NCBI RefSeq assembly: GCF_944388875.1
Contig: NZ_CALXKQ010000031.1
Coordinates: 1-33,537 of the forward strand
Source of the DNA: an uncultured Brachyspira sp.
GTDB lineage: Bacteria; Spirochaetota; Brachyspiria; Brachyspirales; Brachyspiraceae
Reading direction: 5' to 3'
Length of the DNA: 33,537 nt
Each line of letters starts with the position of its first letter. Position 1 is the first letter of the stretch. The position numbers and the translations under genes are program-made. A model generated the notes under the pieces. It saw only the letters and a list, made by a program, of their open reading frames with translations, made no database searches and had not been told where the DNA came from. This document shows, piece after piece, positions 1 through 33,537 of the stretch.

Positions 1-101
1 CCGTCTACACCGTACATACCGAATGCTGAAACTGTTGTAATTAATAAAGAACCTATTACAGCAGCTAGGAACTTTACTTTTTTGCTAACTTTTTCTATCA
101 T
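1..101 (-). CDS. N-terminus of a secreted/surface protein, possibly Vsp family (partial)
   Basis: Only the first 33 codons are inside the window; the gene runs off the left edge. The start is ATG at 101 (minus), preceded by AGGAGA at a good distance. The translation begins with a basic stretch (MIEKVSKKVK), then a hydrophobic core (FLAAVIGSLLITTV) and SAFG, a typical signal peptidase I signal; the mature protein would begin MYGVD. From memory, Brachyspira variable surface proteins (Vsp) mature to a sequence starting MYG after a similar SAFG/SAYG, so a Vsp-like outer-surface protein is the best guess. That rests on a few residues and is an inference; only the signal peptide is certain. Confidence 0.6.
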   Translation of the reverse strand, partial: MIEKVSKKVKFLAAVIGSLLITTVSAFGMYGVD

Positions 102-132
102 AAAGTTATCTCCTAAATATTTTTTATACTAT

Positions 133-189
133 TACTCATTTCTGAGTATCAGCATCAAATATAGTACCGGACAAGATTGCTTTGTCCGG
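133..189 (-). promoter_or_regulatory. Two hairpins in the 5' leader of the partial surface-protein gene
   Basis: An 8-bp perfect stem CCGGACAA/TTGTCCGG (167-174 with 182-189, 7-nt loop) and a 6-bp stem TACTCA/TGAGTA (133-138 with 143-148, 4-nt loop) lie between the start codon at 101 and the putative promoter. Neither is followed by a T-run on either strand, so they do not look like intrinsic terminators. If transcription starts near 212 they form a structured leader that could affect mRNA stability or translation (inference). Confidence 0.45.
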
Positions 190-218
190 CATTGAAAAAA
201 GTTTTATTAACTACAAGT

Positions 219-247
219 ATTGTAAAAAAAAAAAAAAAAAAACAATA
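219..247 (-). promoter_or_regulatory. Promoter-like region containing a 19-nt homopolymer
   Basis: On the minus strand this reads TATTG, then T19, then ACAATA. The last T of the run forms a TACAAT -10 box (219-224); a TTG (243-245) at the far edge would serve as the -35, so the T-run fills the spacer. Counted from TTGTTT the spacer is 15 bp. It lies about 120 bp upstream of the partial surface-protein start. The -35 is weak, so the assignment is tentative, but length changes in the run would change promoter spacing directly. Confidence 0.45.
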
Positions 248-391
248 TGAAAATATGATTTTTTCGCATTTTTTACAATATATTTTCATAAAAAAATATA
301 TATAGATGTTAAAATAACAGTTTTATTATTTATACGAGAAAAATATACAGGTTTATATAAATTGTATTTTGGCTAATTTTTTTAATAAAAG

Positions 392-701
392 CTTGGGCGG
401 GTGTTAACATTTCTATATACATATTAAATATAATTAAAATAAATATTTCAAATTTAGTAAAAAAGAATAGAGGGAGGGGTATGTAATTAAAATTTTATTT
501 ACACACCCCGCCCATCATTTCTTATAATTTAATTAGTCATTTTTGTTTTTCGTTTCTTTGCTGTTTAAATAGATATTTCTGTACCCGCCCTAGTGTTTTT
601 TAGATTTAAAGCGATTATTCACGCACGCTTAACTTGTTTTTTTAAAATAAAAAAATTAATAAAAGCATTTAAATTATAAATAAAAATCTATTAACCGTGC
701 G
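392..701. repeat. Palindromic intergenic repeat element, copy A
   Basis: GC-rich blocks stand out in an otherwise AT-only spacer and recur at 21855-22272 and partly at 20184-20228. In order: CTTGGGCGGGTGTTAA (392-407), a conserved AT stretch, GGGAGGGGTATGTAA (472-486), an inverted arm TTACACACCCCGCCC (499-513), GTACCCGCCC (591-600) that mirrors the first block, then TCACGCACGC (619-628) and TTAACCGTGCG (691-701), whose CGCACG/CGTGCG cores are inverted. No ORF spans it. The remainder of 102-722 (outside this element and the leader region) is plain AT-rich DNA in which I see no gene. Confidence 0.7.
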
Positions 702-722
702 TTTATTTATACGAAAAAAATT

Positions 723-1679
723 TTATTTAGTTAAAACATTTATAGGGTTTCCTTCCAAAAATGCTTTTATATTCTCATAAACCTTATGCATAAGCCTAGT
801 TCTAGCCTCAAATGTGTTTCCTGCAAAATGAGGCGTAATATAACAGTTTTTAGCTGTGAGAAGAGGGTTATCAGCTGAAGGAGGCTCTTTTGCAAGCACA
901 TCTAATCCTGCCCCTGCGATAATGCCGTTATTTAAAGCATCAGCTAAATCTTTTTCTACTATAACTCCTCCCCTTGAGGTGTTGATTAAAAATGCTGTTT
1001 TTTTCATCTTTGAAAGTAAGTTTTTGTTTACTATATTTTCTGTTTCTTTATTAAGAGGTGCATTAAGCGATAAAAAGTCAGAGTTTTCAAAAAGCTCCTC
1101 TATATTTGAAGCATTATCAAAACCTTCTTTTCTGCTTCTTGAGTAAATCAAAACTTTCATACCCATTCCCATAGCCATTTTAGCAACCTCTCTTCCAATA
1201 TCTCCAAAACCAAATATTCCCATAGTTTTATTTTCAAGCTCCATTAAAGGATAACTGCTGAATGAATAATCTTTGCATTTTACCCATTCCCCATTATGAA
1301 CTTGATTATTATGTTCAACTATTCTGAAAGATAATGATAATACAAAAGCCATTACAAGCTGTGCTACCGACTGAGGACCGTATCCTCGTACATTTGTAAC
1401 TGTAATTCCCAATTCTTTTGCAGCTTCAATATCTATAACATTGTATCCTGTGGCAAGCATGCCTATATATTTTAAGTTAGGAAGCGACTGCATTAGCTTC
1501 CTGTCAAAAACTACTTTACTGTTTAATATTCCCCAAGCATCATAAGCTGCTTCTTTTACATTGTCATAATCCACTCTGTCATAAACTTTTAAATCTGATA
1601 TGCTCTCTATTTCAGCCCAAGATATATCTCCTGGATTTAATATGAAGCCGTCAAGAACTACTACTTTTGGTTTGCTCAT
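723..1679 (-). CDS. D-2-hydroxyacid dehydrogenase (glycerate/hydroxypyruvate reductase-like)
   Basis: A 318-aa member of the D-isomer-specific 2-hydroxyacid dehydrogenase family, which interconverts 2-oxoacids and D-2-hydroxyacids using NAD(P)H in the cytosol. The nucleotide-binding motif GFGDIG is near residues 157-162. The catalytic triad residues sit in their usual contexts: Arg in NTSRGG, Glu in AKEPP, His in TPHFAG. The closest family resemblance is to hydroxypyruvate/glyoxylate reductases; the substrate cannot be fixed from sequence. After the second beta strand the chain reads YSRSRK, with no acidic residue to hold the NAD ribose, which suggests NADPH use (inference). The start at 1679 has AGGAGG upstream. 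It is the last gene of a minus-strand group, 23 bp after the 136-aa gene; no clear terminator follows. Confidence 0.88.
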   Translation of the reverse strand: MSKPKVVVLDGFILNPGDISWAEIESISDLKVYDRVDYDNVKEAAYDAWGILNSKVVFDRKLMQSLPNLKYIGMLATGYNVIDIEAAKELGITVTNVRGYGPQSVAQLVMAFVLSLSFRIVEHNNQVHNGEWVKCKDYSFSSYPLMELENKTMGIFGFGDIGREVAKMAMGMGMKVLIYSRSRKEGFDNASNIEELFENSDFLSLNAPLNKETENIVNKNLLSKMKKTAFLINTSRGGVIVEKDLADALNNGIIAGAGLDVLAKEPPSADNPLLTAKNCYITPHFAGNTFEARTRLMHKVYENIKAFLEGNPINVLTK

Positions 1680-1702
1680 ATATTTATCCTCCTTATAAAA
1701 TA

Positions 1703-2113
1703 TTATTTTGAATACTTTTCTAAAAGCTCATCTGTTAATTTTATTTTTTCTTTATTTTTTACATGATAGAATTTTCCTATTGTTGTAGAAAAATAATCAT
1801 TTTCTTCTAATTTATATATTTTAACCTTTGCTGCTATTACCCAATAAGAAATATTAACCCTATCTAATTCATTCTTATTAAATTTGATATTAAATTTATC
1901 CAAAGAATCAGAGTCAGTTTCAGCAATGCCTAAAGCAACAACTTTTAATCCGTCTGCTATCATTATTCTTGTGCCTTTTAAAAATTTCTTCTCTTTTACT
2001 TTTTCAGCACCCGCCTTTACTTCTGCAAATACTATATTATGATTATAAAATATATCAAGAAGTTTTATCTCACCTTCTTTTCCTCTTCTGCTTCCGAATT
2101 TAACATACTGCAT
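1703..2113 (-). CDS. Conserved-looking protein of unknown function, 136 aa
   Basis: I do not recognise this protein. It is soluble, lysine-rich, with no signal peptide or membrane segment. The N-terminal half carries a charged stretch (EVKAGAEKVKEKK) followed by a hydrophobic strand-like part (RIMIADGLKVVALGIAET); the C-terminal part alternates hydrophobic and polar residues as in a mixed alpha/beta fold. The start at 2113 has AGGAG upstream, and a -10-like TATAAT (minus strand, 2146-2151) lies about 33 bp ahead, so it may have its own promoter. It is 23 bp upstream of the 2-hydroxyacid dehydrogenase, with which it is probably co-transcribed. A real gene by ribosome site and normal codon use; function open. 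Confidence 0.75.
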   Translation of the reverse strand: MQYVKFGSRRGKEGEIKLLDIFYNHNIVFAEVKAGAEKVKEKKFLKGTRIMIADGLKVVALGIAETDSDSLDKFNIKFNKNELDRVNISYWVIAAKVKIYKLEENDYFSTTIGKFYHVKNKEKIKLTDELLEKYSK

Positions 2114-2210
2114 TTTTCATTCTCCTATTCAGAAATACTAAGACCATTATAATATATCTGGAAAAATACATATATAATTAATACTTTAAATTTAACACTC
2201 TTTTTAATAT

Positions 2211-2711
2211 TTATTTTAATTTATCATAAATATCATAAAAATATCTTATAGAAGAAATTATCTCTCCGCTTTTGCACATATCAAAATATTTATCTCTGTT
2301 TACTATTATAGCTTTACTCACCTCATTTTCCTGCAAACTTAAGTCTTCTAGTTTTACATCTCTTCTAAACATATATGAATCTACTATTGTATTTGAAAAC
2401 TCTAATATAAAAGAAGTTAAAAATATAGCCTCATTCTTTTCAAATGATAAACCGATTTCTTCTTTAAGCTCTCGTACCGCTCCTTCAATACTGCTTTCAC
2501 CAGCAATTATAGAGCCCTCAGTACATTCCCACATATTAGGACATATTTTTTTACTGCTATGCCTTTTTGTTATTATTACTTCATCTCTGCTATTTACTAC
2601 CCAAGCATGTATGATTACATGATAATCATTTTTATTTAAAGGCATTCCCCTTTTATGAAATCTCCCTGTTTTATTTTTGTTTCTATCGTAGATATCCCAA
2701 ATCTCTGACAT
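2211..2711 (-). CDS. Nudix hydrolase, isopentenyl-diphosphate isomerase-like subgroup
   Basis: A 166-aa protein with a complete Nudix box at residues 66-88 (G-x5-E-x7-REL-x-EE-x-GL), the Mg2+-binding helix that hydrolyses nucleoside-diphosphate-linked compounds. The opening EIWDIYDRNKNKTGR and the HAWVVNSRDEVIITKR strand resemble the Nudix subgroup related to IPP isomerase (YfcD-like); I see no evidence for true isomerase activity. The reading frame stays open 26 codons further upstream to 2789, but those codons lie in the hairpin terminator of the preceding dppA-like gene, so ATG at 2711 (upstream GGAAAA) is the start. The 97-bp gap to the 136-aa gene leaves operon membership uncertain. Confidence 0.85.
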   Translation of the reverse strand: MSEIWDIYDRNKNKTGRFHKRGMPLNKNDYHVIIHAWVVNSRDEVIITKRHSSKKICPNMWECTEGSIIAGESSIEGAVRELKEEIGLSFEKNEAIFLTSFILEFSNTIVDSYMFRRDVKLEDLSLQENEVSKAIIVNRDKYFDMCKSGEIISSIRYFYDIYDKLK

Positions 2712-2740
2712 AAATATTTTCCATAAAATGATTATTGATA

Positions 2741-2786
2741 AATAAAAAAGCCCTCTTAAAAACATCTTGTATTTTAAGAAGGCTTT
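2741..2786 (-). terminator. Rho-independent terminator of the D-aminopeptidase gene
   Basis: On the minus strand AAAGCCTTCTTAAAA pairs with TTTTAAGAGGGCTTT (one G-U) around a 10-nt loop, followed by a T-run (TTTTTTATTT). It sits 33 bp after the stop codon of the gene ending at 2819. Confidence 0.85.
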
Positions 2787-2818
2787 CATAAGTTATCGGA
2801 CTGCTATATTATAGAATT

Positions 2819-3625
2819 TTATAATATAAATTTCAAGGCTCTTAATACCTCATAATAGTCATTATTCTCAAAAATTACAGTAGTATCATTAATTTTTTTG
2901 GCATTTGGATAGAACGACACTTTATGAGCATATCCGTGTTCTTTATAACATACTTCGAGTTTAAAATGATTAGGAAGTTTCAATATTTTACCTTTGAAAT
3001 CCTGACTTAATGCCTCTTTTGTCTTCTCTTTAATCATTTTTACCATTAAATTCGGAGAATAATTAATAGTAGAATAACCTATACCCTCTTTTACAGGAAG
3101 AGTTATCAAATTAGGGTGATTCGGATTCATTTTAAAAGCCTCTTCACATAATCCCTTATCTCCAGATAAAAATACCGTAGGTACTTTCCTATATGCTGCT
3201 GCATAGCTGAAAAACATAAACTCGCTTGCTAATACCTCATTAAGTTTCACATATACATTTCTAGTATTCATAGTATGCGAAAGCGGATTATTGCCAATAG
3301 AAGCTGCATTATGATATCCTATAAACATAGCAGCATCAAAGCTCTCATCAATGCCTTCTACCATAGAATAAGGATCTCCGCTCCATCTCCTATGTATCTT
3401 TACGCATTCAGGCAAGGCTGTTTGATCTATATTCATAGCTGTATCATGTGCGTCTTTTACAAATATTTCTTTAGCTCCTGCAGCTATAGCTCCCTCGCAT
3501 GCTGCATTAACCTCTTTAGTCATTTGAAGAGTATGTTCTTTATAAGTTAAACTTCCTGCATCCGTGTCAGGCCATTGTGTAGTTGTAGTAATTCCTTCAA
3601 TATCCGCACTAATAAAAACTTTCAT
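2819..3625 (-). CDS. dppA: M55-family D-aminopeptidase (DppA-like)
   Basis: A 268-aa zinc peptidase of family M55, related to Bacillus subtilis DppA, which cleaves N-terminal D-amino acids (D-Ala-containing peptides), usually linked to peptidoglycan peptide recycling. Visible metal ligands: SADIEG (D8, E10), DAH (H60), GYH (H105) and the Glu of ASE (E135), with HTM (H117) in the catalytic position. Length and motif order match the family. The start at 3625 has GAGGAA upstream. No dipeptide transporter genes are adjacent, unlike the B. subtilis dpp operon, so this copy is a stand-alone unit closed by the hairpin terminator at 2741-2786. Confidence 0.88.
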   Translation of the reverse strand: MKVFISADIEGITTTTQWPDTDAGSLTYKEHTLQMTKEVNAACEGAIAAGAKEIFVKDAHDTAMNIDQTALPECVKIHRRWSGDPYSMVEGIDESFDAAMFIGYHNAASIGNNPLSHTMNTRNVYVKLNEVLASEFMFFSYAAAYRKVPTVFLSGDKGLCEEAFKMNPNHPNLITLPVKEGIGYSTINYSPNLMVKMIKEKTKEALSQDFKGKILKLPNHFKLEVCYKEHGYAHKVSFYPNAKKINDTTVIFENNDYYEVLRALKFIL

Positions 3626-3994
3626 ATAATTCCTCTAACATTTAAAAATTTATTTTAATGATTAAAAACTATATTATATTTCTGATTTTATTCAATATGT
3701 TAATTATTGATTTTTATTGTTTTTAGAGCATCAATTAAGAAAAAATATACTAAATATAAAAGGTTTAATTTTTATTTTGATGTGATAAAATATTTGTAAA
3801 CTAATTATAATTTTTTTATTTTCATCAACTTTTTTCGTTAAAAAAGTTGCAAAAAAACAAATTCTTCTTATTACTATAAAATATATATTTGGTGCTTAGG
3901 AAATAATTATGAGTGATGAAGAAAAACAATTAAATATTTGAAATAATGAAAATATATTATAGAATATTATAATATTATAATTTAGGTTATTTTT
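3626..3994. other. Intergenic spacer with a perfect hairpin, between divergent genes
   Basis: No gene seen. It holds a perfect inverted repeat CAACTTTTTT/AAAAAAGTTG at 3826-3849 with a 4-nt loop and no terminal T-run on either strand. A ten-codon ORF (3910-3942) has a ribosome-site-like AGGAAA ahead of it but ends at once. A -10-like TATAAT (minus, 3673-3678) may serve the aminopeptidase gene; TTGAAA (3938-3943) 16 bp before TAGAAT (3960-3965) may serve the ATPase gene on the plus strand. Confidence 0.5.
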
Positions 3995-5008
3995 ATGATA
4001 AAGAATTTTGAAATTCATGATTACAGACAATTTAAAAATGCTAAGTTTGATAATTTTTCTAATATAAACTTATTTGTAGGTGAAAATGATACAGGAAAAA
4101 CTACAATATTAAAATTTTTGTATTGTGTAAGTTATGAATTAAAAGGTTGTTTAGGAAAAAATATTAGAACTTGCAATATTTATCAATATATAAATAATCT
4201 ATATGTACTCAATAAATTTAAATTTCCAGTAAGTTATACTGAAAATAATAAATTAAAAAAACTCTTTTTATTGGATAAAGATAAAGTTAATTTTAATGTT
4301 TCTTTTTTGAATAGTAAAGATGAGATTATAACTTCTTACGATAATATTAATAATTGTAATTATGACTATAAACCATTATTTGTACCTGCAAAAGAAATTT
4401 TATCTATTATGAATGCCATTATTTATTTAAAAAATCAAAATATAGAAAGCGGATTTGATGATTCGTATACTGATATAATTTATGAAATACTTGCAAGAAA
4501 AAATATTGATGAAAGAGAATTATTAAGCGTATTTAAAAATAAATATGATTTCTATAACGGTAATATACGAATAGACAAAAATACTAATGCTATTAATTAT
4601 CATAAAAATGACGGAAATATTTATAACATTAATATAACTGCTGAAGGAATAAAAAAACTAGGAATATTTGAAGTTCTTCATAACACAGGAAATTTAACAA
4701 AGAAAAGTATTTTATTTATTGATGAGCCTGAAAACAGTCTGCATCCTAAAATGGTTCGTGAGCTTATGAGATTTTTGGCTGACATTTCAAAAGAAGGTGT
4801 TCAGATATTTATGGCTAGTCATAATTCATTTGTTTTAAATCAGCTTAGCAATATTGCCATAAAAGAAAATTATCCTATAAATGTATATTTCTTTATAAAA
4901 GAGGATAATCATACAAAAATAGACGGAGCTTATGATTTATCAAAAGAGTTTCCTGATAATTCAATATCTGATGAGGCTTATGATATGTTTGTGGAGAGTA
5001 AAAATTGA
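3995..5008 (+). CDS. AAA/ABC-type ATPase of a two-gene ATPase-nuclease module
   Basis: A 337-aa ATPase of the AAA_15/AAA_21 (COG1106-like) class, with an SMC/OLD-type split head. Walker A is GENDTGKT (residues 29-36), the signature-like region around residues 214-234, Walker B ILFIDEP (239-245) followed by ENSLHP (D-loop), and the H-loop His in MASHNS (about 276). Between the Walker motifs (45-210) the sequence is divergent and lacks a long coiled coil. There is no C-terminal TOPRIM, so it is not a full OLD/Gabija protein. ATPases of this class drive several phage-defence systems with a separate effector (Septu, PARIS, AbiLii-like). The stop overlaps the next start (TTGA), implying translational coupling. 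The AGG at the ribosome site is weak. Function is inferred; ATPase identity is strong. Confidence 0.85.
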   Translation: MIKNFEIHDYRQFKNAKFDNFSNINLFVGENDTGKTTILKFLYCVSYELKGCLGKNIRTCNIYQYINNLYVLNKFKFPVSYTENNKLKKLFLLDKDKVNFNVSFLNSKDEIITSYDNINNCNYDYKPLFVPAKEILSIMNAIIYLKNQNIESGFDDSYTDIIYEILARKNIDERELLSVFKNKYDFYNGNIRIDKNTNAINYHKNDGNIYNINITAEGIKKLGIFEVLHNTGNLTKKSILFIDEPENSLHPKMVRELMRFLADISKEGVQIFMASHNSFVLNQLSNIAIKENYPINVYFFIKEDNHTKIDGAYDLSKEFPDNSISDEAYDMFVESKN

Positions 5009-5544
5009 ATAATAATACTGAATGGCTTATAGAGTTTAAATATAATTCATATTTTAGATTATCCGAAAACCAATTCTATATACAAAATCAAAAAAATTAT
5101 GAAGTTTGTAAAGATAATGATAAAGAACATTACAGCGGAATGAAGGAAATGGATTTTTGCTATTGTAATGATAGTTGTATTGATTTAATAGAGTGTAAAG
5201 AAGTAAATAATATAAATAAATCAAATTTAAAAGATGATTTAAGACTAAAAGCATTGCATTCTTCCGCTTTATTAAAAACAGCTTTATATGATGGTAATAA
5301 TAATATTATACAAACATTAAATAATATAAATAAAAATTATAATCCTAATATAGAAATAAAAGTTTTTATTATTTTTAAAGAATTTAATGCTAAAAATAAA
5401 ATCATAATACCTGATGTTGTAAAAGAAATAGAAAATATCATAAAAAGAAGTCTTATATGTCCATTAGGTAAACTTTGGAATATTAAAGAAGTTCAAGTTT
5501 TAGATTATGAAACGGCTAAAAATAAACTTCAATATATAATATAA
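5005..5544 (+). CDS. Putative PD-(D/E)xK nuclease-like partner of the ATPase
   Basis: A 179-aa protein I do not recognise by family. It contains D50-x12-E63-C-K65 (in MKEMD and LIECKE), the spacing and hydrophobic setting of a PD-(D/E)xK nuclease core, followed by a helix (about 74-95). The central part after residue 105 has a strand (EIKVFIIF) typical of the rest of that fold. Start is TTG at 5005, preceded by GGAGAG and overlapping the ATPase stop by four bases, so both are made from one message. No signal peptide or membrane segment. A nuclease effector activated by the ATPase is the simplest model; an accessory or antitoxin role is possible. Gene real: high; nuclease call: moderate. Confidence 0.7.
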   Translation: MNNNTEWLIEFKYNSYFRLSENQFYIQNQKNYEVCKDNDKEHYSGMKEMDFCYCNDSCIDLIECKEVNNINKSNLKDDLRLKALHSSALLKTALYDGNNNIIQTLNNINKNYNPNIEIKVFIIFKEFNAKNKIIIPDVVKEIENIIKRSLICPLGKLWNIKEVQVLDYETAKNKLQYII

Positions 5545-5563
5545 ATTTATAATCAAAATAGGC

Positions 5564-7360
5564 TTAAACAATCAATTTAAAATACTCAAGTTCTGAATAA
5601 ACATTTTCAGCACCATTAGCAACTTCTCTTCCTAAAACAGCACTGCTGCTTGCTAAATCAGCATTCTCCTGAGTTATACGGTTGAGTTCATTTATGGCAA
5701 GCGAAATCTCTTTAACGCTTCCTTCTTCCTCAGAAACAGAATTGCATAAATCTATAAGAACATCAGATACTTCTTTTGCAGAATTTTCTATATTTAAAAG
5801 CATTTCTATAGAATGCTTTACAGACTCATCTCCTACAGCTATTTTTGTGATGGTGTTTTCTATTATGTCTGTGATTTTTCCAGCAGCATCATTAACATTC
5901 TGAGCAAGCGATCTTATTTCTGATGCCACAACAGCAAAACCCTTACCCTGCTCACCCGCACGTGCAGCCTCAACAGCAGCATTAAGAGCAAGTATATTAG
6001 TTTGAAATGCTATAGTTTGTATTAGTTTTATTATATCGGATATCTCCTTGCTTGATTCGGATATATCAGCCATATTGTTAGAAATCTGCGTAACAGCATC
6101 TACTCCCTCTTTTGTAGCTTCTGATACCTTATTACTCATATCCCTTACATTATTAGTATGCTTTGAAGTTTCTGATATAGAAGAGAATAAATTTTCTATA
6201 GCACTGCTTACCTCTTCTAAAGCAGAAGCCTGAGATGATGTTCTGTCTGATAAATTATCTATTCCGCTTGATATCTTGCTGCTTGAATTATTTATTGAAG
6301 CGATATTATTTTTTATTTCAGCTACTATGGAAGATATTCTATTTTGCATATCATTAACAGAATTAACCAAATGCCCAGATTCATCCTTTAATGCTAAATC
6401 TTCTTTATTAAAGATGCTGTTGAAATTACCTTCTTTCATAAGGTCTATAATTTTTATTGTGTTTTTTAAAGGCTTAACTATTTTTTTTACAAGTACACCT
6501 TCAATTAATAATATAATAATCATTATTATAAATACCATAAGCATTAAAATTCTAAATTGATTATTTAACTCTTTGGCATCTCCTTTAAATATTAAAAGCC
6601 ATGGGGCATTAGATGTTTTTTGTATAGTGTACCATTGATTGCCTGATATTTTAACTTCGCCTATATGAGAATTAAGATTTCCTTTAAATGGGGCAAAAAT
6701 AGGATCATCGAATAAATTTTTATTCTCATTTAATATGAAATCATTATTTTCATGCGTCATATATATTCCATCTGATGATACTATATAAAACTCTTCTTTA
6801 AAAGTATCTTTTATATTTTTCATTATTTGGTTCATATTAATAAAGTCTATAGCAAATACCCCTTTTAACTGTCCATTAGTGTAAACTGCTTTACTGAAAG
6901 TTACTGTTAATTCGTTAACTGCAAAATCAATATAAGGCTCGCTTATTACTATATCTCTAGTTTTTATGGCATCTATATACCAAGGTCTTGCTGTCTGATT
7001 ATATGTTCTAGGATATTCTTCTAATGTGTTTATATAGATACCGCCTTCTGAATATGGAACCGTATCCCCAAAATACATGTTAAGATATCCTGAACTTGTT
7101 TTTTGTACATTTGTTATAAAACTGCCGAAACTTTGCAAATCAGGGTTTGCTTCTAAATCATTTACTATTATATTAACAGTATTTTGTATTTCTCTTATAT
7201 AACCTTCAACTTCATTTTTAGAGTTGAGAGTTTGAAAGTATTTTTCATTTAAGAATTTTGATTTGTATATTGGTTTATATATAAAGTAGAATGCCAAGAA
7301 AGCTGCAAATAGCAGTACAGAAAATATACTTAAAAATTTAAACATTAGTCCTTTTCTCAT
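5564..7360 (-). CDS. Methyl-accepting chemotaxis protein with amino-acid-type dCache domain
   Basis: A 598-aa transmembrane chemoreceptor. First membrane segment about residues 6-28, periplasmic double-Cache domain about 30-265, second segment about 269-290, HAMP about 290-340, then the cytoplasmic signalling domain with the hairpin tip [26 protein letters not shown] that binds CheA/CheW. The dCache domain has Y120, R125, W127, Y128, Y143, D145 and D172, matching in residue and spacing the amino-acid-binding motif known from PctA-type receptors, so it probably senses amino acids. No CheR-binding pentapeptide at the C-terminus. ATG at 7360 is preferred over one four codons upstream because GAGG lies six bases before it, inside the longer form. 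It converges with the ATPase/nuclease pair, 19 bp apart. Confidence 0.93.
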
Positions 7361-7453
7361 TAGAAACCTCATAATTTACTAAAATGTAATTTTTACTAAA
7401 ACCGAAAATATTTAAGAATATCAATAATAAATTTTAGATGACATATTAAAATG

Positions 7454-7525
7454 AGCGGGCGAACGGAATCGAACCGTCATCTTTAGAGTGGAAGTCTAAG
7501 GTAATAACCATTATACGACGCCCGC
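7454..7525 (-). tRNA. tRNA-Gly (anticodon UCC)
   Basis: A 72-nt cloverleaf on the minus strand: 7-bp acceptor stem GCGGGCG/CGCCCGC, anticodon stem TTAGA/TCTAA enclosing CTTCCAC (anticodon TCC at 7490-7492), and T-arm ACGG-TTCGATT-CCGT. The discriminator base is T and the CCA end is not encoded. Confidence 0.96.
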
Positions 7526-7558
7526 ATTTAATTTAACAGAACCTTTTTAAGTGCTAAA

Positions 7559-7586
7559 ATTATAGCATAACAGAAAAAAAAATCAA
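7559..7586 (-). promoter_or_regulatory. Promoter for tRNA-Gly
   Basis: On the minus strand TTGATT (7581-7586), a 16-bp spacer and TATAAT (7559-7564) lie about 34 bp upstream of the tRNA 5' end. Both hexamers are close to the housekeeping sigma consensus. Confidence 0.6.
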
Positions 7587-7621
7587 TATAATATTTATAT
7601 TTTTTTATTAATATATAATCA

Positions 7622-7649
7622 TTGCATTATACTGTTTTTATAGTACAAT
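7622..7649 (+). promoter_or_regulatory. Promoter for the DUF5682-like/TPR gene pair
   Basis: TTGCAT (7622-7627), a 16-bp spacer and TACAAT (7644-7649). A start site near 7656 would leave a leader of about 25 nt before ATG 7681, and nearly none before the alternative TTG at 7660, which supports the ATG. Confidence 0.5.
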
Positions 7650-7680
7650 TACATTATTATTGCTAAGAGTATATGTAAAG

Positions 7681-10107
7681 ATGAAAATAAAAAGCGGTGA
7701 AAAAGATAATTTTGAAAATGATTTTTCACAAAGTATAAAAGAAAATATAATGTTTTTTCCTATAAGACATCATTCTCCTGTATGTTCATATCATTTAAAG
7801 AATGTAATAAGTGATTTTAAGCCTGATGCTATTCTTATAGAGGGGCCTAATGACTGTAATGATTTGATGAAGTATATGATTGAAGAAGATACTAAGGCTC
7901 CGTTTTGCATTTACTCAAGTTATATTGACAGCAATAATAATAAATACAGATGCTATTATCCTTTTTTAGATTATTCCCCTGAGTTTGCTGCTATAAAAGA
8001 GGCTTATAAGAATAATATTTACTGCAGTTTTATTGATATGCCTTATGCTCTTATGATAGAGAATTCTAATAATGATTCAAAAAAATTAATATCGGTGTAT
8101 GATAATGATGATAATAAATTTAATATTAATACTTATACTATTGAACTTACAAAAAGGGCAGGACTTAGAAGTTTCGCTGAACTTTGGGAAAGAGATTTTG
8201 AAATAAACGGAATATTAAAAAACAGCATAGATTTTATAAGAAGTATTTATGCTTTAGGCTATTATATGCGTTTGATAGAGGATGAGGACTTGGAAACTAG
8301 AAACAGAGAATATATAATGGCTAAGAATGTTCAGGAAGCATTGGAAAAATATACTAAAGTTTTAGTTATTACAGGAAGTTTTCATACCAAAGGCATAATA
8401 GATAAATTAAAAGATGTTAAAAATATAAATAAAGAATGCAAATCATTGAATAGGTATATAGTTTCAAATGCTTCAAGCTATTTGATACCTTATTCATTTG
8501 AAGAGGCAGACAGCAGAAGAGGATATCAGGCTGGCATAGAGTTTCCTGCTTTTTATGATTTAGTGTATAAGCAGTTAGAAAATTATGGGTATAGCATAGA
8601 TAATAGAGAAGAAATTTTAGATAATACATTTTTAAATACAGTTCAGTCATTTATAATAAAGGCTGCAGGAATAGATAGAAAGAATCATAATGTTACCATA
8701 CCAGACTGCATCAATGCCTATTATATGGCGGTTAATCTTGCTAAATTAAGAGGAAAGGAATCTGCTGGAGTTTATGAGCTTATAGATGCTGCTAAAAGTG
8801 CTTTTGTAAAGGGTGAGATATCATTAGAAAATACAAGCAATCTTGATTTAATGCTTAAACTTCTTTCTGGTATTTCAAATGGTCAGGTATCATCCAAAAG
8901 TATTGTTCCTCCTGTTATTATTGACTTTAGAAACAAGTGCAGAAAATATAGAATAAATATAGATAGGTCTGAGGAAGCTGAAACTGTTCTTGAGATTGTA
9001 AAAAATAAATCTCATTTTGAAAAGAGTAAATTTTTTCATCAGATGAGTTTTTTAAATGTAGGTTTTTGTACTCTTATTAAGGGACCTGATTATGTGAATA
9101 AGGTTAATAAAAATTTAGCAAGAGAAACTTGGAAATACGAATATAAAACTATAGTTGAATCTTCATTAATAGATAAATCAGTATACGGCGTAACTATAGA
9201 AGAGCTGGCATCAAATCTGATAATAGAAAAACTTAATTCAAATTTAGATGCACAAGGCGTTTCCAAATTAATGATAGAAGCTAATGTAATGGGGCTTTAC
9301 AGTTTTTTAATAAATAATTATTCAAAGATAGAAGAAATTATATTAAGGGACAGCAGCTTTATAAGTCTTTGTTTATGTTTAAATAATTTATCTTATATGG
9401 CAAATATGGAAATTATCAATGATAATTTGTCTAAGGATAGGGAATCTCTATTTGATAATTATGATATGCTTCCAATGATAGAAAATATTGCAAGGCAGGT
9501 ATTTGTGCTTTCTGTAGTCAATATGGAATCTATGAAGCAGTTAGATGAAGAGGAGGCATTAAAAAATTCTCATTATATAAAATCCTTATATTCATTTACT
9601 TTAGAAAATCCCAGCTGGTGCGATATAGATATATTTAATGATAAAATAGACTCAATGATTGAAAACACATTCGGAAGCTCTCATATATATGCAGTATGCC
9701 TAGCGGTTAAATACAAATCAGGAAGGTTTGATGCGGAAGAGTTTTCAAGCATTGTTTCCAATTTTTTAATATCGTCATCGGTTGATGTTCATGCTTATTT
9801 TTTGGGAGGTATATTTTTAGCTGCTAGGGATATTCTATTTATAAATGACGGTATTATTAAGAGTATAGATAATACTATAAAAAATTTGGATGAAGATAAG
9901 TTTATAGAGATTGTTTCTAATTTTAGATATGCTTTTATGAATTTAAGCCCTATAGAAATAGAGCGTTTATCAGAGATTATTGCCTGTATGTATGGTGCAA
10001 AAAAAGATAATATTATGGATTACAGCAATATATCTATGGAAGAAATGCAAAAAGCAATGTATATAGATGAAAAAGTTTTCACATTATTGATTGATACTTT
10101 AAAATAA
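7681..10107 (+). CDS. DUF5682-like protein (TraB/EreA-like N-terminal region), 808 aa
   Basis: A large cytosolic protein resembling family DUF5682. The N-terminal part has the family's hallmark FPIRHHSPVCSYHL (residues 25-38), ILIEGPND (52-59) and, after residue 220, VITGSFHTKG. These conserved His/Glu clusters look like the active site of the TraB/TIKI/EreA/ChaN group of hydrolases (inference). The C-terminal 450 residues are helical and have no motif I recognise. In other bacteria I recall DUF5682 genes in clusters with a MoxR-type AAA+ ATPase, a vWA protein and a SWIM zinc-finger protein, proposed as NTP-dependent conflict systems. None is in this window; the only partner is the TPR gene 50 bp downstream. 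A TTG at 7660 would add seven residues. Confidence 0.8.
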   Translation: MKIKSGEKDNFENDFSQSIKENIMFFPIRHHSPVCSYHLKNVISDFKPDAILIEGPNDCNDLMKYMIEEDTKAPFCIYSSYIDSNNNKYRCYYPFLDYSPEFAAIKEAYKNNIYCSFIDMPYALMIENSNNDSKKLISVYDNDDNKFNINTYTIELTKRAGLRSFAELWERDFEINGILKNSIDFIRSIYALGYYMRLIEDEDLETRNREYIMAKNVQEALEKYTKVLVITGSFHTKGIIDKLKDVKNINKECKSLNRYIVSNASSYLIPYSFEEADSRRGYQAGIEFPAFYDLVYKQLENYGYSIDNREEILDNTFLNTVQSFIIKAAGIDRKNHNVTIPDCINAYYMAVNLAKLRGKESAGVYELIDAAKSAFVKGEISLENTSNLDLMLKLLSGISNGQVSSKSIVPPVIIDFRNKCRKYRINIDRSEEAETVLEIVKNKSHFEKSKFFHQMSFLNVGFCTLIKGPDYVNKVNKNLARETWKYEYKTIVESSLIDKSVYGVTIEELASNLIIEKLNSNLDAQGVSKLMIEANVMGLYSFLINNYSKIEEIILRDSSFISLCLCLNNLSYMANMEIINDNLSKDRESLFDNYDMLPMIENIARQVFVLSVVNMESMKQLDEEEALKNSHYIKSLYSFTLENPSWCDIDIFNDKIDSMIENTFGSSHIYAVCLAVKYKSGRFDAEEFSSIVSNFLISSSVDVHAYFLGGIFLAARDILFINDGIIKSIDNTIKNLDEDKFIEIVSNFRYAFMNLSPIEIERLSEIIACMYGAKKDNIMDYSNISMEEMQKAMYIDEKVFTLLIDTLK

Positions 10108-10157
10108 TAATGATAAAATACGATATTATTAATATATTTTAATTATTAGGTTTTTTT

Positions 10158-11327
10158 ATGAGCGATAAAGACATTAATACTTTTTTTAAAGAGGCTTATA
10201 GTGCCTTTAATCTTAAAGATTATAAATTAGCTATAGAATACTTCACAGAAGTTATTAAACTTGATTCCACTATTGCTGAGGCTTATTATAACAGAGCTAC
10301 AGCTAAGGCTAATTTAGATGATCATAAAGGTGCTATTGAAGATTACAGCTGGGCTATTAATATTAATGATAAGTTTGCGGCTGCCTATTATAATAGGGGA
10401 ATATTAATTAGAAGTGCGGGCAAGGCAGAAGAAGCTATAAAAGATTTTGACAAAGCAATAGAGCTTAATTATAATTTGGAAGAAGTTTATTATGCCAGAG
10501 CTAATACTAAAGCAAGTATCGGCGATTATAGAGGTTCTATAGAGGATTACAGCAAGGCTATAGAAGTTTATCCTCATTTTTCAGATGCATATTATAATAG
10601 AGCTTTATCAAGAAATGCTGTAGGAGAATATAAAGAGGCTATAAAAGATTATGACAAGGCTATAGAATATAATTTGAGATTTGCCGCTGCTTATAATAAT
10701 AGAGGCAATGTAAAAGAGAGGCTTGGGAATTTTAATGAGGCAATAGATGATTATACTAATGCTATACATTTAAATAGAGAGTTTTTAGAGGCATATTTCA
10801 ATAGAGCCAATGCAAGATTCAATATTAAAGATTATAAGGGTTCTATAGAAGATTTTGATGAGATAATAAAAATGAATCCTAAATATTCTAGAGCCTATTA
10901 CAATAGAGGACTTGTTGAAATGTCTATGGAAGATTATAAAACAGCTATATCCGATTTTGAAGAGGTTATAAAACTTGAGCCTGATTTTGCTGATGCTTAT
11001 TATAATAAGGCCGTTGCTATAAATCATTTAGGTATATATGATGAATCTATTGAGTTTTATGATAAGGCAATAGAGCTTAATCCCAATTATTCTGAGAGCT
11101 ACTGCAATAGAGGTATATCAAAATCAAAAATGGCTTTCATTAGAGATGGCAAAGTAAGCAATGAAGAGTATAAAAAACTTGTAGAAGAGGCGGAAAAAGA
11201 TTTTGATGAGGCTTATAAACTAGCTAATGATAATATGAAAGCAATAATAAAAGATGGGCTTGTAAAATTAGCACATTTAAATATGGAAGCTGCTGTTAAT
11301 TTTTGTAAAAAAAATAATTTTTATTAA
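10158..11327 (+). CDS. Tetratricopeptide-repeat protein, ten repeats
   Basis: A 389-aa protein made almost wholly of 34-residue TPR units of the AYYNRG...GDYKGAIEDYDKAIEL type. I count ten units from about residue 6 to 345; the last is interrupted by an insertion (residues about 325-340). No signal peptide, so a cytoplasmic protein-interaction scaffold. It follows the DUF5682-like gene by 50 bp with AGG before the ATG and no terminator between them, so the two are probably one transcript and may form a complex (inference). Brachyspira genomes are rich in TPR proteins, so this link needs caution. A strong hairpin terminator follows. Confidence 0.9.
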   Translation: MSDKDINTFFKEAYSAFNLKDYKLAIEYFTEVIKLDSTIAEAYYNRATAKANLDDHKGAIEDYSWAININDKFAAAYYNRGILIRSAGKAEEAIKDFDKAIELNYNLEEVYYARANTKASIGDYRGSIEDYSKAIEVYPHFSDAYYNRALSRNAVGEYKEAIKDYDKAIEYNLRFAAAYNNRGNVKERLGNFNEAIDDYTNAIHLNREFLEAYFNRANARFNIKDYKGSIEDFDEIIKMNPKYSRAYYNRGLVEMSMEDYKTAISDFEEVIKLEPDFADAYYNKAVAINHLGIYDESIEFYDKAIELNPNYSESYCNRGISKSKMAFIRDGKVSNEEYKKLVEEAEKDFDEAYKLANDNMKAIIKDGLVKLAHLNMEAAVNFCKKNNFY

Positions 11328-11330
11328 ATA

Positions 11331-11363
11331 AAAAACTCATTATATTTAGTATAATGAGTTTTT
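11331..11363. terminator. Bidirectional terminator between convergent genes
   Basis: A 14-bp perfect stem, AAAAACTCATTATA (11331-11344) with TATAATGAGTTTTT (11350-11363), 5-nt loop. T-rich ends in both directions serve the TPR gene (plus) and the PepSY-like gene (minus). Confidence 0.85.
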
Positions 11364-11396
11364 ACTATTTTTGGTTTTTATAAATGATTATTTTAA

Positions 11397-11822
11397 TTAT
11401 TTTTTAGTTACATTTCCTTCAAAATCTACAGAGAATTTTTTACCGTTCATTAATTGAAATCTATATTCTTTACTTTTCTTTTGAACAGCAATAATCTTTT
11501 TATCTGCAAATTCTGTTTTTACTATATTTCTAGCAGCATTTTTAATTTTATCGTCTAAATACTCTATTGAAATTTCATCTCCTCCTCCGTTTATGCTCTG
11601 CCATTCTCCCTTTCCATTAACATATATTTTAAGTCCGCCTTTAAATATTAAAGTATATGAACCTCCCATTTCTGTAGCTCTGTAAAGATAGCTGTCTGGG
11701 AAATATTTTTCAGCAAACATAACGGCAGTACTAGGAACTTCGCTTAAGGCAACAGAACCTGCAAAGGCATAAGATGTAATTATGGATAATGCTAATATAA
11801 TATATAAAGTATTTTTTTTCAT
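11397..11822 (-). CDS. Secreted PepSY-like (BLIP-like) protein
   Basis: A 141-aa exported protein. A signal peptide (MKKNTLYIILALSIITSYAFA, cleavage after AFA) is followed by a PepSY-like/DUF2874-type domain of two repeats: PSTAVMFAEKYFPDS with the strand YTLIFKGGLKIYVNGKGEW, and a second helix (about 88-105) with strand RFQLMNGKKFSVDFEGNV. The family is periplasmic; members are thought to bind or inhibit proteins or peptidases, with no defined reaction. Start is ATG 11822: a longer ATG four codons upstream contains GGAGG, which is the ribosome site of the true start. It has its own promoter but lies only 67 bp after the outer-membrane-protein gene, so it may also receive read-through. Confidence 0.82.
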   Translation of the reverse strand: MKKNTLYIILALSIITSYAFAGSVALSEVPSTAVMFAEKYFPDSYLYRATEMGGSYTLIFKGGLKIYVNGKGEWQSINGGGDEISIEYLDDKIKNAARNIVKTEFADKKIIAVQKKSKEYRFQLMNGKKFSVDFEGNVTKK

Positions 11823-11857
11823 AATATCCTCCATAAATGATATTTTATATTTTTATA

Positions 11858-11886
11858 ATTATATATATCAAATAAAAATAATACAA
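11858..11886 (-). promoter_or_regulatory. Promoter for the PepSY-like gene
   Basis: On the minus strand TTGTAT (11881-11886), a 17-bp spacer and TATAAT (11858-11863), about 36 bp upstream of the start codon at 11822. Confidence 0.55.
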
Positions 11887-11889
11887 TAT

Positions 11890-12993
11890 TTAAAATTTAA
11901 CATTTCCAGCAATATAGTATCTTCCGTCAGTAGCTCCCTGAAAACCAACATTAAATTCTGCAGGACCAGCTTTGAATTTACCGAATACTGCATATTCCAA
12001 ATAAAACTTAGCTTGTTTATCTTTTATATGCACCATCTCTCTCAAAGCAATATTTAACATATACCATTCAAATCCCTGCTCTAAACGTACATAATGAGCA
12101 TCTCCCTCTCTCCAAGTGTATTCAGCTATAGCATTAACCCAAATGGTTTCATTTAAGAATGGGAATCTAAATGTAGCAGAAGCCTGAACCAAAGATTCGA
12201 ATAAATTGGAATGATAAAATAGCGGATACATTCTATTTTCATGTTCATATAAAAATCTGAATTCTATATTAGGAATATTAAATCTGAATAAAAATGCTTT
12301 AGGAATACTATGCCTAAAATCGCCCTGAGAATAAGCTATCTCATAATGATTTCCTATAAAACCTACTCTTATACCAGGTCCGTTTAATACTTGAGGTATA
12401 TAATAATCAGGCGTATCAATACTAGCAGGATTTAATGTAGTATCATAATAGTGAGGCATAAGCATGAAAGTAGTAGTATTAATATCAAAAGCGGCTCTTC
12501 CTCTTGCAGAAACTAATATTCTATCAATAAATATAGCCTGAACACCTCCGTCATAAAGCCCAGCATTTCCTTTTATATATCCGTAATTTATATCTGGGTT
12601 ATGAGTATCAAAATATCCGAATGCTGTTATGAAGCCTGTAAACTGTATATAATCATTGTGAAATGTCTGTCCAATAGTAGCAAATGTATCTCTCATATTG
12701 AATGTGTTGGTATGTGCTGCATAAGAAAAATAGGCTGTCAAGTGAAATTCTATCGGATATTTTTGAAAAAATCCCAAATTGGTATTATCTAAATTTGGCA
12801 AAGTTCTTTTATAATCATCCCTAAAATAATCAGGCTTTATATATTGAGGCAGATTATTATTTCCTTCTCTTCCTATAAACATATCATAAGCATTAGGAAG
12901 CGGAGGCATTACAGCATTAGTATACTGTGATTGCGCATTCAATATTCCTGATATGGATGCAGCAAAGAACATTAGTAAAAGTATTTTTTTCAT
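11890..12993 (-). CDS. Probable outer-membrane beta-barrel protein, 367 aa
   Basis: I do not recognise a named family. A signal peptide (MKKILLLMFFAASISGILNA, cleavage near NAQS) is followed by a mature chain full of alternating aromatic/polar strands (for example FHLTAYFSYAAH, YIQFTGFITAFGYF, FNVGFQGA) and ending in a terminal Phe (YYIAGNVKF), the usual outer-membrane insertion signal. A periplasmic N-terminal segment of about 60 residues is Pro/Asn-rich. This is consistent with a spirochaete porin-like or surface barrel. A TTG five codons upstream (13008) keeps the frame open, but ATG 12993, with GGAA upstream and the signal peptide starting there, is the better start. It lies upstream of the PepSY-like periplasmic gene. 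Confidence 0.8.
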   Translation of the reverse strand: MKKILLLMFFAASISGILNAQSQYTNAVMPPLPNAYDMFIGREGNNNLPQYIKPDYFRDDYKRTLPNLDNTNLGFFQKYPIEFHLTAYFSYAAHTNTFNMRDTFATIGQTFHNDYIQFTGFITAFGYFDTHNPDINYGYIKGNAGLYDGGVQAIFIDRILVSARGRAAFDINTTTFMLMPHYYDTTLNPASIDTPDYYIPQVLNGPGIRVGFIGNHYEIAYSQGDFRHSIPKAFLFRFNIPNIEFRFLYEHENRMYPLFYHSNLFESLVQASATFRFPFLNETIWVNAIAEYTWREGDAHYVRLEQGFEWYMLNIALREMVHIKDKQAKFYLEYAVFGKFKAGPAEFNVGFQGATDGRYYIAGNVKF

Positions 12994-13039
12994 AAATGTA
13001 TATTCCAAATATATTTATAAAATTAGTTTAAATAAAAAA

Positions 13040-13069
13040 AGGACACTAATCCCTAAGAATTAGTGTCCT
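13040..13069 (-). terminator. Rho-independent terminator of the second chemoreceptor gene
   Basis: An 11-bp perfect stem AGGACACTAAT/ATTAGTGTCCT with an 8-nt loop, followed on the minus strand by a T-run (TTTTTTTATTT). It lies 138 bp past the chemoreceptor stop at 13207, beyond the tetranucleotide repeat. Confidence 0.88.
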
Positions 13070-13092
13070 AATATTTTTATTGATAAATTTAT

Positions 13093-13124
<32 letters not shown>

Positions 13125-13206
13125 AACGCAGCTAATATAATATTGATATTATAAAAAATCATGGAGTTGATTATATTACAAATATAATTAATGTCAATTT
13201 AATATT

Positions 13207-15051
13207 TTACTGCATTTTGAAGAATGTCATTATATTCTGCAGGTTCTGAGCCTGTTCTAATAATTCTTTTGCAGATGTTGAAGTTTCATCTACTAATGAA
13301 GCATTCTGCTGAGTAATTCCATCTATTTTTGATACAGCTATATTTACCTGATCTACTCCAGTCTGCTGTTCTACTGCCGTTGTGCTTATTTCCTGCATTA
13401 TTTTTGCTGTATTTTCTATTTTGGATTGTATATCATTAAATATAGTCTGAGATTCTCTTGCTGTTTCTGCTGATTTATTAATTTTATCATATATATTTTC
13501 TATAAGAGCTGTTATATCTTTAGCAGAAGTTTGAGAGTTTTGAGCTAGATTTCTAACCTCGCTTGCAACTACAGCAAATCCTTTTCCCTGATCTCCAGCA
13601 CGAGCCGCCTCTACTGAAGCATTAAGTGCAAGTATATTAGTTTGAAAAGCAATGTCCTCTATTGTTTTTGTAATATTTTTTATTTTTTCGCTAGCTTCAT
13701 ACACCTCTTCAATATTTTTAGTTGTTTCAGCTATAACAGCTGCTCCATTTTCTACAGCTTTTTTAGATGACATCATCATATCATTTCCTTCAACAGAGTG
13801 GGATGCAGAAGATTTTATAGTTGATGCCATCTCTTCTATAGCAGAAGAAGTTTCCTCAAGACTTGCAGCCTGAGCTTCTGTTCTAGCTGATAAGTCATCA
13901 CTCCCTTGAGTAAGGTTAGCAGCAGCATTGTTAATTCTTTCTGAAGTAGCATTCACTTCATTGATAATTTTTACCATAGCATCTCTCATATTTTTAAATG
14001 AATATGCTATCTCTCCAATTTCATTTCTTTTGAATTTAACTTTTCTTAATATAAATTCTCCCCTTGACATTTCTTCTGCTTCTTCTACAAGAACTTTCAA
14101 AGGACTTATAAGATTTTTAATATATAAGAATCCGATAACAAAACTTAGTACAATTCCTACTACTCCTATTATAATCCCCATCTTCAATATTTCTGTACTT
14201 TTCTGTTCAATAAAACTTAAAGGCATAGAAAAACCAACTTTCCAAGGCTGATCTCTAAGAGAATTATATAAACATACTTTAGTCATACCATCATTTTGGA
14301 ATTCTAATTTTCCCTCAGTATTATTAACTATTGTTTTTATCTCTACAGGAGCTAATTTACCCACTTCGCTTGGTACATTATGCATTACAAGTAAAGTATC
14401 TTTATTGAACACCCATAGTCTTATCCAATGAGTAAGAACTTCCCCGGCAGTAATGGATATTTCATCTATGACTTTCTGCCAATCTACTATAATTAATAAA
14501 CCTCCAAGGTAACGATTATCTATCTTTGAATGTACAGGAGCAATTATAGCAGTGATCCATTTACCATCAGAATTTTTATATATAGAATCGGCTAAGGTAG
14601 GTTTTTTTACAGGTTCATATCTTCTCCATAAGTCCGGATATAGATCAGCTACTTTTTTACCTACATCAGCATTATTTCCTTCTGAATTATTTAATATAGT
14701 TCCATTGGTTTCTATTAGAGATAAGCTTTGGGCATAAGGATTTTTTTCTCCAACTAATTTCATTGAATTTATAAGCTCAGTTTCATCTGCAGGGTTTCTA
14801 TATTCCATATAATTTATTACAGATGAAAAAGAAGCATAAGTGTCTGATAAAATTAACTGATTTTCAATGAGAGAATCAAAAAAAGTTGAATATCCTTTTA
14901 TTGTAGTTCCAAATCCATCATATGAAGCTTTGTCTATAGCTGTTTTTGACATATGTACTAAAACAGATATAGAAACGATTAAAAGCAATGCAATAAAAAC
15001 ATTAACTACAATGGGAATTTCTATAGATAAGCTATTAAATTTCTTTTTCAT
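13207..15051 (-). CDS. Methyl-accepting chemotaxis protein (second chemoreceptor)
   Basis: A 614-aa chemoreceptor. First membrane segment about residues 12-34, periplasmic Cache-type ligand domain about 36-280 (with [13 protein letters not shown] in the membrane-proximal part), second segment about 289-311, HAMP about 311-365, and a methyl-accepting signalling domain with the tip [26 protein letters not shown]. The ligand domain lacks the R-x-WY amino-acid signature seen in the receptor at 5564-7360, so it senses something else. No C-terminal CheR-binding pentapeptide (it ends FFKMQ). The start at 15051 is preceded by GGGG. A near-consensus promoter lies about 160 bp upstream, leaving a long leader with a 20-bp palindrome. 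A hairpin terminator follows. Confidence 0.94.
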
Positions 15052-15129
15052 AAGACAAACCCCAATAAATTTACATATAAATAAAAACTTAAAATCCTAG
15101 CAATTAGAATATTAAAAAATTGCAGGAAT

Positions 15130-15149
15130 ATATCAAATATATTTGATAT
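15130..15149. promoter_or_regulatory. 20-bp perfect palindrome in the chemoreceptor leader
   Basis: ATATCAAATATATTTGATAT is identical to its reverse complement. It lies about 80 bp upstream of the chemoreceptor start and about 55 bp downstream of its predicted transcription start. It could be a repressor operator or an mRNA hairpin; no T-run follows, so not a terminator. Confidence 0.45.
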
Positions 15150-15210
15150 TATTCTTAGATGAACAATTTTTATTACTAATAAATTCTAGCAACTCTTAAC
15201 ATCACTATAT

Positions 15211-15239
15211 AGTATAATAACTAAAGTATTATATGTCAA
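15211..15239 (-). promoter_or_regulatory. Near-consensus promoter for the second chemoreceptor
   Basis: On the minus strand TTGACA (15234-15239), a 17-bp spacer and TATACT (15211-15216). A start near 15204 gives a leader of about 150 nt. The rest of 15052-15457, apart from this, the palindrome and the divergent promoter at 15337, holds no gene that I can see. Confidence 0.7.
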
Positions 15240-15336
15240 ATTTTCTTATAAATATATATTAAATATGTATAAATATATCGTGTATTTCTTTTAAACAAAA
15301 ATATATACATACTACATTAAAATAATGATAATGAAT

Positions 15337-15364
15337 TTGACTTTTATCTTTTTTGTAGTACAAT
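15337..15364 (+). promoter_or_regulatory. Promoter of the 2-oxoacid:ferredoxin oxidoreductase operon
   Basis: TTGACT (15337-15342), a 16-bp spacer and TACAAT (15359-15364). A start near 15371 gives a leader of about 87 nt before the GTG at 15458, which has AAAGGAGA (15443-15450) as ribosome site. Confidence 0.65.
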
Positions 15365-15457
15365 ATATAAACATTGATAGTATATTATGTTTATAGCATA
15401 CTATACTTTCATGTTATTCCCAAAATCTCATTTTAATTAAATAAAGGAGAAAGAATC

Positions 15458-16492
15458 GTGAAACTCCCAAAAGTCAATGATTTAGGCTTTTTCGAGATAC
15501 GTCTCGAAAGTATAGGCGGAATGGGTGCCAACAGTGCTGGTAAAATGCTTGCAGAAGTAGGTGTTTTATCACAAGGCTTTTATGGTGCTGCATTCTCAAG
15601 TTATGGTTCAGAAAAAAAAGGTTCTCCAGTAAAATCTTTTGTAAGATTTTCTGAAGATGAAGTTAGAGTAAACTCTACTGTAGAAGAACCTCATGTTGTG
15701 GCTGTATTCCACATGAATCTTCTTAAAAACCCTCTTACATTAGCAGGTGTTAAAGAAGATGCTATCGTTATTTTCAATACTAATAAAACTCCTGATGAAG
15801 CAAGAGACTTCGCTAAACTTCATGGAGGTAAAGTAGTTTGTGTTGATGCTATCAAAATCGCTAATGATTTAAAACTTCCTTCACAGGCAGCTAATACTAT
15901 TATAATGGGTGCTATGGTTAATCAGCTTGATTTTATAGATTCTGCTAAATTTGAAGAGCAAATCAGAAAACAATTCGGCGGAAGAAAAGCTGAATTAGTA
16001 GAACCTAATATCGAAGCTTTCAGAAAAGGCGGAAGCGAATCAGTTGTTAAAGATTTCCCTAAAGACGGAAAATATCCTTATATACCTTATAAAAAACCAG
16101 AACCTGTTTATGGTAAAAACAACCAATTAACAGGCGGTTATATAAGTGCTGCTGGTAACTCTACTTTAAAAGATTTACAAGTAACTCGTACAGGTCATAT
16201 TCCAGTATTCAATCCTAAAAACTGTATTGACTGTGCTAACTGTGAAGTTGTTTGTCCAGACCTTTGTATAGTTTGGGAAAAAGGACCAACTAGAAATGAC
16301 CCTAATAAAACAGCTATGAATATGATGGGTATTGATTATCAATATTGTAAAGGCTGCTTAAAATGTGTTAGAGCTTGTCCTAAAGGACCTTATGCTGCTA
16401 AGCAATATTCTAAAGAAGAACAAGCTTTAAGAATAGAAATAGAGGCAGAATGTAATGTTCCTGAACTTACATACAGCCGTTATAAAAAATAA
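15458..16492 (+). CDS. 2-oxoacid:ferredoxin oxidoreductase, fused gamma and ferredoxin (delta) subunits
   Basis: A 344-aa subunit of the enzyme that oxidatively decarboxylates a 2-oxoacid (most likely pyruvate) to acyl-CoA, passing electrons to ferredoxin. Residues 1-190 are the gamma domain (IGGMGANSAGKMLAEVG, SYGSEKKGSPV). After a linker, the C-terminal part has two 4Fe-4S clusters: CIDCANCEVVCP and CKGCLKCVRACP, each C-x2-C-x2-C-x3-C-P. Start is GTG with a strong ribosome site. The alpha-beta fusion follows after 14 bp, one operon. Codon use favours C-ending codons for Phe, Asn and Tyr more than most neighbours, as in highly expressed genes. The same fusion occurs in some other anaerobes; substrate assignment is by inference. 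Confidence 0.9.
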   Translation: MKLPKVNDLGFFEIRLESIGGMGANSAGKMLAEVGVLSQGFYGAAFSSYGSEKKGSPVKSFVRFSEDEVRVNSTVEEPHVVAVFHMNLLKNPLTLAGVKEDAIVIFNTNKTPDEARDFAKLHGGKVVCVDAIKIANDLKLPSQAANTIIMGAMVNQLDFIDSAKFEEQIRKQFGGRKAELVEPNIEAFRKGGSESVVKDFPKDGKYPYIPYKKPEPVYGKNNQLTGGYISAAGNSTLKDLQVTRTGHIPVFNPKNCIDCANCEVVCPDLCIVWEKGPTRNDPNKTAMNMMGIDYQYCKGCLKCVRACPKGPYAAKQYSKEEQALRIEIEAECNVPELTYSRYKK

Positions 16493-16506
16493 TAAGGAGC
16501 GAATAA

Positions 16507-18771
16507 ATGGCTAACAAATATAATCTTGCTGAACAAGAAAACATACTTGAAAGTGGTAATGAATTAGCAGCCATTGCAGCCGCTCAAATCAATTATCACG
16601 TTATGGGTTATTACCCAATTACTCCTTCTACTCAAATTGCTGAGTACTTGGATGAAATGAAAGCTAATGGAAGACACACTGTATGCATGATACCTGGCGA
16701 CGGTGAACATGGTGCTGCTGGTATATGTTATGGTGCTACTACTGCAGGCGGCAGAGTATTCAATGCTACTTCTGCTAACGGTCTTCTTTTTGCTATGGAA
16801 CAGCTTCCTGTACAATCAGGAACAAGATTCCCTATGGTATTAAATGTTGTAAACAGAACAGTTTCTGGTCCATTAGATATTAAATGCGACCAATCTGATA
16901 TAATGATGGCTCTTAACACTGGTTGGATTATCATTATGGCTCATACTACTCAGATGGTTTACGACTTCAATATCTTTGCTTTGAAAATCGCTGAAAGAGC
17001 TAAATTACCTATTATAGTTTCTTCTGACGGTTTCTTTACTTCTCACCAAAAGAAAAAAATTCACCTATTCAAAAATGATAAAGATGTTCAAGACTTCTTA
17101 GGTACATATACTCCTGAAGTTACTTCTGTTGAACCAGGAAAACATCCTGTTACAATAGGACCTTACATGAATGAAGATGAATTAACAGGAAGTAAATTAC
17201 AGCTTTCTCAAGCTTTAGAAGATTCCCGTGATATAATTTTAGATGTATTTGAAGAATTTGCTTCTTTCTCTGGAAGAAAATATCATCCTATAGAAACTTA
17301 CAATATGGAAGATGCTGAAGTAGCTTTAATGCTTTGCGGTTCTGCTTATGAAACTGGTACTTTGGCTGTTGATGAAATGAGAAAAGCTAATCCTAATCTT
17401 AAAATAGGTGCTTTCGCTATTACTCAAATTCGTCCTTTCCCTGAAAAAGAATTACAAAAATTACTTTCTAAAGTTAAAGTTGTTGTTGTAGGTGATAGAC
17501 AGGATACTTATTCTGGTATGGGCGGTAATATGTCTACTGAAATAAGAGCTGCTCTTAAAAATGATCCTAACAATAAATCTTCTATAGTAAGCAGAGTTTA
17601 TGGTCTTGGCGGTACTGAATTTACTTTGGAAAAAGCTAAAGAATTATTTGAATTAGGTTTGAAAGAATTAGCTTCTGCTGGTTCTGTTTCTAAACATGAT
17701 TATTTAGAACAATACATGGGTGATCCTAATGTTAAGATGAAACCTATACATGAGCCTCTTACTTTGGAAAGCCAAAAATCTGGCATCACTGTTACTATGA
17801 ATGAACAAACACGCAAACTTGAAGTTAAAACTCCTCCTCTTAGAGAGTTAACTGGTAAAGCTTACCGTTATGCTCAAGGTCATGGTGCTTGTAACGGATG
17901 CGGTATTTTCTCTGGTATCAATACTTTCATGAAAGGTATAGAAGGTGAAGTTGTTCTTTTAGTACATACTGGATGTTCTATGGTTGTTACTACAGGTTAT
18001 CCTTACAGCTCTTACAGAACTACTTATGTTCACAACTTGTTCCAAAACGGTGCTGCTACTCTTTCTGGTATAGTAGAAATGTATCATGAAAGAAAACGCA
18101 GAGGCGAAATACAAGGACCAGAAGATCCTACTTTCATAATGGTTACTGGTGACGGCGGACATGACATAGGTATGGGACCTTCTATTGGCGCTGCTATTAG
18201 AAATCATAAAATGATTATATTAGAATATGATAATGAAGGATACATGAACACAGGTAACCAATTATCATTCTCTACTCCATTAGGACACAGAACTTCTACT
18301 TCTAACGTTGGTAAGGCTGAAGTTGGTAAACAATTCAATCACAAAGATGTAGCTCAAATATTTGCTGGTTGTCATATACCTTATGTTGCTACTGGCTGTG
18401 AAGCTTATCCATTAGATTTAGTTAAAAAAGCTGCTAAAGCTCAATGGTATGCTAATCATTATGGTACTGCTTTTGTTAAGCTTCTTATTGCTTGTCCATT
18501 AAACTGGAAATCTCCAGATGATATGGGTAAAGATGTTATAAAAGCTGCTGTTGATTGCTGCTTCTTCCCATTATATGAAATAGAGCATGGTGTAACTACT
18601 ATCACTAATATGGTAGCTGATGAGAAAAAAGCTCCTGTTACTGAGTGGCTTAAAATGATGGGTAAAACTAAACACCTTCTTAAACATCAGGATATACTTG
18701 ATGCGTTCCAAAAAGAAGTTGATAGAAGATGGAATCGCTTAAAAGCTATGCATGAAAGTCCTGTTCTATAA
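16507..18771 (+). CDS. 2-oxoacid (pyruvate):ferredoxin oxidoreductase, fused alpha and beta subunits
   Basis: A 754-aa catalytic subunit. The N-terminal alpha part (about 1-430) begins with YYPITPSTQIAEYLDEM and contains GDGEHGAAGICYGA and the TSANGL region. The beta part (about 450-700) holds the thiamine diphosphate site (GDGGHDIGMG ... EYDNEGYMNTGNQLS) and cluster cysteines in GACNGCG and, 24 residues on, HTGCSM (C-x2-C-x24-C), with a later Cys to complete a 4Fe-4S cluster. HxxGYPYSSYRTTY matches pyruvate-type enzymes, but other 2-oxoacids cannot be excluded. AAGGAGCG precedes the ATG 14 bp after the gamma/delta gene. Feeds acetyl-CoA and reduced ferredoxin in anaerobic metabolism; a hairpin terminator follows. 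Confidence 0.92.
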   Translation: MANKYNLAEQENILESGNELAAIAAAQINYHVMGYYPITPSTQIAEYLDEMKANGRHTVCMIPGDGEHGAAGICYGATTAGGRVFNATSANGLLFAMEQLPVQSGTRFPMVLNVVNRTVSGPLDIKCDQSDIMMALNTGWIIIMAHTTQMVYDFNIFALKIAERAKLPIIVSSDGFFTSHQKKKIHLFKNDKDVQDFLGTYTPEVTSVEPGKHPVTIGPYMNEDELTGSKLQLSQALEDSRDIILDVFEEFASFSGRKYHPIETYNMEDAEVALMLCGSAYETGTLAVDEMRKANPNLKIGAFAITQIRPFPEKELQKLLSKVKVVVVGDRQDTYSGMGGNMSTEIRAALKNDPNNKSSIVSRVYGLGGTEFTLEKAKELFELGLKELASAGSVSKHDYLEQYMGDPNVKMKPIHEPLTLESQKSGITVTMNEQTRKLEVKTPPLRELTGKAYRYAQGHGACNGCGIFSGINTFMKGIEGEVVLLVHTGCSMVVTTGYPYSSYRTTYVHNLFQNGAATLSGIVEMYHERKRRGEIQGPEDPTFIMVTGDGGHDIGMGPSIGAAIRNHKMIILEYDNEGYMNTGNQLSFSTPLGHRTSTSNVGKAEVGKQFNHKDVAQIFAGCHIPYVATGCEAYPLDLVKKAAKAQWYANHYGTAFVKLLIACPLNWKSPDDMGKDVIKAAVDCCFFPLYEIEHGVTTITNMVADEKKAPVTEWLKMMGKTKHLLKHQDILDAFQKEVDRRWNRLKAMHESPVL

Positions 18772-18798
18772 TAATTTAGTAGAATAAGAAATAAATAC

Positions 18799-18834
18799 GG
18801 CTGTTTATCTGAATAGGGTAGGCAGCCTTTATAT
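18799..18834 (+). terminator. Probable terminator of the oxidoreductase operon
   Basis: GGCTGTTTATC (18799-18809) pairs with GGTAGGCAGCC (18817-18827), 11 bp with several G-U pairs and a 7-nt loop, followed by TTTATAT. It is close to the next gene, so partial read-through is possible. Confidence 0.55.
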
Positions 18835-18848
18835 AAAGGGTTTTATAT

Positions 18849-19859
18849 ATGTTACATTATATACATCTTATAGCTTATCATAATACTGGTGATACGTTAT
18901 GTGGATATTATAATTTTTTTAAAGAATTGTATAATTATGATATTCATATACACAATATTATTAATATTAACTTTAATATTATAAAAAAATCAGATACTGT
19001 TATTATAGGCGGTGGTGGATTATTAGATAATTGTGAAGCATTTAATCGTGATATAAATAGAATATTAGATTTATCTGATAATGTTATATTCTGGTCATTG
19101 GGTTTTCATAAAAGGCCTAAAGAACATCATTTTTATAACAAAATAGAAGAAAATATTAGATTAGATAATGTTAAATTATTATCAATCAGAGACTATAATC
19201 ATGAATCTAAAATAAGATATGTACCTTGTGCTACATGTATGATTCCATATTTTGACAGCAATTATAGATTAATTGAAAGAGATATTGGGGTAATAAAACA
19301 TGAAGGTTTTAAGAAGATATTTGATGAATATGAAACTATAGAAAATCGTGATAGCATAGAAACTATTATTAATTTTATATTAACTTCAAACATAATATTA
19401 ACAAATTCTTATCATGCTGCATATTGGGCAACATTAATGAAAAAAAAAGTAATTATATATGGAAAATTTGCAAATAAATTTGATTATTTTAAATATAAAC
19501 CTGTAGAATATTCAGGCAATATATCAAATGATATAGATAAATGCAATATATATGAAGATGCTTTATCTGAATCAAGAGAATTGACAATAAATTATTTTAA
19601 AGAGATTAAGGTGTTCTTAAACAATGCAGAAAAAAAATATTATAATATAGGATATGAAGAAATAGATATAATGAAAGATAATATTTATTTTATTAGCAAT
19701 AGGAATATTTCTATTAGTGATATGAATACTTCAATAAATAATGATTTGAATAAATTAAAAAATTTTATAAAAAAAATGATTGATAAGATAGTTTGGTTTA
19801 TTTCAATTAGAAAATATAGGGATAAATTAAGAGAACGTATGCTTGATATAATAAAATAA
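18849..19859 (+). CDS. Polysaccharide pyruvyl transferase-like protein
   Basis: A 336-aa protein resembling the polysaccharide pyruvyl transferase family, which moves pyruvate from phosphoenolpyruvate onto sugars of surface glycans. Visible marks: an early HNTGDTLCGYYNFF region, the glycine turn VIIGGGGLLDN (about 52-62), FWSLGFHKRP, the RDYNHESKIRYVPCATC segment, and TNSYHAAYWATLMKKKVIIYGK (about 179-200), which matches the nucleotide/PEP-side C-terminal motif. The last 30 residues (KIVWFISIRKYRDKLRERM) resemble the tail of the GT8 enzyme at 32226-33335. Codon use is much more AT-biased than the operon upstream. ATG 18849 has AAAGGG before it. Substrate unknown. Confidence 0.75.
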   Translation: MLHYIHLIAYHNTGDTLCGYYNFFKELYNYDIHIHNIININFNIIKKSDTVIIGGGGLLDNCEAFNRDINRILDLSDNVIFWSLGFHKRPKEHHFYNKIEENIRLDNVKLLSIRDYNHESKIRYVPCATCMIPYFDSNYRLIERDIGVIKHEGFKKIFDEYETIENRDSIETIINFILTSNIILTNSYHAAYWATLMKKKVIIYGKFANKFDYFKYKPVEYSGNISNDIDKCNIYEDALSESRELTINYFKEIKVFLNNAEKKYYNIGYEEIDIMKDNIYFISNRNISISDMNTSINNDLNKLKNFIKKMIDKIVWFISIRKYRDKLRERMLDIIK

Positions 19860-20183
19860 TTTTAATTTATTTATATTATTTAAAAGTATATATTAGTTTT
19901 ATTTATAAATAAAAATTAGTAATAATAAAATGCAAATATGCACTAATATATAACGAATTTATTACTGAATAATATTATTTTAAATCATTATATAATAATA
20001 CATCTATATAGAGACTTGTTACAAAACTAATTTTATTTATTAATTTTGTGAACTATCATCCATGCTTACAAAGTCTGTTTTTGGTGTTGTCAGTTGAAAT
20101 ACTGAATATTTATATATTAAAATAGTAATTTATATAATATTTTCAAGTATTTTTTAAATAAGTCTAATATTAAATTTAATAAA

Positions 20184-20228
20184 AATTTCAAATTTAGTAA
20201 AAAGAAATAAAGGGCGGGGTATGTAATA
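20184..20228. repeat. Palindromic intergenic repeat element, partial copy B
   Basis: A stretch ending AAAGGGCGGGGTATGTAAT, preceded by the same AAATTTAGTAAAAA block as in copies A and C and in the same orientation. The outer GC-rich arms are missing. The surrounding spacer 19860-20343 has no gene that I can see; 20006-20029 resembles a short sequence at 23748-23768. Confidence 0.65.
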
Positions 20229-20250
20229 ATAATTTTCAAATTTTTATCTA

Positions 20251-20274
20251 TATTGTAATCAATTATTTACAATA
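20251..20274. promoter_or_regulatory. Inverted repeat upstream of the symporter gene
   Basis: TATTGTAA (20251-20258) and TTACAATA (20267-20274) are perfect inverted arms 8 bp apart, about 70 bp before the symporter start. The size fits a dimeric repressor operator; the regulator is unknown. Confidence 0.35.
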
Positions 20275-20343
20275 TATGTATATCAATTTTTTCTAATTTA
20301 TATTATAGTGTATGCACTAAAATATTTTAAAGGAAGTAATAAT

Positions 20344-21741
20344 ATGGGACTTTATGTTGTAATTAACATCATAATACTGCTTCTTATAATCGGAGTATTA
20401 TATGCAATGCAGAAAAAGCATATTAATTTTACCTATAGGGTATTAAGTGCTTTAATTTTAGGTTTGGCTTTAGGTTTTGTACTTAGAACAATTTATGCTT
20501 CTAATATGGAAGTAGTTAATCAGACTATAGTTTGGTACAATGTTGTGGGAAACGGTTATGTAAGGCTTTTACAGATGCTTGTTATGCCTCTGATATTTGT
20601 ATCTATTACTATGGCTTTAATTAATATTAAAGGCGACAGCAATGTGGGGAAAATGACAATTATAATTATAGCTGTATTAATGATAACAACAGCAATATCT
20701 GCTTTAGTTGGTTTCTTGACTGCTAAAGGATTTGGATTGGATGCTTCTAAATTGGAATCTATAGTGGGAGATATATCTAAAGGAGCTTCTAATTATGAAG
20801 GTAAATTAGAGCAGTTCTCTTCAAGACCAGTACCTCAGCAATTATTGGATATTATACCAACCAACCCTTTTGCAGCTTTAGCAGGAATGGGAGGCTCTCC
20901 TACACTTTCTGTTGTATTTTTTGCAGCTTTAATAGGTTCTGCTGCTTTAGGTCTTAGAAAGAAAAAAACTGATATTTTTGATTTCTTTTATAAAATCATG
21001 CAGTCTTTGCATGATGTCATTATGAAAGTAGTAGCTTTTGTTATGAGATTAACACCATTTGGAGTATTAGCACTTATGGCTAAATTTATGGCCACTAGTG
21101 ATTTAAATGCATTTGCTCAATTAGGTCAGTTCCTGATTGCATCTTATGTATCGATATTTATAATGCTCATAGTTCATAGTATAATACTTATTATATTCGG
21201 ATATAATCCTATAAAATACTATTCTAAATCATTCGCTACTTTGGCATTTGCTTTTTCATCAAGAACAAGTGCTGGTACTTTACCTTTAACAGTTTCTACA
21301 TTAAAAGATAAAATGGGAATATCAGAAGGAGTTTCTAACCTTTCTGCTTCTCTTGCTGTTACTATAGGTCAAAACGGATGTGCTGGTATTTATCCTGCAA
21401 TGGTTATAGCTATGATTGCTCCTACTATGGGAATTAATCCGCTTGAGCCTTCTTTTTTAATAAAATCTATAGTCATAATTGCTATAGGAAGTTTTGGTAT
21501 CGCTGGAGTTGGAGGAGGTGCTACAAATGCTGCTTTGATAACACTTTCGGCTTTAGGTTTTCCTGTTGGTTTAGTTGCTGTGCTTCTTGGTATTGAACCT
21601 TTAATTGATATGGGAAGAACCATGCTTAACGTTAATGATGGTATGATTACGGCTGCTGCAACTGGAAAAATACTTAAAGAAGTTGATATGGATAAATTTA
21701 ATTCCAATGATACTGGAACGAGTGAAGCAGAGGTCATGTAA
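20344..21741 (+). CDS. tcyP: Sodium/proton:cystine (dicarboxylate-family) symporter, TcyP-like
   Basis: A 465-aa inner-membrane transporter of the DAACS family, closest in feel to TcyP/YdjN L-cystine symporters (about 463 aa). About eight membrane helices plus two re-entrant hairpins are expected. Key parts: LLQMLVMPLIFVSI, a long extracytoplasmic loop (about 125-175), SSRTSAGTLPLTVSTL (first hairpin, serine-rich), TIGQNGCAGIYPAMV and GIAGVGGGATNAALITLSALGFPVGLVAVLLGIEPLIDMGRTMLNV split here into the second hairpin and last helix (substrate- and Na+-binding). The frame is open 12 codons further upstream, but ATG 20344 has AAAGGAAG eight bases before it. Stand-alone gene closed by a terminator; lies between repeat copies B and C. 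Confidence 0.85.
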   Translation: MGLYVVINIIILLLIIGVLYAMQKKHINFTYRVLSALILGLALGFVLRTIYASNMEVVNQTIVWYNVVGNGYVRLLQMLVMPLIFVSITMALINIKGDSNVGKMTIIIIAVLMITTAISALVGFLTAKGFGLDASKLESIVGDISKGASNYEGKLEQFSSRPVPQQLLDIIPTNPFAALAGMGGSPTLSVVFFAALIGSAALGLRKKKTDIFDFFYKIMQSLHDVIMKVVAFVMRLTPFGVLALMAKFMATSDLNAFAQLGQFLIASYVSIFIMLIVHSIILIIFGYNPIKYYSKSFATLAFAFSSRTSAGTLPLTVSTLKDKMGISEGVSNLSASLAVTIGQNGCAGIYPAMVIAMIAPTMGINPLEPSFLIKSIVIIAIGSFGIAGVGGGATNAALITLSALGFPVGLVAVLLGIEPLIDMGRTMLNVNDGMITAAATGKILKEVDMDKFNSNDTGTSEAEVM

Positions 21742-21767
21742 TACTGACAATAAAATATGATATTAAT

Positions 21768-21802
21768 AAGGCTTGGTAATAAAATTATCAAGCCTTTTAT
21801 TA
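21768..21802 (+). terminator. Terminator of the symporter gene
   Basis: AAGGCTTGGTAA (21768-21779) pairs with TTATCAAGCCTT (21785-21796), 12 bp with one G-U, then TTATTA. It is 27 bp after the stop codon. Confidence 0.85.
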
Positions 21803-21854
21803 TAATAAAATTTATTTTAATTCCCACCAAAGCATTATTTAAATTTTGGTATTT

Positions 21855-22272
21855 ACTCACCGCACGCAGAATATAATTAAAAATATAAACATATTTGCAA
21901 TTCAAATTTTTTTTATATTAAAAAACTTTATTAACCGTGCGTTAATAAGAATCTCAAATCTAACCAAAACTTGGGCGGGTGTTATACATACTAAATATAA
22001 TTAAAATAAAGATTTAAAATTTAGTAAAAAAGAATAAAGGGCGGGGTATGTAATTAATTTTTTAATTTACTTACATTTTCCCACCCTTTAGATTTTCAAT
22101 CTTTTTTTGTTTTTTTAATGTTATTTTCTTTTTTATTTTATTCTGTTATTTTAACTGCCCACCCAAGAGTTATTTAAATTTTGGGATTTACTCACGCACG
22201 CAGAACGAAATTTAAAATTGACTGATTGTGAATTAGAATTTCAATTATTTATAAAATTTATTTAACCGTGCG
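21855..22272. repeat. Palindromic intergenic repeat element, copy C (most complete)
   Basis: Three nested units. First, CGCACGC (21861-21867) to TTAACCGTGCG (21931-21941). Second, CTTGGGCGGGTGTTA (21970-21984) to TAACTGCCCACCCAAG (22152-22167), enclosing AAAGGGCGGGGTATGTAA (22037-22053) and its imperfect inverse TTACATTTTCCCACCC (22070-22085). Third, TCACGCACGC (22192-22201) to TTAACCGTGCG (22262-22272). ATTTAAATTTTGG precedes both CGCACGC blocks (21839-, 22172-). No ORF. It fills almost all of the 606-bp gap between the two convergent genes. Confidence 0.75.
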
Positions 22273-22287
22273 AAAATTTAATTATAA

Positions 22288-22329
22288 TTAATAAAGTGCA
22301 TACCTAATTTAAGATATGCACTTTATTAA
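22288..22329 (-). terminator. Terminator of serS
   Basis: A 15-bp perfect stem TTAATAAAGTGCATA (22288-22302) with TATGCACTTTATTAA (22315-22329), 12-nt loop, T-rich end on the minus strand; 19 bp past the serS stop codon. Confidence 0.85.
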
Positions 22330-22347
22330 TTTTATTTACTAATATTA

Positions 22348-23628
22348 TTAATTAGGCTTCTCTATCTTATCAAAACCAGTAAATGGTATTAAAGCCTCTG
22401 GTATAATAACGCTTTCGTCTGCCTGCTGATAATTTTCAAGTATAGCAATCCAAGTTCTTCCAACAGCAATACCAGAACCATTTAAAGTATGTACTAATTC
22501 CGTTTTACCATTTCTTCTGGTTCTCATCTGCATACGTCTTGCCTGATAATCCCAGCAGTTGCTCACACTTGATATTTCTCTGTAAGTATTCTGAGAAGGA
22601 AGCCAAACTTCTATATCAAAAGTCTTATAAGCGGCATTACCTATATCCCCAGAAGAAAGTACTACAACTCTGTATGGAAGCTCTAAAGCCTGCAAAATAC
22701 TTTCAGCGTCTTTAAGCATTTTTTCATGCTCTTCTTTAGATTTGTCAGCAGCACATACTTTTACAAGCTCTACTTTATCAAATTGATGCTGTCTTATAAG
22801 TCCTCTCATATCGCGGCCGTAAGAGCCAGCCTCAGAACGAAAACATGGAGTATAGGCTGTTGCATATATAGGAAGCATATTCTCTGGTATAATCTCTTCT
22901 CTATAAATATTTGTAAGAGGAACTTCTGCAGTAGGTATTAGGTATAAAGCAGGATCATCAGTAGTTTTAAATAAATCCTCCTCAAACTTTGGAAGCTGAC
23001 CCGTACCAGTCATAGTTCTGCCATTAACAAGCATAGGAGGCACATATTCTGTATAACCATGCTCTGAAGTGTGTTTTTTAAGCATAAAATTAATCAATGC
23101 TCTTTCTAATGCAGCACCTTTTCCCTTCATAAGAGAAAAACGAGTTCTAGACATTCTTACGGCTCTTTCAATATCAAGTATATCAAGTCCTAATGCCACA
23201 TCAACATGATCTTTAACTTCAAAATCAAATTTACGAGGTTCTCCCCATCTTATAATCTCTTTATTGGCATGCTCATCATCGCCTTCCGGCACATCTTCTG
23301 AAAGCATATTAGGAAGATAAAGTATTTCATTATTAACCGATTCTTCAAGTTCAGCTAATTTTTCTTCTTTTTTATTTAAGGATTCAGTAAAGTTTTTCAT
23401 ATCTTCTTTGATTTTTTCTGCCTCATCTTTATTTCCTGATTTCATATATTCGCCGATTTTTTTAGAAGCTTCATTTTTTTTGGCTCTGTCCTGCTCTACT
23501 TCTTTTAATAGATTAAGTCTTTCATGTTCCAATGATTTTAATTTGTCTAAAGATACTTTACTTCTTCTCTTTCTTAAATTCTCCTCTACTAATTCAATAT
23601 TTTCTCTTATTAATTTTACATCTATCAT
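22348..23628 (-). CDS. serS: Seryl-tRNA synthetase
   Basis: A 426-aa class II aminoacyl-tRNA synthetase that charges tRNA-Ser with serine (and serves selenocysteine tRNA where present). Residues about 25-105 are the charged two-helix coiled-coil arm (LDKLKSLEHERLNLLKEV ... LNKKEEKLAELEESV) that grips the tRNA. Then the catalytic core: TGTGQLPKF, LIPTAEVPLTN, motif 2 with FRSEAGSYGRDMRGLIRQHQF, and motif 3 with GSGIAVGRTWIAILENYQ near residue 395. Length is standard. Start at 23628 has AAGGA upstream. It has its own promoter 31-58 bp ahead and a 15-bp hairpin terminator. No T-box leader seen. Confidence 0.98.
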   Translation of the reverse strand: MIDVKLIRENIELVEENLRKRRSKVSLDKLKSLEHERLNLLKEVEQDRAKKNEASKKIGEYMKSGNKDEAEKIKEDMKNFTESLNKKEEKLAELEESVNNEILYLPNMLSEDVPEGDDEHANKEIIRWGEPRKFDFEVKDHVDVALGLDILDIERAVRMSRTRFSLMKGKGAALERALINFMLKKHTSEHGYTEYVPPMLVNGRTMTGTGQLPKFEEDLFKTTDDPALYLIPTAEVPLTNIYREEIIPENMLPIYATAYTPCFRSEAGSYGRDMRGLIRQHQFDKVELVKVCAADKSKEEHEKMLKDAESILQALELPYRVVVLSSGDIGNAAYKTFDIEVWLPSQNTYREISSVSNCWDYQARRMQMRTRRNGKTELVHTLNGSGIAVGRTWIAILENYQQADESVIIPEALIPFTGFDKIEKPN

Positions 23629-23658
23629 AATAAAATCCTTAAATAAAAATTTCTATAA

Positions 23659-23686
23659 ATTATACTACTTATTTAAAAATAGTAAA
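23659..23686 (-). promoter_or_regulatory. Promoter of serS
   Basis: On the minus strand TTTACT (23681-23686), a 16-bp spacer and TATAAT (23659-23664), giving a leader of about 24 nt. The rest of the spacer up to 23935 has no gene; it contains a short GC-rich stem TGCC/GGCA with a T-run at 23777-23797 that may be a relict terminator. Confidence 0.6.
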
Positions 23687-23935
23687 TTGTATTTTAGTAA
23701 AAATTATCATTAATAGTTTTAATTTACATAATATCTTTGTATTCTCTAATAGAGTTATTTCAAAACTAGACAAGTACTGCCTTCGGCATATTTTTTATTT
23801 AATATGAAATAAAATTCATTTTCATCTATACTGATGCATGAATATATCTTCGTTTTAATCATTTTTATAAAAAGATTAAATATTTTATAATATCAGTAAG
23901 AGATATATAATAAATACATTTAGTATTGAAAAGGC

Positions 23936-23978
23936 TAATAAATTATACTCTTACAATTACTAAGAGCATAATTTATTA
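23936..23978 (-). terminator. Hairpin after the PfpI/DJ-1 gene
   Basis: TAATAAATTATACTCTTA (23936-23953) pairs with TAAGAGCATAATTTATTA (23961-23978), 18 bp with one mismatch and a 7-nt loop, 11 bp past the stop codon. The following T-run is poor (GCCTTTTC), so termination strength is uncertain. Confidence 0.6.
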
Positions 23979-23988
23979 ATACTTAAAA

Positions 23989-24489
23989 TTATTTTAATTT
24001 TTTGATTAATTCTTTTGCAAAATAAGGCAAGTCGGAAGGACATCTTGAAGTAATAATATTTCCGCATACAACAACCTGCTCATCTTTGTAATTTGCTTTT
24101 GCATTGATTAAATCATCTTTTATAGATATATAGCAAGTGGCATCTTTTCCCTCTAATACATTTGCTGATATTAAAGTCTGCTGTCCATGACATATTGCTG
24201 CTATAGGAAGATTATTATTAATAAAATATTTTATTATTTTTTTTACATCCTCATTTCCTCTTATAGCTTCAGGTGCTCTTCCTCCAGGTATTATAAGAGC
24301 TTTATAATTTTCAGGATTTACCTCTGAGAAATCTAATTTAGCCTCAACTTCAAAAAAGTATTCTCCTGATATAGTTCCTTTTTTTAAAGCAGCAATATCA
24401 ACTTCTATGCCTTCTTCTATAAGTCTGAAGTATGGATAAAATAATTCTGAATCTTCAAAAAAATTATCACTAAGTATCAATGCTTTCAT
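23989..24489 (-). CDS. DJ-1/PfpI-family protein (intracellular protease/deglycase-like)
   Basis: A 166-aa cytosolic protein of the PfpI branch of the DJ-1/PfpI superfamily. The nucleophile elbow AAICHGQ places Cys100-His101 at exactly the positions of the archaeal PfpI protease PH1704. Glu12 (FFEDSE) and PGGRAPE (about 68-74), which supplies the subunit-interface Glu, are present. The C-terminal TSRCPSDLPYFAKEL is the family end motif. Members have been assigned protease and methylglyoxal/protein deglycase roles, often in stress; which applies here cannot be told. Start at 24489 has GAGGAG upstream. Single gene, with a possible operator over its -10 and a hairpin after its stop. Confidence 0.9.
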   Translation of the reverse strand: MKALILSDNFFEDSELFYPYFRLIEEGIEVDIAALKKGTISGEYFFEVEAKLDFSEVNPENYKALIIPGGRAPEAIRGNEDVKKIIKYFINNNLPIAAICHGQQTLISANVLEGKDATCYISIKDDLINAKANYKDEQVVVCGNIITSRCPSDLPYFAKELIKKLK

Positions 24490-24511
24490 GTTTTATACTC
24501 CTCAAAATTTT

Positions 24512-24536
24512 ATGCTGAATATGATACAGCATTATA
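24512..24536 (-). promoter_or_regulatory. -10 box and overlapping inverted repeat ahead of the PfpI/DJ-1 gene
   Basis: A minus-strand TATAAT (24531-24536) overlaps the inverted arms ATGCTG (24512-24517) and CAGCAT (24527-24532). A protein bound there would block transcription start. No good -35 is visible, which fits an activated or weak promoter. The rest of 24537-24708 is AT-rich spacer with nothing recognisable. Confidence 0.4.
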
Positions 24537-24708
24537 ATATTTTTTCAATAGAATTGTTTAAAACTATATTGACGAATGTAAGTTTTTGTAATTTTTTAAA
24601 TAAAAAAATTAATACAATTATTATAATACTTTTTACTAGATAACAAATAGAATGCTGCTATTATACTTTAAAATTCAGTTCAAAAAGTATTAAAAGCTAA
24701 AATATAAT

Positions 24709-26520
24709 TTATTTATTATTATCATCGGTTTTAAGTACGCTTATAAATGCATCCTGAGGGATTTCAACATTTCCAATAGCTTTCATACGCTTTTTACCTT
24801 CTTTTTGTTTTTCAAGAAGTTTTCTTTTTCTTGTTATGTCGCCTCCGTAACATTTTGCTGTAACATTTTTTCTTAATGCACTAATATTCTCACGTGCTAT
24901 AATTCTTCCTCCTATCGCAGCCTGTAAAGGAATCTGAAACATGTGTTTTGGGATGAGATGTTTTAATTTTTCTATGATTTGTCTTCCGCGGCTTTCGGCA
25001 TTGCTTCTATGTGCCATAAATGATAAAGCGTCTACTACTTCGCCATGAACTAGTATATCTATCTTTTCTATTTGGCTTTCTCTGAAGTCTGAAAAATCAT
25101 AATCAAATGAAGCATATCCTCTTGATATTGATTTTAATTTATCATAAAAGTCATACACTACTTCTATTAAAGGCAAGTCAAATTTTATTTCTGCTCTTTT
25201 ATCATCTAAATAATTTAATGATGTCTGCGTACCTCTTCTGTCTATACAAAGAGAGATAATATTACCCAAATAATCTGTAGGCACTATTATAAGAGCATTT
25301 ATAAAAGGCTCATAACATTTTTCTATATACTGTGCTGTAGGAAAATCTGCAGGATTATCAATAATTTTCTCTTCGCCGTTTGTGAGTTTTAATTTTACCT
25401 CTACCGAAGGGCTAGTTATTACAAGATTAAGATTAAACTCCCTTTCAAGTCTTTCCTGTACAATCTCTAAATGTAAAAGTCCTAAAAATCCGCATCTGTA
25501 TCCGAAACCTAATGCTATAGAGCGTTCTGGCTCATACACTAATGAAGCATCATTTAATTTTAATTTTTCTAACGCTTTCTGAAGACTAGTATAATCTTCA
25601 TCTTCAGCTGGAAATATACCAGCAAATACCATAGGTAAAACTTCTTTATATCCTATTAAAGGCTCATCAGAAGGATTTTCTTCAAGTGTTATAGTATCTC
25701 CTATTTTTATATCGGATATATTTTTAATGCCAGCAATAATGTATCCTACCTCTCCGCTTTTAAGTTCATTAGCTGATTTAAGCCCAAGTAAAAGCGTACC
25801 GCATTCTTCAACTTCGTACTCTGCTTTAGTTTCCATTAAAAGTAATTTATCGCTTTTTTTGATAGAGCCGTCAAATATTCTCACTATCATAACAGCACCG
25901 CGAAAAGGATCATAATAAGAATCAAATATCAATGCCCTAGTTTTTTTATCAGTATTGTCTTTAGGAGCAGGTATCATCTTAACAACTGCTTCAAGTATTT
26001 CATCAATACCTATATCATTTTTAGCACTTGCAAGAACAATATCATCTTTATTAACTCCAAACTCTTTTTCCATCTGTTCCTTACAAAGTTCAATATTGGC
26101 GGCAGGCAAATCTATTTTATTAATAACAGGTACAATCTCCAAATTATTTTCAAAGGCAAGATAAAAGTTAGAAATAGTTTGAGCCTCCACTCCCTGAGCA
26201 GCGTCAACTACTAATATAGCACCCTCACATGCAGCAAGAGAACGAGAAACCTCATAATTAAAGTCAACATGACCTGGGGTATCTATCAAATTAAGAGTAT
26301 ATACTTCTCCGTCTTTAGCCTGATATGAAAGTTTTACAGCTTGGCTTTTTATAGTTATTCCTCTCTCTCTTTCTATATCCATAGAGTCTAATATTTGAGC
26401 CTTCATCTCTCGGCTTGATACTGCTTTGGTATGCTCTATAATTCTATCAGCTAATGTGCTTTTACCGTGGTCAACATGTGCTATGATACAGAAATTTCTA
26501 ATTTTTTCAGCGTATGACAT
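24709..26520 (-). CDS. lepA: Elongation factor 4 (back-translocase GTPase LepA)
   Basis: A 603-aa translational GTPase of standard LepA length, acting on stalled or mistranslocated ribosomes. G motifs: HVDHGKST (G1, about 15-22), RGIT (G2), DTPGH (G3), NKID (G4). It then carries the EF-G-like domains II, III and V and the LepA-only C-terminal domain with [43 protein letters not shown] (shown here only as the family's basic CTD around residues 535-580). Start at 26520 has AAGGA, at a rather long distance. A promoter 70-98 bp upstream is almost identical to the one for the restriction-modification gene. No clear terminator follows. Confidence 0.97.
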
Positions 26521-26589
26521 TTATAAAATATATCCTTATTATTAAAATTGATTGATATTAAAAATATTATACTTTTATATTGATGATAT

Positions 26590-26618
26590 ATTATAATATA
26601 GTGAGTGCGTTTTTGCAA
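26590..26618 (-). promoter_or_regulatory. Promoter of lepA
   Basis: On the minus strand TTGCAA (26613-26618), a 17-bp spacer and TATAAT (26590-26595), giving a leader of about 63 nt. 26590-26620 matches 30155-30185 at 28 of 31 positions. Confidence 0.7.
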
Positions 26619-26642
26619 ATTGTTTTTTACAATGAGTATTAA

Positions 26643-29600
26643 TTATTCAATTTGAAATATATCGTCCATTATTTCTCTTTGCTTAATTTTAGCATTATTT
26701 ATTTTTAATTGAGATTGATATATTTGTTTTTTGCAATCTAAAATAGTATTTGATATTTTATTTTGTATATTTAAATCAGGTATAGGAATTTGTAATTTTT
26801 CTATTCTATCTATAGAAGCTCTCAAATTTCTATTAAAACCATATTCTTTTCCAACAATATTAAAAGCATAATTAAAATATATCATGTTTACAGAATTATC
26901 AATACATTTTATAACACCGCAATGATCTGTAGGATAAAAAGGATTATTTGGAAGTATATAATTTGTCATCCAATCACCATCTATGCCCCATAATACAAAT
27001 GTGGAATCAAAATTGTCAAATAACAATTCGTCAATATATCCGAAAGGTTTATATACATTTGCACTATAAATAGGGTACTTACCATTTTCTTTGATATTCT
27101 TTTGTAATACTCTTTTTCCTATAGTTATTTGAAATTTAGTTTTATCAGATAACTTACATTTATCATAATTAACAAAATCTAAACTATTAATTTTATCATT
27201 TGATTCTTTAATAATTTTATCCTGTTCTAAAATAATGTTTTCTTGCTCCTCCATAAGATAAACTATTTCTTTCTGCTTTTCAATGGAAGGTATAGGAACT
27301 GATAAATTTCCAAAATTATCTCTATTTAAACCGCCTTGTGCAGCACCTGTTTTTAATTCTTTCAGTACATTATTAAAAATGAATAAATAATAAAATATAA
27401 ATTTTTGATTTACTTCATTTGAAAATCTTACTTTCAATATATGTTCATTTATATACATATCATTATTTATATTTTTTGCTAAAGCTATTTTTCCAGCTAA
27501 AGCTCCATCTTTACAAATTAGAATATCATTTTCTAAAACTTTTGTATTTATAGACATAGTTTTAGCATATTCTACTGGTATATATTTTAATTTATCTAAA
27601 TTAATTCTTCCTGTGTATGCATTTATATGTTCTCCACCTAAAGATATAATGCCTTCATTATTTTTTTTAACTCCACCTTTAGGTCTGCTTCCACTATATA
27701 ATACCATATTAAGTGAATTATCAGATAGTTTAACTAGTGGATATTTAGTAGTTATTGTTTTTTTTTTAGTTAAACTAATACTATTTAAAAAATTATCGGA
27801 TTCAAAATTAAAACAATCTTTCATATTTAAAACATATATATTTTTTTCTAAACCTTTAACTACATTAGGATAATTATCATATAAAGCTTGAAGCATATAA
27901 TAATTAGCCTTATTTATATTATCTCTATTTTTTTCATCCAATAAATTGCCTAAATATGTACCTTCTTTATCCCTTTCTTCTGTTATTCCCTCATTTCCTC
28001 TTCTATTACTGAAACTATATCCTAAAAATTTTTTTTCATCGTCTTTTTCTCCTGTATCAATTATCAAAAGTTTTTTATCTTTACACATATTTACATAACT
28101 TTCTTTATTTTCTAAACTAATAGATTTTTCTCTTTTTTGTAAAAATAATATAACAGTATTTGTACCAGTAGCCTGAAATGCATTAGAGCCTAATTTTACA
28201 ATCCCTTTTAAATAAAAATTTTCAAATATAATGGTTCTTGCCTTTTCATAAAGTCCATCATTTTGAAGTATGGAAATAGGAAGTATTATAGCAGCATATC
28301 CATTAGGTTTTAATAATTGTTTCATACGCTCTATAAATATTACTTCTATTTCTTTGCTGCTATCTGTTATATCCTTGTATAAATCAAAAGCTTCATCTGA
28401 ATTTCTATCCATTATAGACTTAAATCCGCTTACAGAATATGGAGGATTTGAAATAACTATATCAAATCTTCCATTTTCTTTATCTTTAGTATCTAATAAT
28501 GTTCCTCTGTAATCATCATGACTAAAAGGATAAATACCTGAAGTTTGAAGTATTTGAGCTTCTCCATCTCCGTTAAAAAAACATGACAACTTTGTTGTTT
28601 TTACAAGTCTGTAGTCATTTTCTATTCCATATATATTATCTTTAGCCCATATAAATTTATCAGGATCTTTATTATATCTGTCTAAAACATTTTGTACTAT
28701 TTTTAATGTGTCTAAATTTTCATTTTCTATTTCTAAAAGTGATTTTTGAATTATATCCATAACTTCTGTTAAAAAGTGTCCGCTTCCACAAGCAAAATCT
28801 ATAACTTTTGGAATAAAATCTTTATTACCTAAGATAATTTTTTCTTTAATCATTTCTTTTATAGGAATAGATTGAACAATAAATCTTGTTAAGATACGAG
28901 GTGTAAAAAATTGACCCACTTCTTGTTTAAAACCTGTGTTTAAAAGATTTTCAAAAAAATCTCCTAAAAACTGATGTTTTTCTGTATATCTGAATTGATA
29001 CCTTTGTAATAATTCAACAACTTCTTTAACTATACTTGTGTTTCTTTTGAAGTCTCTTTCATCAAATATGTCAATAAATGAAAATTCCTGATTTTTATAA
29101 ATCATAGCCTGCATTAATGATTCTCTTAATTCTTTTTCATTTTTTTGTTTTATATCATCGAGTTTTATATAAAAAATAATTTTATTTAAATACCATTTCA
29201 TTCCGCTTTGAAATAACTGATTAAGTCTATCAATAAATATTTCATAATTATCTGTAGCTTCTCTCCATTGGAAAGATAATTCTTCGTTTTCTTTTGTATT
29301 ATCTTCATCAAATACTTTGCATACAAATAAATTAAATATTTTATTAAATGCATTTGGCTTATCTGAAACTACATTATGTCTTAATATTTCTAAAAATTGA
29401 TTATATATATTTTTTCCATCTTCTGGGGTTATTATTTCTAAATCTTTTTTTAAAAGTGCTTTTGCCTGTATTCCATAAGGTAAAATATCTTTTTCAAATA
29501 TTCCATTAAATGAAAATTGTTTATTCCATCTATTATGTATTTCTTGCACATTAGCAAGAGTTTTTAATTCTTCATCAATTTTTACTATTTCGTTTTTATA

Positions 29601-30119
29601 TTCTATTTCATCATTATCATTTAATCTTGAAGTATATAAGCATAAATATTCAGCATTTCTGTCTTGATTATAATAGCTGAATAATTGTCCGCCTTTCTTA
29701 TCCTTATCTAACATATTCTTATATTCTTTATTAAATTCACTGCCCCAAGTTTTGCATTCTATCATTAAATATGAAACATTATCTTTTGAAACAAGTATAT
29801 CTAGTTTTCCTTTCTCTTTTCTTCCCATTTCCCACTTTTTTTCAAGTGTTATACTATCAGGGCTATATCCTTTTTCCAAAAGTCTATCAACACATTCTAA
29901 AACAACAAAATTCTCGCTGTTTTCAAAATTAGAAGTTGTTCCATCTCCTAATTTGATATTTTTGTCAAAATTATTATCTATATAAAAAATTTTTTCCTTC
30001 TCAAAATTTATACTGATGGTATAGTTATTTCTATATTTTTTACTATATATTCCAAAATTAGTTTCTTTATAACCTAAAACTAATAATAACTTTTTTATAT
30101 ATTCAGAGCTTACTTTCAA
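26643..30119 (-). CDS. Single-chain restriction-modification enzyme with fused specificity domains (type IIG/IIB-like)
   Basis: A 1158-aa fusion that should methylate adenine at, and cut near, a specific site. N-terminal HsdR_N-like nuclease: PD-(D/E)xK residues D107 and E121-C-K123. A helical HsdM-like linker follows, with GQFFTPR (402-408), the AdoMet motif DFACGSG (441-447) and catalytic NPPY (558-561). From about residue 790 come two HsdS-type target-recognition domains, each ending in a helix after VPIPSIEKQKEI and IPIPDLNIQNKI. No helicase/ATPase domain, so not type I. The order R-M-S-S resembles AloI/CjeI-type enzymes, which cut on both sides of the site. Start is TTG at 30119 with AGGA seven bases before. 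An A10 run on the coding strand (27758-27767) precedes the first recognition domain. Confidence 0.9.
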   Translation of the reverse strand: MKVSSEYIKKLLLVLGYKETNFGIYSKKYRNNYTISINFEKEKIFYIDNNFDKNIKLGDGTTSNFENSENFVVLECVDRLLEKGYSPDSITLEKKWEMGRKEKGKLDILVSKDNVSYLMIECKTWGSEFNKEYKNMLDKDKKGGQLFSYYNQDRNAEYLCLYTSRLNDNDEIEYKNEIVKIDEELKTLANVQEIHNRWNKQFSFNGIFEKDILPYGIQAKALLKKDLEIITPEDGKNIYNQFLEILRHNVVSDKPNAFNKIFNLFVCKVFDEDNTKENEELSFQWREATDNYEIFIDRLNQLFQSGMKWYLNKIIFYIKLDDIKQKNEKELRESLMQAMIYKNQEFSFIDIFDERDFKRNTSIVKEVVELLQRYQFRYTEKHQFLGDFFENLLNTGFKQEVGQFFTPRILTRFIVQSIPIKEMIKEKIILGNKDFIPKVIDFACGSGHFLTEVMDIIQKSLLEIENENLDTLKIVQNVLDRYNKDPDKFIWAKDNIYGIENDYRLVKTTKLSCFFNGDGEAQILQTSGIYPFSHDDYRGTLLDTKDKENGRFDIVISNPPYSVSGFKSIMDRNSDEAFDLYKDITDSSKEIEVIFIERMKQLLKPNGYAAIILPISILQNDGLYEKARTIIFENFYLKGIVKLGSNAFQATGTNTVILFLQKREKSISLENKESYVNMCKDKKLLIIDTGEKDDEKKFLGYSFSNRRGNEGITEERDKEGTYLGNLLDEKNRDNINKANYYMLQALYDNYPNVVKGLEKNIYVLNMKDCFNFESDNFLNSISLTKKKTITTKYPLVKLSDNSLNMVLYSGSRPKGGVKKNNEGIISLGGEHINAYTGRINLDKLKYIPVEYAKTMSINTKVLENDILICKDGALAGKIALAKNINNDMYINEHILKVRFSNEVNQKFIFYYLFIFNNVLKELKTGAAQGGLNRDNFGNLSVPIPSIEKQKEIVYLMEEQENIILEQDKIIKESNDKINSLDFVNYDKCKLSDKTKFQITIGKRVLQKNIKENGKYPIYSANVYKPFGYIDELLFDNFDSTFVLWGIDGDWMTNYILPNNPFYPTDHCGVIKCIDNSVNMIYFNYAFNIVGKEYGFNRNLRASIDRIEKLQIPIPDLNIQNKISNTILDCKKQIYQSQLKINNAKIKQREIMDDIFQIE

Positions 30120-30154
30120 TTTTATATCCTAATATTGATAATACAACATTATGC

Positions 30155-30183
30155 ATTATAATATAGTGATTATGTTTTTGCAA
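30155..30183 (-). promoter_or_regulatory. Promoter of the restriction-modification gene
   Basis: On the minus strand TTGCAA (30178-30183), a 17-bp spacer and TATAAT (30155-30160), about 36 bp before the TTG start. Nearly the same sequence as the lepA promoter. Confidence 0.7.
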
Positions 30184-30280
30184 ATATTTTTTATGTATAT
30201 TTTTTTTACAATCCTATATAAAAAATATTGACTTTTTTTGTATATAATATTATTTTATAATTAATAAATTATTTTGTAAA

Positions 30281-30874
30281 ATGAAAAAAATTATTATTTT
30301 TATATTATTAATCTTTATTATTGCCTGCAATAATTCTTCCAATACAAATATATCTGAAAACACTAATGAAACAAAAAGTATCACAAATAATATTTATTCT
30401 AACAAAACATTAAAAGTAGGAATATATTTTTATGATTATCCTATGGTGTATGTAAGCAATGACAATATAAACGGATTTGATTATGATATAATAAATGCTA
30501 TAGCAAATGAAGAAAATTTCAAATTGGAATTCATTCCTATTCAATTTTCAAAACTTATACCATCATTAAACACAAATTATATAGATATTATAATAGCAGG
30601 CATGAGCATAACTGAAGATAGAAAACAGCTTGTAAATTTCTCTGATAAGTATTGCAGCTCCGGTCAAGGTATTATACTAAATAAAGAAAATGATGAAATA
30701 AAAGTCAATGATGATTTAATAGGAAAAACTGTAGGGGTTATAAAGGGTACTAGAGTTTTAAAAATTGTAGAGGGTAAAACAGATTATGAGCTGCTTCAGA
30801 AAATAAATGACGGATTATATACTATTATGAATAATGGTCTTTATAATGAATTAATTGATAAGCATTTAAGATGA
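30281..30874 (+). CDS. Family 3 solute-binding lipoprotein, internally shortened
   Basis: A 197-aa lipoprotein related to amino-acid ABC-transporter binding proteins (SBP family 3). The signal LIFIIAC gives lipidated Cys16. The first lobe is good: TLKVGIYFYDYPMVYVS, NGFDYDIINAIANEE (about 64-78), DIIIAGMSITEDRKQLVNFSDKY (about 102-124). LIGKTVGVIKGT (146-157) opens the second lobe, but the chain then jumps within some ten residues to DYELLQKINDGLYTIMNNGLYNELIDKH, the family's C-terminal helix. About 60-80 residues of lobe II are missing with the frame intact, so ligand binding is doubtful. No transporter permease or ATPase is adjacent. No clear ribosome site precedes ATG 30281. Confidence 0.78.
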   Translation: MKKIIIFILLIFIIACNNSSNTNISENTNETKSITNNIYSNKTLKVGIYFYDYPMVYVSNDNINGFDYDIINAIANEENFKLEFIPIQFSKLIPSLNTNYIDIIIAGMSITEDRKQLVNFSDKYCSSGQGIILNKENDEIKVNDDLIGKTVGVIKGTRVLKIVEGKTDYELLQKINDGLYTIMNNGLYNELIDKHLR

Positions 30875-30881
30875 AAAATAT

Positions 30882-30908
30882 TTGAAAAAAAAACTGTTTT
30901 ATTATAAA
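30882..30908 (+). promoter_or_regulatory. Possible promoter of fabV
   Basis: TTGAAA (30882-30887), a 15-bp spacer and TATAAA (30903-30908), about 47 bp before the fabV start. The spacer is short, so the call is tentative. Confidence 0.35.
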
Positions 30909-30954
30909 GTATAAAAGCTAAGTTTGTTTAATAAAAAATAGGAGAATAAAAAGT

Positions 30955-32133
30955 ATGGTAGTAGAGCCAAAGATATTAAATAATATATGTATAACTGCTC
31001 ATCCTTTAGGCTGTGCAAAAGAAGTTGAAAATCAGATTAATTATGTAAAATCCAAACCAAAAGTTAAATCTAATGTTAAAAATGCTCTTATATTAGGTGC
31101 ATCAGGAGGATACGGGCTTGCAAGCAGAATAGCTGCAGCTTATGGTCTTGGTGCTAAAACTATTGGGGTGTCTTTTGAAAAGGAAGCTACTGGAAAAAGA
31201 ACTGCTACACCTGGTTGGTACAATAATGAGGCTTTTGCTAAATGCTGCGAAAGAGATGGAATTGCACAAAAAAATTTAATACTTGATGCTTTTTTAAATG
31301 CTTCAAAAGAAGAAGTTATTAAAGAAGCCAAATCATTTTTTAATGGTGAAAAAATAGATTTAGTTGTATATAGTTTAGCTGCTCCTGCAAGAATGGATGA
31401 ATCAACAGGAACACTTTACCGCTCTGCATTAAAACCTATAGGCAAAACGTATAATGGAATAGGTATAGATTTTATGACAGAAGAGTTATTAAATGTAAAG
31501 ATTGAGCCTGCAAATGATGAAGAAATTAATGCTACAGTTAAAGTTATGGGCGGAGAAGATTGGGAATTATGGACTAATGCTTTACTAGATGCTGATTTAC
31601 TTAGTGAAAATGCGGTTAATATAGCTTATTCATATATAGGACCTCAAATGACTAGGGATATATACAGAGATGGTACTATAGGAAGAGCTAAAGATCATAT
31701 TGAAGCTACTGCTCATAGCTTAGATAAAAAAATGAATGAGAAAATAAAGGGACATGCTTATGTTTCTGTAAATAAAGCTGTTGTAACAAGAGCTTCTGCT
31801 GTTATACCTACAGTCCCTCTTTATATAGGAATATTATTTAAAGTTATGAAAAATAAGGGCTTGCATGAAGGTTGTATAGAACAGATGTACAGACTTATAA
31901 GCGAAAAGCTTTACAGCGGAAACTCTGTTCCTGTGGATAATGAGAATAGAATAAGATTAGATGACTGGGAATTAAGAGATGATGTTCAAAGTGAAGTTTT
32001 AGATTCTTGGAATAAATTAACTAAAGATAATGTAAAAGAAATAGCCGATATGTCTTTGTTTAGAAAAGATTATATGAATATGCATGGCTTTGAAATAGAA
32101 GGTATTGATTATTCTAAAGATGTTCAAATATAA
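30955..32133 (+). CDS. fabV: Trans-2-enoyl-CoA/enoyl-ACP reductase (FabV/TER family)
   Basis: A 392-aa NADH-dependent reductase of the FabV/TER family, which reduces the trans-2 double bond of enoyl-ACP (fatty-acid synthesis) or enoyl-CoA (butyrate-type fermentation, as in Treponema denticola TER). Marks: the opening VVEPKILNNICITAHPLGC, the NADH-binding LGASGGYGLASRIAAAYGLGA (about 47-67), and catalytic Y237-x8-K246 in IYRDGTIGRAK, the wider Y-x8-K spacing that sets this family apart from FabI. Length is standard. AGGAG precedes the ATG. The family is known for triclosan tolerance. Substrate (ACP or CoA) cannot be decided from sequence; no fatty-acid genes are adjacent. A strong terminator follows. 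Confidence 0.95.
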   Translation: MVVEPKILNNICITAHPLGCAKEVENQINYVKSKPKVKSNVKNALILGASGGYGLASRIAAAYGLGAKTIGVSFEKEATGKRTATPGWYNNEAFAKCCERDGIAQKNLILDAFLNASKEEVIKEAKSFFNGEKIDLVVYSLAAPARMDESTGTLYRSALKPIGKTYNGIGIDFMTEELLNVKIEPANDEEINATVKVMGGEDWELWTNALLDADLLSENAVNIAYSYIGPQMTRDIYRDGTIGRAKDHIEATAHSLDKKMNEKIKGHAYVSVNKAVVTRASAVIPTVPLYIGILFKVMKNKGLHEGCIEQMYRLISEKLYSGNSVPVDNENRIRLDDWELRDDVQSEVLDSWNKLTKDNVKEIADMSLFRKDYMNMHGFEIEGIDYSKDVQI

Positions 32134-32155
32134 TATTTAATTAGTATTTAAAATA

Positions 32156-32195
32156 AATTGGGATTGTTATTTAGCAATCCCAATTATTTTATTTA
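32156..32195 (+). terminator. Terminator of fabV
   Basis: AATTGGGATTG (32156-32166) pairs with CAATCCCAATT (32175-32185), 11 bp perfect, 8-nt loop, then ATTTTATTTAT. 22 bp after the stop codon; it may also act for the convergent glycosyltransferase gene. Confidence 0.88.
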
Positions 32196-32225
32196 TAAAA
32201 TTATATAATTTTCGTATATATGTCA

Positions 32226-33335
32226 TTAAATTGATGATTGTATATCTTTCAATTTTTTTCTTGTTTTATCTCTCATATTTCTAAAAGGTATAGGCCAAAC
32301 TAAAAAATCAATTATTTTATCAATTTTTTTATCCATATGTCTTTCTAAATATAGTTTATCATATTTTAAAAACATATCCATCCAATAAAAAGTATTTTCT
32401 TTAAACCATGGTGTATAGGATAAATATTCCCAAGCAGATAACAAAAGTTTATTTTTGTATAATGGTATATAATTACTATATTTTTTATTTTCAGGGGATA
32501 TTACAATTCTATGATCTGCATTAAAATGTGCTATTATAGTTTTATCAGCATACTCATTATTTAAATGCAGTGGAAATATTACATTGTAATATTCTGATAC
32601 CCTTTTTATTTTATCATTAGGAACAAAATGATTTAATATAGCTTCATGTCCAAAACGCATTTTTGTTTCAAACAATTTTATAATATGCTTATCAATATCT
32701 GCTTTATTAATATTAGCCCTTAATTCTTTTAAATTCATATACATAAATCCGCTGTTTACCCATTCATGAGGTTCTTTATCAAATACCAGAACTTTTTCAA
32801 AATCTTCTTTTATATTTTTATATTTTTCTTTTAATTCCTCTTCAGATAACTTATGTATATTGCTATATCTTATATATTCTTCACTATAATTATTTATATC
32901 AACTAAATAGGAATTGTTTTTAGCTGCTAATAACCAATAATTACTAATATCTGTATTAAAAATTTCTTTTAAGCTTTTTAGTACTATCATATCAGTATCT
33001 AAAAATAATACAGTGTCTAAATCATTTAGTATTTCTGGAATATCTAGTTTAACAAATATTATATAGTTCCACCAATAATATATTCTATCTTTTATTTCTT
33101 CATACCATTTTTTATATTTTTCTACATCTGGTTTATAAAATTTTATATCAAAGTCTTTAATTTCTTTTAATTGCAGTATTTTATTTTTATCATCATCTGA
33201 CATATCATCTGTAATTATATGAAAAGAAAAATATTCATCTTCTTCTGAATTTAATAATATAGAAACAATTAAAATACCTAATTCTATGGCGTAGTTATGT
33301 CCATTGACAATGGAACATATATTATATTTTTTCAT
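32226..33335 (-). CDS. GT8-family glycosyltransferase
   Basis: A 369-aa glycosyltransferase of the GT8 (LgtC/general stress A-type) family, which adds a hexose from a nucleotide sugar to LPS/LOS or another glycan at the inner membrane. The metal/nucleotide-binding D113-T-D115 sits in VLFLDTDMIVLK. WVNSGFMYMNL (about 187-197) is the second hallmark, and IAHFNADHR (about 268-276) supplies the late His. The last 30 residues (KIDKIIDFLVWPIPFRNMRDKTRKK, given here as the tail at about 338-362) form a basic amphipathic end likely to hold the enzyme to the membrane. The start at 33335 has AGGAG upstream. A -10-like TATAAT (minus, 33397-33402) lies 62 bp before it, and a heptamer tandem repeat about 120 bp before it. 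Confidence 0.88.
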   Translation of the reverse strand: MKKYNICSIVNGHNYAIELGILIVSILLNSEEDEYFSFHIITDDMSDDDKNKILQLKEIKDFDIKFYKPDVEKYKKWYEEIKDRIYYWWNYIIFVKLDIPEILNDLDTVLFLDTDMIVLKSLKEIFNTDISNYWLLAAKNNSYLVDINNYSEEYIRYSNIHKLSEEELKEKYKNIKEDFEKVLVFDKEPHEWVNSGFMYMNLKELRANINKADIDKHIIKLFETKMRFGHEAILNHFVPNDKIKRVSEYYNVIFPLHLNNEYADKTIIAHFNADHRIVISPENKKYSNYIPLYKNKLLLSAWEYLSYTPWFKENTFYWMDMFLKYDKLYLERHMDKKIDKIIDFLVWPIPFRNMRDKTRKKLKDIQSSI

Positions 33336-33453
33336 TAAAAACTCCTAATTAAATAATTTTTACCTTAAACTTTTATTTGAACAAATTAGAGTACTAATTA
33401 TATAAGTATTAGACATGTTTTTATGATTGTAATATTTTTTATTGATTAATAAA

Positions 33454-33537
33454 CAGAGTGCAGAGTGCAGAGTGCAGAGTGCAGAGTGCAGAGTGCAGAG
33501 TGCAGAGTGCAGAGTGCAGAGTGCAGAGTGCAGAGTG
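33454..33537. repeat. Heptanucleotide tandem repeat (CAGAGTG)12, cut by the window edge
   Basis: Twelve perfect copies of CAGAGTG run to the last base of the window; the array continues beyond it. It lies upstream of the glycosyltransferase gene. The unit is not a multiple of three and has no ORF here. A typical variable-number tandem repeat. Confidence 0.98.

Follow-up and report, generated by a model that had tools for sequence, protein, structure and literature searches.

A six-box intergenic repeat unit of Brachyspira and its position relative to the replication origin

Three intergenic spacers in a contig of an uncultured Brachyspira sp. (NZ_CALXKQ010000031.1) carry G+C-rich blocks that recur together with their inverted partners, and they raise the question of what kind of element these blocks form. 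The window, i.e. the whole stretch of DNA analysed, is 33,537 nucleotides long. An unnamed, non-coding family of nested repeats had been proposed from the sequence of the window, to be explained either as folded RNA or as a non-autonomous mobile element. The family was borne out by our analysis, and the two explanations are taken up below along with others.

Layout of the unit and its copies

The blocks in the window are real and lie far above chance expectation, and all three copies are present where the original prediction had placed them. Profiles made from the window copies resolve three modules, which make up a unit of ~338 bp: arm AB with its two GGGNGGG boxes comes first, arm ba with its two CCCNCCC boxes second and H (CGCACG…CGTGCG) last. 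The two G-rich boxes of AB are CTTGGGNGGGTG and AAGGGNGGGGTATGTAA, and ba carries their reverse-complement partners. AB and ba are of different types (GGGCGGGGTATG vs GGGTGGGAAAATG), and the unit is therefore polar.

All modules of the window were found on the forward strand. By profile search copy 1 consists of an AB arm at 381..489 (box A, CTTGGGCGGGTGTTA, at 392-406 and box B, GGGAGGGGTATGTAA, at about 472-486), a ba arm at 496..610 with boxes b and a as the reverse-complement motifs, and an H module running from CGCACG to CGTGCG at 618..703. The spacer to its left holds a long unbroken A run (224-242), possibly a slippage site or a sequencing artefact. Copy 2 is a truncated AB arm (20175..20227) keeping the box B half only, upstream of an SDF-family symporter gene (20308-21741). 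Copy 3 is preceded by the decayed end of a ba arm (21813..21850) that runs into its first H module, the profile match covering 21813-21944 at profile positions 81-210. This left H module (21851..21943, by profile search) is followed by an AB arm at 21955..22056 (box A core from 21970, box B core GGGCGGG at 22039-22045), a ba arm at 22068..22181 (CCCACCC at 22080-22086 and 22158-22164) and a right H module at 22189..22272 (CGCACG at 22195-22200, CGTGCG at 22267-22272). The serS gene of the window has its nearest named matches at 97% (B. innocens, B. hampsonii and others).

The unit is abundant in the genome it comes from. Further copies had been expected there, and the 310-bp copy matches 55 places at E <= 0.001. 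The arm model finds at least 150 places, the H model 79 distinct places among the 150 matches listed, and arm and H matches chain into at least 81 clusters. The pattern GGGYGGGGTATGTAA occurs 38 times, against 0 for a reversed control pattern. We found no prior description of these repeats in the literature searched, which covered few subscription papers.

The unit is found single, truncated or in tandem. Arrays have the order AB-ba-H-AB-ba-H with a period near 338-345 bp, and 26 of the 31 scorable unit-H neighbour pairs of the own genome agree in polarity, while isolated copies are cyclic permutations (H-AB-ba, AB-ba-H, ba-H-AB) or truncations of the unit. The fixed order and orientation first read from the window thus hold inside it but not genome-wide, where both orientations are found although the unit itself is polar. 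Adjoining array units can be 99.6% identical (over 491 bp in locus L028), and hence recombination is the likely means by which the units multiply. In variant arrays (L070:14-2087 and L069:1641-2921) the repeating part is the ba arm by itself, at intervals of about 150-156 bp. Nine contigs of the own genome (C2, C4, C7, C9, C16, C18, C20, C36 and C45) start or stop within or beside unit arrays, and both ends of C45 (6,449 bp) carry an H module; the repeats therefore seem to break the assembly.

The family is spread across most of the genus. The exact B motif was found in 20 of 25 Brachyspira genomes and in none of the 16 other genomes of the order or phylum searched. With a longer DNA query all 26 Brachyspira genomes match at E <= 0.001, three of them (G001, G003 and G019) weakly and seldom. 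Clear copies are few or absent in these three, and the sites are therefore not required genus-wide.

Tests for RNA and conservation of the boxes

The RNA reading is not supported for these units. In the window only the tRNA at 7454-7525 reaches the gathering score of Rfam, with nothing on the units, and a further Rfam search gave one chance-level match, inside the symporter gene. Compensatory changes in the arms had been named beforehand as the check on which folded RNA could fail, and the result came out against it: among 42 oriented units 87.2% of the stem cells are paired vs 87.5% in shuffles, and 2 pairs are changed on both sides vs 3.4 in shuffles. Among 82 units, agreement between the central base of GGGNGGG and its partner was seen in 12 of 55 scorable cases for box A and 5 of 42 for box B; each arm retains a base of its own, which makes such agreement rarer than in shuffles. 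RNAalifold gave covariation terms near zero and only short G+C clamps. The H stem has a weak trend at best, with a covariation score of 0.109 vs 0.096 that is reached by 30 of 500 shuffles. The proposed nested palindromes need one correction: what is paired is the short boxes, and the AT-rich DNA between them is not.

The boxes are conserved far more strongly than the DNA around them. We compared G009 and G007 over syntenic stretches in 87 alignments of at least 600 bp, dropping those with fewer than 300 non-module bases and scoring box sites only where the box is intact in at least one species. On this basis 8 of 365 box sites differ (2.2%) vs 501 of 2806 other module sites (17.9%; P = 2e-19). 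As the genome sheds G and C (170 of 460 G or C positions outside the boxes differ), the conservation of these G+C-rich boxes is strong evidence. Upstream of the symporter gene, in up to 8 species, differences were found at 4 of 90 H-box sites vs 89 of 490 inside H, and at 4 of 95 G-box sites vs 41 of 350 between boxes. Some orthologous H boxes have decayed, e.g. downstream of the symporter gene in L101, L103 and L105.

The spacing of the boxes is nearly fixed. The distance from CGCACG to CGTGCG is about 74 bp (73-75 bp in 112 of 129 cases), and the other distances are centred on 77 bp from G box to G box in both arms, 36.5 bp from the outer G box to the H box and 43 bp from B to b, where the counts leave out boxes with point changes and a broken unit can escape the profile. 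In the G009/G007 alignments we observed 0.127 indels per substitution in the modules vs 0.301 in other non-coding DNA (P = 4e-10), which shows that the linkers vary in sequence but less in length.

Gene context and signs of mobility

The elements do not keep to one kind of spacer. Among 48 element-bearing spacers of the own genome, 17 lie between convergent, 18 between tandem and 13 between divergent genes, and stop codons lie at a median distance of 37.5 bp from the element (52 flanks), start codons at 140.5 bp (44 flanks). The closeness to stop codons and the T-rich DNA after the b box fit a transcribed 3'-end element, in which the B-b and A-a palindromes serve as bidirectional terminators or mRNA stabilisers in the manner of REP/BIME. 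We consider this unlikely: the tandem and divergent spacers, the lack of covariation in the units compared and the ordinary terminators that adjoin some copies, e.g. the conserved one after serS, all speak against it, and transcription does not account for the centring on the origin described below. After serS, where the element stands in other species, L011 (at about 7425-7442) and L014 (at about 7400-7420) carry just a G-rich run, GGGGCGGGYGGGCGGGG, that may be a remnant.

Copies turn over among species and occur at gene-order breakpoints. Loci are gained and lost between species, and among 11 loci of the symporter gene, which has several unrelated sets of neighbours, modules flank the gene upstream at 10 and downstream at 8, with 7 loci counted in both groups. 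At the serS and dehydrogenase-gene sites, we found no target duplication and no clean empty site; element-bearing and element-free versions of these sites mostly differ in their neighbour genes, and hence no empty site or target duplication is readable there. Downstream of the dehydrogenase gene, L090 and L092 (two relatives) carry a second, different G+C-rich intergenic stretch that is repeat-like. The isolated copies, being permuted and truncated, do not have the fixed ends of a MITE or insertion sequence.

No partner for mobilisation was found. A search of PDDEXK_2 genome-wide and of neighbouring ORFs, some of them named by Pfam, gave no linked recombinase. PDDEXK_2 has 26 matches in the own genome. 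Four of them have a listed module no more than 1 kb away and one more has it at 1.2 kb; three out of this group of five sit at contig ends. These Rpn nucleases are mostly unlinked to modules, and we rejected them as a general mobilising partner; one Rpn-like example is L082:1952-2857 on contig C3. Genes inside the B-b loop (an ankyrin gene in L029, the symporter in the window) were considered as gene cassettes and, though striking, set aside, since most loops contain no gene and those found are not related to one another. The units of an array mostly adjoin directly with no gene between them, which is not the layout of an integron cassette array. Plasmid, phage and viral collections gave no copies. 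With no target duplication, clean empty site, linked recombinase or copy in those collections, the non-autonomous mobile element that had been suggested was not demonstrated by our searches.

Four small lipoprotein-like genes (L027:2142-2828, L030:1074-1784, L034:593-1234 and L077:535-1032) are paralogues with near-identical signal peptides and upstream DNA (about 91-96%) and variable C-terminal parts, and each has a repeat array at a distance of a few hundred bases. An inverted repeat with no transposon nearby is described as flanking tva(A), a gene for pleuromutilin resistance in B. hyodysenteriae (PMC6018095). Compared by description only, it resembles our units as an inverted repeat beside a Brachyspira gene without a near transposon.

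Position on the chromosome and a possible role

The units are concentrated in the half of the chromosome around the fitted replication origin. The origin was fitted in five complete chromosomes from third-position GC skew with the coding strand as a covariate (178-234 ORFs per genome), and four of the five origins come from this skew fit alone (20-21 stretches each). The fit puts the origin at 1.46-1.76 Mb in G004 (loosely), 1.46-1.62 Mb in G010 and 1.82-1.92 Mb in G011, and near coordinate 0 in G009 and G007. Two genome papers of 2009 and 2010 placed the Brachyspira origin at dnaA (PMC2650404, PMC2897892), and others place it away from dnaA (PMC3532143, PMC3163572); the record of the B. intermedia PWS/A chromosome (3,304,788 bp) is reported to start at a GC-skew origin unlinked to dnaA (PMC3163572). 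The exact B motif shuns the dnaA half in three complete chromosomes. Taking dnaA as the origin, this would be clustering at the terminus, a reading that we rejected since both the skew fit and the literature locate the origin elsewhere.

We counted loci in the origin half of all five chromosomes after merging those within 2 kb. The exact motif gave 39 of 45 in G004, 35 of 40 in G009 and 26 of 31 in G007, and the arm model 33 of 39 in G010 and 22 of 33 in G011. The circular mean of the loci lies within 0.065 chromosome lengths of the fitted origin in all five. Centring is weak in G011 (one-sided P 0.04), where the mean position, 1.90 Mb, sits on the origin. The five species share ancestry and hence are not five independent tests. 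In G007 and G009 the distance from the origin is 174-183 kb for the window's symporter gene and 308-328 kb for its dehydrogenase gene.

A second count, made with profile modules and without the exact motif, gave a similar picture. Its 60 evenly spaced stretches were drawn in equal numbers (20 per genome) from G009, G007 and G004, the last with its origin put at 1.6 Mb, inside the fitted range. With rising distance from the origin the modules form 19.5, 16.4, 10.9, 2.6 and 0 loci per 100 spacers. Near the G009 and G007 origins, out to about 60 kb, each of the 11 stretches read carries 4-12 modules, and six further 20-kb stretches at the terminus of G009, G007 and G010 carry none. At the G011 terminus one stretch has two modules, and at the origin one of two stretches in G010 and one of two in G011 have no module. 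Box B lies on the leading strand in 22 of 48, 20 of 31 and 22 of 41 cases, which is no replication-strand bias, and an oriented KOPS- or Chi-like site was rejected on this ground.

Could the DNA around the origin, gene-poor, accessory or otherwise tolerant of repeats, simply collect any repeat without function? The turnover of copies among species would fit. We regard this as the least probable explanation, and a quite improbable one, since the non-coding fraction is roughly flat across the same five distance classes (0.152, 0.144, 0.132, 0.152 and 0.117), as are the numbers of spacers, and the boxes are constrained. In addition, the control family PDDEXK_2 leans to the terminus half, with 6 of 22, 6 of 18 and 4 of 13 members in the origin half of three relatives.

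The main alternative to the binding platforms proposed below is a selfish repeat of the satellite or MITE kind, non-autonomous and spreading locally about the origin. Such a repeat would amplify in tandem and spread by local recombination from an ancestor near the origin, its boxes being recognised by the spreading enzyme, and origin-symmetric rearrangements would have kept its copies at distances close to the origin; rearrangements symmetric to origin or terminus have been published for the genus (PMC3532143, PMC3163572). A regional insertion bias could yield the same origin-centred map. The near-identical neighbours in arrays, the isolated copies in all cyclic orders of the three modules and the copies at breakpoints, as around the symporter gene, are well explained in this way. 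The constraint is not: dead copies are not expected to show selection on boxes and linker length in old orthologues. The searches for target duplications, clean empty sites, a linked recombinase and copies in plasmid, phage and viral collections also brought nothing in its favour. We consider a selfish repeat a serious possibility, though a doubtful one.

We propose tentatively, and somewhat short of an even chance, that the units are composite binding platforms for a protein complex that organises the origin half of the chromosome. The boxes would be bound as duplex DNA by one or two sequence-specific proteins, which would assemble into a complex of fixed geometry; at 10.5 bp per turn, the box centres are about 7, 7.3, 3.5 and 4.1 turns of the helix apart. 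Many such complexes would mark the origin half and may serve its organisation, its segregation or the timing of division, as Noc, SlmA and ParB sites do elsewhere. Units would multiply and vanish by recombination between tandem and dispersed copies, and single sites could thus turn over while the regional pattern persists. No ParA or ParB was found among the ten proteins read at the G009 origin.

We know of no system that has the architecture of these units. REP/BIME, ERIC and MITE repeats are intergenic, palindromic, multi-copy and modular and often lie near stop codons, as the units do, but the units differ from them in their strong origin centring and fixed box spacing, and no fixed ends with target duplication or linked transposase were found. 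The parS consensus is a 16-bp ParB palindrome (TGTTNCACGTGNAACA), which the unit boxes do not resemble, and no exact parS-like match was found in 226 loci, the window's units being checked by eye. ParB-parS centromeres resemble the units in clustering around the origin (PMC12284271). ParB has been reported in Brachyspira (PMC9712426), so parS may exist elsewhere, apart from the units.

The closest likeness in distribution is to sites that organise chromosomes. Noc sites of Bacillus subtilis and SlmA sites of E. coli and V. cholerae are described as dozens of dispersed duplex-DNA sites absent from the terminus region (PMC4331003, PMC6549158), and the units resemble them in dispersal and, weakly in G011, in terminus exclusion; the likeness is one of site distribution. 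Noc and SlmA sites are short single motifs over most of the chromosome, whereas each unit is a ~338-bp composite in which six boxes keep a fixed spacing; the units often stand in tandem, and their density, unlike that of those sites, drops steadily from the origin. SegB sites of the Sulfolobales, tied to segregation and chromosome organisation, number in the tens and are enriched near replication origins (PMC12284271), as the units are, but they are 13-bp palindromes mostly inside genes while the units are composite and intergenic.

A bolder form of our proposal, which we hold with more doubt, is that a graded field of composite nucleoprotein platforms marks the origin half as a new, spacing-coded centromere-like or nucleoid-occlusion site, bound by a protein family new to chromosomes, in a genus whose origin is separated from dnaA. 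As the repeats break assemblies and sit at gene-order breakpoints, they matter for the genome evolution of these animal pathogens. Few organisms are known to have site systems centred on the origin, and these systems are based on short palindromes. If our reading is true, selection has kept a six-box platform of near-fixed spacing around the origin in most members of a genus of gut spirochaetes, and chromosome position would be marked there in a new way; the platform would also offer an independent landmark for the disputed Brachyspira origin and a defined bait for the binding protein.
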